A program made the translations under genes and the position numbers. A stretch of 64,000 bases of DNA from Candidatus Kuenenia stuttgartensis. Its GTDB lineage: Bacteria; Planctomycetota; Planctomycetia; Planctomycetales; Planctomycetaceae. The notes under the pieces were generated by a model. That model ran no database searches. It was not told the DNA's origin and worked only from the letters and a program-made list of their open reading frames with translations. This document shows positions 1 to 64,000 of the stretch, piece after piece; the first letter of the stretch is position 1, and every line of letters begins with the position of its first letter. The stretch covers positions 62,001-126,000 of the forward strand of contig CAMAVB010000001.1 in the NCBI GenBank assembly GCA_945861465.1, given 5' to 3'.

Positions 1-412
1 GAATCAATCGCGTTTGCCGCCTCACTCCATCTGACGAACAGAGTTCGTCCCGCACTGAATTCCAGTCCTGGGAATGAAAATCGGAATCAATATCACGGAA
101 ACGCATCTGCTGAAACTCTCCGGTCGAATAGCCCAGAATTTTGCTGGCAGCGTCGTTTGTGTATATGAACCGGCCATTGGCTGAAGTCCAGAAAGCAGCG
201 TTCAACTCATGGTCCACTGTGAACTGCGCGAGGTGATGCTGCGACGTCTCCCGCTGTTGCTCCTTCAACAGGCTCAGCAGTCGACGATCGAATGATTCAA
301 CCGGCTTCCGAAGCGCCGCAAGTTCGCTGCGGCAGGCCTCCAGGGCCTGTTCCGCCGTATGGCGCGCCTGAACGGCGCATTCAAGTTGTCCTTGCCAGTC
401 GATGTCGCTCAT
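1..412 (-). CDS. PAS-domain sensory protein, partial (runs off window start)
   Basis: Reverse-strand translation begins MSDIDWQGQLECAVQARHTAEQALEACRSE..., then ...NGRFIYTNDAASKILGYSTGEFQQM, a PAS-like segment; open to position 1. Confidence 0.65.
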   Translation of the reverse strand, partial: MSDIDWQGQLECAVQARHTAEQALEACRSELAALRKPVESFDRRLLSLLKEQQRETSQHHLAQFTVDHELNAAFWTSANGRFIYTNDAASKILGYSTGEFQQMRFRDIDSDFHSQDWNSVRDELCSSDGVRRQTRLI

Positions 413-550
413 CGTCGTGCAGCTTCAGTTTGGTGTTGAGAAAGCATTGATCGGAGTCAATATGTTAAGGATTGTCCCGACAATGCGGAACCTTGATGTT
501 TGCCTGCGAATTGCCGGTGTCGCCGCAAGAGAAGTGGAGAAGTCGTTGCG

Positions 551-1081
551 TCATCCTTTGCTTTGCGGTGAAGTCGAAGTTTCAAACGCCGGAGTCGAAC
601 TGAGTTCGCCGCTGCGTCCGCCATCCAGCCTCCGGTTCCATTCACGCAACAGACTGCGAATGGAATGGATGGCTGTGATCAGAACAGATTTGGACTGCTC
701 CACGGTCTCGCAACGGCGGCGGTTCAGATGGGCGGATACGATCCGCATCATGAGTTCGACATCCTGCGATTCGGACTTCTCACACGCGCCATCACATCCG
801 GCGTTCACGAGCAATTTCAGCGTCTTGTTGTCCAGACGTGCAGAAAACGCGACGATCAACGCCGGGGGATTGATAGCACGAATCGCGGCGGCCAGGTCGG
901 CGGCCAGACTTTTGCCGTGGAAGTCATTGTCGATGAAATACAGGTCGAACTCCCCGCTCAGATCGGGCGATTCGCGGCACACGATTTCCAATTCGGGGAA
1001 TCGCTCATTCAACCTGTAGGCCAACCACGCCGAGGCATCAGGATCGTCGTCAACAACCAGTGCCCTGAATTTCATTGTCAT
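551..1081 (-). CDS. response regulator receiver-like protein
   Basis: MTMKFRALVVDDDPDASAWLAYRLNERFP...LYFIDNDFHGKSL; receiver-like DD motif and alpha/beta pattern; internal start chosen over the ORF start. Confidence 0.65.
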   Translation of the reverse strand: MTMKFRALVVDDDPDASAWLAYRLNERFPELEIVCRESPDLSGEFDLYFIDNDFHGKSLAADLAAAIRAINPPALIVAFSARLDNKTLKLLVNAGCDGACEKSESQDVELMMRIVSAHLNRRRCETVEQSKSVLITAIHSIRSLLREWNRRLDGGRSGELSSTPAFETSTSPQSKG

Positions 1082-1148
1082 GTAAAAGTTCTCATTCTCT
1101 GGGAAGTTATCGGAAAAACAGTAAGTCGAGTCTGAAATGGACCTGAAG

Positions 1149-3317
1149 TTAGATCGCCTGCAGGAGTGGATCACCAGGCACGGCAAAATTCAGGATCGTC
1201 AGCGCTCGCTGGGGGGCAAGTCGCTCCAGTTCGGAGATTGCCGGATTGACGACCCTCGCTTTGGCCCCCGCCGGAACAACTAACAGAACGCGATCCGCGA
1301 GCGCTGATCCCAATCGGGCCACCAGACGTTCTGTCAGCGGCCCCAGATCAACGATGACCAGATCACACTGTGATCGAAGTTGGTGCAGCAAGTGGGCGAA
1401 CTGTCGGCGGGCAATATGCGAATCGGTCAGCAGTTGGTTGTTGCCCAGTGGCAGTGTTCGCAGCAAACTCAGCTGACTTTCGACCAATTGTTTGCCAAGG
1501 TTCCCCTCCAACAAACATTCGCGCAGCCCCGCCGAACCCTGCAGACCCAGCAGGCTGGTCAGAGAGCCATCTGTAAAATCAGCATCGACGAGGACAGTGT
1601 TCAATCGTGAATACGAGAAGGCCCTAGCCAGATTCAGGGCCACTGTTGAACTGCCCGATCCGCCGCTGGAGCCAGTGACGGCGACGACTTTTCCACCCGG
1701 AGTCGCATCCAGCAGCAACTGCAGGTCAATACTCAGGCGATTAATGGCACGCTGGAATTCCGGGTTGCTTTCAGACTGCGAATCGGCCATCGTCGGCAGG
1801 ACTCCTACCATCGGGATGCCGGGTTGGCCTTCACTCAGATCGTCACTGAAACGATAGCCGCCAAACAACAGGCCAAACGCCAGCGTCAAAGCGATTCCTC
1901 CGACTGCACCGAATCCCCCACCTGCCAGACAGAACATCATGCGTTTGTCTGAAGCTGGACGCGTCGAAACGACTCCGCGAGATTTGATTTCGATAGTTCC
2001 GGGCAGTGTGTGATTGCTCTCCAACCGAATCTGCTCGAGGGCACGTCGCGTCTCTTGCAGCGATGACCTCAGCTGGGTCCGCTCATCCTTCAGGGAATCC
2101 AATTGAATCAGCCGACCGTTCAGATCGCGCGCTTCCTGCTGGAAACTCTTTCGCTGGTCCACGAACCGTTCGTGCAACGCCGTAAGATCGTCCAGTGATT
2201 CGGTTGTCCCCTTGGAATCACCCTTGGTGAGTGCGCCCGTCGTGCCCAATGTGGTGAGTTGGATGCGTCGCTCTTCGATGGCCTGGTCAATGACTTCGAT
2301 CCTTGCCTGCATCTCGACCACATCCACATGCTCCGGAGCATGCCGGGCATTGAGAACCGCGAGTTCCGCCATCTGCTTGCTGCGCTCGAACAGCATGTCG
2401 GCCAGGGCATGATCCAGCACGACCAATCGCTTGAGCTCCGCATCCCCCACATCGACATCGTTGTTCTTTTTTGAACCCGACATCGAGGCGATGCTCATCG
2501 CCAACTCGGCGGCGCGTTTGTCGGCATCCTCGGCCTGTGTGATCTTTCGAATATGCGCCGAGACAATGGAATCGGCACCGTATTCCTGTCCGATGACAAG
2601 TATCTGCTTGTCCAATTCGCCAAGTTTCGTCAGGATCTCCTGCTCGCGAACACTTAGCTCACGATCCCGAACCGTGTCCTGCAGTTTCAGACGTTCGATA
2701 TGCAGCTCTTCGTAGGCATCCAGGACAACATTCAGCAGTGTCGCGGCGGAATTTGGATCATCAAAACCCGTCGTGACGGTGATCAGGCTCCCCTTTTTAT
2801 CGACGGCGACGGTCTCTTTCAGGCGGTTCATGCCGTCGAGGTCGGCCGTCCACCCGAGCTCTTTCAGCAACTTTGACTTCACCGCACGCTCCATGACTGA
2901 CGGACTATTGAGGAATGATGCTTCAGCGGCGACAAACGCATCGAACAGCCGTAATCGCGAATCATCCTCATCGCCGTAGAGAATGCTGGTTCTGTTGGGA
3001 TAGACCTGAATGATTCCGCCACTGACATAGACAGGGTGTTTTGAAAGATAGCCGCCTGTCGCCCCCAGGCTGGCGAACAGCACGGCCAGAGCGGCTGCGA
3101 TCCAATAACGCCCGCGAAGTGTTCGCAGGACGATCTTAATGGGATTGATCGCCCGCGCCGGTTCATCACCGGCGTCGGGGTCATCAAAGTGATCTTGAAA
3201 CACGGCGGCCCGTCGCAGCATCTCCAACTCCGCTGGATCCACGTCCAGGGACTGTGTCGCATCGCCGAAACGCACAAGTGCGTTTTCCGACTGAATATTT
3301 GATGGCTGGCCACTCAT
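1149..3317 (-). CDS. Wzz/Wzc-like polysaccharide co-polymerase with degenerate BY-kinase-type ATPase domain
   Basis: N-terminal TM, long coiled coil, second TM, C-terminal VVAVTGSSGGSGSSTVALNLARAFSYSRLNTVLVDADF...CDLVIVDLGPL; start ATG overlaps the upstream gene's stop. Confidence 0.8.
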   Translation of the reverse strand: MSGQPSNIQSENALVRFGDATQSLDVDPAELEMLRRAAVFQDHFDDPDAGDEPARAINPIKIVLRTLRGRYWIAAALAVLFASLGATGGYLSKHPVYVSGGIIQVYPNRTSILYGDEDDSRLRLFDAFVAAEASFLNSPSVMERAVKSKLLKELGWTADLDGMNRLKETVAVDKKGSLITVTTGFDDPNSAATLLNVVLDAYEELHIERLKLQDTVRDRELSVREQEILTKLGELDKQILVIGQEYGADSIVSAHIRKITQAEDADKRAAELAMSIASMSGSKKNNDVDVGDAELKRLVVLDHALADMLFERSKQMAELAVLNARHAPEHVDVVEMQARIEVIDQAIEERRIQLTTLGTTGALTKGDSKGTTESLDDLTALHERFVDQRKSFQQEARDLNGRLIQLDSLKDERTQLRSSLQETRRALEQIRLESNHTLPGTIEIKSRGVVSTRPASDKRMMFCLAGGGFGAVGGIALTLAFGLLFGGYRFSDDLSEGQPGIPMVGVLPTMADSQSESNPEFQRAINRLSIDLQLLLDATPGGKVVAVTGSSGGSGSSTVALNLARAFSYSRLNTVLVDADFTDGSLTSLLGLQGSAGLRECLLEGNLGKQLVESQLSLLRTLPLGNNQLLTDSHIARRQFAHLLHQLRSQCDLVIVDLGPLTERLVARLGSALADRVLLVVPAGAKARVVNPAISELERLAPQRALTILNFAVPGDPLLQAI

Positions 3318-4288
3318 CAGCGAACCCGTTCTTTGGTTGCAGCCGGCACATTCAAGCGTGACGACAGGTCTCGTTCCCACACGACCGCGGCCCCCCGCTT
3401 CAAAGTACGACGGGCGCGAATCGTTGTTTGAAATACCACAGCGAAGTAGACCAGGCTCGCCAACCACAACGAAGGGCGGCGGAAGATCCGGTCGATGAAC
3501 TTCCATCGCAATTCCTGTGCCGGTCGGGACAAATGCGGGAATCGCTGGACCAATTCCATGTTGCCACGCCGGCTGCGAGTCTTGATCTTGATCAGATCAC
3601 GCAACGTGCGGGGTGGTGTCACCTGAAACGTTCCGTTCATGACGGTGATGCGTTCTTCGTTAGAAAACAAACGCCGCACATATTCATCATCAGCCGTGAT
3701 TGGAGGGAACTCCCCCAATCGGTGATGGCCTGCTGCGCTCAAGGCGTACACTCCCGCCCCGAGTCGACCGGCATCAAAATACGGCTGCAACTGCCAAACA
3801 GAGTAAAATGCCTTCACCAACCAGTTGCTTTGACTCAAGTTCCATTCGACTTGGGGTGCCGCCGCCAGGTACTGACCGAACCGCAGAACTGCTGCCGTGC
3901 TGCGCAGCGAATCGATAGTCAGCACAACATCGGCATCAACATAAAACCTGGGAAACGCCCGGGCCATGTGATCACCCAGATTCAGGGCGGTGATCTTGGA
4001 CGGAATAGTGGTTTCCAGGACTCTCACGCTGTCGCCAAACGATCGGGCGACATCCGCAGTTCGGTCCGTGCAACCGTTGCAGACCACGACGATGTCAAGT
4101 TCACCGGGGAGCGCACCTTCCAGTAAATCACGCAGGCACCGCCCCAACACGGCTTCTTCATTATGCGCCGGGATCACAATTGACATCGCGGGATGAACCG
4201 GCTCATGACCGATAGTGGATGATTCCCGATCCAGCGACGGAGTCACTGAGACGCTTTGCGGGGCGGATCTAAAATTGCTGGCAACCAT
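3317..4288 (-). CDS. glycosyltransferase family 2
   Basis: MSIVIPAHNEEAVLGRCLRDLLEGALPGELDIVVVCNGCTDRTADVAR...YVDADVVLT. Confidence 0.85.
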   Translation of the reverse strand: MVASNFRSAPQSVSVTPSLDRESSTIGHEPVHPAMSIVIPAHNEEAVLGRCLRDLLEGALPGELDIVVVCNGCTDRTADVARSFGDSVRVLETTIPSKITALNLGDHMARAFPRFYVDADVVLTIDSLRSTAAVLRFGQYLAAAPQVEWNLSQSNWLVKAFYSVWQLQPYFDAGRLGAGVYALSAAGHHRLGEFPPITADDEYVRRLFSNEERITVMNGTFQVTPPRTLRDLIKIKTRSRRGNMELVQRFPHLSRPAQELRWKFIDRIFRRPSLWLASLVYFAVVFQTTIRARRTLKRGAAVVWERDLSSRLNVPAATKERVR

Positions 4289-4341
4289 AATGCATGCCTT
4301 CGGGAAGTGTGCTGATGTTCGATGGTGAGATTTGAACTTGT

Positions 4342-5079
4342 TCAGGATTGAGTTTCTGGAAGCAGCTCGCTCAATTCGTCTCGCTGGGCGAGAACTTCTT
4401 CGGCGGAAAGTTTCCACCATGACCCACGTTGCAATTTCTCAGCGACTTCCGGATTGAAGCGGGCGCGGATCTGGCGGGCCGGATTGCCCGCCATGACCGC
4501 GAAGTCGGGGACATCCCTGGTCACGATGGAACCGGCACCGATGACGGCTCCGTTTCCGATCCGGTGGCAACCCGGGGTGACGATGGCATTACATCCGATC
4601 CACACGTCATGACCAATCTCCAACCGTCCCGGTGGTAGATCGTTGGTAACGGCAACGCCGGGGGACGCTTCATAAAAAAACGGGTGTGTCGACAGCCGAT
4701 CGAGCGGGTGGTTCTGTAGAAAGAATCGCACTCCACGAGCGATCGACACATAGCGGCCAATCAGGACTCCCGGCGGGACGAGTGCCGGATCAAAACATTC
4801 GCCGTAACTGTAGGCCCCAATCTCAACACCATGGAACTGCGCCATCATCCTCCGCGCCGTGGCGGACTTCATCGGTCCGCCCTCCAGCCGTTGAGCCAAC
4901 CCCAGCAGGATTCGCGACACACGCCAGCGTCGGCCACAATTCAGCACGCGATACAACCAGAGCAGCAACGGAGACAGTCGGGAAATCGTCAGCTCCCGAC
5001 GCGACGGATTGGACTGCACTTCACATGCAGATGCGGCGATTGGCGCTGTTGGGCCTTGTTGTGTTGCTACAGCCGACAT
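4342..5079 (-). CDS. LbH-type acyl/acetyltransferase (CatB/WcaF-like)
   Basis: hexapeptide pattern ...LEIGHDVWIGCNAIVTPGCHRIGNGAVIGAGSIVTRDVPDFAVMAGNPARQIR. Confidence 0.85.
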   Translation of the reverse strand: MSAVATQQGPTAPIAASACEVQSNPSRRELTISRLSPLLLWLYRVLNCGRRWRVSRILLGLAQRLEGGPMKSATARRMMAQFHGVEIGAYSYGECFDPALVPPGVLIGRYVSIARGVRFFLQNHPLDRLSTHPFFYEASPGVAVTNDLPPGRLEIGHDVWIGCNAIVTPGCHRIGNGAVIGAGSIVTRDVPDFAVMAGNPARQIRARFNPEVAEKLQRGSWWKLSAEEVLAQRDELSELLPETQS

Positions 5080-5081
5080 GC

Positions 5082-5603
5082 TCAGGCCCCCCGCTTGTTA
5101 CAGGTGGCCTGGCTGATGAATTGACGCAGGTTACGGATCAACTCGGGCGAGGCTTCGCTGGAAATCTTCATTTCTGAGACAGGCGTCTCAAATTGATCCA
5201 ACAGGCGGCAGAGATCGGTCTCATCCTGAGCCACATGCACCATGCCCCGCTCCCCAAACCGTTTTGCCGTTGCCAGTTGATGATCGTTGCGATGCTCGCC
5301 AAGCAGGGCTTGTCGCGGCAACACGATGACCGGCTTTCCCAGTTCCAGTGCGGAAAGTATTGATCCGATTCCCGCGTGGGCGACCAGCAGGTGACAGCCT
5401 TCAAGACGGGCTTGAAATTCAGTCGGCAGGATATTGCGTGCCCATTCGATGTGTTGGGGAGTGTAGGCCCCGTTGGCAATCTGCGCGAAGACGTCACGAC
5501 CGGGTGTACTGGCCGCCCATTCGTCGATGCTGCGCACCAGCCGGTCGAAGGGTAATTGAGTTCCAACGGCAACGAAAATCATACGACTGATCCCCAAAAG
5601 CAA
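5082..5603 (-). CDS. glycosyltransferase subunit, Alg13/PssE-like (GT28 C-terminal)
   Basis: MIFVAVGTQLPFDRLVRSIDEWA...LVAHAGIGSILSALELGKPVIVLPRQALLGEHRNDHQ. Confidence 0.8.
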   Translation of the reverse strand: MLLGISRMIFVAVGTQLPFDRLVRSIDEWAASTPGRDVFAQIANGAYTPQHIEWARNILPTEFQARLEGCHLLVAHAGIGSILSALELGKPVIVLPRQALLGEHRNDHQLATAKRFGERGMVHVAQDETDLCRLLDQFETPVSEMKISSEASPELIRNLRQFISQATCNKRGA

Positions 5604-6109
5604 GGGCCTGAATCGCGGGCCAGATCAGGCCACTGAGTCAATGTGACATCCGCACGGCCCACCGCCAGTCGTCCCGACAATGACAATTGCCCGGCATTGG
5701 CGATGCTGTCGATGAACACGGTTTTCGCACCACACCAGCGACCGAAGCGGATCGCCCAATAACCGGGGGCCGCACCTGTCGTAATCACGACATCCGGTCG
5801 AACTCGGAGCACGATCCATGCCATGTGGAGCAAAAGTCCCATCATTTGAAACGGAGTGCGGGCGTTGGCATCGGAGATCAGCTTGACAGGCGCTGGCGCA
5901 ACGACTGAAGTGTCGCATGGACCGACGGTCACGAAGGTCACCTGATGACCAACAAACGCCTGTCGCAGCCGTTGCAACTGAACCCAATGGCCGCCTCCGG
6001 ACGCCACCGCGAGGATCTTTGCAGGCCTTTCGCTCATGAGCTTTAATTCCTTGCCAACGATTATGAAATGAGGGAAGCGTTCGCGGACTATCCTGACGAG
6101 ACCAAACAT
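5579..6109 (-). CDS. Alg14/PssD-like glycosyltransferase subunit
   Basis: AKILAVASGGGHWVQLQRLRQAF...PDVVITTGAAPGYWAIRFGRWCGAKTVFIDSIANAGQLSLSGRL; true start probably internal. Confidence 0.8.
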   Translation of the reverse strand: MFGLVRIVRERFPHFIIVGKELKLMSERPAKILAVASGGGHWVQLQRLRQAFVGHQVTFVTVGPCDTSVVAPAPVKLISDANARTPFQMMGLLLHMAWIVLRVRPDVVITTGAAPGYWAIRFGRWCGAKTVFIDSIANAGQLSLSGRLAVGRADVTLTQWPDLARDSGPCFWGSVV

Positions 6110-7362
6110 TCATCGACGTGCATCGCGCTACTGGCCACGCCTTGAGGGCGATGGGTCACATCGCGGTAGAGATCGACCATCCTGCTGATTTTGTTCGGCC
6201 AGAGCGCCAATTGTCGGACACGTTTTGCCGCTCCTTTGGACAGGTGCTCACGCAGTTCCGAATTGGTGGCAATGCGGCGAATGGCAGTCGCGAGATCCTG
6301 CGCGAGTTGAGCCGGATTGTCTGCTGGCACTCGGATGCCGCACTCATCATCAACCACGTAACCCGGTCCACCGCGATCCGTCGTGATCACCGGCAGTCCG
6401 TGACTCAGGGCCTCGAACACCGCGTTGCCGCTCGGTTCCCGAAAGCTCGGGAACACAAACACGTCGGACTGTTCATAAAGACCTTCAACCTCGGACCGGG
6501 GAATCCAGCCGTGAAAATGGATGCGATGTTCGAGATGCAGTTCCGCAGCCAAGTCGCGGCAGGCCGTAAGGTCTTCGCCCATGCCAACCGCATCCAGTGT
6601 GAGGTGCGGAATATCCGCCACCAAAGACATTGCCTGGACGAGATCCCTCAATCCTTTGGTCCGAATCGCACGCCCCACATACAGCAGACGCAATTCCGGA
6701 CCATGCTTTTCCGGCAGCCTGATAGTCGGCGAGACGTCATGGACCCCTGTTTCGGCGGCCACTTCAAATCGCGCGACAGGAATTCCGTGCAGGAGCTCTT
6801 TCACATACGGAGCGACCCCGATCACGACATCCGCCGAAGCGTAAGTGTTCCGCAGCCAGGGATCGAATTTCAAACGCAGCTGATCGAGGCTGCGCAACCG
6901 TGTGTACCACGGGGCCGAACGGCATTCAGCCTCGAACGCTTTGGGTGTTTCCAGACTTCCAGCCAGCGGCCCGATGATCAACGGCACCCCGAGACCGACC
7001 GCCGGACTGGGATAACGCAGGGCCAGCGGCCCCAACTGATGCATCACATCGAACCGTCGCCCTTGCTTCAGTGCATTGCGAATCCAGCGCCGTGCCTGGA
7101 GATAGAAGCGGAAGTAGCCGGGCTTCAGCATGCTCGAAAACCGTTCGAGCCGGCCACGCCAGTGAATATCGTTCCAGGCGACAACGTGGACGCCGGGAAG
7201 TTGTCCGGCAACTGGAGTCCGTCCGGGGCGCTGCAACGTCAACAACGTCACTTCACAGTGTTCCGCCAGGCCGCGGACCCACTGGCAGCAGCTCCACGAT
7301 TCACCGACATCTGTGCCGTCACAGCCCGGTGCCAGGATCAAGACGTGCATCTTGTCATTCAT
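6088..7362 (-). CDS. glycosyltransferase family 4
   Basis: MNDKMHVLILAPGCDG...LLYVGRAIRTKGLRDLVQAM...SDVFVFPSFREPSGNAVFEALSHGLPVITTDRGGPGYVVDD. Confidence 0.85.
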   Translation of the reverse strand: MNDKMHVLILAPGCDGTDVGESWSCCQWVRGLAEHCEVTLLTLQRPGRTPVAGQLPGVHVVAWNDIHWRGRLERFSSMLKPGYFRFYLQARRWIRNALKQGRRFDVMHQLGPLALRYPSPAVGLGVPLIIGPLAGSLETPKAFEAECRSAPWYTRLRSLDQLRLKFDPWLRNTYASADVVIGVAPYVKELLHGIPVARFEVAAETGVHDVSPTIRLPEKHGPELRLLYVGRAIRTKGLRDLVQAMSLVADIPHLTLDAVGMGEDLTACRDLAAELHLEHRIHFHGWIPRSEVEGLYEQSDVFVFPSFREPSGNAVFEALSHGLPVITTDRGGPGYVVDDECGIRVPADNPAQLAQDLATAIRRIATNSELREHLSKGAAKRVRQLALWPNKISRMVDLYRDVTHRPQGVASSAMHVDECLVSSG

Positions 7363-8306
7363 CGCGCGACGCTCCTGCGGGTGGGCCAGAGATTTCCGAA
7401 GTCGCGGAGCACACCACCGAAGTGATCGCGTCGAGCTCTTGCGGCAGGGCGGCGAGTCGCCAGGGCCGCCAGAGACCAGTAGCACCAGCGCGACAACTGG
7501 AACATCCACAGAATGGTCCAGGCGGCGATGGCGGAGAGTTTGCCCCCATGCTTGTTGTGCAGCCGGATCAATCCGTCGGTGAGCATCACATCGCGGCGGT
7601 GACTGCATTGCCGACTGCTCAAACTTCCGAAGTGAATGATCTCGCCGACAGGTGCGAATCGCAGTGGACAGCCGGCATTCCAAAACCGCCGACACCAGTC
7701 TGTTTCCTCGCCGTAGCAAAAGAAACTCTCATCCAGCAGCCCCACCTTCTCGATCGCCGTGGCCCGAGCGAACATGTAACATCCTGTGATCGTCTCGACA
7801 TCCCGCTCGGAGTCGCGTTTCCAGTTGAGCAACTGGTAGCGACTAAACGCCGTTGACCAATTGCAGCGAAACAGGCCGCTTGACAACAGAAACAGATTCC
7901 ACAAGGTCGGATAACCGCCGCAGGTCAACTGCACGGATCCATCGGCGTTCAGCACGCGACAAGCCAGTGCTCCGACCGTGGCATGTTGTTCCATGTACTC
8001 GAACGAACGGGTCAGAACGTCGCTCTTCACCAAAGTGTCGGGATTGAGTAACAGGACATACTTACCTGACGCGAGTTTGATTGCCTGGTTGTTCGCGGCT
8101 GCGAAGCCGACATTGTCCGAGTTGGCAATCAGCCGGAACTGTGGGAAATCCTGCGCGACCATTGCGGCCGATTCGTCTTTCGAAGCATTGTCAACGACGA
8201 ACACCTCAGTCCGCAGTCCACCCAGCCCATCGACGACCGACTTCAGACAGTTGCGGAGGACGTCTCGGGTATTCCAACTGACAATGATGATCGACAGATC
8301 AGTCAT
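7359..8306 (-). CDS. glycosyltransferase family 2 (rhamnosyltransferase-like)
   Basis: MTDLSIIIVSWNTRDVLRNCLKSV...VDNASKDESAAMV...LLLNPDT. Confidence 0.85.
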   Translation of the reverse strand: MTDLSIIIVSWNTRDVLRNCLKSVVDGLGGLRTEVFVVDNASKDESAAMVAQDFPQFRLIANSDNVGFAAANNQAIKLASGKYVLLLNPDTLVKSDVLTRSFEYMEQHATVGALACRVLNADGSVQLTCGGYPTLWNLFLLSSGLFRCNWSTAFSRYQLLNWKRDSERDVETITGCYMFARATAIEKVGLLDESFFCYGEETDWCRRFWNAGCPLRFAPVGEIIHFGSLSSRQCSHRRDVMLTDGLIRLHNKHGGKLSAIAAWTILWMFQLSRWCYWSLAALATRRPAARARRDHFGGVLRDFGNLWPTRRSVAR

Positions 8307-8387
8307 AAAAAAACTCCCTGGTCTGAGACGCACGTTGCGGCCCGGATGAAGCAATTCCGTCCGGTGAGCAAGCTCTCAGACGTCGAT

Positions 8388-8403
8388 AGCAAATGCAGTG
8401 CCG
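8388..8403 (-). promoter_or_regulatory. candidate sigma-54 -24/-12 promoter upstream of the GT2 gene
   Basis: reverse strand CGGCACTGCATTTGCT; matches TGGCAC-N5-TTGCW at all but the first base, correct GG/GC spacing, about 80 bp before the start at 8306. Confidence 0.55.
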
Positions 8404-8461
8404 TACAAGAGATTTCAAGGGAGGGGTTGAGTGGCAGGCCCCACAGGCTTATCAGCAACAG

Positions 8462-9928
8462 TCATTTGTTCCGAACATTGTTGTCCGGTGTACTCTCAGA
8501 GTTGGCATTCTTTTCGAACGTTGACCGTTGTGGAGGCGATGAACCGTGCCCGAGTCTCAAATTGCGTCTCTTTGCGATGCTCTTCTCATTTTGAGACGTG
8601 CGTGATCGTGGTGTGAGAATATTCTTCCGGGCGGCTGGCATCCCCATCCAGACGCCTGATCCAATCAGGAAACAGAACAGGCAGAACAGTGCATTCCAAT
8701 AATGCACCGTTGACCCGGCAATACTGAGTCCGATCATGCCGATGATCCAGGCCGCGCGGCAGTTGCGGACTGCTTTTGCCCGATATTCAGTGATCCCGAT
8801 TTGAATTCCCAAAGCGATCACGGCTCCGGCAATCGCGCAGAAGGCGGGTAGTCCGTAACGCACCGCCGTCGCCAGCCAGAAATTGTCCATGCTGCTGCTC
8901 ACCATCCATGAGGGACGCTCCCATTCTCCCAGGCCAATCCCCAGAATCGGGTGTCTCATGATTTCGGCCGTACCACAATCGAAGATGCGCAGCCGGTTGT
9001 AGCCCGTTCCGGTGCTGAACGTAAAATATGTCAGGAAGACTTTCAGCGGACTGCGATTAGAGCTGAGACTGATCACCAGCATAATCGTCCCAAAGATGCC
9101 GCTCAGGATAGCCCAGCGACGTCCAATCCTGCGCGTCATCAGGTCCCAGCCGACAAGCATGATCTGCACACCGAGCGCAGAAAATGCTCCCGCCGACAGT
9201 GAGAAAAATGTCGCGAGCACAGTCACGCCGGAACGGATCCAGGGAGCCCTGGAGGGCTGCTCGCCGGGCGTGTAATAAAAAGCCAGCGAAAAAGTCGAAG
9301 CACAGAAAATGCCGAACAAAATGGGATGATCGAACGAGCCATAGGCCCGATGCAATCCCAGCCGCGGCTCAATAAACGGCAGCGAAGGCCCTCCCAGGCA
9401 GGCGCGCGAAATATCGCGCACAAAGTGCTGACCGGTGAATGATTCGACCATGGCGATGCCGCACATCACAAACACGACCCGCATCATCAGACGGCTCATC
9501 GCGGCATAATCATCGGCCGTCGAAACAAAACACCGGCCCAACAGGTAAGCCCCGGTGGCTTCAATGAAATAAATACCGCCCGATTCCAGGCCCTGTCCGA
9601 TGCCTGCGTAATTGATCATTGCCCATGCGGACCAGAAGGCATGGAAAATCATCAGTCCGTCGCACACGTGCCACGGACCGGCTTCCCTGTTCGCCAGCCG
9701 GATGAAACAGGGAATGAAGAAGGCCAACAACACCGCGCGATAGGCCGAGATCCGCAGGCTGCCCAGGTTCACCGACAGTTCCGGCGGAGTGGCCAGCGCA
9801 AGGAGAAACAAGGCGGCCGGCCAAGCCAGTCCAGATAATCCCTGTTTGATGTTCGATGCGACGCGACCAGCCATGTTGGATTGGGAGCCATCGGTATAAG
9901 CGGAAAGCGTGGCACGCCCGGAAGTCAC
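8462..9928 (-). CDS. O-antigen ligase/polymerase-like multi-spanning membrane protein
   Basis: multiple hydrophobic spans and ...GTGYNRLRIFDCGTAEIMRHPILGIGLGEWERPSWMVSSSMDNFWL; position in EPS operon. Confidence 0.75.
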   Translation of the reverse strand: MTSGRATLSAYTDGSQSNMAGRVASNIKQGLSGLAWPAALFLLALATPPELSVNLGSLRISAYRAVLLAFFIPCFIRLANREAGPWHVCDGLMIFHAFWSAWAMINYAGIGQGLESGGIYFIEATGAYLLGRCFVSTADDYAAMSRLMMRVVFVMCGIAMVESFTGQHFVRDISRACLGGPSLPFIEPRLGLHRAYGSFDHPILFGIFCASTFSLAFYYTPGEQPSRAPWIRSGVTVLATFFSLSAGAFSALGVQIMLVGWDLMTRRIGRRWAILSGIFGTIMLVISLSSNRSPLKVFLTYFTFSTGTGYNRLRIFDCGTAEIMRHPILGIGLGEWERPSWMVSSSMDNFWLATAVRYGLPAFCAIAGAVIALGIQIGITEYRAKAVRNCRAAWIIGMIGLSIAGSTVHYWNALFCLFCFLIGSGVWMGMPAARKNILTPRSRTSQNEKSIAKRRNLRLGHGSSPPQRSTFEKNANSESTPDNNVRNK

Positions 9929-9978
9929 TCTTGCCCGGCGAGATGGTCGCCATGGGAATGGACCACTCCCATTGAGTT

Positions 9979-9994
9979 AGCTCATGGCGTGCCA
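9979..9994 (-). promoter_or_regulatory. weak candidate sigma-54 promoter upstream of the O-antigen ligase gene
   Basis: reverse strand TGGCACGCCATGAGCT: perfect -24 half, -12 half GAGC rather than TTGC. Confidence 0.3.
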
Positions 9995-9995
9995 A

Positions 9996-11435
9996 TCACG
10001 ATTTGTTGTTCAGACGTGGTGAAACCGAGGCCAACGTGGAAATTGATTTGCCCACGGAACAGGTCGGGTCGATTGCGCCCGACCGGAATTCGGGCTTCTC
10101 GGACCTCGGAGTTGGAAAAACCTGCAGCGGAACGGCCTGCTCCTTACTTCGCAGGCGTTTTTTGAAGACACGCGACAATGTCCCGGTCAATGATTGCAAC
10201 CGGGCTTTCAGTCCCAGGTGTTTCCACCATGAAGAGAACAGAGGCATGCCAGGATGCCGTGGTGCGTTGACACCCATCAGACGGGAGACAACCGCACGAC
10301 CCCAGGTCGATCTCCGCGCCCGCAGCAGGTGCGGTTGCGAAGCGTCCATGACCCAGCCTTCGCGGCGTTCAAGATGCAGGTAACCTCGTTCGACCGCTTC
10401 TCGAACCAGTTTCCTTCCCCGCTCTGTCCGCACCAGCACCAGGGATTGGCCCGGATCTCCCTGACCGATCGGACGATACCACGGATCACCCACCGAGACA
10501 TCGGCCACTTCACCCGTGTGATCGGCGCAGACGTGGCAGCGCCAGGAACGATGTTTCTGCAGGATTCGGCCCCAACCCTCTTCGTAGGAGACAGAACTGG
10601 TGACGGATTCACCAGACTGCTCGTCGCGCCAGATTGCAGTGATCTCTCCAGGCCAGCCCTGACCTCGATACCGCACGCTCTCAATCTGCGTTGGATCGTT
10701 GGCCCCCAGACTCCTGGCCAGTTCGATGGTGCCCTGAATGGAGGGGGTACCGGCACAGAAGATCGCAATGGTCAGTCCCAGATTGCGATCCAGTTGAGGC
10801 AGAATTTTTCGTGCCTTCACGACCGCTGCGACATCGCACGGTTTGCCGATGAACACACATGGATTCGAGGCATTTTCAATTTGCCCCAATTCTTCGCAGG
10901 GACTGGCCGGAGAGTATCTGGAACCCGCTCCCTGGATCAGCGACTCGCGATTACGGCTCAGCACCGTTTCATTCAACAGCGGTGCGTCTGCTCGTGCTCG
11001 GACATGAAGCACTCCCTCCATGCCACTTTGCTCGATGCAATAGAGGGCCAGGCCGGTCACCACGCCGCCGCTGGAACCGCGAAAGCGGATCTCAGGATCG
11101 ACCGCGAACCCTTCCCAGACCTCCAGGACCGGCCCCCATTCCGCATGCAGCTCCGGATGGCCCGACAGCGGCTTTGGTGGTGCGGCAGGCCAGTCGACGC
11201 CGGGGCACACCGCAGCTGCATTCGTAGCTCCGCAGCCCAGGTCCGTGGAATTGGTCAGTACGGGCAGCAGTTCAAACAGTTCCTGTCCCGCTGACCGAAT
11301 CTGAGGCCGGCGTGCGTGTGCTGCTGTGTCCATCATTTGCAGTTGCGAGGAATTGACATAGGCACACGCACCACAGCCCGTACACATGTGGCCCGAAACA
11401 ACCTTTTCGATACTCGTCGGCCGGATGCCCATCAC
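9996..11435 (-). CDS. FrhB-like (coenzyme F420 hydrogenase/dehydrogenase beta subunit family) protein
   Basis: CTGCGACAYVN...FRGSSGGVVTGLALYCIEQ...CVFIGKPCDVAAVVKAR...CHVCADHTGEVADVSVGDPW. Confidence 0.75.
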   Translation of the reverse strand: MMGIRPTSIEKVVSGHMCTGCGACAYVNSSQLQMMDTAAHARRPQIRSAGQELFELLPVLTNSTDLGCGATNAAAVCPGVDWPAAPPKPLSGHPELHAEWGPVLEVWEGFAVDPEIRFRGSSGGVVTGLALYCIEQSGMEGVLHVRARADAPLLNETVLSRNRESLIQGAGSRYSPASPCEELGQIENASNPCVFIGKPCDVAAVVKARKILPQLDRNLGLTIAIFCAGTPSIQGTIELARSLGANDPTQIESVRYRGQGWPGEITAIWRDEQSGESVTSSVSYEEGWGRILQKHRSWRCHVCADHTGEVADVSVGDPWYRPIGQGDPGQSLVLVRTERGRKLVREAVERGYLHLERREGWVMDASQPHLLRARRSTWGRAVVSRLMGVNAPRHPGMPLFSSWWKHLGLKARLQSLTGTLSRVFKKRLRSKEQAVPLQVFPTPRSEKPEFRSGAIDPTCSVGKSISTLASVSPRLNNKS

Positions 11436-11436
11436 T

Positions 11437-12888
11437 TTAGATTCCTTTATCAGTTACAATAGCGCGCGTTTCCACTACTGCGGTGGAAATCGTCGATGCG
11501 TACCGGGATCCTGTTGTTCGCCGGAAATTCAGGATCGACACCAGCAGAATTCCACCGGTCAGCCCCATAAATCCCAATCGAGACACCATCGAATCGCCTG
11601 CAGCGAATGTCAACCAACCGAAAACTGCTCCGGCGGCGAACAAGCTCAAGGAGTTCCAGATCGCCGTCGGCTGAATTCCTTGACGACGGTGCAATAACAG
11701 TGCCGAACCGATCAGCGCCACAACTTCCCCGCCGCAACCGGCGGCCACGATGGCCTCCAGTCCCCACCCCGACAAGCCCACCGTTGCGGCCGCGATGATT
11801 CCCGTCAGTCGCAGAACATTCGAGGCCAGCGGATTAACACTATCCGCTCGGGCCAGTGCCGCCAGACTTGGTACGGCACGCAGAATCCGCAAACCCTGCA
11901 TGATTGCCAGCCAGCACATCACTGCGGGTGTCACCTGAAACGCCGAGCCATACAGAATTTCGATCGCCAGATTTCCAGTCCCCATCACGCTCAACGTGAA
12001 ACTGAGTGCGACTAGTCCGAGAACTGCCACAATTTGATCAAGTCGTTCGGCAAACTTCTCGGGAGCTTTCTGGTTGCGGGCAAGCTGAGGCAGAAAGACA
12101 GTCGAGGTGATCCGTGAGATCAGCAGGGTGGGCACCATCGTGAGTTGAAAAGCAACCGCATAACGCCCGAAATTCGCTGCCGTCGCTGATGCCAGCACGA
12201 CCAGGCGGTCCCCCTGCAGGGCACCGAACATGATCAGGCTGTTGCACGCCAACGGCCCGCCAAAACGCAGCAATCGGCTGGCGATTTCGGGTCGATACGC
12301 CAGCCGATAGCGACGAGTGGCCACCACATGCGAGACGCACACAAGGACAACCACTTGAAACAGGCTAATCCAGACGAATACCGAAGCACTGTGAATGTGG
12401 TTCGCGAACAGAGCCACAACCGCAGTCGTCATCCCGGCGGATGTCAGTTCGACAACCATGGTGCTGCGGAAGTCATGGTTTCTCTGGATGCGTTTGCAGT
12501 CGAGGTGCAGCCATCCGCGAAGGCCGGCCACGGCACCGAGGGCCGCAATCATCCAGGCCAGATTGGGATTTCCCAGCAGACTTGCAATGGGCATCGCCAA
12601 TCCCACCAGCAGCACGCAGCACGCCATTCCCCGAACCACCAACAACGTCTGGGCAGTTGCCTGAAACTCTTCCCGGTCTCCATCCTCGGCCTGAATCAAC
12701 AACCGATCCGGCCCGAGATCGCTCAGCATGTCGAGCAGGCTCAGCGTGATTGCCAGGGTCGCGAAGACCCCCATCTCGCTCGGCCCCAGGATCCGTGCCA
12801 GAATGATGTTGCGCAGGAGTCCGAGTCCTTCGCAGCCAATTTGCGAAGCCGCGACGGGGAGGGCTGTCCGAGCTTTCCAAACAGCCAT
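11437..12888 (-). CDS. oligosaccharide flippase (Wzx/MATE-like)
   Basis: multi-TM, AASQIGCEGLGLLRNIILARILGPSEMGVFATLAITLSLLDMLSDLGPDRLLIQ. Confidence 0.8.
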   Translation of the reverse strand: MAVWKARTALPVAASQIGCEGLGLLRNIILARILGPSEMGVFATLAITLSLLDMLSDLGPDRLLIQAEDGDREEFQATAQTLLVVRGMACCVLLVGLAMPIASLLGNPNLAWMIAALGAVAGLRGWLHLDCKRIQRNHDFRSTMVVELTSAGMTTAVVALFANHIHSASVFVWISLFQVVVLVCVSHVVATRRYRLAYRPEIASRLLRFGGPLACNSLIMFGALQGDRLVVLASATAANFGRYAVAFQLTMVPTLLISRITSTVFLPQLARNQKAPEKFAERLDQIVAVLGLVALSFTLSVMGTGNLAIEILYGSAFQVTPAVMCWLAIMQGLRILRAVPSLAALARADSVNPLASNVLRLTGIIAAATVGLSGWGLEAIVAAGCGGEVVALIGSALLLHRRQGIQPTAIWNSLSLFAAGAVFGWLTFAAGDSMVSRLGFMGLTGGILLVSILNFRRTTGSRYASTISTAVVETRAIVTDKGI

Positions 12889-12889
12889 C

Positions 12890-14212
12890 TCAGGTCCCCT
12901 TACGACTGACGGAGGCTGGCGAGACGAATTCTACAATGTCATCCAACTGCTGCCTCGCGCGCTGCACCACGGCCGGGATTCGGGTCGATAGCAACTGTCG
13001 ATCCTCGTTCCGCCGTAGAAACGATTCCTGCAATGAGTGCAGTATCTGATCGTTCCCCAGATGCCTCAATTCAAACACCTGGTGATCGTGTCCGCAGGAT
13101 TCGTAGACACCGCGAGTTTTCAGACTATAAGAGACGGAAGCAGTCGGTACGCCCGAACTGAGGGCGGCAATCGTGCTGTGCATGCGTGTTCCAGCGAACC
13201 ATTTGGTTTGTGCAATCACCCACTTAAGTTCTGAAGGGGAATAGTCTGGTGAGCAGATCGCAACCCGGTCCCGAAATTCCGCCGCCAGTTGCGAGACGAC
13301 CTGACGACACGCATCGTAGTCAGATTCTGGATTTCCCGTCGGAGCCATCACGTGAGGGATCAGTACAATGCGTACGTTCGTCGTTTCCAGCAGCCAATTC
13401 AGGAACGTGTTGACCAGGTCACGATAGTTGGCCTGCAAGCCGAACTGCTTGACGGCGGATTCGGGTTGATTGTAGATCAAGCCGCTGATGTTGAATCCGA
13501 TGACCTCTCTCTGATTACGCTCGGCTGGCGAAAACCAATTGGTCTGATCTGCCGGCAAATTGCCGGGCATGATCGTCGGAAGGGCGAAGGCCATGTCCAC
13601 ACCGCAACGGTGTCGGAGCGGATCGAACTGGTTTCCCAACAATTCCTTCAATGCAATGAATCCATCCGTGTCGCGGGCCCAGGCCATGGTGGCCCGCCTG
13701 ACAATCCGCGATGCAGTCTCCCGGGATTGTTCGGAATGGAATGGACCGTATGTCTGAGGCAGCAGTACCAATGGACGCCCAGCTTCGAGCGCGATCAGTT
13801 TCGGCAGCACAATCGTTTGAAAGCGAGGCTGTCCGTAGAGGTCTGTGAAACTGTCACCCGCGCTGACATCCAATATGGCATCGGCTTGTCGGATTGCCTT
13901 GGCCGCAGGATTGAATCGGCCACCAGCCCACGTGGCGACCCTGATATTCCACAGACACGCTGCCCGGTAGTAGCGTCGCGAATGAACGGCACCGCAGCGT
14001 TGAATTGGAATCTGTCGGTCCCCGAAGTCGACTGTGTCGTGGCGGAGCCCGATTCCGTGATCAAACACGGTGAGCCGCTCAACATCCCGGGAATTCAAGT
14101 GCCACAGAACTGAATGACAAAGGGCTGTCACTCCTCGATTGCCCGTATCAGGACTGGCACCGAACAGGCAGACGTTTCTGAGTTTGGAAGGTGTGTTCAT
14201 GTTAGACAGCAT
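12890..14212 (-). CDS. polysaccharide pyruvyl transferase family protein
   Basis: VCLFGASPDTGNRGVTALCHSV...GDSFTDLYGQPRF...LLPQTYGPFHSE...FAGTRMHSTIAALSSGVPTASVSYSLKTRGV. Confidence 0.8.
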   Translation of the reverse strand: MLSNMNTPSKLRNVCLFGASPDTGNRGVTALCHSVLWHLNSRDVERLTVFDHGIGLRHDTVDFGDRQIPIQRCGAVHSRRYYRAACLWNIRVATWAGGRFNPAAKAIRQADAILDVSAGDSFTDLYGQPRFQTIVLPKLIALEAGRPLVLLPQTYGPFHSEQSRETASRIVRRATMAWARDTDGFIALKELLGNQFDPLRHRCGVDMAFALPTIMPGNLPADQTNWFSPAERNQREVIGFNISGLIYNQPESAVKQFGLQANYRDLVNTFLNWLLETTNVRIVLIPHVMAPTGNPESDYDACRQVVSQLAAEFRDRVAICSPDYSPSELKWVIAQTKWFAGTRMHSTIAALSSGVPTASVSYSLKTRGVYESCGHDHQVFELRHLGNDQILHSLQESFLRRNEDRQLLSTRIPAVVQRARQQLDDIVEFVSPASVSRKGT

Positions 14213-14303
14213 CTAATGCAAGTCACGTTCCGTCAAGATTCGGTGATGAAATACTGACACAAGCCGGAAAGTGTCTCGGAATTTCCGGTCCGAACTCCGG
14301 ATA

Positions 14304-14316
14304 TCTCAATTTGAGA
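14304..14316. promoter_or_regulatory. candidate enhancer (UAS) palindrome TCTCAATTTGAGA
   Basis: perfect inverted repeat about 85 bp upstream of the sigma-54 promoter at 14400; related sequence TCAACTTGAGA at 14329-14339. Confidence 0.4.
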
Positions 14317-14399
14317 TCGCATGTTGAATCAACTTGAGACGTTCGTTGGAAACGACGCTGTAAATTCGCAGTTTGCCACAACGGCATAAGCTCAACGCC

Positions 14400-14415
14400 T
14401 GGCATGACACTTGCT
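14400..14415 (+). promoter_or_regulatory. candidate sigma-54 -24/-12 promoter for the sugar transferase
   Basis: TGGCATGACACTTGCT vs TGGCACGNNNNTTGCW: one mismatch, exact spacing, about 90 bp upstream of the likely start at 14504. Confidence 0.6.
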
Positions 14416-14503
14416 TTGGGTATTTGTCCTACTGGCTCACGAATCGCAGATTCGACACTCCAGTTACAATTCGATTCCGATCGCAGGACTGGAGAATGAT
14501 GTG

Positions 14504-15190
14504 ATGCAGAAAAATCCGCTATGGGCTTGGGTTCAGATTCAGCGAGTCATCGCGGCGATCTCGCTGATCATGCTGTCGCCATTGTTTCTGATCTTGTGGG
14601 TTGTCGTTCGTTTCACGTCCCGCGGCCCGTTTTTCTATGCACAGAGTCGACCGGGTCTGAACGGGATTGCTTTCCGAGCGTTCAAGATTCGCACGATGCG
14701 GCCCGGATCTGATCGTAACAGTTTAAACGCCCGATGCGTACAGAATTCTGATCCTCAAGTGACGGCGATCGGCAAGGTCTTGAGAAATCTGAAGCTGGAC
14801 GAACTGCCACAACTGTGGAACGTGGTGCGGGGCGAGATGGTCTTTGTCGGACCACGTCCGATCGCGCTTCCGTTGCATGAAGAACTGTGCCGCGAGATAC
14901 CCGGCTTTGAAGAACGACTGCGATTCCAACCCGGATTGACGAACCTGGGGCAGGTCTGCATTGAAGAAAACCTGGGGCAGGACCGTGTCGTGGAGGATTG
15001 GAAGCTGCGTTTTGAAGCCGAAAGCCATTACTTTCGCCATCGTTCGGTCGCCTACGACTGCGTGATCATCAGTCTGACAATTCTCTATGTCATGCGAAAG
15101 GTGGTGCGGTCCGTTTCGCATTTGATTCGTCGTGGGGGTCCCCGCAACGGCCATGCACAACAGCAATCAATCCGAACTCAGGTCGTATAA
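14504..15190 (+). CDS. priming polyprenyl-phosphate sugar transferase (UndP-GT)
   Basis: MQKNPLWAWVQIQRVIAAISLIMLSPLFLILWVVVRFTSRGPFFYAQSRPGLNG..FKIRTM...LDELPQLWNVVRGEMVFVGPRPIALP. Confidence 0.85.
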   Translation: MQKNPLWAWVQIQRVIAAISLIMLSPLFLILWVVVRFTSRGPFFYAQSRPGLNGIAFRAFKIRTMRPGSDRNSLNARCVQNSDPQVTAIGKVLRNLKLDELPQLWNVVRGEMVFVGPRPIALPLHEELCREIPGFEERLRFQPGLTNLGQVCIEENLGQDRVVEDWKLRFEAESHYFRHRSVAYDCVIISLTILYVMRKVVRSVSHLIRRGGPRNGHAQQQSIRTQVV

Positions 15191-16627
15191 CTTGATTTTG
15201 CGGTAGATGGTCGCTGAGGAGATGCCCAACAGTCGAGCCGCCTCATAGGCCGAACCGTCACAAAGTCTGATTGCGCGAGAGATCGCCATGCGTTCGATTT
15301 CTTCCAGCGTGACAATGTCGTCCTTCGTGGCGAAAGTAAAGCCGCAAACGGCGTTTGTCTGCAAAGGCACTGTCCGGGTCACCGTGGCCATCTGTGACCT
15401 GTCGGGCAGAGGAACGAATTCCACCGCCGGCGGCGCTCCCGGCTGAGTTTCGCAAAAGATCTCCTGCGGCAGCATGTCCGACGACAATAATTCGCCGTCA
15501 TTCAGGATGACCACCCGCTGCATCAGATGGATCAGTTGCCGCACATTACCGGGCCAGTTATAGGCTTCCAGCACTCGCATTGCCGACTGGTCGACACCCT
15601 GAAATTTCTTCCCATATTGTTTGGCAAATCGCCGGAGCACGTGGTTGGCCAACAGTCCAATGTCGCCCTCGCGCTCCCGCAAGGGAGGCAGCAGGATCGG
15701 GACGACGTTCAATCGATAATACAAGTCTTCGCGGAGATTCCTGTCGCGGACTGCCGCTGCCGGATCACGATTCGTAGCGCTGATGATTCGCGCATCGGAC
15801 TTCAAATCTTTAAGTCCGCCAACGGGACGATACGTCCGCTCTTGAAGAAACCTCAGCAGCTTTGCCTGCAAGCCCATCGGCATTTCCGTGATCTCATCAA
15901 GGAACAACGTCCCACCACTGGCTTCGCCGATCGCTCCGGCCCTGGCTCGATCTGCACCCGTGAATGCGCCTTTCTCATGTCCGAACAATGTGGCTTCAGC
16001 CAGTTCCGACGGTATCGATGCCATGTTCTGAGCCACAAACGGCCCTGGTGCCCGATCGCTGCAACTATGAATTGCAGAGGCCACCAGTTCTTTGCCCGTT
16101 CCCGATTCGCCGCAGATCATGACGTTGACGTCGGTCGGAGCAACACTGCGGATGATCGAATACACCGTCCGCATCTGCGGTGAAATGCCGATCAGGCCCT
16201 CGAATCCGGATTCATCACTCCCCAGTTCCAGATTGCGAAGCCGGAAGAGCAAGTCGTATTGCGCGATCGCTTTGTTGATCGTCACCGTGAATTTTGCGTC
16301 ATCCAGCGGTTTGGTGAGAAAATCAAAGGCCCCCAGCTTGATCGCGGCCGCAGCGACCTCCTGCGAGCTGTATCCGGTGGCGAACACGATTGGCGAATCG
16401 GGAAATTGCCGGCGCAGTTGGTCGATCAACGTGGTTCCATCGACATTTCCCAGTTGCCAGTCCAGCAGAATCGCCTGAGGAATGTCCACGCCCAGAGCCT
16501 GCTTGATGTCCGCCGGCCCCTCCGCCGCACGTGAAGCGTATCCCCGCGATTCGAGCATCCACGCCACAAGAGTCTGGAAGTCGAGGTCGTCATCGATCAC
16601 CAGTACCAGTCGTCCGCTTTCGCTCAT
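15167..16627 (-). CDS. sigma-54-dependent response regulator (NtrC family)
   Basis: receiver domain, GESGTGKELVASAIH, GAFTGA, Fis-type C-terminal HTH (AARLLGISSATIYRKIK). Confidence 0.92.
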   Translation of the reverse strand: MSESGRLVLVIDDDLDFQTLVAWMLESRGYASRAAEGPADIKQALGVDIPQAILLDWQLGNVDGTTLIDQLRRQFPDSPIVFATGYSSQEVAAAAIKLGAFDFLTKPLDDAKFTVTINKAIAQYDLLFRLRNLELGSDESGFEGLIGISPQMRTVYSIIRSVAPTDVNVMICGESGTGKELVASAIHSCSDRAPGPFVAQNMASIPSELAEATLFGHEKGAFTGADRARAGAIGEASGGTLFLDEITEMPMGLQAKLLRFLQERTYRPVGGLKDLKSDARIISATNRDPAAAVRDRNLREDLYYRLNVVPILLPPLREREGDIGLLANHVLRRFAKQYGKKFQGVDQSAMRVLEAYNWPGNVRQLIHLMQRVVILNDGELLSSDMLPQEIFCETQPGAPPAVEFVPLPDRSQMATVTRTVPLQTNAVCGFTFATKDDIVTLEEIERMAISRAIRLCDGSAYEAARLLGISSATIYRKIKLYDLSSD

Positions 16628-17085
16628 AAATTCCTACCGCCCTTTTTATTTCGACCTTGAAGTCGTCGGCAACTTCGCAGCGGAAGGCCACATCGATCAC
16701 AGTCTGCTGGACTTGGCTCACTTCGTCAATCCAAATGTCGTTGGCACCCAGGTGCTTTTGGACGCTGCCCGGCTTCGGTGGCGTCGATCGAGCGTCTCAG
16801 TCCGATGGTGTCGTACGACAATGTCTGCCGTTGACACGGCCAAATGTCAGGGCGTTGTTGCTAAAATCCGGTGCCCGAAGCGACTCAATGATCTGTCAGT
16901 TTGACTCGTCGTTCAGGCAGCACCGAATTGCCGGAACTCACTCCGTTCGGTCCGGCCTACGGAAATCCGCGACCGCACGCTTGAGGATCCTTCCACCGAT
17001 GTGGACCATTCAATTGGCGTGGTTCCACGCTACAATTCGTTTCCTGCGTTGTCCCGTTTTTCCCGGTCTTCGAGCATGACTCCCT

Positions 17086-17799
17086 ATGTCTCTTTTCCAG
17101 ATCCGCATCCTTCCGTGGCTGGTGCTGACGCTCTTGATAGTTGGCCTTGCCGGATCGTGGGCGTCGCATGGCATTGTGTTTAAACTGACACGGGCTGATA
17201 TCAGCCGCGTTGAACGTGTGGCGTGCCTGCAGCAGTTTTTCGGTGAGGCCGGAATGTGGGCTCCTGCAATTTACGTTTTGTTCGTCGTCATCGAAGTGAT
17301 CGTCGCGCCCATCCCCGGCGTGTTATTGTACGCTCCGGGTGGCTTGATTTTTGGTCCGTGGTTTGGTGGACTGCTGGCATTGATCGGTAATATGATCGGT
17401 TCAGGCATTTCCTGTGGGCTGACACGGAGTTTTGGTTCAGCATGGCTTCAACGCATCGGCTCAACAGATTCGATTGAACGACTTCAAACGGCACTCGAAC
17501 GACGTGGCGGGCGACTGATTGTCATGCTCAGACTCAATCCGCTCACGTCGACCGACCTGGTGTCCTACGCTGCTGGATTCACCCGGATCCCCATTTGCAA
17601 TGTGATGCTGTCGACCGGGATCGGGATGGCTCCTTTGTGTTTCGCGCAGTCATGGCTTTCGGACAGCATCTTCAACAAGTGGCCGCAGTTGCTGTGGCCA
17701 ATGCTGATCCTGAGTGCCGGCTATCTGATCGTGGTGACGGTTGTCATTGCCAGACTGTTGCGGCCCAAACCCGCCGATGCATCTGTTTTGAGCGAATAA
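17086..17799 (+). CDS. VTT/SNARE-associated (DedA/TVP38-like) membrane protein
   Basis: APIPGVLLYAPGGLIFGPWFGGLLALIGNMIGSGISCGLTRSFG. Confidence 0.8.
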   Translation: MSLFQIRILPWLVLTLLIVGLAGSWASHGIVFKLTRADISRVERVACLQQFFGEAGMWAPAIYVLFVVIEVIVAPIPGVLLYAPGGLIFGPWFGGLLALIGNMIGSGISCGLTRSFGSAWLQRIGSTDSIERLQTALERRGGRLIVMLRLNPLTSTDLVSYAAGFTRIPICNVMLSTGIGMAPLCFAQSWLSDSIFNKWPQLLWPMLILSAGYLIVVTVVIARLLRPKPADASVLSE

Positions 17800-17909
17800 C
17801 GGTCGGCGCAGACACAGGTATTCGTTATGCTGAGGCTCTACGCTGAGCCACTATTTCTGGCCCTTGTCATTACCCACACCTTTAACTCTGTCTCGTACTC
17901 AGTGTAACG

Positions 17910-17957
17910 GTACTCGTACTCGAATCTTCATGGGATCATCAAGTACAAGTACCGTCC
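17910..17957. repeat. imperfect palindrome CGGTACTCGTACTCGA...TCAAGTACAAGTACCG
   Basis: complementary arms around a short loop; intergenic. Confidence 0.5.
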
Positions 17958-18165
17958 TGGTTTCGTACGCCGTGAGCAATAAACCATGCGCAGGCCCAAT
18001 CGCACATATGCTGATAAGTTTGACGGCGCGAAGCATCGCGACAGGGCGTACGAGCCTATTGCCGGGATTCTGACATCCGGCGGTGCCCCGGCTCGGCAGG
18101 AGCCTCGCCCTCCCAAAATGTGCCCTCCCAAAATGTGCCCAGTCCTCGTCGCAAGATGGGGTGCC

Positions 18166-21126
18166 ATGATCGCTCTGACCACAACGTTCGCCTCATCACT
18201 CGCAGATGATGTGTTCCGCGATCGCGTTGCGCCGATACTTGAACGACGGTGCCTGAGTTGCCATAACGGGAACGACCGTAAGGGCGAGTTTTCGTTACAG
18301 ACTCAGCAGGATCTGCTGGACACCGGATTCGTTGTGCCTGGAAACCCGGGCGAGAGTCACTTGCTGAGCGTAGTCGTTAGTGGATCGGCTGGCGTGCGTC
18401 CGATGATGCCGAAAGACGCAGACCCACTGACGGACGAAGAAATCGCAACCCTTCGTCAATGGATCGCAGAAGGTGCAACATGGCCGGAGGCCTTGAGTCT
18501 GACGGAACCAGTGGTCGATAATTTCGACTGGTGGTCACTGCGACCGATCACTCCGACTCAGCCGCCGAAATTTGAAGACGATGCGGCGCGCATGTGGGTT
18601 CGCACGCCGGTCGATGCGTTCGTGCTCAGCAAACTGCGAGAGCATTCGCTGGAACCGTCTACGGAAGCGGATCGACGCATTCTGATTCGCCGCGTGACGT
18701 TTGACCTTGTCGGGCTGCCGCCTGCACCGGATGAAATCGACGCCTTTCTGAACGATACGTCGCCGGATGCGTATGAACGAGTCGTCGATCGACTGCTTGC
18801 TTCTCCGCACTATGGTGAACGCTGGGCGCGGCACTGGCTGGATGTTGTGCGGTATGCCGACACCTGCGGCTATGACAAAGATAAACTGCGACCGAACGCC
18901 TGGCCGTATCGCGACTACGTCATCCGCTCATTCAATGACGACAAACCGTATACGCGCTTTGTGCAGGAACAGATCGCCGGTGACGTGTTATTTCCTGGTG
19001 AGCCGGACGGGATTCTGGGCTTGGGATTCATCGCTGCGGGCCCGTGGGATTTTATTGGCCATGTCGAAGTGCCTGAAAGCAAGATTGATGGCATGGTGGC
19101 GCGAAATCTTGATCGCGACGACATGGTCACTGGAGCGCTCAACACATTCTGCAGTACTACAATCCAGTGTGCGCGGTGTCACAATCACAAGTTTGATCCG
19201 TTCACTCAGCAGCACTACTACAGTCTGCAGTCGGTGTTCGCCGCCGTTGATCGCGCAGACAGAGTTTATGACACCGATCCTGCGACGGAATCGCGCCGGC
19301 AGGAGCTCGTTTTGCAGAAGTCGATTGCGCAGCGGGATCTGACCCAACTGGAGGCTGCCATCCGGTCTGACGGTGGCGACGGGCTCGCGATGCTGGAAGT
19401 AGAGATTAACAAGCTGCGTCCACTGGCAGAACCCGTTGCGAAGCGACCGGAATTTGGTTATCACAGCGAGATTGCCGCATCGGCTGACATCGAGAAATGG
19501 GTCGAAATCGATCTTGGACGAGATGTTGAATTGTCGTCAGTTGTTCTGCATCCATGTCACGATGACTTTGCGGGAATCGGAGCGGGGTTTGGGTTTCCTG
19601 TGCGTTACCGAATCGAAGGATGGACGGCTGCGCAACGTGCAGCGGGTGCCTCATCCAATATCTTTCTGGATGCGACAGCGACGGACGCGCCCAATCCTGG
19701 AATCGCTCCCGTCGCAATTCCATGCAGCGTTACCGCCCGGTATGTTCGTGTCGTCGCGTCAAAGCTGGCAGCACGTCAGAACGATTTCATCCTGGCGCTG
19801 GCGGAACTGGAAGTACTCGCTGCGGATGGTACCAACGTCGCGGCACATGCCACTGTGACGGCTCTGGATTCAATCGAAGCGCCGGAACGATGGCGTATGT
19901 CGAATCTCACGGATGCGATCTGGCCGGCAGCTGCCGATCCGGATGCGGCACGCACACTGTCGGAAGTTCTGCAGGCTCGAAATGCTCTGCTGGAAAAAAT
20001 CAATACAGAGGAACGCAGAACTCAGCGAGATACGCTGACGCAGAATCTGGCAACTGTCGACAAGGACCTCAGCGCGCTGCCGTCCGGTCGCATGGTGTAT
20101 GCGGCGGCAACTCACTTCGCGCCGCAGGGGAATTTTCGACCGACCGATGGCAAACCACGGCCAGTGAAGGTCCTGCATCGAGGTAACGAAACGCAGCCAC
20201 GAGACGATGTTCAACCTGGTACGATTCCACTCCTCGCAGACGACACATGGCAGTTTCAACTTCCGGTCGATCATGCAGAAGCCGATCGTCGCGCCGCTTT
20301 GGCGCGGTGGATGACGCGGCCCGATCATCCGCTTGTATGGCGGTCGATCGTCAATCGCGTCTGGCAGTATCATTTTGGTCGAGCGATCGCGGATTCACCG
20401 AACGACTTTGGTCGCATGGGCCAGTTGCCAAGTCATCCTGAGCTCCTTGACTGGCTGGCAGTGGAATTTCGAGACAACGGACAGTCATTCCGAAAACTCC
20501 ATCGTCTGATCGTCACCAGCGCCGTTTATCGTCAGAGTTCGATCAGCAATCCTGCTGCAGAAGCTGTCGATGCCGACAACAGGTTCCTGTGGCGGATGAA
20601 CCGACGACGACTGGAAGCTGAAGAGATCCGGGATTCTATGCTGGCGGTGAGCGGTCAGCTGAATCCCGAAATGGGTGGCCCGGGATTCTATCTGTTTGAG
20701 CTCGAAAAGCCCGAACATTCACCGCACTACGAATACAGCAAGTTTGATCCGGAAGACGTCCGCTCGCACCGCCGCAGTGTGTATCGATTCATCGTCCGGT
20801 CTCAGCCGGACCCCTTTATGACGACACTCGACTGTGCCGATTCCTCGCAGAGCACACCCCGTCGCCACGAAACACAGACAGCCCTGCAGGCGCTGTCGCT
20901 GCTCAACAATCGTTTCACGCTGACGATGGCGCAGCACTTTGCGGTGCGACTGGAAACGGCAGCAGAGTCCATGGAAGCGCGCATAGATGAGGCATTTCGC
21001 CTGCTGACGGGCAGAACTCCCTCAGCAGAAGAACGTCGGCAGACACTTGCCTATGCCGAAGTGCATGGGCTTCCTGCGCTGTGCCGACTGCTGTTCAATC
21101 TGAGCGAATTTGTGTTTGTGGACTAG
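18166..21126 (+). CDS. PSD1-type DUF1549/DUF1553 cytochrome c protein
   Basis: MIALTTTFASSLADDVFRDRVAPILERRCLSCHNG; HYGERWARHWLDVVRYADTCGYDKDKLRPNAWPYRDYVIRSFN; CARCHNHKFDP; true start uncertain (ORF extends to 17986). Confidence 0.88.
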   Translation: MIALTTTFASSLADDVFRDRVAPILERRCLSCHNGNDRKGEFSLQTQQDLLDTGFVVPGNPGESHLLSVVVSGSAGVRPMMPKDADPLTDEEIATLRQWIAEGATWPEALSLTEPVVDNFDWWSLRPITPTQPPKFEDDAARMWVRTPVDAFVLSKLREHSLEPSTEADRRILIRRVTFDLVGLPPAPDEIDAFLNDTSPDAYERVVDRLLASPHYGERWARHWLDVVRYADTCGYDKDKLRPNAWPYRDYVIRSFNDDKPYTRFVQEQIAGDVLFPGEPDGILGLGFIAAGPWDFIGHVEVPESKIDGMVARNLDRDDMVTGALNTFCSTTIQCARCHNHKFDPFTQQHYYSLQSVFAAVDRADRVYDTDPATESRRQELVLQKSIAQRDLTQLEAAIRSDGGDGLAMLEVEINKLRPLAEPVAKRPEFGYHSEIAASADIEKWVEIDLGRDVELSSVVLHPCHDDFAGIGAGFGFPVRYRIEGWTAAQRAAGASSNIFLDATATDAPNPGIAPVAIPCSVTARYVRVVASKLAARQNDFILALAELEVLAADGTNVAAHATVTALDSIEAPERWRMSNLTDAIWPAAADPDAARTLSEVLQARNALLEKINTEERRTQRDTLTQNLATVDKDLSALPSGRMVYAAATHFAPQGNFRPTDGKPRPVKVLHRGNETQPRDDVQPGTIPLLADDTWQFQLPVDHAEADRRAALARWMTRPDHPLVWRSIVNRVWQYHFGRAIADSPNDFGRMGQLPSHPELLDWLAVEFRDNGQSFRKLHRLIVTSAVYRQSSISNPAAEAVDADNRFLWRMNRRRLEAEEIRDSMLAVSGQLNPEMGGPGFYLFELEKPEHSPHYEYSKFDPEDVRSHRRSVYRFIVRSQPDPFMTTLDCADSSQSTPRRHETQTALQALSLLNNRFTLTMAQHFAVRLETAAESMEARIDEAFRLLTGRTPSAEERRQTLAYAEVHGLPALCRLLFNLSEFVFVD

Positions 21127-21133
21127 CCAGTTT

Positions 21134-22240
21134 ATGAAACCCATCATTGCCATCACTGCCGGAGACATCGCCGGGATCGGCCCGGAAGTGATTCTGCGCT
21201 CGATCGCCCAACCCGCCACATTGGAGGTCTGTCATCCGGTCATCATTGGCCATCTGGAAATGTTTCGTCGAGCGGCTGAGGTCTTTGGGATTTCTGTGTC
21301 GTTGCAGGCACTGAATTCCGCAGAACCGAATCCGTCAGTCGTTCGCCGGAACATTCTTTCCGCGCTGGAAAAACAACGAATTCCGTGCATCAATCCGTTT
21401 ACGGACGTTGTCCTTGCGGCTCCGCGCTCGCGTGTCAGTCGCGAAGCAGGCGATGCGGCGTTCCACTATCTCGATGCCGCCATCACACTCGCGAAACAAT
21501 CTGTCGTCGATGCAATTGTCACTGCCCCGCTGAATAAGGAAGCCCTGCATCTTGCCGGGCATGATTTTCCCGGCCACACGGAAATTCTTGCCACACGCTG
21601 TCGTGTCGGTGAATTTGCCATGATGCTGCATCTGCCGGAATCTGCACTCACGGCGTGGCGGCAGATGATTCGACCGCTCGCCACCGGCAACTCAGCCGAA
21701 CCAGGCGATGCGTCTTTTTGCGGACTCAGCATCGCTCACGTGACGTTGCACACCTCAATCGAAAGTGTCCCGCAGATACTAACGACCGACAGCATCATCG
21801 GCAAGATCCGGTTGATGGACAATTTCCTGCAACGCATCCATTGCCGGCGTCGCGCCATTGCAGTGTGCGCGCTGAATCCGCATGGAGGCGAAAACGGATT
21901 GTTTGGCGATGAAGAATCACGTCTGATTCGTCCGGCTGTTGATTTCTGTAAATCATTGGTGAAATCCCTGACCGGTCCATTGCCCGTTGATACGTTGATT
22001 CGCCGCGCGGTGAGTGGCGAATTTGATGGCGTCGTGGCGATGTACCATGATCAGGGTCACATCCCCGTGAAACTGATCGGCTTTGACTCCGCCGTGAACA
22101 TCACACTCGGATTGCCCATTGTTCGCACCAGCCCGACGCACGGAACTGCATTCGATCGCGCATGGAATCCGAAAACACCAGCCGATGCTGCTGGCATGGT
22201 GGAAGCAATCCGAATGGCCGCCGCACTGGCAAACGACTGA
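21134..22240 (+). CDS. pdxA: 4-hydroxythreonine-4-phosphate dehydrogenase
   Basis: MKPIIAITAGDIAGIGPEVILRS; APLNKEALHLAGHDFPGHTEILA; LNPHGGENGLFGDEE; MYHDQGHIPVKLIGFDSAVNITLGLPIVRTSPTHGTAFD. Confidence 0.95.
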   Translation: MKPIIAITAGDIAGIGPEVILRSIAQPATLEVCHPVIIGHLEMFRRAAEVFGISVSLQALNSAEPNPSVVRRNILSALEKQRIPCINPFTDVVLAAPRSRVSREAGDAAFHYLDAAITLAKQSVVDAIVTAPLNKEALHLAGHDFPGHTEILATRCRVGEFAMMLHLPESALTAWRQMIRPLATGNSAEPGDASFCGLSIAHVTLHTSIESVPQILTTDSIIGKIRLMDNFLQRIHCRRRAIAVCALNPHGGENGLFGDEESRLIRPAVDFCKSLVKSLTGPLPVDTLIRRAVSGEFDGVVAMYHDQGHIPVKLIGFDSAVNITLGLPIVRTSPTHGTAFDRAWNPKTPADAAGMVEAIRMAAALAND

Positions 22241-22282
22241 ATTTCACTAATCGTGCTACTGCTCTGTCAACCGTGCTTTGAT

Positions 22283-22334
22283 GTGTGCCAGTGGCTCTGC
22301 CAGTGTTTTCCATGTGCAGGTAACACTGGCACAC
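22283..22334. repeat. palindromic repeat GTGTGCCAGTGG...CACTGGCACAC
   Basis: inverted arms; related copy at 48855-48918. Confidence 0.55.
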
Positions 22335-22354
22335 AATCCATCAATGACAGAGCC

Positions 22355-23035
22355 CTACAACCCCGGCGGCCAGTCGCCTCCGGGCGTGTTAAAATCCGGT
22401 GGACCTGCTCCGTAGTCGGGAGGATCCGTGTCATCCTCCGGCGGTGGAGGCGGGTTGCGCAGACGTTGCTGGAACTGTTGAAACGAATGATTCATGGAAT
22501 CGAGCAGCCGCCTGGCATTCGCCGATGCCATAAACACCCGCTGCGAAACCGATGATCGTGGAAAGAACGTCGTGATGAAGTCGAATGAAAATTCAGTTGG
22601 CGAATGTCCGATCATCACGGCATTGGCATACGTGCCGGACTGCACGTCGTCACTGATCTTCAGCGATTCGTACAGATCCTGAGCAGATTGCCGCTGCTGC
22701 TGATTCTGATTTGGAATAGCAGGCATATGAATCGGACCGAAGCGGTCTTCATAACGATTGATATTCTCCTGCAGCGCCTGAATGAACTGATGCACCACAG
22801 CCGGCGGCATCACAACGCGCGCCACGACCTGTTGTGGCTGTTGCATCCGCAGTAGAAAGTCCACAATGAATTCATGCTGCCCCTGCAACACAACGGCACC
22901 GGTGGTGAACACTCCGCGGGCCACATGCGTCGGCACCAATGCGCCGATGTGGGAGTGTCGGATTTCCTGGCTTTGCGGGCCTTCGTTTGCAAATGGTTCG
23001 TCCGATGGATTGTCCGGTGTTGGTGGATCTGTCAT
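22355..23035 (-). CDS. DUF3467-like protein
   Basis: ARGVFTTGAVVLQGQHEFIVDFLLRMQQPQQVVARVVMPPAVVHQFIQALQENINRYEDRFG. Confidence 0.6.
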   Translation of the reverse strand: MTDPPTPDNPSDEPFANEGPQSQEIRHSHIGALVPTHVARGVFTTGAVVLQGQHEFIVDFLLRMQQPQQVVARVVMPPAVVHQFIQALQENINRYEDRFGPIHMPAIPNQNQQQRQSAQDLYESLKISDDVQSGTYANAVMIGHSPTEFSFDFITTFFPRSSVSQRVFMASANARRLLDSMNHSFQQFQQRLRNPPPPPEDDTDPPDYGAGPPDFNTPGGDWPPGL

Positions 23036-23103
23036 GGAGCTGGGGTCTTCAAGTGATACTCACGGACAGGGATAAGTCGTTGCCGAGCCTGTCCCAGCAA
23101 AAA

Positions 23104-23130
23104 GGCTTAGCATCGCCTTGATGCTAAGCC
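23104..23130. terminator. perfect 11-bp stem hairpin between the two DUF3467-like genes
   Basis: GGCTTAGCATC-GCCTT-GATGCTAAGCC; function (terminator or attenuator) inferred. Confidence 0.45.
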
Positions 23131-23164
23131 CTGGTCAATTCCAGCGAAGTTGAGCCATGAATGA

Positions 23165-23524
23165 CTAGGAAATCGGCTGAGGTTTCACGCGCTTGCGAAC
23201 GTCTGTTTCCAGAACGCCAAATGCCTGCTCATGCCGTTGCAAAGCCATCGACAGTGCGCTCCACAGTCGCTTGGCGGTGTAGTGATTCAGAATGATTCGC
23301 TGTGTCACTTTGACTTCAACCTTACCCGTCGCGTACGGCGTCGGGTTAAGACCAAGGTCCAGAATCAATTCTTCCGGAGTGCTGGACACTCGACAGAAAT
23401 TGGCATAACCCGCGTTGGCATGCGCATCCGTCACGACGACTTCCTGCGTCTGCTGCACTTCCGGGGCTCGAGTTACTTCTGATTCCGGTGTGTTCTCACT
23501 ATCGCTCACGTTCGATTTCTCCAA
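23165..23524 (-). CDS. small DUF3467-like protein
   Basis: [36 protein letters not shown]...[31 protein letters not shown]. Confidence 0.6.
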
Positions 23525-23902
23525 AATTGGGACGTTTTAACATCGTCCGGACCTGAAAGTCCAGACACAAGTTTTTTCAGTTAGCGAACTTATACCAATG
23601 CCGCACGGTCACTTCAACGCTGGCCGATGTGTGTTTTTGGATTGTCATCGCCTTAATTTTACAGGTAAACCAAGACGGGCGGTCTGGTGAAATCCCACGA
23701 AATTAATTCGGATCTTAATGAATCCCATGGATTCCATCCCGCACATCCGGGTGAGTGACCGGATAAATCGTGGTCCATTGGCCGAATTCAGCCGCGAAAA
23801 GGCCGCCGGACGTTTTTGGCAGGTTGGATCTTAAATTCGCGAATTCATTCGCGGGCACACCCTGTTTTCGAGAGCGAATGGAAGTGAGGCACTCGTGGAC
23901 AA

Positions 23903-25000
23903 TCAAAAACTGAGATCGACAGGGCCGTGGGGAAGAAATGCAAGCCAAACCCCAATCATATGTTGTCCGACGACAAGCCCGCATGCTGAGACGGCAACGG
24001 ATCCCCAAAGCCGCATTAAGCGAACATTTGCCCAGCGTTGCATCACAAATGTCGAAAGTAGTATGGCCGATAAAGTGACATGTGGCATGACACCAAGGGC
24101 GATTTGGGTCTGGAACGGCAACTCAATTTCTGTCGCATCGAAAGTTCGCCGGAAGCACGTTTGAGAAATCAGTATCAATCCAAGTGCCGCAGCGTTCAAT
24201 GCGATAGGAATCGTGAACCACGGAGTTTCTGAAACACGTTTCGCGGTGTTGTGGGGCATCGAGTCGCCTTCGTCTGCGTGCTTCACACGACACCGAAACA
24301 GGCGTTGAATTCCGAGTGCAAAAATCACCCAGACCGCTGTCAGGCATTCACCGAGATTGATCTTTGTCGTGCCGAATCGACGATCCTCAAAAATAATCGG
24401 AACCTCCACCATCCGACATTTGACGCGCTGGCATCGATACAGCACTTCTTCCTGAAATGCGTATCCTCGGGCAATCGTCAGAGACCAGTCGATCTCCGCG
24501 AGTTTGCTCACGCGATAACATCGAAAACTGCCGCTGTTGTCCTGGTTCGACAGACCGAGGCACAGTCTGGCCCACGCATTAATCGACAGACTCATCAGCT
24601 TTCGACCAAGGGTCCACCCTGCCACACCACCGCCAGAAACATATCGAGATCCAATCGCGACATCGCATTGTGGCATCCGTCGGACAAGTTCCGGGATGTA
24701 CTTTGGATTGTGACTGAAATCTGCGTCCAGGTTCACGACGAACTCAAAACCATTGTCGATTGCGTATCGAAAACCCGCCAGAGCTGCGGTGCCAAGTCCC
24801 TGTTTTGAAGCGCGATGCAAAACCTGCACGCGCGGATCAGCGAATGAAAGATCGGCGGCGAGTTGGCCAGTTCGATCGGGTGAGTTGTCGTCGATGATCA
24901 GGATTGTCGCTTCCGGCACGATGGCGTGCAGTTCCGGGATCAACTCCGCGATGTTCTCACGTTCGTTATAAGTGCAAAGCGTGATCAGAGTCCTCGTCAT
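23903..25000 (-). CDS. polyprenol-phosphate mannosyltransferase-like GT2 with C-terminal membrane domain
   Basis: LITLCTYNERENIAELIPELHAIVPEATILIIDDNSPDRTGQLA...NLDADFSHNPKYIPEL; C-terminal hydrophobic segments. Confidence 0.82.
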   Translation of the reverse strand: MTRTLITLCTYNERENIAELIPELHAIVPEATILIIDDNSPDRTGQLAADLSFADPRVQVLHRASKQGLGTAALAGFRYAIDNGFEFVVNLDADFSHNPKYIPELVRRMPQCDVAIGSRYVSGGGVAGWTLGRKLMSLSINAWARLCLGLSNQDNSGSFRCYRVSKLAEIDWSLTIARGYAFQEEVLYRCQRVKCRMVEVPIIFEDRRFGTTKINLGECLTAVWVIFALGIQRLFRCRVKHADEGDSMPHNTAKRVSETPWFTIPIALNAAALGLILISQTCFRRTFDATEIELPFQTQIALGVMPHVTLSAILLSTFVMQRWANVRLMRLWGSVAVSACGLVVGQHMIGVWLAFLPHGPVDLSF

Positions 25001-26433
25001 GACGCAGCGTCCCTGTCTTGTCCGTGTAGACTGCCAGCATCAGGTCTCCCGGTGCCCTTGCCGAAATCCACGACCGCCCCTGATTCAGAACGCGACATGT
25101 TTTCAGACAAAGGCAGCACTCCAAGTTCAGACAATCGGCGTTCCAGACTCAGAGGTTCAATCTGCAGTTGCCGACGTAATTGTCGGACGTCCTGCAGTGC
25201 TTTGTCGCTCGCCGCTTTCGTACCACCGCTGCCGGACTTCCGTCTGACCGCTCGAATCAGCAGATTCTTCGGCGTGTGTTCCATGTCAATGAACTCCATC
25301 ACCTGCGTCTGATAACCGCTTGCCGTCAGCAGTGAAGCCCGCATCGTGTCAGTGGCAATCGCGGCAAAGCGGTCCTTCGTGATGCCATAGGTTGTAATCG
25401 GTGGCAAAGCCCGTTCGGGAAGAAGTTCGTTCAATTCATGCTGACAGCAGGGAACGGCGAGGATGGCGGAACTGCCCCACTGGATGGCCTGCGCAATGGC
25501 ATCGTCGGTGGCCGTGTCGCAGGCGTGCAGCGAGATCATCAGATCAACCGGATCGTGCGACAGGAATCCCGCGATATCGCCGACATGAAATTCCAGATTC
25601 TGCAACGACAGGCTCGTGGCGATCTGCCTGCAGGTATCGATCACATCGGTTCGGCGATCCAGTCCCACGATATGACATTCGCGTTTCAGGATGCCGGAAA
25701 ACAAATAGTGGGTGGCAAACGTCAGATAGCTTTTGCCGCAACCGAAATCCACAATCGTCAGCGGACGATCCAAAGGCAGAGCATCAGCAATATCGTGAAT
25801 GAATTCGAGGAATCGATTGATCTGGCGGAATTTGCGAGCATGACTGGCGCGCACGCTGCCGTCGCGCGACATGATGCCGGTGTTGATCAGGAATGGGCAG
25901 GGCACGCCCTCAGGAATCAGATAGTTGCGGACGCGATTGTGCGATTCAACTTCGGGGGCAGACAGCTTTCCATCCGTTTTCAAGCTCGACACCGAGGGCG
26001 TGGTCGTCTTGAGAAACCACACACCCTTTCCGGATTCGCGGGCTTCGCTGGTGCCATAATCTGTGACCAACCGGACATTGCGATAGATCCCCTGACAGAG
26101 TCGCGTGAATTCAGCAGCGGCTTCGTTCGCATCGAGATTCCGGTGAGTCTGTTGCGTTTCCGTCTGCAGCGTGAATTGAAACCGCCGTCCGTCGCGGATT
26201 TCCACTGGGCGCACGTCCACGCGGCGAATTGATTCAGTGGCAATTCGTGGGCCGCTGAAAACCGCTTTTTGCAAGCCGCCCGAAATCACAGATTGGCAAA
26301 GTAATCGGACAAGTTCTTTGGAATGGTCGGGCATTGTTCGCAACAGGTCAAAACTTCGATAAGCTGCCGACAATGGCAACGGTCTGACACACCATACGTC
26401 AAAGATTCGGTCAGTATTCGGTGGAATCTCCAC
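24997..26433 (-). CDS. class I SAM-dependent methyltransferase
   Basis: LTIVDFGCGKSYLTFATHYLFSG...LDRRTDVIDTCRQIA...MISLHACDTATDDAIAQAI...VPCCQHELN. Confidence 0.78.
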   Translation of the reverse strand: MEIPPNTDRIFDVWCVRPLPLSAAYRSFDLLRTMPDHSKELVRLLCQSVISGGLQKAVFSGPRIATESIRRVDVRPVEIRDGRRFQFTLQTETQQTHRNLDANEAAAEFTRLCQGIYRNVRLVTDYGTSEARESGKGVWFLKTTTPSVSSLKTDGKLSAPEVESHNRVRNYLIPEGVPCPFLINTGIMSRDGSVRASHARKFRQINRFLEFIHDIADALPLDRPLTIVDFGCGKSYLTFATHYLFSGILKRECHIVGLDRRTDVIDTCRQIATSLSLQNLEFHVGDIAGFLSHDPVDLMISLHACDTATDDAIAQAIQWGSSAILAVPCCQHELNELLPERALPPITTYGITKDRFAAIATDTMRASLLTASGYQTQVMEFIDMEHTPKNLLIRAVRRKSGSGGTKAASDKALQDVRQLRRQLQIEPLSLERRLSELGVLPLSENMSRSESGAVVDFGKGTGRPDAGSLHGQDRDAAS

Positions 26434-26458
26434 ACACTCCAGACGGGATTAGAGCCAA

Positions 26459-26635
26459 ATGGCGCTGAACAAGAAACAGCAGAAGCACACGGATGCGGCA
26501 AAGAACAAAATTCAACGTCTCCGGGAGTTGCTGAAAGCAGCAAAGAACCAGCCGGATGATCCTCAGGAGATCCCGCGTCTGGAAAAACAGATCGCTGATC
26601 TGAATGCGGAAATTGAAAAGATCCGCAACGAGTAA
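26459..26635 (+). CDS. 58-aa charged coiled-coil protein (absent from ORF track)
   Basis: [63 protein letters not shown] overlap with next CDS. Confidence 0.6.
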
Positions 26636-27153
26636 TGGCGATGCCTGCGGCCTCGGTGCCGCCAGCCGCACATGTGCCAACGACAGTCATCGTGGTGCAT
26701 CCGCGAGAACGACGCAGTAAGTGTTCGGTGGAATGCCTGCGCGACCGGGACGGTTTTATGTTCTGCACGTTCCCGCGCATCGTGCCAATCGACATCACCC
26801 GCCACGTGCGACTGGGGATCGGCGGCCCGATTCTGTCGGAGGCAGATTCTGATCGCGGACTGCTGTTGCTCGACGGGACCTGGCGTCTGGCCGCGCGGAT
26901 GGAGCCGTTTTATCAGCACCTTGAAGTCCGATCGTTGCCCATCGTGCAGACCGCATATCCTCGTAAGTCCGAAGTCTATGCGGACCCCAGCGAGGGTCTT
27001 GCCACCATCGAAGCTCTCTACGCTGCGTTACGACTTCTCAAACGCGACACGACCGGCCTGTTGGATCACTACCACTGGCGTGAACAGTTCCTCAATTTGA
27101 ATCCGTGGCTGAAGACTGCCCCGCAGCGAAGCGTCTTCCGCGACGACGCATAA
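26635..27153 (+). CDS. DTW/Tsr3-like RNA aminocarboxypropyltransferase superfamily protein
   Basis: [32 protein letters not shown]...[19 protein letters not shown]...[12 protein letters not shown]...[15 protein letters not shown]. Confidence 0.55.
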
Positions 27154-27619
27154 CGTGAAAGTCCATTCGGCAGGGCATTTTCTGCGACGACGGATCACAG
27201 TGACTCCGATCGCCGAACGCCGTTGAAACCGATTCAGGACGAACAATCCGTCACACCGGAACTCCGGTTAAACCGGTTCTGCGGGCCACCACCGCAGAAA
27301 TAAGCTCCGGGTAAACTGGAACATGGTGAACGATTGTGCGATATTGCCGGACATGCCGGAATCCCGCCACGAAACTGTTGAATTGTGGCGTTCCGGCAGT
27401 TCTGATTCTGGACGTGAACCAAAGAACCTGTCATCTTTACCCGTTTTCCGAAAGTTCCTGAGATGCCATTTGGCTTTCAAGGTAACGGTCGGCGGGCCAG
27501 GATCGGCTCGAAATTGTATCTGCCTTGCAGCTTGAAACTGCTGACGTTTCCAGGATGCTGGAAGTTTGAATTCCCGAACAACCAACGAGACATCGACGTC
27601 TTCCTGTCTTGGTGAGCCT

Positions 27620-29011
27620 ATGCCTGTAGTTGCCCGCTGCATTCAGACCCTGAGTGGTACTGCTGCTGTCAGTCAATTCCCACTGATCGTCCTGGCGTTG
27701 TGCCTTTCGTGGCACGGATCCGTGCAGGCACAGGAAGTTGCCGCTCCAGCCGAGCCGGCTGCCGCAACCGATGAAGCTGCCGTCCAGGAGGCTGCGGAGG
27801 CGGATCCCCCTGCACCCAATCCACCGCTGCCGGGAAATCCTGACCAGGACTGCATGCAGAAGATCTTCGATCAACGTGCGTTGACTCTGAAGATTCGTGA
27901 TATCAATAATCCGCTGGAGCGCATCCCGGAAGCAAAGTATCTGCAACTCCGGCGACCGGTCGCAACCGGTATTCAAGCCGGGGCAGACGGCGCTGCAGAT
28001 CTTGCGAACGTGAGTCTGGTATTGGAGTATCGACTGTTTCAGGCGACTGATCCGGCGTTTGTGGCCAATTCGGATAACGTCAAGAATCTGTTCAATGAAA
28101 TGGACCGCGAAATTCGCGGTGCCGGTGGCCAGTCCGGAAACGCGCAGCGAACGAAGGCGTATCGCCAAAAATACTGTGATGCGGTGCTCGCAGTGGCGAA
28201 GCGGATGTTCGACAACAATCTGGACGCCCGCTCGATCGCGATTCAGGTCATCAAGGAATTGTATGTCAATAAGACAGCGGCGGGACTGACGGAGAATCAC
28301 AGCGAATCCATGGCAGCGTTGCTTGGTCTACTCAAGGATCCTGAGCAGCCGGATTCAGTCAAGGTCATGGCCGCTGCAGCCGTCGGTTACATACTGACCA
28401 ACACTTCCGTGATTCCCCAGGAACAGGATAGTGTGAGTGATACAATCGCGGCAGAACTCGATCGCAAATGCACCGAAATCGCTTATCAGCTGCTGCTGGT
28501 CGATACGCTGTTCAACGTCACGCAGCCACGTCGATCGACCGGTCGCCGGGAAACCAACGTCATCCGCACGTTTGTCAAACTTGTGGACGATAAAGAACGT
28601 CGATTACAGGTCCGTTGCCGCGCAGCCTTTGGAATCGGTCAGGGAGCCTACGACGCCAAAGTGGATTTCGATCCGCTCACATGGAAAGTCGCCAACCTCG
28701 CTCTGGAAGCCAGCGTGTACTTCAATCAAGCTCCGGGCGATCCGGCATGGCAGCAGTGCGGAGCGGATTTGTTTTTTGCCTATCGCCACATCGACAAGAG
28801 CGGTCTGGCAAAACAACCGCCTATGCTTCCACAGGGCATGATGAACCGCGCGGCGACATCGGTCCCGGTGAGTGAGTCCGGCAGTCTCAGTGCTTTCAAA
28901 ATCGCCGTGCCGCTGGTGGTCAACAGTGCCAAAATTCCGCAGGCAGATCAATTGGAATTGAAGGCCTGGATCGATGCCAATAAGGCGCTGGAAGTCAAGC
29001 CGTGGGAATAG
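27620..29011 (+). CDS. secreted hypothetical protein, possibly HEAT-like
   Basis: signal-like N-terminus (QFPLIVLALCLSWHGSVQAQ), Ala/Pro-rich linker, helical repeats. Confidence 0.6.
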   Translation: MPVVARCIQTLSGTAAVSQFPLIVLALCLSWHGSVQAQEVAAPAEPAAATDEAAVQEAAEADPPAPNPPLPGNPDQDCMQKIFDQRALTLKIRDINNPLERIPEAKYLQLRRPVATGIQAGADGAADLANVSLVLEYRLFQATDPAFVANSDNVKNLFNEMDREIRGAGGQSGNAQRTKAYRQKYCDAVLAVAKRMFDNNLDARSIAIQVIKELYVNKTAAGLTENHSESMAALLGLLKDPEQPDSVKVMAAAAVGYILTNTSVIPQEQDSVSDTIAAELDRKCTEIAYQLLLVDTLFNVTQPRRSTGRRETNVIRTFVKLVDDKERRLQVRCRAAFGIGQGAYDAKVDFDPLTWKVANLALEASVYFNQAPGDPAWQQCGADLFFAYRHIDKSGLAKQPPMLPQGMMNRAATSVPVSESGSLSAFKIAVPLVVNSAKIPQADQLELKAWIDANKALEVKPWE

Positions 29012-29329
29012 GGTCGTTCCTGGCACCGACTGATAAATTCTGATTGCGCATCGCCCATGGACGCTCCAAAATTTGCTGAGCGATAGATGATTTCCGGAGC
29101 GGGGGAAGATACGTACTTACACGTTATCAGGTATTCACTGAAGTAGGAATTGCGTTGGCGCAATCGCTATTCACTGGAATTATTTGATCCGTGTTGACAT
29201 CATTGTCAATGGTTACTTTTTGCTGGCCGTTGGCGAATCTCGTTCTATGCTGCCGGTGAGGGAATCTCGTCCTGATGTTTGTCGTTGGGTCGCAAGCCGC
29301 TGGTTTTGACAATTCGCAGGGTCCTTTGA

Positions 29330-32300
29330 ATGGCAAAAAGTACGACAACCGGGCAGAAGATTCAACAACGTACGCTCAGAAGAATGAACGTCCGATTTCT
29401 CACCATCATGATGGTGCTGAGCCTTGTCGTGATTGTCTGCGTCGCTCTGCTGCACCGTTACCAATTGCGGCAGTTTAGCGGTCAATGGCGTCAAGATATG
29501 CAGGCGGCGCTGGAAGGGGGCAACATCGACAAGGCCATCACGGCCTGCACACGCTACCTGACTTTATATCCGAACGACACTGAGACACTAGTACAACTCG
29601 GGATTCTGCTGGATGAAAATGCCGCGAGCCGTCCGATGCTGCAGCAAGCGTTCATGACTTTCGAAACTGTTCTGCGTCAGGATGACGGGCGTGACAAAGT
29701 GCGACTTCGATTGGTGGATGTTGCCATCAAACTTGGCCGCTACAGCGATGCCCTGACGCATATCGAGATCCTGAACGGTCAGTCCGCATCGGATGCTGAA
29801 TTGAAGTTTAAGGCAGGCTTCTGCAAGGAGCAAAGCGGGAAAATCCGGGAGGCAGCGCAGCTGTACAGTGAATCGATCCTGGCTGCGGACGCGAAGATCG
29901 AGTATTTTACGACACTGGCCAGCCTGGTTCTGCTGCGACAATCGGAATTAGATCTGAAACAGATTGACCCGCTGAAGCGGAATAGCGTTAATGCCTCGCA
30001 GGTTGCCGCTCAGATCATGGAAGTTGCCGTCGAGAAATGCCGTCCATCGCATCTGGCGTACATCGCACGCGCGAATTTTCGTAAGTCGAATGGCGACCTG
30101 GACGGTGCCCAGAAGGACATTCAAACATCGCTGGAGTTGGCCGAAGATGACCCCGACGTCCTGCTGGCTGCAGGTCTTATGTCATTGGAACGAGCCAACA
30201 CGGCTGCCACGTACGGTCAACCGGCGGAGGCTGCGAAATACCGAGAAACGGCTTCGAACTATGCCCGCCGCGGAGTCGATCAGGATCTTCGGCTTTACTT
30301 TATCCTCGCGCAAGTTCTGGTGGAAACAGGGAAACTCTCTGAAACCATCGCCCTGCTTAACGAAGCCATCGCCCGGCTTCCCGCAGTTCGTGAGCAGGCG
30401 GCAGCTGACAAACTCGTTCAAATCACGATCACGGAACGGCAGCTTTTGTTCCTGCTGGCGGATGCACTGATCTCCAAGGCTGGAGCGGACCATTCGGGTA
30501 CTGGTGAAGTCCCCTTGACGGAACCGCAAAGACTGTTGATCTCGCTGAAGAAGTTATCATTGACCGAACCGCTGGTCGCTTTCCTTGAAGGACGGATGTT
30601 TGTGGCAAATGGTAAGTGGCATGCTGCGGTGCGTAAGTTTGAGCAAGCTCGTCAGAACCCGACTCAGATTTTTGCTCTGACCAGGCTAATCGATCTGCAG
30701 CTCAGTGCCTGCCACCAGGCTCTTGAGAATCCAGATCTTCGCGTTCTGGCGATGCGACGTGCCGTTGTCACCGAACCTCTGTGGCTTGTGGGCAGGGTCG
30801 AGTTTGCAAATGCACTTGCAGACGCCGGCGATTTCCAGGAAGCAATTGATGAGTACCGCTCCTTAATTCGGGTAGTAGGTGTGCCAATCAGGCTGGCGCG
30901 ATTGCTGACATTGGCTCAGATTGCGCTGCCGGCTGAGGCCCGCGACTGGACAGGGGTCGATCAACTTCTGGAACTGGCACGACAGACCACACCGGATGAA
31001 CCGGATATTCCTGTACTGGAAGCCGAAGTGCTGACTCAGCAGCAGAATTTAGATTCTGCTGCCGCCGTGCTTGCAGTGGCTCGCGGTCGCTTGCCGGACG
31101 TGGTGGCGATCCCTGTCGCACAATCGTTGTTGGAATTACGACGGACTGACACACAAGGCTCTGACGGTATCGCCGCCGCTCTGAAATTCATTGACGAAGC
31201 CACAACGCAGTTGGGACGGAAAGTGGAACTGGATCTCGCCCGCGCTGAAGTGGCGATACAAGTGGGCGGGGCAGACGGCCAGCGCATGTTGCAGGAGATC
31301 CAGACGTCTCCAGCCTACGATCCAGAATCGACAGTTCGTCTTTACGAGGGCCTGGCTCGTGCAGCCGATCGATTGAATTCCCCTCAGGTGGCAATTGCGT
31401 TCTGGAAACGCATCATTGAACTCCGCCCCTCGAATTTGCGAGCTCATCTGGAGCTTGCCAAGCGCGTGCGCACCGACGCAGCGGCATGGAAGGCTGAATT
31501 AGCAGCAATTCGCAGCCTTGAGGGACCGGAAGGCCCCAATGGAGATTTCGAAGAAGCCGTAATGTTGATCGAGAGTGTGCTGGCGGAGGCAGTGCCAGCG
31601 ACAGCGGATTCGCCGCAGATGAAAAGCCTTAACTCTGCGAGGACACTGCTGTCGCGAGCCTTTGTCCAGCGTCCTCATTGGGCGGCCGTGCCACGTGCTC
31701 TGGGAAGACTTGAAGAGGCCAGCGGAAATGAAGATGCGGCCTTTGAACAATGTCGCACCGCTCTGGAAAAGGGAGACCGTTCCCGTGAGCTCGTCATGAA
31801 AGTCGTGCAGGGGTATATGCAGCGTAAGCGCTTCGATGAGGCCGATCAGGTACTGCAGACACTCGCTCAAAGCCAGCCGGAATTTATCAGTGGCGACCTT
31901 GCTCGAATGGCTTGGTCGGTGGCGTGGCAACGGAACCAGTTGGATCGTGCTCTGGAACTTGCGGTTGACGTGGCTGATGGTTCTGAGGACTTCCGGGATC
32001 AGATCTGGCTCAGCGAACTCCGCTTTGCCCGTGGGCGACGCGGTGCGGAAGTGGAAGAGCCTCTTGAGGAAGCCATTCGACTCGCTCCCACAGCTCCGGA
32101 ACCATGGTTTGCCAAGGTGGCGTACTTGACACGCATCGGTCGAGTCGAAACTGCGGAGGCCACGATTCAAACGGCATCAACCAGTATTCGGGAGGAGGAT
32201 GCTGCGATTACGGCGGCCCGCTGTTATGAACTCATCAGTGAATTCTCGAACACCGAAAATCAATATCTGGCGGAGGCTGAAAAATTCTATCTCAAGGCGT

Positions 32301-33970
32301 TCGAGTCACGACCTGCTGGTGACGTGGAACGCGGCATCATGGTTGCGGATTTCTACATCCGGAATGCGGACTATCCGAAGGCCGAAAAATACCTCGCACA
32401 GTTGCTGGATCCGAAGACTGCCGCGCCGAACTTTGCGGTGACGTGGGCACGCCGTCGCCAGGCGATGCTGATTGCCGCTCGCGGGGGCTACGATGACACC
32501 AAACTCGCGCTGGAAATGCTGGAGCAGAATGAAGCGTCGGGAACACTTGTTCCAGCGGACGATCTGCGTGCCCACGCTGAAATTCTCTCGCGACGACCGA
32601 TTCGATCCGAGCGACTTGCCGCCATCAGGATTCTGGAGCAACTCGATCAACGCAAGGAACTGGAAACCATCGATTCGTTTCGTCTGGCAATTCTGTACGA
32701 AGAGTCCGGCAACTGGTCAGGCGCACGGAAAGTCATTCTGGGATTGCTGGCCGTCGATTCACCTGATCCTGATCACGTGGTTTATTTTGTGGATCGTCTG
32801 ATTCGTCACGACGAACTCATTGAAGCAGAGGCCTGGATGTTTAAGCTGGAAGAGCTGCAGCCGAAATCTTTTCGCACCGTGCTCACCAGGGCGAAGCTGC
32901 TGGGTGTGCTCCATCGCTCTCCAGAGGCCGTGACGATTTTGACAGAATTTATCAAGGATCGCCAAAAAAACATTCTCGGACTGCCGGAACTTCTGGAACA
33001 AGGCAATTCGAACGATGCGTTGGAAGTGATTAAGACATGGTTGGTCGATTCTGCCAATCGGAATACGGATCGCATCCTGCTCCAGGTCCGTGAACTGGTC
33101 CAGCAGCAGCAAACCGAGCAGGCGGTTGCACTCCTTCGCGAACACGTCAGTCAGGAAGACCTGGGCGACGCGACCCATGCGGCCATCATGCGGGTGGCTG
33201 CGGACCTGTTGGAGGAGATTGGTGAGCTGAACGCAGCGGAATACCTGTTTCGGCAATTTGCCACGCTGTCGCCACGACAGGAAGCAGCGTTTATCCTTGC
33301 CAAGTTTTTGGCACGGCAAGGCCGAGTCGTCGAAGCGCTTGCGGTTTGTGAACCGTACGTTGAGACGGGAGAACCTGAATTAATCGCCTCAGCGGTGGTC
33401 AGCGTCGTGAGTCAGGGAACCGCGACGCCTGAGCACTTGCAGCAGGTGGATGCATGGATCCAGGCGGCAGGAGCACGGAAACCAGATTCTCTGATCTGCG
33501 GCGTCGCACTTGCGGATCTGCGATTGTTGCAACATCGCTTCGATGATGCCGAAAAGTTGTATCAATTGATTCTGACTAAAGACAAAGAAAATCTGGTGGC
33601 TCTCAACAATCTCGCCTGGCTGTTTGCACATGCACCGGGACAAGCTGATCAGGCGCTGGACCCGATCAATCGGGCTCTGGAGATTGCCGGTGCATACCCC
33701 GCGCTGCTGGATACGCGGGCCATGGCCTATCTCGGGAATAGCAAATTCAATGAAGCATTGAAGGATCTGAAAGAGGCGTTTGAAGGGAGCGATGAGGCCA
33801 TCGGCTATTTGCATCTTGCACTCGCCTATCTGGAAGTGAAAGACACTAAATCCGCCGCGACGGCCATGGCCGAGGCGGAAAAGCTGGGCCTGCGCCCCGA
33901 CGCCCTGCATCCGCTGGAACGCGAGAAATTAGAGCGGGTTCGGAAGGCGCTGCCACAGCAGAGTGGTTGA
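29330..33970 (+). CDS. large (up to 1546 aa) membrane-anchored TPR-repeat protein
   Basis: N-terminal TM (FLTIMMVLSLVVIVCVALL), many TPR-like helices, ...LVALNNLAWLFAHAPGQADQALDPINRALEIAGAYPALLDTRAMAYLGNSKFNEALKDL. Confidence 0.85.
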   Translation: MAKSTTTGQKIQQRTLRRMNVRFLTIMMVLSLVVIVCVALLHRYQLRQFSGQWRQDMQAALEGGNIDKAITACTRYLTLYPNDTETLVQLGILLDENAASRPMLQQAFMTFETVLRQDDGRDKVRLRLVDVAIKLGRYSDALTHIEILNGQSASDAELKFKAGFCKEQSGKIREAAQLYSESILAADAKIEYFTTLASLVLLRQSELDLKQIDPLKRNSVNASQVAAQIMEVAVEKCRPSHLAYIARANFRKSNGDLDGAQKDIQTSLELAEDDPDVLLAAGLMSLERANTAATYGQPAEAAKYRETASNYARRGVDQDLRLYFILAQVLVETGKLSETIALLNEAIARLPAVREQAAADKLVQITITERQLLFLLADALISKAGADHSGTGEVPLTEPQRLLISLKKLSLTEPLVAFLEGRMFVANGKWHAAVRKFEQARQNPTQIFALTRLIDLQLSACHQALENPDLRVLAMRRAVVTEPLWLVGRVEFANALADAGDFQEAIDEYRSLIRVVGVPIRLARLLTLAQIALPAEARDWTGVDQLLELARQTTPDEPDIPVLEAEVLTQQQNLDSAAAVLAVARGRLPDVVAIPVAQSLLELRRTDTQGSDGIAAALKFIDEATTQLGRKVELDLARAEVAIQVGGADGQRMLQEIQTSPAYDPESTVRLYEGLARAADRLNSPQVAIAFWKRIIELRPSNLRAHLELAKRVRTDAAAWKAELAAIRSLEGPEGPNGDFEEAVMLIESVLAEAVPATADSPQMKSLNSARTLLSRAFVQRPHWAAVPRALGRLEEASGNEDAAFEQCRTALEKGDRSRELVMKVVQGYMQRKRFDEADQVLQTLAQSQPEFISGDLARMAWSVAWQRNQLDRALELAVDVADGSEDFRDQIWLSELRFARGRRGAEVEEPLEEAIRLAPTAPEPWFAKVAYLTRIGRVETAEATIQTASTSIREEDAAITAARCYELISEFSNTENQYLAEAEKFYLKAFESRPAGDVERGIMVADFYIRNADYPKAEKYLAQLLDPKTAAPNFAVTWARRRQAMLIAARGGYDDTKLALEMLEQNEASGTLVPADDLRAHAEILSRRPIRSERLAAIRILEQLDQRKELETIDSFRLAILYEESGNWSGARKVILGLLAVDSPDPDHVVYFVDRLIRHDELIEAEAWMFKLEELQPKSFRTVLTRAKLLGVLHRSPEAVTILTEFIKDRQKNILGLPELLEQGNSNDALEVIKTWLVDSANRNTDRILLQVRELVQQQQTEQAVALLREHVSQEDLGDATHAAIMRVAADLLEEIGELNAAEYLFRQFATLSPRQEAAFILAKFLARQGRVVEALAVCEPYVETGEPELIASAVVSVVSQGTATPEHLQQVDAWIQAAGARKPDSLICGVALADLRLLQHRFDDAEKLYQLILTKDKENLVALNNLAWLFAHAPGQADQALDPINRALEIAGAYPALLDTRAMAYLGNSKFNEALKDLKEAFEGSDEAIGYLHLALAYLEVKDTKSAATAMAEAEKLGLRPDALHPLEREKLERVRKALPQQSG

Positions 33971-33999
33971 TGGAATGATCCCCAACAGAACTGATAAAC

Positions 34000-34758
34000 A
34001 TGTCCGAGCTGCCGCCCGTGGCGAATGCCAAAAGCTCTGCCCATATTGCGCCTCTGGTAGTCTTCATGGGATTCCTGATGCTGCTGGAAGGTTTGCGAGC
34101 TATCGGCTTTTCATCCGCCGACAGTTCAGCCGTGTGGTGGCATCGACAGCCTGAACTCTGGTTATATCCAGTGCAAACCATCGTGACTCTGCTGGTCCTG
34201 GCAGCGTACTGGAGGCAGTACGAGTTCCGTCCGTTCCGAGGAATCAGTCTGGCGGTTGCGGCGGGACTTGTGGGAATCGCCGTCTGGATCGCCCCGGGAT
34301 GTCTGTTCGAGCGAATGCACATGTCCGCCGGTCCGCTTCAGTTTCTGGGCTTCACATCCCGGGCTGGCGAAGCGCCGGCATTTCTCGCCCCACAGCATCA
34401 ATCTGGCCTGTACTGGCTGACGGTCGCCATGCGATTCGTCCGTCTGGTCATTGCCGTACCGTTGGCGGAGGAAATTTTCTGGAGAGGATTTCTGATGCGA
34501 TACCTGACGCAGCTCGAAGGGGACTATTGGAAAGTCCCCTTCGGCACCTTCCACTGGCGAAGTTTTGCAGGCGTCACCACAGGCTTCGTCCTGATCCACG
34601 CATCGGTTGACTACTTCGGGGCAGCGGTGTTCGGTGTCCTGATGTATTGGGTGACCGTCAAAACAAAGAGCCTGACCGCCTGCGTCGTCATGCACGCCAT
34701 CGCCAACCTGCTGTTAGGAGTCTATGTACTCGCTACGCAGCAATGGGGATATTGGTAG
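34000..34758 (+). CDS. CPBP/CAAX-protease-related intramembrane protease
   Basis: VIAVPLAEEIFWRGFLMRYL ... FVLIHASVDYFGAAVFGVLMYWVTVKTKSLTACVVMHAIANLLLG. Confidence 0.82.
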   Translation: MSELPPVANAKSSAHIAPLVVFMGFLMLLEGLRAIGFSSADSSAVWWHRQPELWLYPVQTIVTLLVLAAYWRQYEFRPFRGISLAVAAGLVGIAVWIAPGCLFERMHMSAGPLQFLGFTSRAGEAPAFLAPQHQSGLYWLTVAMRFVRLVIAVPLAEEIFWRGFLMRYLTQLEGDYWKVPFGTFHWRSFAGVTTGFVLIHASVDYFGAAVFGVLMYWVTVKTKSLTACVVMHAIANLLLGVYVLATQQWGYW

Positions 34759-34825
34759 TCCTTCAGCGTCCCGCCAAAACCCAATACCGTTCAAAAACTG
34801 GTTCACCGAGTTGGGGAAGTCGGGT

Positions 34826-34930
34826 TAGGACCGTTCGAGAAATAATTGACCGCCTCCTCCTCTCCCCTGGAAGGGGAGAGGGCAGGGTGAGGGGTATAAA
34901 AAGAGACAGTTATTTCTCGAGCGGTCCTTA
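34826..34930. repeat. family-1 MITE-like element
   Basis: left TTAGGACCGTTCGAGAAATAATTG, right CAGTTATTTCTCGAGCGGTCCTTA: about 23-bp inverted termini. Confidence 0.65.
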
Positions 34931-35160
34931 GCGGAGCGAAAGACGACAATCGTAAACCAGTTGTCATCCTGCTGGTGGCTTGCTGCCTCTGGGGAAAAGG
35001 AAGTTCATTCTGCAGGACGAGCTGTCCAAGTCCGTCGAGTTTGCTCACGGGAGTTTCTACAATGTCGGATGTCCTGCAGAAGACAGGTGACCGTTTGCCG
35101 GTCGTTTGGCTTCTTCAGGGGGTGGTTGATTTCAACACGTACAGAGCGAGATGCAGATTT

Positions 35161-36126
35161 ATGATCAGGATATTCCAGTTGTTGGCAGTGCTACCTTTGC
35201 TGGCGGCGTCGGGCGTGGCAGACGATACTTTTTTGACGGTCGAAGAAGCTGGCGCGGACTACGCGCTGCAGGGCGAATACGCGGGCGAAATCAAACATGA
35301 TGGCCAGAACGTGCCACTTGGTCTGCAGGTGATCGCATTGGGAGATCATAAGTTCGACGCCGTAGCGTACCCAGGTGGATTGCCGGGGGAAGGCTGGACG
35401 GGCGAAGAGAAATTCAAGGCCCATGGAGAAACCAAAGATGGCGAGACAAAGGTCTCTGCCGACGAACATGGTTATGCCGTGCTGAAGGACGGCAAGGCGA
35501 TTCTGTATTCAAAAGACGGAGCCGAAGCAGGAACCTTGAACAAGGTCGAACGCAAGAGCAAGACGCTGGGTGCCAAAGCACCCGAAGGGGCAATCGTGCT
35601 GTTTGATGGCACGTCTGCGGATCAGTTCGAACGCGGCAAGATGATGATGAAGGATCTGTTGGCGGCGGACTGTGAGACGAAAGAAAAATTCGGCGACTAC
35701 AAAATGCATATCGAGTTCCGCACGCCGTTCAAGCCTGCGGCTCGCGGTCAGGAACGGGGTAACAGCGGCGTCTATATTCAGGGCCGCTACGAATGCCAGG
35801 TACTCGATTCGTTTGGTCTGGAAGGTGAAAACAACGAGTGCGGCGGGATCTATTCGATTTCAAAACCGAAAGTCAACGCCTGTTTCCCGCCGCTCACGTG
35901 GCAAACGTACGACATGGACTTCACGGCAGCTCGTTACGAAGGCGGCAAGAAAGTGAAAAACGCACGCGTGACGATCAAGCACAACGGGATTACGATTCAC
36001 GACAATCTTGAGCTGACTCATGGAACACCGGGAAAGAACCCGGAAGCCGATTCGCCGGATGTGATTTATCTTCAGGGCCACGGCAACCCCGTGGTGTATC
36101 GCAACATCTGGATCGTGAAAAAGTAA
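35161..36126 (+). CDS. DUF1080 (3-keto-disaccharide hydrolase-like) secreted protein
   Basis: MIRIFQLLAVLPLLAASGVADDTF...GAIVLFDGTSADQFERG...MHIEFRTPFKPAARGQERGNSGVYIQGRYECQVLDSFG. Confidence 0.85.
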   Translation: MIRIFQLLAVLPLLAASGVADDTFLTVEEAGADYALQGEYAGEIKHDGQNVPLGLQVIALGDHKFDAVAYPGGLPGEGWTGEEKFKAHGETKDGETKVSADEHGYAVLKDGKAILYSKDGAEAGTLNKVERKSKTLGAKAPEGAIVLFDGTSADQFERGKMMMKDLLAADCETKEKFGDYKMHIEFRTPFKPAARGQERGNSGVYIQGRYECQVLDSFGLEGENNECGGIYSISKPKVNACFPPLTWQTYDMDFTAARYEGGKKVKNARVTIKHNGITIHDNLELTHGTPGKNPEADSPDVIYLQGHGNPVVYRNIWIVKK

Positions 36127-36164
36127 CAGGGCTGGCAACGCTTTGTGCTCCGTTTTGACCTCAT

Positions 36165-36200
36165 CGGACGGATCAGACCGATCGGACTGATCCGTCCGCT
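36165..36200. repeat. palindrome GGACGGATCAG-N-CTGATCCGTCC upstream of PSD1 gene
   Basis: perfect 11-bp arms immediately before the CDS at 36220. Confidence 0.5.
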
Positions 36201-36219
36201 TGCTGCGAAGGACGTCTGA

Positions 36220-39462
<3,243 letters not shown>

Positions 39463-39485
39463 CTTGACTCTCTGAGTCGAGTGCC

Positions 39486-39521
39486 TTAGGACCGCTCGAT
39501 AAATAACTGTCGCTTTTTATA
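39486..39521 (+). repeat. truncated family-1 MITE arm
   Basis: TTAGGACCGCTCGATAAATAACTGTCGCTTTTTATACC matches the right arm of the 34826-34930 copy, then similarity stops. Confidence 0.6.
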
Positions 39522-41229
39522 CCTGCACTTTAGGCGAGGAACTCATCGCCTTTGGCAACTGATGTTTTCAAAAACACCGAGGCTCACGACAATGATTTAG
39601 AGGTTACCAAGCTTCTAACGCACTGAAGGAGCCACGGATGGCCAAGGGTAAGAAATCGTCGAAGCGTCCGCAAGCGAAGCACAAGCCGAAGAGCCGTTCA
39701 TCGCAGCATGACAAGCGAAAGCGACTCGACACACCGAATCCCCGGCGGAAGAAGACCGTGAAGGCGAAGGTGCCGCTCACCGGGACGATGGCAGGTCTGG
39801 TCACGTCGATGGCCAGCATGCTGGATCGCGCATGGCGTTCCGGTTTTCGATCATTATGGCCGGGATGATGCTGGCCGGTGACCGTCGCGTGGCAGCCTCA
39901 TGGTTCATGGCTGCCGGAGTGCATGATGACTGGGATCGGTTTTATGATTGTCTGATCAGCGTCGGACGCAGGACACGATTGCTGGCTCAGCTGTTGCTGA
40001 TTGCTGTCGTAAGAAAGTTTGCGCCCGGTCCGGATGGTCACATGATTGTCGCGGTTGACGATTCGCCAATGCCGCGATACGGACGGCATGTTGAAGGCGC
40101 GGGCGTGCATCACAATCCGACGGCGGGGCCAGCCGATGGCGAATGGATGTACGGACACAACTGGGTGTCGCTGTGTTTTCTGGCGACGCATTCGCTGTGG
40201 GGAGTGATCGCATTGCCATTGCGATCGCTGCTGTATGTGCGTGAGAAGGACGTGCCTGCGCTGGAAGAGAAATATGGCTGGAAATTCCGCACAAAACTCG
40301 AACTGGCGGTAGATCTCGTGACATGGTTCGTGAAGTCTGTTCGTTCGCTGGACATTGAGTGCAAAATCTGGCTTGTCACCGATGGCGCTTATGCAGGACG
40401 CCCGGTTTTGAAGCCGCTGACCGATCTGGGTGTCGTCGTCTTTAGTCGGTTGCGGAAGGACGCCTGTCTGTTTGATCTGCCTCCTGCGCCAAAGCCCGGT
40501 CAGCCGGGTCGGCACCGCATCTATGGATGCCATCGCATCAGTCTCACAAAGCTTGCCGCTCGTGTGGGCGGTTGGGAGTCGATGACTTATCAATGTCGTG
40601 GTTCGATGGTGACGCGGGAATACAAAACGTTCCTCGCGACATCGCGACGTGTGAGCGGCGTCATCCGCGTTGTGATTGTGCGTTTTGACGATGGCGGCTG
40701 GGCGGCATACTTCTGCACTGACGCGCAGGTCGATGTCCGCGACATCCTCGAGACCGTTGCCGCCCGATGGGCGATCGAAGAGCATTTTTATGACGTGAAG
40801 GAAATCTGGGGAGCCGGTGAACAGCAGGTCCGCAACATCTGGTCGAACATCGGCTGCTGGCACCTGAATCAATGGATGTATACGCTGGTGGAGTTATGCT
40901 CGTGGGATGTCGCAAAACCAAAGCTGACCGACCGCAGCCATCGTCCGTGGGACAATCCCGACCGACGACCGTCTCATGCAGACCGCCGCTCCACAATCGA
41001 CCGAGAAATGCTGCGAAAACAATTTCTGGCGACTCTGCCCCGCACCCTGAACCTGAGGAAATTCAGAACGCTGATCAACGACGTGATCCGCCTGTCCACA
41101 TGACCAAGAGGATTCGCTCAACTGACTCCTGTCTTTTCCGCCAGATCGCCGCAATGCAACTCCACGCCCCAAGACTGCGCCAGTCAAACTCCAACCTCGC
41201 GGACTGTAAAGATTTTGTCTAAACTGCAG
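39522..41229 (+). mobile_element. insertion sequence (approximate ends)
   Basis: transposase plus short terminal similarity CTGCACTTTAGGC / CTGCAGTTTAGAC; left end coincides with the repeat breakpoint. Confidence 0.5.
39638..41103 (+). CDS. IS701-like/DDE transposase in two overlapping frames (39638-39868 and 39832-41103)
   Basis: MAKGKKSSKRP...TSMASMLDRAWR then -1 frame FRFSIIMAGMMLAGDRRVAASWFMAAG...VAVDDSPMPRYGRHVEG...WLVTDGAYAG...RWAIEEHFYDVKE. Confidence 0.75.
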
Positions 41230-41527
41230 TTTTGTTCAGCAAGTATTCCAGTATTTTGCGGTTTGGCTCAAATCCTTCCCAGTGACTATTTGTTCCGTCG
41301 GAAAGCCACAAAGCACGGAATGGCGGATCGTTCTTTGGATCAGCCTTAGCCAGCGAATTCACGTTGACCTCCATGTGCTCAATGACGAAGACTGCGGCCC
41401 ACTCTAATGCGTACGCATTCGGAACGACTACGGTTGCCGTCTCCACAACAGAATGCACAACAAAGAACGCGAAGACGCTGAGTCCGCCGAGCGTGAGAAG
41501 AAGGAGAATCAACTTGCCTCTTTTCAA
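41219..41527 (-). CDS. small hypothetical membrane/secreted protein
   Basis: MKRGKLILLLLTLGGLSVFAFFVVHSVVETATVVV; candidate cassette ORF. Confidence 0.5.
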   Translation of the reverse strand: MKRGKLILLLLTLGGLSVFAFFVVHSVVETATVVVPNAYALEWAAVFVIEHMEVNVNSLAKADPKNDPPFRALWLSDGTNSHWEGFEPNRKILEYLLNKTAV

Positions 41528-41583
41528 TGAGTCTCCTTTTTGCCTGACGTAGCGACAGCGGCAACGGGGCGCCGCCCAAAAAA

Positions 41584-41639
41584 AACTATAGTGGCAAATC
41601 TCGCTTTATAGGCGATTGCCGTTCACTGCTTTGTTACGA
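41584..41639 (-). other. attC-like site A (weak)
   Basis: reverse strand GTAACAAAGCAGTGAACGGCAATCGC-CTATAAA-GCGAGATTTGCCACTATAGTT; stop codon of upstream gene lies in the 5' core. Confidence 0.3.
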
Positions 41640-41957
41640 GACGTTGTCCGAAGTTCTCGGTTTGAAGGCGTATTTGAACACGTAGACGAACCACCCAATT
41701 CCGCCAGTGACGAGTATCAGCAGGAGCCAAGTCAACTTCGCGTTCGGATTTACAAACGACCGCAAGTATAGGTCCCTGATTGTAACAACCAGTGCCGCAA
41801 AGTTCAGCGCCATGCCGAGGAAATGGAGAGGGAAGATGGCCACTGGCGAGACTTGCGCACCGTTTGTGGCCCGGACAATTTGCACGAGAAAGTATGGAAT
41901 GTACATGGCCATGTACGCGAGGGCAGTGATCATGATGGCTCGTTCAGTTCGTGTCAC
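41634..41957 (-). CDS. small hypothetical integral membrane protein
   Basis: three hydrophobic spans; candidate cassette ORF. Confidence 0.55.
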   Translation of the reverse strand: MTRTERAIMITALAYMAMYIPYFLVQIVRATNGAQVSPVAIFPLHFLGMALNFAALVVTIRDLYLRSFVNPNAKLTWLLLILVTGGIGWFVYVFKYAFKPRTSDNVS

Positions 41958-41990
41958 GTAGAATTACCTCAGACGCCCGCATCAACCCCG

Positions 41991-42073
41991 CAACGCCAAA
42001 AATCAGGCGGTTGCCGCGACTGACTTGCCATGTGAGAAACCGACGACGGCAACTCGCCTGCATCTTATTAGCC
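41991..42073 (-). other. attC-like site B
   Basis: reverse strand GGCTAATAAGATGCAGGCG[A]GTTGCCG...CGGCAACCGCCTGATTTTTGGCGTT: 13-bp stem with one bulged A; loop conserved with site C. Confidence 0.45.
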
Positions 42074-42556
42074 AATTTCCCCGCTCTGATCTCTGGTGAT
42101 ACCACGGCCACGCTTTTGCGCGAACCAACGCGCTGCACGATTCAAAAGAAAGTGCATCATGATGCACCAGACGACTGTTACTCCGGGATCAATCGTTGAA
42201 AGGAAATGAGAAACTGCAACATCCATCGAACCCCCGTCATGAGGATTCAAATTGGCAAGGAGCATCATAGTCAAGATTGCCGGCAAAGTCAGGATCACAC
42301 CGGGAATGACGATCGCAGGATGATGGTACCAGCTGGGAGGCGAAGGTGATGAGAGTGGCAACGTGTCAAATGCGAAACGGCCCGCGCATGCATACACACA
42401 GATCACGGCAATCAAAAGGCGTACTAATCGGGAATGGGCGAGCATGGCGTACGAAGACTTTACGATTAGTGAATGGAACGCTGTAAAAGCGATAGTCGTT
42501 GACGCAAGCGCGATGCCGTTCCGAGTGCCGGGCTTCGATCCTTGGCTAACGATCAT
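42068..42556 (-). CDS. small hypothetical membrane protein
   Basis: hydrophobic spans; stop codon lies in site B; candidate cassette ORF. Confidence 0.5.
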   Translation of the reverse strand: MIVSQGSKPGTRNGIALASTTIAFTAFHSLIVKSSYAMLAHSRLVRLLIAVICVYACAGRFAFDTLPLSSPSPPSWYHHPAIVIPGVILTLPAILTMMLLANLNPHDGGSMDVAVSHFLSTIDPGVTVVWCIMMHFLLNRAARWFAQKRGRGITRDQSGEIG

Positions 42557-42630
42557 GATCAGCCGGTTGCCTCGACTGACTTTCCACGTGAGAAAGCGCC
42601 GACGGCAACTCGGCTGGATTGTCTCGTTAG
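42546..42630 (-). other. attC-like site C (best)
   Basis: reverse strand CTAACGA-GACAATC-CAGCCG[A]GTTGCC...GGCAACCGGCTG-ATCATGA-TCGTTAG: paired 7-bp outer box, symmetric 7-nt unpaired spacer, 12-bp inner box with one extrahelical A. Confidence 0.55.
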
Positions 42631-43160
42631 TTGGCCTTCTTGGCCTTCATACTCTTGTCGACTTTGTCTCTGTAAAGAACGATTTCGATGTGCTTCATCA
42701 CAGGAGCGTTCGGGAGCCATCTTTGATACACGAGTAACGGATGACCATTGAAAGATCTGCCGAAGCAGAGCGATTGTCCAAATTTGTCAGTTGCCGTGAG
42801 CCAATATCTCTCCGATCCGCTGTCCGGCATACCCGTACTTTTCAATCCGTGGTGTGAATCATGCGACCAGTTGGCGGAATGGAAATCTCCTGACTTGAAG
42901 GTCTGTCGTAGTTCTTCTTGCAGCGTTTCGACTCTCTGGTATGTGGCTTCATCCTTGGCCCGATATTCGGGCCACTGTTGCATGGCTGCTTCAAGTTGCT
43001 CGATTTCCGTCGCGTAATGCCTGTGGATGAAGGCCAGATAAGATCGGAGAGTGATGTATTGCCAAGCGACGAACGCCACAGGCAGTGCGATGATTGCGAG
43101 AACGATTACAACTCGGCGCCGGGCCCGCTTTGTCATTCGCACCTCGTTTCGGATTGCCAA
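42627..43160 (-). CDS. hypothetical protein with N-terminal TM
   Basis: RRRVVIVLAIIALPVAFVAWQYITLRSY; stop codon TAA lies inside site C; candidate cassette ORF. Confidence 0.55.
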   Translation of the reverse strand: MAIRNEVRMTKRARRRVVIVLAIIALPVAFVAWQYITLRSYLAFIHRHYATEIEQLEAAMQQWPEYRAKDEATYQRVETLQEELRQTFKSGDFHSANWSHDSHHGLKSTGMPDSGSERYWLTATDKFGQSLCFGRSFNGHPLLVYQRWLPNAPVMKHIEIVLYRDKVDKSMKAKKAN

Positions 43161-43180
43161 TTAACTCTGAAATACACCCG

Positions 43181-43290
43181 GCGCGTGATATTGGCCACCG
43201 CCGTCTAAAAACACTGAATTTTTGCTGGAGCGTCCCAATATCACACGGTGCGTTCAAGATCAAATATTGGACGCGACGCGGATATCACGG
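43181..43290. repeat. nested inverted repeats around GATATTGG / CCAATATC
   Basis: GCGCGTGATATTGG (43181), CCAATATCACACG (43234), AATATTGGACGC (43263). Confidence 0.4.
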
Positions 43291-43618
43291 TATCAACACG
43301 CCCGAGGAGTGTCAATTTTATCAAACTCGCAATGGACTGCGAGGTGAAGGATGTCTCTGAGCGAAACAGCGAGTTTGGAAAACAGTAGTCGATTGGCAAA
43401 GAATGACACTCAGTGGTGGCCAAATTGGATGGAAGACTACGCTCGCTCCAACAATCAAGTTAATGCGCCGCGAGTCGTTTGCGACCGACGTTGAAGAATG
43501 GCGAGCCTGGCAGCGGGCGCATCCGATGCACAGTGTGCCTCGGGACCTGGCAAATCCCGATGCCGCATTCCGCACGAATCCCGGCAATGCTCTGGATCTG
43601 AGTCAATAGCGCCGCTTT

Positions 43619-43688
43619 GGCGAGCGGCATGCGTCAGCTTGTCGGTACAAAAACGAGGTACCGGATGGCTCACGCCGCTCCGCTCGCC
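43619..43688. repeat. palindromic element GGCGAGCGGC...GCCGCTCCGCTCGCC
   Basis: inverted arms with inner CGGTACAAAAACGAGGTACCG. Confidence 0.5.
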
Positions 43689-43809
43689 GGTCTCATTTCT
43701 GGCCGCGCGGAGTATAACTCGACTTCTCGGCTGGCGGGTTGGCCTTTCAACTTCAGAAGCATCTGAACGCCATTTCGGGTTCCGCACTTTGTTCGCCGGC
43801 CTTGTCGTG

Positions 43810-44307
43810 CTACTTGATTGGCTCCGCTTTGACGTACAGAAATTTTGGTGCTTTGGAGTAGTATTTGAACATCGCCGGACAGATCCAACCCTCCATCGGT
43901 GGATCGTCCAATGAATAATAGTTGCCACCCGAATCGCCGCGAAGCCATGTGAGTTTCTTCTGATGGCCAGGGAACGGAGACGCCCCGAACAGGAGGCGAA
44001 ATCCCTTGTCAGCGTTTGGAATATCTTTGACCAGCACATCAATCATTTCCGGGACGCCGGCAACGAATGGTTCTTTGACCAAACCTGCGGAGCTATCGTC
44101 AAACACCCATGTTCCCTGATATCGATATGGCGCAATCACCATGATTGCGTTCTCACGCGGCGATGGCTGAATGCCAGGAAGCAGTTGATAGTGCCAGGCA
44201 ACTGCTCCGGCAATCATGAGTAAGCTAAGGCAGACAGCGACAAGTCGAAACTTGCGAATCTTTGGGTGAGCAGCCGGTGCGCGAACGTCAGTATTTTCGG
44301 TGTTCAT
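43810..44307 (-). CDS. hypothetical protein with N-terminal TM
   Basis: FRLVAVCLSLLMIAGAVAWHYQLLPG. Confidence 0.55.
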   Translation of the reverse strand: MNTENTDVRAPAAHPKIRKFRLVAVCLSLLMIAGAVAWHYQLLPGIQPSPRENAIMVIAPYRYQGTWVFDDSSAGLVKEPFVAGVPEMIDVLVKDIPNADKGFRLLFGASPFPGHQKKLTWLRGDSGGNYYSLDDPPMEGWICPAMFKYYSKAPKFLYVKAEPIK

Positions 44308-44339
44308 TGTATGAGCGATACGACTTGAGAAGTAGTTTT

Positions 44340-44416
44340 GTCGAACGACACCGTTCACTGAGCCGCGGCAATGGAGCGATGTTGCAGTTTATTGATTGAC
44401 GGTGGCCTTGTCACGA
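44340..44416 (-). other. attC-like site E (weak)
   Basis: reverse strand TCGTGACAAGGCCACCGTCA...TGAACGGTGTCGTTCGAC; stop codon TGA in the 5' core; one bulged A in the stem. Confidence 0.3.
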
Positions 44417-45061
44417 CTTGCGTTTCGTCTTGCCTCGCAATATCAAATACACCAATGCTCCGATACCAAGCAGAGCACCGGCACCACCAATGGCTTTCGA
44501 TAGGCGATGGAGATCATCGCCCCCGCCTGGAGCCTGAACGGGTTGAGTATCTGGCGGATTTGATGCTTGAGTCATTGAGGGTAGCGGTACCGAGATTGTC
44601 AACGAGTCGATGAAACGATTGATGGCCGTTGCGTCGGGCTTATTTCCGAGAGTCAATGCCATCAATTTGTATACAACGCCCTCGTGTCGAACAATCGCCT
44701 GTGTCAACTCGCCGACTGGACCTTTCGCCGTCATGTTCCAGACTTCGTGTCCCGACACCTGTTTCGTGGGCAAGCGAGTTACATCTCCACCGAGTTCTTC
44801 CGCAAGTCCTTCTTCAACAGATGATTGAATCAGTTTCTTCCCGAGCGGAAAATCCGTCTGGATCACGCCGAACTTCATTGTCTCGTCATTGGACACCCAA
44901 AGGCCCACAAACGGCGGCGGTGGTGCAGGCATTACCTGGAACAGAGTCGCATCTGGCGGCGTTACGGACAGGAACCCATCAGGGGACGTCCATGTCTGTC
45001 CATTCGCAAGTACTGGGAGAGCGAGCACGAAAAACGCTGCTGCCAAAACGCGACGATGCAT
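44411..45061 (-). CDS. hypothetical secreted protein with C-terminal TM
   Basis: MHRRVLAAAFFVLALPVLANGQTWTS ... GAGALLGIGALVYLILRGKTKRKS. Confidence 0.6.
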   Translation of the reverse strand: MHRRVLAAAFFVLALPVLANGQTWTSPDGFLSVTPPDATLFQVMPAPPPPFVGLWVSNDETMKFGVIQTDFPLGKKLIQSSVEEGLAEELGGDVTRLPTKQVSGHEVWNMTAKGPVGELTQAIVRHEGVVYKLMALTLGNKPDATAINRFIDSLTISVPLPSMTQASNPPDTQPVQAPGGGDDLHRLSKAIGGAGALLGIGALVYLILRGKTKRKS

Positions 45062-45202
45062 AGTGAGTGCCTGATTCCAGGTGACAGTACGAATCCTGAC
45101 TTCTTCGACCCGATGGATACCGACGTACCAGGAACGAAACGAACTTTTTTGCATCGTGGGGTCGCGGCAGTTGCAGATTAAATCAGAACCTCGCATCCGA
45201 AG

Positions 45203-45787
45203 TTACTTTGGTGCCGGTATCGCGGGTTCAGCTTTTGCAGGACTTGACTGAGCTCGAAGCGCTGATGCAAGACCTTCCATTTGCGCCGTCAGTGCCAGAC
45301 GCCACGACTTTTCATATGGAATCATGGTGACCACTTCCAGCTTTTTTAGAGTGAATTCGCCCGCCCCCATATGAATCCGAGCCAACAAGTGAACAGCATC
45401 GCCCTCCGGAATGGCTCCCAAAATGTCAACTCGGTCAATCTTGACTGGATCAACAGTATTGATCGGTGCAAGTCGGAACACTGCTGTCATGAATTCACCA
45501 GCAGGCCTAGCTTCAATTTCCGCGATCGTCGCACCCTTACCGAAAGTTGCTGATCGGATGGTACTTCTGCCTTGCTCGGCCTCAACACGCAAGACCGGGA
45601 GAAACATCTGTTTGAATCGTTCCATTTCAGCCGGGTGCATGAACTTCACGACAGCAGTCGCACCATCAGAACTCAGTGATCTAATGTATTGCTCACAGAC
45701 GGCTTCCGGTGAGTCCGCTCGGCTTGCCAAAGGCAATGAGAGAATGGCCAGCAAAATCACCGACGCGATGCGTAAGACTTGAGACAT
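45203..45787 (-). CDS. hypothetical secreted protein
   Basis: signal peptide LRIASVILLAILSLPLASRAD. Confidence 0.6.
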   Translation of the reverse strand: MSQVLRIASVILLAILSLPLASRADSPEAVCEQYIRSLSSDGATAVVKFMHPAEMERFKQMFLPVLRVEAEQGRSTIRSATFGKGATIAEIEARPAGEFMTAVFRLAPINTVDPVKIDRVDILGAIPEGDAVHLLARIHMGAGEFTLKKLEVVTMIPYEKSWRLALTAQMEGLASALRAQSSPAKAEPAIPAPK

Positions 45788-45815
45788 TCAGTGCTTTCTC
45801 TGAGATATCGAATTG

Positions 45816-45853
45816 CGATCTATGCGACGGAATGAATTCCGACGCACAGATCG
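45816..45853. terminator. strong intergenic hairpin
   Basis: CGATCTATGCGACGGAAT-GA-ATTCCGACGCACAGATCG, arms pair over most of 18 bp. Confidence 0.4.
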
Positions 45854-45914
45854 TGTGTTGAACTTGTCCGCTGCGTACTGCTAACGATCTGAATTTGCGA
45901 AGGACGAGGAAATC

Positions 45915-46730
45915 TTATTCCGGTGCATCAGAACGTTCGCCCAACTTGAGGCCAGAGACCAGCAGGAAGTGATCAGAGCCGTGCCGACGAATGATGGTCG
46001 AATCGACGGTATGGAAGTGTTTCGAATGAAAGATGTAGTCAATTCGAAGTTTTAATGGCAGAGGCCGCGTAGGCCAGTGCCATGTGGGATGCGTATCGGC
46101 GTCGGCGTGGATGAATGCGAAGCTGTCAATGAAACCGGACTCGACCAGCGCCGCTGGGGCCTGAAATGACGACAAACTATTGAAGTCGCCAGCAACGATG
46201 GCGGGACGATCAGCATCTGCAGCCTTTAGAATTCCCGCAATCTCCGACGCATGTTTCGATTCGGTTGCTGCGATCGCAGCCATCCCTTCAAGAATGGTGG
46301 CTTCCCGGGGAACGCCAAATGGAGTGAGGTGAACGTTGATCACGCGAACATCAGTTCCGCCACAAGGAAACGTTGCACAATAGAAACCAAACAATCCGTC
46401 CTGGGGCGGAACAAAAACGACATCTCGTGGTTTCGTTCTGGAAGCGAAGACAAAACGTTCAGCGTAGTAGTGGCCCTGATGCCCAACCGCATGGAATTCC
46501 GGGTACGTTGCTGCGAGTTGGGTGCGGAGAAATTGCTCAGACTGAGTAGTCGTTTCCTGCAGGCACAAAATGTCGGCTTTCGACTCTGCGATGGCGTCCA
46601 GAACCTGATCGCCAAGTCGGTTGGCATAATTCACGTTGAACGTGGCGACCCTCACCGACTGCCCGCTCACGAAACTCGGCGTCAGCAAAACAACGATGAA
46701 TATTGATGCAAGGAAGGAGGGACTGCTCAT
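45915..46730 (-). CDS. endonuclease/exonuclease/phosphatase family protein
   Basis: VRVATFNVNYANRLGDQVLDAIAESKADILCLQETT...VAGDFNSLSS...IDYIFHSKHF...GSDHFLLVSGL. Confidence 0.85.
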   Translation of the reverse strand: MSSPSFLASIFIVVLLTPSFVSGQSVRVATFNVNYANRLGDQVLDAIAESKADILCLQETTTQSEQFLRTQLAATYPEFHAVGHQGHYYAERFVFASRTKPRDVVFVPPQDGLFGFYCATFPCGGTDVRVINVHLTPFGVPREATILEGMAAIAATESKHASEIAGILKAADADRPAIVAGDFNSLSSFQAPAALVESGFIDSFAFIHADADTHPTWHWPTRPLPLKLRIDYIFHSKHFHTVDSTIIRRHGSDHFLLVSGLKLGERSDAPE

Positions 46731-46777
46731 AAATCAAACCTTAGCGACCAAGAACAACTGGTGGGCGCGATTGGATT

Positions 46778-47251
46778 TCAATATGAGAAACCACTGACGC
46801 CAGAGCGGCTGGACCATTTTTGTTCGCCGCTTCCGTCAAGTTTCGCCGTTTGAAATCTTAACTGCTGCCGACGCATCAGCATCTTTCCGGGAAGTTTTGG
46901 CTGCAGAACCTGCAGCTGATCAATAGTATCGATCATTGAAAGCATTTGTTCAACTTGGTCGGCGGAAAGTGCCGCAAGAATCCTGGTGTCGTATTCTCTG
47001 CGAAGGTGCCGGGTCCGTGTTCGCAACTGCCGGCACGCGAAACAACTCGACGGAAAGTACTGCGGGTTGAACCTCAGTGCTTCGTAGATGTGGCGTTGCT
47101 CCTCCACGGAAAAAGTGAATTGCGAACCACAATCTTTGCACAAAATGCGAGCAGTAATGTACAGCGAACGCGGTGAAAGTGATCGAACTTGTTGTTCGAC
47201 GTTTGCGATCAGCGTCTGGTTATAGTCGAGGGCCACGTATACACCACTCAT
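46778..47251 (-). CDS. probable zinc-ribbon protein
   Basis: ILCKDCGSQFTFSVEEQRHIYEALRFNPQYFPSSCFACRQLR. Confidence 0.65.
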   Translation of the reverse strand: MSGVYVALDYNQTLIANVEQQVRSLSPRSLYITARILCKDCGSQFTFSVEEQRHIYEALRFNPQYFPSSCFACRQLRTRTRHLRREYDTRILAALSADQVEQMLSMIDTIDQLQVLQPKLPGKMLMRRQQLRFQTAKLDGSGEQKWSSRSGVSGFSY

Positions 47252-47427
47252 GATGAATCGGGGCTCAACAGTGCCATGGTCAAGATTGAAGCATTGATTC
47301 GAAACACTATCGCAGACCGAAAACGTCGCGAACGCATCTGGCGAGAGGTTGTTCGAGTGGTCCGTCATGGTGAAGGCATGCGAGCTTCATGTATACTGTG
47401 TGGTTGAGAATGGCACAATCGTACAAT

Positions 47428-47518
47428 CGCGTGGGCAACGCCCCGCGCTTCGCATCTCAAATCTCAAATACGAAATTTCAAACAGAACAAGCGGGGCCCG
47501 CGGGGCACGCGGTTAAAC
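47428..47518. repeat. family-4 palindromic repeat (CGCGTGGGC...GCACGCGGTTAAAC)
   Basis: inverted arms; related to the 59262-59387 element. Confidence 0.5.
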
Positions 47519-47788
47519 AAACCAATGCCAACTGGCCAACAATCATGACAAAGGTAAACCGCTATGCACAAGCGAATACAATTCAACGACCGCACAATTT
47601 TTGCTGCCGCAGCGCTGGTGGCATTCGGAATTGTGCTGCTGTGGGTTGACCCTCTACAGATTCGCGAAAATACGGCAGGGCAGGTCGCGATTGAAAATGA
47701 CCTGACCCCGTTCTTCTCCCCCACGTAAAGTAAAATGTCCCCTTTTGCGACCTCCCCTTTTGGTTCATATTCCGGGCCTGTCCGCCCC

Positions 47789-48826
47789 CTAGCGACTGAG
47801 CCCGACGCGACGGCGGGCAAGCAGGCAGGCGTCCCCGGCGACCTCAAAGTCCGCGCAGTTCTTCGGACGGGTGGCATAGTGGCGACAACAATACGGTGAC
47901 GCCGCCGCGCCATCCCCGTCCAACGCAACGCAAGTGCCACCAGGGCGCGGCACGATATGCTCGCCATTCAGCAGTTGCACGAGTTCCGGGTGCAACTTCC
48001 GAAACGGGTCTCGTGGAGAGACCGACAATAGATCGAAACCCTGACGACAACACGCGCCGCAACTAGCGCAGTCCTCAGCGGCCAGCTTCTGCTCCCAGCG
48101 TTCGCACGCCTGCTCATCGGCACGAACGGGGGGCGCAATTTTCCCCGGTGGCTTGTGCTGACGACAGCGCAAACCAGACTTTGCGGAAACGGCCCAGGCG
48201 CATGACCCGCAGCGTTCAGCCTCAGAGCTGGCCAACAGCGAGCCCAGGCGGTGACGGGAGCGAGTCACACTCCAAAGCGAAGACGGCTGAACCACACCAC
48301 GAACAGCGTCAGCAATCACTGCCGTGGCGGACAGGCTGCGCGTCAACACCGACTCAAATGGTGGCGTCCGAGCGAGTTGAAACCCGGTTTGAGCAATCGT
48401 AATCGCCGGATCGTCACCGTCTTTCAGAGGATCTTCCGGCAGCGCGTCCCAATATGGTCGCCAGTTGGTGGTCACGGCCATAAACGCACGCAAGCCGAAG
48501 GGTGCCGAGAGCGCCGCCTGCAGTCGATGGCAGGCGTATTCGTAGATCAAATCGCGATTGTTGGTATTCGAAAGTCCCCAGTCGGGCAGGTCCCTGGCGC
48601 GGATCCCAGACACCAGCCAGTGGCAGATTTCATGAAAAATCATCTGGGCCAGGGAGTCATCGGCATCGAAATCGGCGGCAACTGAGATCGTCAGAGTTCC
48701 TTTCCCATCGTAGGATGCGTACGCCTCAGCCGAGCGTCGCACCTCCAGCCCCAGGTCTGCAGCAGCACGAAGCCAGATCAAATCGACAGGGTCCTGGTAT
48801 TGATGAACAATTGAGCGTTCGGACAT
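47789..48826 (-). CDS. HExxH metallopeptidase-like domain fused to a YkgJ-like cysteine cluster
   Basis: AQMIFHEICHWLVSG; C-terminal CGSCAW...CRQHK...CERWE...CASCGACCRQGFD...YCCRHYATRPKNCADFE. Confidence 0.65.
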   Translation of the reverse strand: MSERSIVHQYQDPVDLIWLRAAADLGLEVRRSAEAYASYDGKGTLTISVAADFDADDSLAQMIFHEICHWLVSGIRARDLPDWGLSNTNNRDLIYEYACHRLQAALSAPFGLRAFMAVTTNWRPYWDALPEDPLKDGDDPAITIAQTGFQLARTPPFESVLTRSLSATAVIADAVRGVVQPSSLWSVTRSRHRLGSLLASSEAERCGSCAWAVSAKSGLRCRQHKPPGKIAPPVRADEQACERWEQKLAAEDCASCGACCRQGFDLLSVSPRDPFRKLHPELVQLLNGEHIVPRPGGTCVALDGDGAAASPYCCRHYATRPKNCADFEVAGDACLLARRRVGLSR

Positions 48827-48854
48827 GAATAGCCTATATGTATATTGATCGATT

Positions 48855-48918
48855 GTGGGCCACTGGCATCGCCAGTGCTTGCCATTTGTACGGAGCACTG
48901 GCAAAGCCAGTGGCACAC
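48855..48918. repeat. palindromic repeat GCCACTGGCATCGCCAGTGC...GCACTGGCAAAGCCAGTGGC
   Basis: inverted arms; same family as 22283-22334. Confidence 0.55.
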
Positions 48919-49396
48919 GTCAAGAAATGATTCACAGAGCACCAGATCTGAGCGTCGCTGAATTCTTACGAATTCAACTGCAGACTTCCGAACAATTCTT
49001 TCTGCACGTTGCCGTACAGGACAAGGTTAACAGATCCATTCAGTTCCGTTCCCCAACGATTTTTATCACCGATCGCTCTCGATTTCATCCGGCTCAGCAA
49101 TCCCGGCCCTGAATTCTAAAGCAACTAAAGGGGTCAGGAACCATCGATCTACAAGCCGCTGCTGCTCCGGGACGGCCATCCCGGTGCAGCTTTCTTCCGT
49201 AAAAACGATACGATGCCACACGAAGTGTAAACCATCGCCGCTGAACATATCAGGGGAGCTATTCGCTGGTTCTGATGCTATGCAAATCCTTCACGGCGTT
49301 GCTCTGTGGGGGCAGCTTGTTCTCGCCGTCTCTGCTATTCGCTTCACCCGTTTCCACGACTTACGCTGAACGAATACACAATCCCAAAACAGGATT

Positions 49397-50293
49397 TCAC
49401 TTTTTGATCCAGCCGAGCCCAACGAGAAAACCGTCGGCTTCAGCGAGAGTCCTGGCGGAATACTCCTTGCTGTTGAAGAATCCGTGGCCCGCATCGTCGT
49501 AGCCGACCAGCTTGCATTGGCGGCTGGCCTTCTTCATCACGCTCTCGAAAGCGACAACGCTGGCATAGGGAACTGTCTTGTCCGACTTGCCATGAAGAAT
49601 CAGAGTCGGCGGCGTCTGCGGGCCGATGTGATGCGCCGGCGAGATCACTCGGGCTTCCACGCCCAATCGTTCGGCGCTGAGCTCAGGCTTGGAACCTCGG
49701 GGTTCCCAGCCTGCGATCGGAGCGAGCGCGATAGCGGGGTTGAAGAGGATCATGGCGTTCGGACGTTCGTCGCTGCCGAAGCCGCTGATCGTGCCGGTGC
49801 AGGCTGCGAGGTGGCCACCGGCGGAGCCTCCAGATGCGGCAATCTTGTTCGGATCAATGCCAAGACGCTGGGCATTTTCCCTGACCCAGGCGATGGCCGC
49901 CTTGGCGTCTTTCACGCATTCCACCACTTTGACACCATGCCGGGATTTCACGCGGTAGTCAGCGGTAATAGCGATCATGCCGCGCTTTGCGAAATGCCGT
50001 GCCTGATTCTCGAACTGGCCCGGTGATCCCGAATTCCAACCGCCACCGAAGAAAAATACTATCGCAGGTTTCGGCTCGCTGGAGTCCGACTCCCCGAAGA
50101 TCCAAAGCTTCAGGTCAGTGGAGTCGATCTTTCGGTAGGTCTCGACACGGGCGTCCTTGAATGTTGGTGGATAGGGAGGCTGGGCCAACAGCGGGGCTGC
50201 GAACAGGCAAAAAAGTAGACAAATTATCGATTTCAAAACGGATCGGTTGGTTAGATCCGAGACGATCGCTTTCTGCTGAGCTTTCCAGTGCAT
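49397..50293 (-). CDS. alpha/beta hydrolase (BD-FAE/esterase-lipase type)
   Basis: PAIVFFFGGGWNSGSPGQF...IAASGGSAGGHLAACTGTI...ILHGKSDKTVPY. Confidence 0.85.
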   Translation of the reverse strand: MHWKAQQKAIVSDLTNRSVLKSIICLLFCLFAAPLLAQPPYPPTFKDARVETYRKIDSTDLKLWIFGESDSSEPKPAIVFFFGGGWNSGSPGQFENQARHFAKRGMIAITADYRVKSRHGVKVVECVKDAKAAIAWVRENAQRLGIDPNKIAASGGSAGGHLAACTGTISGFGSDERPNAMILFNPAIALAPIAGWEPRGSKPELSAERLGVEARVISPAHHIGPQTPPTLILHGKSDKTVPYASVVAFESVMKKASRQCKLVGYDDAGHGFFNSKEYSARTLAEADGFLVGLGWIKK

Positions 50294-50370
50294 GTTCTTT
50301 GGTTCTCTCTGGTTCGTTCACTTTGGTTCGTTTGCAAGCTGTTTGCCGTCACTGATTCCTCAACAACCTA

Positions 50371-50611
50371 TACTCCGCGCGGCCGGGACTGAGGGACGTG
50401 CTGTTAAGTGAGCCGTAAGGCGCTAGCCGCGGGTTGTGCATTCGGTCAGCACCGGCGGCTAGCGCCTTGCCGCTCACAAAACCTCAAATCTGATCGCGCG
50501 GAGTAGAGGACCGGCGGAGAAATAACTGTCGTCTTCCGGGCGTGGGGCACGTTTGTAACGTGCCCGGCAAGATGGAATCGTGCCCCACTTAATTCTGCCG
50601 CAGTCCTTAGC
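50371..50611. repeat. compound repeat: CTCCGCGCG arms enclosing a GGCGCTAGCC palindrome (50408-50477), then a family-1 element (50505-50611)
   Basis: GTGAGCCGTAAGGCGCTAGCCGC...GCGGCTAGCGCCTTGCCGCTCAC; GAGGACCGGCGGAGAAATAACTGTCG...CAGTCCTTAG. Confidence 0.6.
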
Positions 50612-50842
50612 CAGAATTTCATTGTCGCTGAACTCGCCTCCATAGGACGATAATCACCACCAGAAATCGGTTGTGGGAGATGCGTGCAACGCCACCATGC
50701 CGCTCGTCGGCAACAGCATAAAAACCTCAGTTTCCTTTATCAAGTGTTTGGTACTATTTACACTGTTTGCCGGTACTGTATTATTTACTCTTCCTGCCAA
50801 AAGACGAGGTCTGATGGGCCACGACGGATATGAGTGTCCATC

Positions 50843-52435
50843 CTACGATGCAGCAGGCCCGGACGACACGACGCTGGCGTCAACTGCGTTTGCATACTTT
50901 TCAAAGTTCGCGCGAAAGCGAGCGGCCAGTCTGCGAGACGCTTCCTCAAAAGCCGTTAAATTACGCCACGACAGGCTGGGCTGCATCATTTCTACTGGAA
51001 CGCCATCACACTCTGTCACGATGTCCAGCCCCATAATTGGCTCGCGTACGACCGGTGCTGCTGCCAATTGGCCGGAATGAATGCCATCGACGATCGCCCG
51101 CGTGAACCGGAGCGGCATTCGGCTGCCGGTACCATAGGATCCTCCCGACCATCCGGTGTTGACCAGCCAGACATTCGCTTCGTGTTTACGAATTTTCTCG
51201 GCCAGCAGCTTTGCGTACACGCCCGGATGCCACACCAGAAACGGCCCTCCAAAACATGGAGAAAACGTCGCTTCTGGTTCGGTCACGCCGACTTCCGTCC
51301 CAGCCACTTTCGCCGTGTATCCGCTGATGAAATAGTACATTGCCTGTTCCGGAGTGAGCCTGGCGACCGGCGGGAGAATGCCAAACGCATCACACGTCAG
51401 AAAAATAATGTCGGACGGATGAGTGGCGACACAGGGGATCCTGGCATTCCGCATGAATTCAATCGGATACGCACCACGCGTGTTCTGTGTGATTGACGTG
51501 TCGTTGAAATCCACATGGTGATGGGACTTATCGTAAACCACGTTCTCCAGCACCGTCCCGAACTTCAATGCCTCGAAAATTTCCGGTTCCGACTCCATCG
51601 TCAGGTACACGGCCTTGGCATAGCAGCCGCCTTCAATGTTGAAAACCCCGTTGTCTGACCAGCCATGTTCATCATCACCGATCAGATAGCGTTTGGGATC
51701 AGCCGACAACGTCGTCTTGCCCGTGCCGGAGAGTCCGAACAGGATCGAAGACCTGGAAGAATTACGATCCGCCGTAGCCGAACAGTGCATCGACAGGATG
51801 CCTTTGCTGGGCAGGAAATAATTCATGAACGTGAATACGGCTTTTTTCATTTCGCCGGCGTATTCTGTTCCCAGCAGCACGACTTCGCGTTTCTCCAGAC
51901 TCAGATCGACACTCGTGCGCGATGTCATGCCGGTTGTATAACGATTTGCCGGAAACCCGCCGGCGTTGTAGATTACAAAATCCGGCTCACCGAAACTCAG
52001 CAGCTCCTGATCCGTCGGTCGAATCAGCATGTTGTGCATGAACAAGGCGTGATAAGGTCGAGCACAGATGACACGGACTTTGATCCGCGTGTCGGGATCC
52101 CAGCCCGCATACGCATCGACACAATAAATTTTCGAGCGGGTGTTGAGGTAATCGATCGCGCGTTCGCGGTTGATAGAAAAGGTCATTTCGTCCTGAGGAA
52201 AATTTACAGGCCCCCACCAGACGTTGTTTTCAGAATCCGGATGCCTGACGACACGCTTGTCTTTGGGAGATCGCCCCGTCTTGTCTCCGGAATACGCGAT
52301 CAGACAACCCGTGTCGGAAATGCTGGTCCCTGGCTCGTGCCGAATGGCTTCTTCATACAAACTGCCGGGCGACAGATTTCGGAGAACATCCTTGACTGTG
52401 ATGCCGTGTGAATGCAGTGAAAATGGGGTGGCCAT
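50843..52435 (-). CDS. pckA: phosphoenolpyruvate carboxykinase (ATP)
   Basis: TGCLIAYSGDKTGRSPKDKRVV; FGLSGTGKTTLSADPKRYLIGDDEHGWSD; NTGWSGGSYGTGSRM. Confidence 0.95.
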   Translation of the reverse strand: MATPFSLHSHGITVKDVLRNLSPGSLYEEAIRHEPGTSISDTGCLIAYSGDKTGRSPKDKRVVRHPDSENNVWWGPVNFPQDEMTFSINRERAIDYLNTRSKIYCVDAYAGWDPDTRIKVRVICARPYHALFMHNMLIRPTDQELLSFGEPDFVIYNAGGFPANRYTTGMTSRTSVDLSLEKREVVLLGTEYAGEMKKAVFTFMNYFLPSKGILSMHCSATADRNSSRSSILFGLSGTGKTTLSADPKRYLIGDDEHGWSDNGVFNIEGGCYAKAVYLTMESEPEIFEALKFGTVLENVVYDKSHHHVDFNDTSITQNTRGAYPIEFMRNARIPCVATHPSDIIFLTCDAFGILPPVARLTPEQAMYYFISGYTAKVAGTEVGVTEPEATFSPCFGGPFLVWHPGVYAKLLAEKIRKHEANVWLVNTGWSGGSYGTGSRMPLRFTRAIVDGIHSGQLAAAPVVREPIMGLDIVTECDGVPVEMMQPSLSWRNLTAFEEASRRLAARFRANFEKYANAVDASVVSSGPAAS

Positions 52436-52468
52436 TGAGCGTGTCCTTTGAAACAAGATGATCTGTTG

Positions 52469-52598
52469 CTAAGGCGAGCGGCAGGATAGAACTTACCATC
52501 CGCAATTTGTACGACGGACTTCCAGTCCGTCGAGTAGCACCATGCGACGGACTGGAAGTCCGTCGTACCGGTAAATTCATTTCTGCCGCTCGCCTAAG
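52469..52598 (+). repeat. family-2 MITE-like element, copy 1
   Basis: CTAAGGCGAGCGGCAG...CTGCCGCTCGCCTAAG with inner palindrome GTACGACGGACTTCCAGTCCGTCG... Confidence 0.75.
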
Positions 52599-52781
52599 TA
52601 TCCCCGTGTTGTCGCTTTCCGTTGCGGAATGTCAATTCGAACCCCCATCTTCAGGTTCCGGCAATGCCTGAATCCATGCTTCAGGAATCAACTCGGGATG
52701 ACTGGCAGGCTTCCGTTACAACGCAACACGGATTATTGTGCGTAACCTCTAAACCAGGTGGAACTCAAACTGGAGAATACC

Positions 52782-54530
52782 ATGCGATATCTGTTTTCTG
52801 CCGTCTTGCTGTGTGTGCTGATTCCCGCGCCGGGCGTCGCCGACGAAAACTCGACGGGTGACCTGTGGTATGGAACGATGGATGTCGGAATGCGTCTGTT
52901 TCGCTTCCGTGTCGAACCCGTCCCCGAGGCCACAGATTCCTCGTCACAACAACTTGTCAGTCTGGACGAGGGTGGTCAGATCTTCCGCCTTGATGATTTT
53001 CGGCTGGACGACGCAGAACTGCGGTTTGGGCTCAAGCTGACGAAAGCCACCTACTCAGGACGGATTACCGACGGCGGCAAGACCTCAACCGGCAGTTGGA
53101 AGCAATCCGGGCAGGAGTTTGACCTGATCCTTCACAGAGTCGCTGTCGCGCCTGCGGATCGACCGGATGAGATCTGGACCGGCACCATGAATGCATTGTT
53201 TCAAAAACTCGCGATGCGGTTCCGCGTGTATCATGAAGAAGATGGAACTGAAAACTTCTATTTCGACAGCGTGTCGCAGAAATCGGGCGGATTCAAAGCC
53301 ATGCGAACTACGAAAGGCGACCAATGGACGATCAATGTCGCGTCGATCGGCGGGGCTTTCGAGGGTGTCCTGAATGCAGAGAAAACCGAAGTGACTGGCA
53401 AGTGGACTCAGGGCGGCGCAACGCTGGACCTGGTCCTGACGCGGGATGAGTCGCTCAGTGTTGAACCTGTGAAAGCCCCCGTGCGACCGCAAACCCCGAT
53501 GGCACCATTTCCATATCTTGTCGAAGGTGTTTTAATCGGAAATGAGTCCGACGGTGTCCAGCTCGCAGGGACATTGACAGTCCCCAGGACGAATCATCCA
53601 TGCCCTGCGGTCGTGCTGATTTCCGGTTCCGGGCCACAGGATCGTGATGAAACTCTTCTGGATCACAAGCCGTTCTGGGTCATCGCCGATCATCTGTCAA
53701 GACATGGGATCGCCGTGCTGCGATTTGACGATCGAGGCACGGGTGCTTCGACGGGAGATTTCTCCGCGGCAACAAGTGAGAACTTTGCTAACGATGTGGA
53801 AGCGGCATTCGAGTACTTGACACGAGACACAAGGATTGCAAAAAACTCCGTCGGACTCCTGGGACACAGCGAAGGTGGCATGATCGCACCGATGGTGGCG
53901 GCCCGCCGAAACGACGTCGCGTTTGCGATTCTTCTTGCGGGGACGGGCGTGAATGGCAAAGAAATCCTGTTGTCTCAGGGGCAGCTCATTCTTCAGGCCG
54001 AAGGTGTGACCGATGAAAATCTATTGAACACTCAGCGCGTGACGCAACTGGCATTGATAGATACCGTACTGGAAGCAGCAGCCGATGCGACACAGGACGA
54101 ACTGACTGCAGCCGCCATAAAACGACTCACCGAATCGCTGCCGAAAGAGTCATTGCCTGAAGATAATCTGACAGAAACCGTATCCGCCGGAATCCAGCGC
54201 ATGCACAGTCCCTGGTTTCGATTTTTTTTGACATACGAACCAGCCACAATCCTGCAGCGAGTCAAATGTCCGGTGCTGGCTCTGAATGGCGAAAAAGACG
54301 TGCAGGTTGATCCACGCCTGAATCTGCCCGCCATCCATGCCGCTTTGGAAAAAGGCGGCAACACGAATTTCCGAACGGTCGAGTTTCCCGCGATGAACCA
54401 TCTGTTCCAATCCTGCACGACGGGTGGACTGAGCGAATACCAGATGATCGAGGAAACAATTTCCCTGACCGTGCTGGAGACGATCACCGACTGGATCACG
54501 GAAGTGACCACCGAGAATTCGACGAAGTAA
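52782..54530 (+). CDS. secreted alpha/beta hydrolase
   Basis: signal peptide MRYLFSAVLLCVLIPAPGVAD; VLISGSGPQDRDETLLDHKPF...LLGHSEGGMIAPMVAARR...LALNGEKDVQVDP. Confidence 0.85.
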   Translation: MRYLFSAVLLCVLIPAPGVADENSTGDLWYGTMDVGMRLFRFRVEPVPEATDSSSQQLVSLDEGGQIFRLDDFRLDDAELRFGLKLTKATYSGRITDGGKTSTGSWKQSGQEFDLILHRVAVAPADRPDEIWTGTMNALFQKLAMRFRVYHEEDGTENFYFDSVSQKSGGFKAMRTTKGDQWTINVASIGGAFEGVLNAEKTEVTGKWTQGGATLDLVLTRDESLSVEPVKAPVRPQTPMAPFPYLVEGVLIGNESDGVQLAGTLTVPRTNHPCPAVVLISGSGPQDRDETLLDHKPFWVIADHLSRHGIAVLRFDDRGTGASTGDFSAATSENFANDVEAAFEYLTRDTRIAKNSVGLLGHSEGGMIAPMVAARRNDVAFAILLAGTGVNGKEILLSQGQLILQAEGVTDENLLNTQRVTQLALIDTVLEAAADATQDELTAAAIKRLTESLPKESLPEDNLTETVSAGIQRMHSPWFRFFLTYEPATILQRVKCPVLALNGEKDVQVDPRLNLPAIHAALEKGGNTNFRTVEFPAMNHLFQSCTTGGLSEYQMIEETISLTVLETITDWITEVTTENSTK

Positions 54531-54632
54531 GGACCGCTCGAGAAATAACTGTCGACTTTTGGACGTGGGGCACGTTTGTAACGTGCCTGGCACGATGGAA
54601 TCGTGCCCCACTTGTTTCTGTCTCAGTCCTTA
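54528..54632 (+). repeat. family-1 MITE-like element
   Basis: TAAGGACCGCTCGAGAAATAACTGTCG...CAGTCCTTAG with inner GGGGCACG...CGTGCCCCA; shared core with 50505-50611. Confidence 0.7.
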
Positions 54633-54759
54633 GTGCGAGCGGCAGAAGTGAATTTACCGGTACGACGGACTTCCAGTCCGTCGCATGGTGCTACTCGACG
54701 GACTGGAAGTCCGTCGTACAAATTGCGGATGGTAAGTTCTATCCTGCCGCTCGCCTTAG
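54629..54759 (-). repeat. family-2 MITE-like element, copy 2 (inverted)
   Basis: reverse complement of 52469-52598 with one inserted T and one substitution. Confidence 0.75.
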
Positions 54760-54997
54760 TGCGCGGCATGGCGCGTGCCACCGGGAACGGTTCCTGAAAA
54801 ACAGCAGGACACCTCGAGCAAAATCTTTTCCATTCTTTGGCTGCTGCAGAGAATTATTTCAAGTGTTCAAAGTAACGGGAATTCCGATTCACAGTGCTGT
54901 GATGGATTTAAGAGCGTCCATAGTCTGGTCGAAAAAGAAGAAAGGGGGCGTCGGATCATTCCGCGCGTGACTGACATGGCTTTGCGGCTTTGACTGC

Positions 54998-56971
54998 GTG
55001 GGAATCATCCCAATGGCGATTGTGGATTTGCACTTGAAGGTTCGGCGGTTCCTGCCGATCGTGGCGTTGATCGGACTGCTGCCGACCAGTGCTGTCGAGG
55101 CACAGACTAAGCTGTCGGCCGGTCTGGTACCAATCGCCGACAAAGAACTAAATTCACCCATTGATGAAAACTCGCCGAACGCTTTGATGCGTCCCGTGCC
55201 GCTGGTCATTCAGCAGGCGAAAGACCCACTGGTGAAACTGGTCTACGAGACTCGTGAAGCTCAGCGGCGGAGATTGTTGTCCACTTCAGAGAACACCCCA
55301 TGGCAGATCATGCACGGGATGCTTGCCCTCCGGGAAGAGTTTCTGATTCGACACAATGGTGAGCCTGTCAACTGTCTCGAATGGATCAAAACCGGACCGA
55401 CCTTTGAAAACGAAAACTGGTTTGAAAAGACTCAGGTTCGTGTGCTGACTCAGCGGGGCGGCAAGAATTCCTGGGAAATGATGACGGTTGGTCGCGGCCA
55501 TCCCTACAACAAGCCGTACGCATTCGAAGGTCACATCAATCAGTTCGTCGCGATCCTGTCGATGAGCGGAGTGCCGCTGGAAACACAGTTCAATACGCCA
55601 CAGGGCCCGGTCTCCATGCGTGACATGCTCACGTATGCCAAGATGACTGTCAACGAGAAAGATGAAGTGACCTGGACGCTGTGGGCGCTCAGTCGTTATC
55701 TGCCTCCGGATGCCGAATGGACCAATGCGAAGGGCGAAAAATGGAGCATCGAACGCCTTGTGAAAATCGAGACGGCAAAATCTCTACAGGGAGCGCCTTG
55801 TGGCGGAACACATGGTCTGTTCGCTTTGGCTCATGCGCGCAACGTGTATCTCCGATCCGGCAAACCACTCGTGGGTGTCTGGCAGGAAGCCGAATTTAAG
55901 ATTCGCCGCTACATTCAGACGGCTCGGATGCAGCAAAACTCCAACGGCACGCTGTCGTCGAACTATTTCCGAGGCCGTGAGTATAAGCAGAACTTCGACA
56001 AGCGGATGGCCAGCAGCGGACATCTGCTGGAGTTTCTGATGATGGCCTTGCCTTCGCAGGAATTGAACGCCCCCTGGGTACGTCGCGCGATCGAAGCAAC
56101 GGCCAACGATCTGATGGCAAATCGGAACACTGAGGTGTTCTGTTCGCCGCTGTATCATGCAACCAGTGCGCTGAGTGTCTATCTCGATCGGATCACAACA
56201 GCGGCTCCGAATATTGCCCAAGGCGCACCGAAGACCCGTACGATTTCAAACAGCAAGGAACTCAAGACGGAGGATGCGGCACCGACCAGGCCCGTCGTGG
56301 ATGAGCCGGAAGCCGTCACAGCGGAAGATGTCCACTCGGAAGCGGTCAAAACGCCGGTGATGGAATCGTCCCGTGTCGATTCGAATGGAGCACCAAAAGC
56401 ATTGACCGAGCCAGTTACCACAGTGCCGGATGTGCCAGTGCAGGCGGAAACCGGATCTCGACTGGCACCAGGCGAAGCGACTCCTGAACCACAGCCAGCG
56501 CGGGAACCAGTTTCGGGTGAATCGATTCCGCTTAAAGTGGAATCGGGCGGGGTAGACAAGATCCGCGTTTTTGGGCCGAGGTCGGCACCAGCAACCCACA
56601 TCACGCCGAAATCTAATCCAGCTGCTGACAAGATCCGCGTCGATGTGTCGCAGCTGATGCCCAACGATAGTCTCGCATCCAAACTTCAAATCACTGTGTC
56701 CAGCCAGGCGGCCCTTGGAATTCCTGTGGCTGCTCCGCAAGGTCCGGCAACTCCCGCACCGCCAGTGCCGGCGCCGTGCGAACTGCTTTTTACGCTGCCG
56801 GACGACCAACTGGTGCCGACACCGGTCGCTGATCCTTCGTCGGAACAACCCGACGACAAAGAACTTCCGCCCGCAGAGTTGCCCACAAACAAGAAGTCCG
56901 AACGCTGGAGGGCCACGCCGCCCGAGCGCCGGAAAGTGATCGTCGTGGAAGAAAAAAATCGTGGCGTGTAA
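54998..56971 (+). CDS. hypothetical secreted protein with Pro-rich C-terminus
   Basis: N-terminal hydrophobic segment, globular domain, long low-complexity C-terminal tail. Confidence 0.6.
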   Translation: MGIIPMAIVDLHLKVRRFLPIVALIGLLPTSAVEAQTKLSAGLVPIADKELNSPIDENSPNALMRPVPLVIQQAKDPLVKLVYETREAQRRRLLSTSENTPWQIMHGMLALREEFLIRHNGEPVNCLEWIKTGPTFENENWFEKTQVRVLTQRGGKNSWEMMTVGRGHPYNKPYAFEGHINQFVAILSMSGVPLETQFNTPQGPVSMRDMLTYAKMTVNEKDEVTWTLWALSRYLPPDAEWTNAKGEKWSIERLVKIETAKSLQGAPCGGTHGLFALAHARNVYLRSGKPLVGVWQEAEFKIRRYIQTARMQQNSNGTLSSNYFRGREYKQNFDKRMASSGHLLEFLMMALPSQELNAPWVRRAIEATANDLMANRNTEVFCSPLYHATSALSVYLDRITTAAPNIAQGAPKTRTISNSKELKTEDAAPTRPVVDEPEAVTAEDVHSEAVKTPVMESSRVDSNGAPKALTEPVTTVPDVPVQAETGSRLAPGEATPEPQPAREPVSGESIPLKVESGGVDKIRVFGPRSAPATHITPKSNPAADKIRVDVSQLMPNDSLASKLQITVSSQAALGIPVAAPQGPATPAPPVPAPCELLFTLPDDQLVPTPVADPSSEQPDDKELPPAELPTNKKSERWRATPPERRKVIVVEEKNRGV

Positions 56972-56991
56972 GTCTGGCGTGTCATCCTTGA

Positions 56992-58104
56992 CTATGGCTG
57001 AGCTGGGGGGACTGGTGGCGGAGCCGGTGTACCGAAGGCGGGAGCGAGTTGAGGAACCTGACCAGCTGCAACCCAACCCGCCATGCCTGCGGACCAAACG
57101 AGTGTCGATTTTGTAATCTGGCCAGCAGCAATTCCACCCGCAACCTGATCCGGGCTGTATGGTCCCTGTCCCTGACCATTGACTGCCACATGCCATGCCG
57201 ATGGCAGCGTGGGAGGCATCGCTGGTGCGGTCGCAGTTGGCGGAAAAATCCCCGGCTGCATCATTCGACCGGCCATGGCCATGCCGAGTCCAAGCCCCAT
57301 GCCTTCGGCAGCACCACCGCCACCAGGATTTTCGGCAGCGGCTGTCATGGCCTGACCCATCTGATACTGCTGGAATTTGCCCAGATCTCCCATGACCCCG
57401 ATACTTGTACGCGTATCCATGGCTTTTTCAACAGCTTCCGGCAGGGAGATGTTGACAATGACAAGTTGCGGTATTTCCAGACCGTATTCGTCGTCGATTT
57501 TCTCCTGGACTGCCTTTCGCAGCGTTTCACCAAACTCACGATACTTTGAGGCCAGATCGAGGGCTGCAATATTCGACGAACCCAGCAGCTCGGCAACGCA
57601 ACTGACGATGATCGATCGCAACAGTTCCGTGACCGCATCCGCCCCAATTTCCTGACTGGTGCCGACAAGCTCGGTCAGCAATGCTCTGGCATTCGCCGCT
57701 TTGACGGCATACGTACCAAACGCGCGAATTCGGATGGGACCAAATTCCGGATCACGCATCATAATGGGATTCGGTGTGCCCCATTTCAGGTCCGTTATCT
57801 GCTTCGTGCTGACGAAGTACACTTCGGATCGGAACGGACTGTTGAAGCCGTACTTCCAGCCGGCAATAGTGCTCAGAATCGGGAGGTTGTCTGTCTTAAG
57901 TTCGTAACTCCCCGGCTCGAACACATCGGCCATCTGCCCGCGATGGACAAAAATTGCGACCTGGCCCGGCCGCACGATCAGCTGTGCACCGTTCTTGATC
58001 TCGTTTTGATAGCGAGGAAAACGCCAGACGAGAGTGTGTCGCGAATCATCGACCCATTCGATGATGTCAACAAGTTCATTGCGCAGCTTATCAAACAGCC
58101 CCAT
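56992..58104 (-). CDS. SPFH/virion-core (YdjI-like) protein with C-terminal GYF-like domain
   Basis: MGLFDKLRNELVDIIEWVDDSRHTLVWRFPRYQNEIKNGAQLIVRPGQVAIFVHRGQMADVF; C-term AWHVAVNGQGQGPYSPDQVAGGIAAGQITKSTLVWSAGMAGWVAAGQV. Confidence 0.82.
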   Translation of the reverse strand: MGLFDKLRNELVDIIEWVDDSRHTLVWRFPRYQNEIKNGAQLIVRPGQVAIFVHRGQMADVFEPGSYELKTDNLPILSTIAGWKYGFNSPFRSEVYFVSTKQITDLKWGTPNPIMMRDPEFGPIRIRAFGTYAVKAANARALLTELVGTSQEIGADAVTELLRSIIVSCVAELLGSSNIAALDLASKYREFGETLRKAVQEKIDDEYGLEIPQLVIVNISLPEAVEKAMDTRTSIGVMGDLGKFQQYQMGQAMTAAAENPGGGGAAEGMGLGLGMAMAGRMMQPGIFPPTATAPAMPPTLPSAWHVAVNGQGQGPYSPDQVAGGIAAGQITKSTLVWSAGMAGWVAAGQVPQLAPAFGTPAPPPVPPAQP

Positions 58105-58230
58105 CAGAATAACTCCTTGCAAATTTGATTTAGAAACCAGACATTGTTTTCAGGTTTGAAGTACAGCCCGCAATGTACACCTCGATCGATGTTTAGCAAT
58201 GCGGGATTAATAGGTGTCACATTTGGTGAT

Positions 58231-58290
58231 CAGCCGCAGGGCGCTAGCCCACGGTTCGTGACGAAACCGGACGCTAGCGCGTGTCGGCTG
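58231..58290. repeat. GGCGCTAGCC palindromic element
   Basis: CAGCCGCAGGGCGCTAGCCC...GACGCTAGCGCGTGTCGGCTG; related to 50408-50477. Confidence 0.55.
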
Positions 58291-58293
58291 ATG

Positions 58294-58320
58294 AGACAAT
58301 TATTTCCTGAACGGTCCTTA
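58294..58320 (-). repeat. family-1 MITE terminus
   Basis: GACAATTATTTCCTGAACGGTCCTTA, reverse orientation of TAAGGACCG... Confidence 0.6.
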
Positions 58321-59064
58321 CCTCAGTTCTTTGATGCGAATGTCTTTGAACTCCGTCCACATAGGTGCTCCCGCGTGCAACTGCAGCGCCAGCACTCCTT
58401 CCAGTAATGTCCGATCAGGATCGTTATCCGTGAAGTCGAGAATCAGCCGCCCATTCATGTAGTGTTGAATCTGATTACCCTTTCCGATGATAATGACATC
58501 GTTCCAGTCGTCCAGTTTGAATAGTTTCTTCCAGCCGTCCTGATCGATCAGGGTTTCGATGACTTTCTTGCCGTCCGCTTCCCATGAGGCTTTCTCTCCC
58601 ACCAGGCAAATGCGACCACGTTTGCCCCCTTCGTCGTAGATGAAGCCTGACACGTTGGGAAATGTTATTTCGTTTCGCAGTTCATGCTGATATCCGCGGA
58701 CGACCCATTTGTTTTTCGGATCGCCTTCAGTGATGTGCTTCGATCGATACTGAATCCCGGAATTATTGGCCGCATTGCAGCGGAACGAAAGTCTCAGATC
58801 AAAATCCTTTGTGACGCCGTCCTTCCAGATGACAAACGTGTTGCCCTTCGCCGGACGTTCTGCAGTCGTCTCGCCGTGAATAACGCCATCTTTTACGGAC
58901 CAGAGTTGCGGGTCTCCATCCCAGCCGGTCAGATCAGTCCCATTAAAGATTCTGACGAACGCGCCGGATTCTTCCGGAGCTTTCACGACATCATCGGCAT
59001 GCACAGGAAGGGAAACAGAACAGATCAAAGTCAGAGTGACGAAACGCAGCACGGAGATCTCCAT
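58318..59064 (-). CDS. DUF1080 (3-keto-disaccharide hydrolase-like) secreted protein
   Basis: FVRIFNGTDLTGWDGDPQLWSVKDGVIHGETTAERPAKGNTFVIWKDGVTKDFDLRLSFRCNAANNSGIQYRS. Confidence 0.9.
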   Translation of the reverse strand: MEISVLRFVTLTLICSVSLPVHADDVVKAPEESGAFVRIFNGTDLTGWDGDPQLWSVKDGVIHGETTAERPAKGNTFVIWKDGVTKDFDLRLSFRCNAANNSGIQYRSKHITEGDPKNKWVVRGYQHELRNEITFPNVSGFIYDEGGKRGRICLVGEKASWEADGKKVIETLIDQDGWKKLFKLDDWNDVIIIGKGNQIQHYMNGRLILDFTDNDPDRTLLEGVLALQLHAGAPMWTEFKDIRIKELR

Positions 59065-59261
59065 GTGACAGAAGGGATTTTCTATTCAGACCATCAATTC
59101 ACGATTATTCCGGCCCGTGATTATGACATTTTTGCCGCGACTCCAACAGTGACCGAGGTGTGTTTTTATGCGAAGTCCGCACGAATCATCGCGCCGGCGA
59201 CTTCGCTCCGCGACTCGCACCTGTGTCTGTGCCCGTGCGAAATCCCTCACCGCTGCGGAGG

Positions 59262-59387
59262 TAAGCACCAGCGCAGAAGTTACTTCGTTTAACCGCGTGC
59301 CCAGCGGGCCGCGCTTCGCTGCCAATCGCGGGGCGTTGCCCACGCGGTTAAACGCATTATGCCAAATTACTTCTGCCGAGGTGCTTA
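59262..59387. repeat. family-4 MITE-like element with long inverted termini
   Basis: TAAGCACCAGCGCAGAAGT...CGTTTAACCGCGTG ... CACGCGGTTAAACG...ACTTCTGCCGAGGTGCTTA. Confidence 0.6.
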
Positions 59388-59476
59388 TCCCATAAGTCAC
59401 GATTGGCAAACTTGCCGGATTGTTCCTGAGGAATCTCAGTCGGTGGAGCGACTGAGCTCTATGCACGACGGCGCTT

Positions 59477-59899
59477 TCAATCACCCGGATTCGGGGGGCG
59501 GCGTGATTGCTTTTTGTCGGAACGCACGTGCTTATCCTGCAGACGACGCTGTTTCGCGCCGCGGGATGGGGCTGTGGGTTTTCGTTTTGTCGGGGCGACT
59601 GCAACACTTCGCAGTAACTCCGCAAGCTTGTTCAGGCAGTCCTGAGTATTCCGCCCTTGATCGCGGTATCGCTGGCTCGTGATCTGCAGCAATCCTTCTT
59701 TTGTAATTCTGCGACGATAACGCAGCAGGAACCGCTCACGAACATCCTGGGGAATCGACGGCGACCAGGTTGCGTCCCAGGTCAGGAGTGCCTTGGAACA
59801 GACTTTGTTGACGTTTTGTCCGCCTGGACCACTGCTGCGCGAAAACGCGAACGTGAATTCCGAGTCAGGAATCTGAATTCGTTCGTTGACCTCAAGCAT
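59477..59899 (-). CDS. arfB: ArfB/YaeJ-type peptidyl-tRNA hydrolase (ribosome rescue)
   Basis: FAFSRSSGPGGQNVNKVCSKALLTWD; basic C-terminal tail. Confidence 0.88.
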   Translation of the reverse strand: MLEVNERIQIPDSEFTFAFSRSSGPGGQNVNKVCSKALLTWDATWSPSIPQDVRERFLLRYRRRITKEGLLQITSQRYRDQGRNTQDCLNKLAELLRSVAVAPTKRKPTAPSRGAKQRRLQDKHVRSDKKQSRRPPNPGD

Positions 59900-59904
59900 C
59901 GCAG

Positions 59905-61149
59905 CTACGCCTCACCAAAGATCAGGCACGCATTATGCCCCCCGAACGCGAAACTGTTTTTCATGACTCTTCGAATCCGCATGCTGCGAGGTCGATGCGG
60001 GACATAATCCAGATCGCATTGTGGATCCGGTTCATCAAGATTGATCGTGGGAGGGGCGATCTGACGCAGCATGGCCGTGATACAAAATGCGGATTCCACG
60101 CCACCGGACGCTCCCATCAGATGGCCCAGCTGGCTTTTGGTACTGGACACCGCGAGCGCATCGGCATGACTGCCGAATACCGATCTGATCGCGTTGGTTT
60201 CAGCGATGTCTCCGAGCGGCGTGCCCGTACCATGCGCATTAATATAATCCACGTCGTCCGAACGCAAACCGGCATCCCGCAGCGCGGCGTTCATCGCATA
60301 AGCGGCACCCGTACCTTTCGGATCGGGTACTGTCAGATGAAGCGCATCAGCGGATTGTCCATAGCCCAACACTTCGCCCAGAATTGTGGCTCCGCGTTGC
60401 AACGCGAAGCTACGCTCTTCCAGTACCAGAATTCCGGCACCCTCCGACAGCACAAATCCGTCGCGATTACGATCGAATGGACGGCTGGCCTGATGGGGTG
60501 CGTCATTACGAGTCGAAAGGGCTCCGGTCCGCGCGAATCCCGCGATGCCCATGGGCGTGACTCCGGCTTCCGATCCACCCGCAATCATCACATCGGCCAC
60601 ACCGGACTGGATGATGCGAGCCGCATCGCCGATGGCATTTGTCGCCGACGCACACGCCGTGCAGACTGCGGTCGTCGGGCCGCGAAGTCCCCAGCGCACG
60701 GAGATATTGCCACTGGCTGCGTTAATGATAAGCTTCGGGATCATAAACGGGGAGATCCGATCCGGACCCCGATCGAACAGCATCGAATGCTGCGTTTCGA
60801 TTTCGTTCAATCCGCCGATCCCACTGCCCACCAGCACGCCGTAGCGATACGGATCGCCCTGGGTGAAATCGATCGCAGCCTGTCGAATCGCGGTGGCGGC
60901 CGCGACGAGTGCAAACTGAGAGAAACGATCGATACGCCTCTCGTCCTTCGCATCGAACGCAATATGTTCGCTGGCATGGAAGTTGGGGATTTCGCCGCCG
61001 AAACGAACCTTGAAGTCCCGGCAGTCAAAGCGTTGCACGAGTCCAACGCCGCTTTTTCCGGCACACAGTGCTTCCCAGACGTCGTCGAGGTCGCAGCCAA
61101 GTGCGGTGACGACGCCGAGACCTGTCACTACAACTCGACGACGTGACAT
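59905..61149 (-). CDS. fabF: 3-oxoacyl-ACP synthase II
   Basis: MSRRRVVVTGLGVVTALGCDLDDVWEALCAGKSGV; TAVCTACASATNAIGDAARIIQSG; NAHGTGTPLGDIAET; SFAFGGHNACLIF. Confidence 0.95.
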   Translation of the reverse strand: MSRRRVVVTGLGVVTALGCDLDDVWEALCAGKSGVGLVQRFDCRDFKVRFGGEIPNFHASEHIAFDAKDERRIDRFSQFALVAAATAIRQAAIDFTQGDPYRYGVLVGSGIGGLNEIETQHSMLFDRGPDRISPFMIPKLIINAASGNISVRWGLRGPTTAVCTACASATNAIGDAARIIQSGVADVMIAGGSEAGVTPMGIAGFARTGALSTRNDAPHQASRPFDRNRDGFVLSEGAGILVLEERSFALQRGATILGEVLGYGQSADALHLTVPDPKGTGAAYAMNAALRDAGLRSDDVDYINAHGTGTPLGDIAETNAIRSVFGSHADALAVSSTKSQLGHLMGASGGVESAFCITAMLRQIAPPTINLDEPDPQCDLDYVPHRPRSMRIRRVMKNSFAFGGHNACLIFGEA

Positions 61150-61310
61150 GATTCAGCCCGTGACGCAAAAAAATGGACTCGCAACCCCGGCTGGAAATCC
61201 CGCGCCAGCGAGTTGTCTGAACTGTCCTGACAGCACAGCGCAAAATGCCGTCCAGCGCAGGACAGACGCCAGCATTGACCCGCTATTCCGAAGAGTGCAA
61301 GCTGACAGGA

Positions 61311-61541
61311 TCAGGACTTGCCTTCGATGTACGTAATCGCGTTCCCAACTGTCTTGATCTTGTCATAGTCCTCATCGGGAATCTTGACGTCAAACTCATC
61401 TTCCAGAGCCATGACAAGTTCAACGATATCCAATGAGTCTGCTTTCAGATCATCGACAAATGAGCTACCGCGAGAAATCTCTTCCTTCGGAACGTCGAGC
61501 TGATCGCTGACGATACCAATCACTTTTTCTTCAATCGACAC
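61311..61541 (-). CDS. acpP: acyl carrier protein (GTG start)
   Basis: [85 protein letters not shown] upstream. Confidence 0.95.
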
Positions 61542-61864
61542 TGATAAATTCCTCCAGCGAGACAAAACACCAACGGTGAGTTTCCAACCCACTGCCGGTC
61601 CTTCGTGGAACTCTTCCGGTGGCCTGTTCCAGCACAGGCCGTGCTCCGGTCCCCGAATCGTGCGGAAGATATATCGGGTTTGCGAATTTATGTAAACCCG
61701 TCCGATGAGGCAGACTGCCGCATTTCCGGACTCCCATAAGATTTCAGGGTGTTCAGGGGCGATTTTCAGGGCGAACATCGGAATTCCGGGGAATCGAAGG
61801 CCAATTGGCTGCCAACCGATCCGTTGTTCTCAAGCAGATCGGACCGATCCGTCCAATGAGAATT

Positions 61865-64000
61865 CTACGCCGATCGTTTGATCTGGTGCATATTCTGCAG
61901 CGGAGTTTCGACCTTCACTTCCACAGCGGGAGGTGTCGCCAATGCAGCCATACCGATCTGGGGCGGCATCGACCGGACATGCACATCCCGCTGAGGGAAC
62001 GCAATCTCAACTCCAGCTTCCTTAAACCGGCGATCGATCGTCAAATGCAGTTGTGTGATGACTTTCGGACGGCTGTCGAGATTTGGAAGGAAACAACGCA
62101 ACACGAGATCCAGACTACTTTCGCCGAAACCTTCAAAACCAACCAGCGGTGGCGGATCTTTCAGAATCAGGGGGTGTTCATCGGCAATCTGCTGCAGCAT
62201 CGCCAACGCATGCTCAGTATCTGTACCGTACGCCACTCCGACCTTCACCACGATCCGGTTTGTCTTGTCTGACAAAGTCCAGTTGAGCAGCTTTCCGGTG
62301 ACAAATTCCTTGTTGGGGACAATGTATTCCTTGCGATCCCAGTCGGTGATCGTCGTCGCCCGAATCTGGATTCGAGACACACAGCCCGTGACACTGTCAA
62401 TCGTCACCACGTCTCCAATGCGAACGGGTCGTTCAAACAGAATGATCAGACCCGACACAAAGTTGGCAAAAATCTCCTGAAGACCAAACCCCAGACCTAC
62501 CGTCAATGCGGCCACCAGCCATTGAACGCTGCCCCAGCGAATACCAAGCGTATTACAGGCAACGACGCATCCCGCCGACATGAACGCATAGCGGCAGAGT
62601 GTGGTAATGGCGTTGCGACCACCATGGTCCATTGGCAGCCGCTGCAGTACCGCTAGTTCCAGCAGACCTGGCAGGTTTCGACTGGCCAGGATCGCGACAG
62701 AAAACACCACGGCAGAAAACAACAGCTGACCCAGTGTCACAGGTACGATCCGGGTAATTTCCTGAACTGCGGCACCTTCGCCACCGGCAACTGCCTGTTG
62801 AGTTGTTTCGACAACAACTGTCCACAATTCAATCCTGCTGAACACCTGCAGTGCCGGTAAAACCTGTCCCCAGATGCCCCATCCGACCGTGACAAACAGA
62901 ATGCAGGCTGAGCCGTGTACCAGACGCAGCATCTGTTGGTTCAGCAGTGAGAGATTCACCTGTGGGACTTCAGTGACCGCAATCGGGCTATACGCATTTC
63001 CATCTTCGTCCGTTTCGCGCTGCGCCGCAGCCAGTGCCGCCGCACGACGGGCTCGTGCGTGCTTCATCGCCAAACTGCGTTTTGCGGCCAGCATCCATTG
63101 CATCAGCATCGTGTACGTGATCACGAGCACAATGGAAAGCACTAATGTCAGTTGCAGCCGAATCATCAACTGCTCGGATGTGTATTGATAACCCATCAGT
63201 GCCAGCATTGCGAGGCACAATGGCGATCCGACAGCCAGCGGATACCACAGCCAGCGAAGTCGATGCATCGTCGAATTCGGATTGGATCGTAACAGGTCGC
63301 CGATGACCGCTCCGGAAGGCCTGACAATGCGACGCAGCATCACCGCCAGCAAAAGGCAGAAACTCACGAACGCCAGACGTCCCACGGAATCAGCGCTGGT
63401 TCCGTCATCCAGTCGACTGGCAGTGCCCACAATAAAGATGAGCGGAATACCGCCAACCACGTAGAGCAACAGATTCGCATGCAGACTGCGGACAATAGAC
63501 TTTGGCCAGGCCAGAAAGGATTCTGCCACGCCGCGTTTACGACATAGTTTCCGGAACGAATCAACAAGCCACAGGGCCGCCGCACAGAGCACAAACGCCA
63601 GACTGAGGGCCGACGCCAGATTCAGGTCGGCATACGACAACCGCGACCCGATGAACCACAGCAACATCGGCCATGCCGTGGCCATCACGACTGTCAAAGC
63701 TGTGGCCAGCAGCGTCATTGGAATCCCGGAATCCAGCTGCTTCTGCGCTGTATCACCCAGTTCTGCTACAAAGCGACGCATGCGACGATTAAAACCAATA
63801 ATCAGACCGAACACAATCAGAAACAATCCGTAGAGCGGCCAGTACTCTTGCGCGTCCTGCACCATGAACTGGACCAACGGCATCCACTGACGATGCGCAC
63901 TAAACGACTTCACTGATGTCCAGGTCTTCTGAATGAACCCTGAATCCACGGCGGACGCACTCCGAATCCAGAGGACACGCTCGTCAATGTAACTTTCGAA
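61865..64000 (-). CDS. MscS-family mechanosensitive channel, large multi-TM (partial at window end)
   Basis: LVAALTVGLGFGLQEIFANFVSGLIILFERPVRIGDVVTIDSVTGCVSRIQIRATTITDWDRKEYIVPNKEFVTGKLLNWTLSD; frame stays open past 63949 (ESYIDERVLWIRSASA). Confidence 0.88.
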   Translation of the reverse strand, partial: FESYIDERVLWIRSASAVDSGFIQKTWTSVKSFSAHRQWMPLVQFMVQDAQEYWPLYGLFLIVFGLIIGFNRRMRRFVAELGDTAQKQLDSGIPMTLLATALTVVMATAWPMLLWFIGSRLSYADLNLASALSLAFVLCAAALWLVDSFRKLCRKRGVAESFLAWPKSIVRSLHANLLLYVVGGIPLIFIVGTASRLDDGTSADSVGRLAFVSFCLLLAVMLRRIVRPSGAVIGDLLRSNPNSTMHRLRWLWYPLAVGSPLCLAMLALMGYQYTSEQLMIRLQLTLVLSIVLVITYTMLMQWMLAAKRSLAMKHARARRAAALAAAQRETDEDGNAYSPIAVTEVPQVNLSLLNQQMLRLVHGSACILFVTVGWGIWGQVLPALQVFSRIELWTVVVETTQQAVAGGEGAAVQEITRIVPVTLGQLLFSAVVFSVAILASRNLPGLLELAVLQRLPMDHGGRNAITTLCRYAFMSAGCVVACNTLGIRWGSVQWLVAALTVGLGFGLQEIFANFVSGLIILFERPVRIGDVVTIDSVTGCVSRIQIRATTITDWDRKEYIVPNKEFVTGKLLNWTLSDKTNRIVVKVGVAYGTDTEHALAMLQQIADEHPLILKDPPPLVGFEGFGESSLDLVLRCFLPNLDSRPKVITQLHLTIDRRFKEAGVEIAFPQRDVHVRSMPPQIGMAALATPPAVEVKVETPLQNMHQIKRSA

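Follow-up and report, generated by a model that had tools for sequence, protein, structure and literature searches.

Integrons are gene-capturing devices. A CALIN (cluster of attC sites lacking an integron integrase) is defined by at least two attC sites and the lack of an integrase (PMC9024848), and it has been proposed that CALINs are degraded integrons (PMC9024848). Integrons have already been reported in Planctomycetes, and the same survey noted that intI pseudogenes account for about one third of the intI genes surveyed ('pseudo-integrons') and that more than one intI is carried by one fifth of the integron-bearing lineages (PMC2426708). Covariance models of planctomycete attC sites and attC sites typical of their taxon have also been documented (PMC8352920). 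Thus, integrons in planctomycetes, CALINs and pseudogenes of intI had all been described before.

Like CALINs, the locus described here has two or more attC sites on the same strand (sites B and C, close to each other) and no working integrase nearby; unlike them, it retains a readable attI region and the first 46 codons of intI, so that its origin by decay is visible. With the reported integrons of Planctomycetes it shares the phylum and the general attC plan; it differs in being incomplete, in belonging to an uncultured freshwater genus and in coming from a genome with several truncated integron heads. Compared with the intI pseudogenes surveyed earlier (PMC2426708), the genes are cut here to 33-98 codons, which is under the usual reach of the profiles, and the cassettes and attI are kept. 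New in the present genome is the co-occurrence of several relics that have kept attI or a tiny remainder of intI (the locus of this study and those on contigs C159, C147, C46, C6 and C281).

Results

The window, which is the whole stretch of 64 kb that was analysed, is part of contig C1 (128.6 kb), the largest of the 474 contigs of a draft genome of 8.2 Mb with a contamination estimate of 3.7%. By PEPCK, the best matches are genes of uncultured Planctomycetaceae (84-87% identity, one of them in a record with another label) and of Fuerstiella (78%), which places the host among the uncultured planctomycetes close to these. A sequence-only reading of it had proposed a possible CALIN made of six minus-strand ORFs (41219-41527, 41634-41957, 42068-42556, 42627-43160, 43810-44307 and 44411-45061), and all six are present.

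Four attC sites were recognised in the window, all on the minus strand. Site C (42544-42632) is the best preserved and has the plan that had been described for it, with the outer boxes CTAACGA/TCGTTAG, a 7/7-nt unpaired spacer, an inner stem of 12 bp (6+6) and one extrahelical A. Its R''/R' sequences, AACTAAC/GTTAGCC, fit the pairing boxes RYYYAAC/GTTRRRY. In a rule-based scan for R''/R' boxes, near-equal spacers, a helix, one extrahelical base and a second helix, site C scored 19 and was the sole match of at least 18 in the 64 kb, and the control gave one match in 60 shuffled windows (3.8 Mb). The single-stranded DNA fold of site C, which shows the stem, the extrahelical base and the unpaired central spacers, had a z of -4.2. 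Site B (41988-42074) lies 0.5 kb away on the same strand, and the two sites form 62-nt direct repeats with 87% identity. The paired boxes are retained in site C and eroded in the other three, namely in the R'' core of site B (AAC to AAT), in the R' core of the weak and degenerate site A (41547-41639; GTT to GCT) and in R' of the isolated and decayed site D (46739-46828; GCTAAGG, GTT to GCT). Most class 1 attC sites scored 18-19 in the same scan. The class 1 sites (aadA1, aadA2 and others, from plasmid records) agree with the window sites in R''/R', the spacers, the 6+6-bp stem and the position of the extrahelical A, but the window sites are longer (about 89 nt against 60 nt) and have a longer variable loop.

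Two covariance models were built, and no window site was used in either of them. R1 was made from six sites on other contigs of the genome; for R2, 26 sites of planctomycetes were combined with three class 1 sites. One part of the condition named for giving up the sequence-only reading was that attC models find neither site B nor site C; R1 matched both strongly (E 6e-16 and 6e-17, respectively) and also matched site D (E 5e-7, or 1.6e-8 with filters off over 12 kb). R2 found sites C, B and D (E 5e-4 for D) and, more weakly, site A (E 8e-4, filters off), which R1 had missed. R1 gave no match on class 1 integrons because it is lineage-specific, while R2 also recognised class 1 attC sites outside its training set. 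Across 43 aligned sites, three of them from the window, 88% of the cells pair and 16 of the 20 pairs have two-sided changes, and the covariation score was 0.385 against 0.140 for shuffled and at most 0.08 for slid alignments. The attC-like repeat is present on at least six further contigs of the genome. Among the 60 genomes searched, 30 gave R1 matches, often in series on the same strand. R1 sites adjoin integron integrases in the canonical position on G003:C7, G003:C68 (four sites), G027:C3, G021:C1 and contig C223 of the genome itself; on G049:C17 the site adjoins the integrase on the other side. The boxes, the folding plan and the model matches together identify the window sites as attC.

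The stop codons of four ORFs lie inside the sites (ORF 42627 in site C, 42068 in B, 41634 in A and 46778 in D). The earlier idea that the palindromes contain the stop codons of the preceding genes thus held for ORFs 42627 and 42068 and, weakly, for 41634, but nothing convincing follows ORFs 43810 and 44411, whose best matches reached 10.0 bits (E 1.2) and 12.6 bits (E 0.22). After ORF 41219, no attC was recognisable in the R2 search. The ORF belonging to site D (46778-47368) had been left out of the proposed array. Site D and site C are 4.1 kb apart, with the integrase remnant described below between them, and site D is probably a second relic.

It had also been stated that no integrase is visible in the window. 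This is correct for an intact gene, as TIGR02249 gave no match on contig C1, but the plus strand carries, at 43351-43488, a remnant of 46 codons, which is below the reach of that profile. It corresponds to the first 46 codons of intI (MSLSETASLENSSRLAKNDTQWWPNWMEDYARS...), after which homology stops, and it is divergent from the array. Between ORFs 42627 and 43810 lies a stretch (43161-43477) that recurs whole or in part on at least C159, C147, C46, C6, C62 and C51, and it is present in congeners too. We considered this stretch as the attI of the surviving integrases, and the alignment with the regions upstream of the integrase genes was unconvincing. Its reading was settled by translation, since comparison with IntI proteins revealed that the plus strand encodes the IntI N-terminus. 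The remnant is 70% identical to that on C159 (tblastn, E 4e-17). In a search of the whole genome with the intact G008 IntI, it was found at E 7e-13 over residues 1-51; the attribution of these 46 codons, 59% identical to the G008 protein, leans on the longer C159 copy. That copy is 51% identical to the intact IntI of G003:C68 over 92 residues, from Met to Met. In a congener (G008:C193), the homologous leader adjoins an intact IntI of 452 aa, which has 96% identity to the C159 remnant. By this homology, 43351-43488 on the plus strand is the 5' end of intI and 43161-43350 on the minus strand is attI, in the canonical divergent order. The attI region, with the core GTTAATT and its G at 43165, lies between intI and the first cassette. 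The homology of the leader ends at ...TTCAGAG|TTA, and in eight loci, including this one, an attC site follows the leader on the same strand. Of the parts of a complete integron, attI is in its place, and the full-length intI with the catalytic domain is represented by codons 1-46 only.

Insertion at G|TT predicts that a cassette starts with a 7-mer complementary to the R'' of its own attC site. When 31 consecutive pairs of planctomycete and class 1 arrays were compared, agreement averaged 6.1/7 against 4.4/7 for non-cognate pairs, a difference that was not equalled in any of 20,000 permutations. At the eight leader junctions, 49 of 56 positions matched (p = 2e-4).

In the window, this complementarity was found for three cassettes on the minus strand. 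Cassette 1 (42550-43164), whose bounds are set by the core of attI and by site C, in which it ends, starts with the attI core GTTAATT, and this agrees with R'' AACTAAC at 6/7, as integrase-mediated capture predicts. Its ORF had been given as 42627-43160; the ATG at 43136 is the more likely start because the listed TTG start adjoins the attI core. The predicted product of ORF 42627-43136 is an orphan with one N-terminal hydrophobic stretch. Cassette 2 (41994-42549) carries ORF 42068-42556 (putative start codon), a hydrophobic orphan, and ends in site B; its start, GTTAGCC, agrees with R'' GGCTAAT at 6/7, read by eye in register. Cassette 3 (41553-41993) ends in the weak site A, its junction reaches just 5/7, and its ORF (41634-41957) encodes a hydrophobic protein with a PLDc_N domain (Pfam PF13396, E 4e-5). 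ORF 41219 (41219-41527) may represent a fourth cassette. The array proper, accordingly, extends from attI (43165) to about 41.2 kb. This part of the limits proposed earlier is retained, but ORFs 43810 and 44411, situated beyond the intI remnant and lacking a supported attC, are not part of it.

Nine ORFs of the locus were compared with 60 relatives, and five of them, including ORFs 42627, 42068 and 41219, had no match there. The ORF with a treble-clef zinc domain (46778-47368) had a match of 28% only. ORF 41634 has a homologue of 54% in G032 and fragments in G034. For ORF 43810 (DUF6717), the nearest genes are in another family (65-69%), the paralogues within the genus are near 60%, and the flanks examined of its homologues elsewhere contained no attC. 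ORF 45915 (exo/endonuclease/phosphatase) was found in two congeners at 57-58% and in a third at 40%. None of the nine ORFs is present in G011, the closest genome by PEPCK (95%). Conserved gene order and palindromes in distant relatives had been named as the sign of vertical inheritance, and no conserved order was found among the 60 relatives, where matches are scattered singly. In these comparisons the array genes appear mostly orphan or patchy. NCBIfam names just the transposase described below and, weakly and below the cut-off, ORF 45915.

Distally, the array is bordered by an IS701-family element (from 39484 to at least 41103, plus strand), whose transposase (39832-41103) matched NF049999 with 266 bits against a cut-off of 170. 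Its left end, at 39484, is common to other places. Synteny with G011 stops at 39483, that is, at this left end, and restarts on the right side at about 50843, on a different contig from the left part. An empty site in G011 was not demonstrable, as synteny is broken on both sides and the flanks are on separate contigs. Rfam gave nothing relevant over 39-48 kb, and PADLOC gave no matches. A dispersed repeat of about 100 bp, with at least about 30 copies in the genome, is also located in this region (43617-43716).

A search of the rest of the genome for intI and more sites had been advised, and it returned both. Beside the sites on the further contigs mentioned above, intI heads that are truncated or interrupted occur at no fewer than five other loci (C159, C147, C46, C6 and C281), and the stubs across the heads comprise 33-98 codons. 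In C281, a stop codon interrupts intI, and an attC lies on the side where it is expected. The IntI of contig C322 is full-length, with HSLRHSF as the usual motif, but shares only 46-47% identity with the G008-type integrase. The IntI of C223 has HSLLHSF at the position of the motif; in tyrosine recombinases this corresponds to the loss of a catalytic arginine, which should inactivate the enzyme.

Discussion

Taken together, the data indicate that the locus is very probably a degenerate chromosomal integron, formerly of the G008 type, with a truncated integrase. The attI region and the intI stub at the head of the array mean that the CALIN proposed earlier, correct as to real attC sites and the lack of a working integrase, is better described as an integron from which the integrase was deleted.

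We suggest that the ancestral integron was of the G008 type, with intI on the plus strand, cassettes on the minus strand and attI between them. The integrase would have taken up circular cassettes through recombination, at G|TT, between attI and attC in the form of its folded bottom strand, and repeated capture at attI would have led to three or more cassettes. Later, intI may have been lost after codon 46 through a deletion or rearrangement. After this loss, the integron's own integrase could no longer have reshuffled the array, which would have been static since. The attC core bases of sites B, A and D would then have eroded, and the IS701-family element would have come to rest at the distal end. 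What we infer from this arrangement is the sequence in which these events took place, that the integrase was once active, that the system is inactive at present, and from where any expression of the cassettes would come.

Among the alternatives, the one that survives best is that the relic is still in use, with the attI platforms at many loci serving as parallel acceptors for a resident integrase that acts in trans. The attI core GTT of the window is intact, several attI-headed arrays coexist in the genome, and a full-length IntI is available on C322. If this were true, the genome would hold one distributed integron, able to keep and move cassettes at many places in the chromosome. However, an attI site usually goes with its own integrase, and the C322 protein shows just the 46-47% identity given above to the G008-type integrase that is paired with these attI sites. 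The decay of the attC cores in sites B, A and D also speaks against continued use, and we consider this explanation improbable.

A CALIN that never had its own integrase, in which cassettes were inserted in trans at a secondary chromosomal site, is more doubtful still. Such an origin would agree with a contig that has no intact intI, with a full-length IntI encoded elsewhere in the genome (C322) and with the fact that no attI was seen near site D. For the main array, it is contradicted by attI and the intI 5' end, which head the array in register with cassette 1, and we regard it as very unlikely; site D may have such an origin. The genome does have other dispersed repeats, such as that at 43617-43716, but the idea that the sites are palindromic repeats (terminators, REP or MITE) lying after genes by chance can practically be set aside, as the attC-specific geometry, R''/R' cores and extrahelical base are unexpected of terminators or MITEs, such sites adjoin intI in relatives, and the way in which the start of each cassette complements its own R'' contradicts it.

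The comparison of a cassette start with its own R'' needs only the sequence and can fix the boundaries of arrays and the attI in draft genomes. The trace of decay is readable in this genome, where attI and 33-98 codons of intI head several arrays and an intact counterpart exists in a congener. Because integrase profiles miss such short remnants, CALINs reported elsewhere may include integrons whose integrases have been deleted.

Repeats in and around the window relic

The attI region of the integron relic in the window contains an inverted repeat at 43182-43247 (CGCGTGATATTGG / CCAATATCACACG, with a spacing of about 40 nt). This repeat is absent from the attI copies on contigs C46 and C6, and the resulting gap is marked in both by a short GGCGCGT-like repeat. 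The inverted repeat looks like a module that was inserted or deleted.

Between the intI remnant and ORF 43810 lies a dispersed repeat of about 100 bp (43617-43716), of which about 30 or more copies with 80-96% identity are found in the genome. It is also carried by G011, the relative with the closest PEPCK, downstream of the PEPCK gene. The repeat folds as a long hairpin rich in GC (z -2.3) and is possibly a MITE or an element of the REP type. The IS701-family element begins on its left with a sequence of about 40 nt (39484-39523) that recurs elsewhere in the genome at 92-95% identity, in six or more places, one of them near the intI of contig C191.

Other integron relics

A larger sister relic is present on contig C147 (locus L041, 8764-17462), in which an intI stub of 33 codons is followed by attI and then by at least eight attC sites and cassettes that share one strand. 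Its first cassette follows the junction rule, by which the start 7-mer is complementary to R'' of its own attC, at 7/7 positions.

Damaged copies of intI were also found on C52 (L039, 1016-1915) and C269 (L053, 8537-9077), both with an internal deletion, and on C191 (L050, 10971-12138), where the frame is broken and a stop is present. A full-length IntI adjoining an attC is encoded on C223 (L047, 1210-2541); although its reading frame is unbroken, it is probably inactive, because HSLLHSF replaces the expected HSLRHSF. In G049, a more distant relative, intI and the attC sites share a strand and the attC sites lie downstream of the gene (L114, C17:417447-421147), which is the 'inverted' integrase arrangement. 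Integron relics seem to be unusually abundant in the source genome.

Follow-up and report, generated by a model that had tools for sequence, protein, structure and literature searches.

Two similar palindromic sequences, sites B and C, lie on the reverse strand of the 64,000-nucleotide stretch of DNA that was analysed (the window), and the question raised by this locus is whether they are attC recombination sites or copies of an ordinary repeat. We consider it almost certain that they are the attC sites of two consecutive cassettes in an integron with a truncated integrase gene (intI).

Position, stem and fold of sites B and C

The two sites were scored with three models (R1, R2 and R3, given in this order):

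41988-42075, reverse strand: attC of cassette 2 (site B); 88.2, 82.9 and 38.9 bits
42544-42631, reverse strand: attC of cassette 1 (site C); 95.0, 90.0 and 55.7 bits

Both were found on the strand and at the coordinates given in the original prediction, and they match each other at 87% across 62 nt. The stems it described (CAGGCG[A]GTTGCCG/CGGCAACCGCCTG in site B and CAGCCG[A]GTTGCC/GGCAACCGGCTG in site C) were recovered, as were the double-sided swap between C:G and G:C in the outer stem, the bulged A kept in both sites and the near-identical apical sequence. The limits drawn at that time were those of the inner stem and left out the boxes at the outer ends. Outside the inner stem site C reads CTAACGA ... 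TCGTTAGCC; in the majority of the other copies the left flank is NNGAACAA or NNTAACAA and the right flank TCGTTNNNN. These outer segments are the attC boxes R'' and R'. The inner stem is the L box, the bulged A the extrahelical base and the two stretches between them the unpaired spacer, and the top of the folded site is what is termed the variable terminal structure (PMC11641012). The sites thus show the features by which attC is defined, i.e. an imperfect palindrome with R and L boxes, an unpaired spacer and one or more extrahelical bases (PMC11641012), with one extrahelical base being clear (A, equal to T on the bottom strand) as compared to the usual two to three.

Folding of the reverse strand with DNA parameters, which had been proposed as a check, gave a divided result: site C was far more stable than shuffled versions of it (z = -4.75, with 0/200 as stable), whereas site B by itself, although its stem forms, was no better than shuffled sequence (z = 0.3). 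Site B also has a poor R box when paired with its own R'. A poor R box together with an unremarkable fold is expected for a swapped end, and equally for decay.

Cassettes, attI site and remains of intI

The integron crossover takes place at G^TT of R', and the last R' bases therefore belong to the cassette that follows. For this reason the R' half proper to a cassette stands at its 5' end, inside the R' of the previous site. The locus contains the following features:

43351..43488, forward strand: 5' stub of the integron integrase gene intI, about 41-46 codons (MSLSETASLENSSRLAKNDTQWWPNWMEDYARSNNQVNAPR...), then a stop
43163..43350, reverse strand: intI upstream region with the attI site, crossover G^TT at 43165/43164
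42550..43164, reverse strand: cassette 1 (615 bp), ORF 42627-43160 (177 aa)
41994..42549, reverse strand: cassette 2 (556 bp), ORF 42068-42556 (162 aa)
41547..41993, reverse strand: probable cassette 3, ORF 41634-41957 (107 aa, PLDc_N by Pfam) with a weak attC
about 41547-41643, reverse strand: weak attC of the probable cassette 3 (R2 with filters off, 13.2 bits, E = 0.32)
46739-46826, reverse strand: third clear attC (R1 33.9 bits, R2 57.5 bits), at the end of ORF 46778-47368 (zf_Tbcl)

Neither the intI stub nor the attI site was part of the original prediction. The stub is 65% identical to residues 1-46 of the intact 452-aa IntI of a relative, G008 (tblastn, E = 4e-13), and was also matched in a protein search of its own genome (E = 7e-13). 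It lies mid-contig on C1, within a contig of 128 kb, and is therefore not an assembly end. The attI region is 81% identical to contigs C147 and C159 of the same genome and 83% identical to the sequence upstream of the intact G008 intI. Over 43162-43477 the identity is 81-83% to C147:8774-9051, C159:16715-17030 and G008:C193:17805-18049, the last of these being the start and upstream region of the intact 452-codon integrase gene. A shared stretch like CACGCGGCGCGTGTAATTCAGAGTT closes the upstream part, and at eight loci the common sequence stops at GTT (GTA in one case and GTC in another) and is followed by divergent sequence. The end of the shared sequence is the attI site, at whose crossover cassette 1 begins. 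A TTGACA hexamer is conserved in the alignment of the attI region and could be a candidate promoter element; a sigma-70 promoter scan gave no full match.

At the attI boundary, where ORF 42627-43160 starts, GTTAATTGGC (43165-43156) is the pairing partner of the R'' of site C (GCCAACTAAC). The start of cassette 2 (GTTAGCCAA) pairs with the R'' of site B (TTGGCTAAT) in eight contiguous pairs, and the R'' of the weak attC (CTCGTAAC) pairs with the start of cassette 3 (GTTGCGGG), partly through G-T. Of the cassettes, two have firm boundaries and a third is probable. No Pfam family was found over the cut-off for the ORF of cassette 1, nor any Pfam family for that of cassette 2, and a search for anti-phage defence genes among the cassettes gave no PADLOC match.

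At this locus the attI site is followed by cassettes, and of the intI that would adjoin attI only codons 1-46 remain. Given the intI stub, the attI site and the bounded cassettes, the region from 41.5 to 43.5 kb is a decapitated integron. Read along the reverse strand, its order is the intI remains (coded on the forward strand), attI, cassette 1 with site C, cassette 2 with site B, and probably a third cassette with a decayed attC. Each cassette would have been inserted as a circle by IntI, which recognises attC as a folded bottom strand and joins this strand to attI at G^TT. As the intI of this locus is dead, any present movement would need an integrase acting in trans.

Past the downstream end of the array there is a DDE-transposase gene (39832-41103), and the neighbouring gene 36220-39462 has the planctomycete-type domains PSCyt1, PSCyt2 and PSD1, which, beside the guess made in the original prediction, are the ground for taking this genome to be that of a planctomycete. 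On the other side, the genes from 43.8 to 47.4 kb, including the attC at 46739-46826, which stands apart from the attI-headed array, resemble older cassettes that may have lost most of their sites. No empty-site relative was found for the locus; in G011 and G014 the flanks (to 39483 and from 47776) are on different contigs.

Several other repeats were seen in the window. A dispersed repeat of about 100 nt at 43617-43717 has several copies in G011 and G014 (92-94% identical) and less similar ones in G012. A near-perfect palindrome at 45809-45872 (CGATCTGTGCGTCGGAATTCATTCCGTCGCATAGATCG) follows ORF 45915-46730 and has an 83% identical copy near an attC in G005:C198. Two further families, of about 100 and 130 nt (50507-50609, 54528-54632, 52469-52598 and 54627-54761), are mostly 86-98% identical and common to C52, C100, C345 and other contigs.

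Integrases elsewhere in the genome

The assembly is fragmented (474 contigs, 3.7% estimated contamination). Full-length integrase genes are present on C322 and C223. On C102 and C333 the gene is truncated by the end of the contig, on C52 it has lost an internal part and on C191 and C269 it is disrupted, while intI stubs or attI pieces are found on C1, C147, C159, C281, C46, C51, C6 and C62. The translation of the C223 copy, examined by eye, has HSLL where HxxR is expected, and of the two full-length copies only that on C322 appears to keep the catalytic set of a tyrosine recombinase. The C322 gene would be the candidate for movement in trans.

The IntI of the relatives matches the NCBIfam model TIGR02249 with 434 bits (cut-off 265) and, like Vibrio IntI4 (PDB 2A3V), to which one of them aligns over residues 138-452 (E = 3e-83), includes the IntI-specific region. 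Unlike IntI4, it has about 125-135 extra N-terminal residues. This extension (...WWPKWMETYAR...RLRDSGKSAWVRLQVVRAVEFYQ...) was seen at L144:3574-4932 (G008:C193), L020:6719-8047 (own C322) and L112:5816-7255 (G003:C68) and has no Pfam family above the cut-off; by eye, it could be a second core-binding domain. The genes at L023:7062-7889 (C333) and L024:10971-11843 (C191) carry an in-frame insert (...SALSGTFSPESGEKG...) between the IntI-specific region and RRHHIHE, which resembles a small repeat inserted in coding sequence.

The number of stubs bears on how the head of the array is to be understood. The stub and attI could together be a small unit that was copied around the genome as a landing site served in trans, rather than a decayed head, and the stubs of 33, 41-46, 73 and about 96 codons with attI-like pieces on C147, C1, C281, C159, C46, C51, C6 and C62 are compatible with this. 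The stubs end at different codons, however (33 on C147, about 93-96 on C159, 73 on C281 and 41-46 in the window), which fits independent decay better, and we consider the copied unit improbable. It is still less probable that an integrase working in trans placed the cassettes singly at attG-like sites in this chromosomal spot, with no local integron at any time. The absence of the local intI past codon 46 and the other intI genes in the genome would agree with such placement, and it would most simply account for the solitary attC at 46739-46826, but for the array at 41.5-43.5 kb it is largely refuted by the stub, which together with attI lies directly before cassette 1, both order and orientation being correct.

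Copies, covariation and arrays of the attC family

A DNA search with the 640-bp stretch of the two sites gave further copies in the same genome on contigs C345, C147 (three), C52 and C100. These keep most of the stem, and some have other double-sided changes (e.g. CACAGG/CCTGTG on C147 at 9637). The model scan that had been suggested gave 22 matches in this genome at E up to 1 with a model from eight sites and 33 at E up to 0.01 with a loop-blanked model, the E-values being rough given a shortened calibration, and arrays in relatives. At least 33 attC sites were thus found in the genome, and three clear sites and one weak in the window. A pattern scan for the attC core in the genome_contigs collection, from which this genome and its close relatives may be absent, gave no match.

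Over 64 sites, whose alignment was fitted to the model and therefore leans towards structure, 95.7% of the cells of the L-box helix hold standard pairs, double-sided changes occur in 213 cells as compared to 88 in shuffles, and the covariation score is 0.40 against 0.14 for shuffled and 0.03-0.06 for slid partners. In eight sites aligned without a model, covariation was already above that of shuffles and slid partners, in the same direction as in the 64-site set. The selection on the folded strand that was originally proposed from covariation therefore holds, given the strong covariation across the family.

Among the 59 related genomes surveyed (including the one studied here), attC matches were found in 24 and integron-integrase matches at E up to 1e-30 in 26; the two co-occur across genomes (same genus, Fisher's Exact Test, p = 0.008). 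Arrays of up to nine sites in a single orientation were found on G014:C102, G027:C17, G003:C68, G003:C53 and the own contig C147, mostly with steps of 0.4-1.7 kb. An integrase gene adjoins arrays and points away from them, the usual layout, on G003:C68, G003:C7, G023:C106, G023:C170, G032:C90 and the own contigs C52 and C223, and it has the same direction as the sites on G049:C17 and G032:C270. The sites of an array share one orientation, as a rule with one site ending each small ORF. At 13 loci, 46/58 sites were located at a same-strand ORF end, as compared to 21.3 +/- 3.7 for random positions and 28 for opposite-strand ORF ends. Random positions unrelated to the ends of small ORFs, which had been named as the sign of an ordinary REP-like repeat, were therefore not what was seen.

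A 302-nt sequence found at L036:1-302 (C148) and L039:1-302 (C142) is 99% identical between the two, and its end falls in the R'' box of a different attC site in each; 27 nt of it are also present at the end of C281. A single gene with two attC sites was considered for this sequence and rejected, given that it has no long ORF and is located at contig starts. A mobile element that ends here is the likelier source. Some IS1111-type elements target attC, and the sequence is possibly the end of such an attC-targeting insertion sequence.

Exchange of R' ends between neighbouring cassettes

The crossover at G^TT leaves a trace in the sequence that the original prediction had missed, the swapping of R' ends between neighbouring cassettes. 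The five bases before AAC of R'' were compared with the complement of R' for 37 neighbouring pairs in arrays. R'' matched the R' of the previous site at 4.16 of 5 bases and its own R' at 2.11 of 5 (Wilcoxon test, p = 1.4e-5), and reshuffled partners gave 2.15 +/- 0.19, with 0/10000 reaching 4.16. The same was observed in the window, where the R'' of site B matched the R' of site C at 5/5 bases and its own R' at 0/5, with eight contiguous pairs between TTGGCTAA and TTAGCCAA. Both the array pairs and the window thus have the R' end that belongs to the next cassette.

Such an exchange offers no place for a dispersed REP/BIME-like palindrome or a transcription terminator after genes without a role in recombination, a reading that would account for short palindromes near ORF ends with many copies per genome and that we rejected as hardly credible on the partner test and the ORF-end placement, given that a terminator or REP element provides no reason for R' ends to be exchanged between neighbours exactly at GTT, that arrays are uniform in orientation and adjoined by intI and attI, and that position and orientation are related to gene ends and neighbouring copies, contrary to what defines REP/BIME elements. 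The reading of sites B and C as attC is supported by the R'' and R' boxes, the partner test, the ORF ends, the uniform orientation and the integrases adjoining arrays; recombination via the bottom strand by IntI would be the mechanism.

Conservation of the apical loop

The conserved loop of the original prediction is present in the close subfamily, in which the apical sequence is near-constant, and only partial in the wider set. Across the 64 sites loop identity was 46% even where the L arms were less than half identical, against 26% with shuffled loop letters, and about equal to that of the spacers. These sites came from models that had seen the loop, and the loop-blind model R3 was therefore built. 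R3 recovers nearly the same sites, and only 3-4/12 of its new sites carry a TTTnAAAT-like core (about 0.1 in shuffles); its recovery of sites without the loop weakened the case for the loop as a defining feature of attC. The loop is partly conserved and not required, and common descent is enough to explain its conservation. The terminal structure of attC has been described as having a 'yet unknown function' (PMC11641012).

Relation to known integrons

Integrons of Planctomycetes and an attC model for this group have already been published (PMC2426708, PMC8352920). The present sites are like the chromosomal attC sites of Planctomycetes (Ghaly et al. 2021, PMC8352920) in the folded-strand hairpin, the R''/L''/L'/R' boxes, the conservation of structure within the taxon and the arrays at ends of small ORFs; compared by description, the present subfamily seems to share more of the apical loop than is usual for attC. 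The locus also resembles the CALIN of IntegronFinder, a cluster of attC sites lacking an integron-integrase, described as proposed degraded integrons, in that two or more attC sites are present while no intI match nearby exceeds the threshold (PMC9024848). Unlike in a CALIN, an intI stub and attI remain, and the origin from a local integron can be read directly.

An integron with cassettes and attC is a well-known kind of element, and what is unusual here is a genome so full of integron remains, with a dozen or more mostly broken platforms, along with an IntI whose N-terminal extension is unannotated and an apical loop that is conserved in part. A wider and rather unlikely idea is that in this genus integron heads (intI and attI) multiply and decay within one genome, giving a dozen or more platforms with nearly all intI broken. 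On this idea the platforms would be retained as attI/attC landing sites on which a single surviving IntI, with a new N-terminal domain, acts in trans, and the apical loop of attC would carry a signal in its sequence in addition to its shape.

The limits of the cassettes, the attI site and the decay of the integrase can all be read from this one locus, and the R''-R' partner test is a mechanistic sequence test that is usable without an integrase. A family with a partly kept loop sequence and changing stems makes the function of the attC terminal structure testable, and a genome in which many integrons are broken and a few integrases at most are whole lends itself to the question of whether one IntI serves several platforms.
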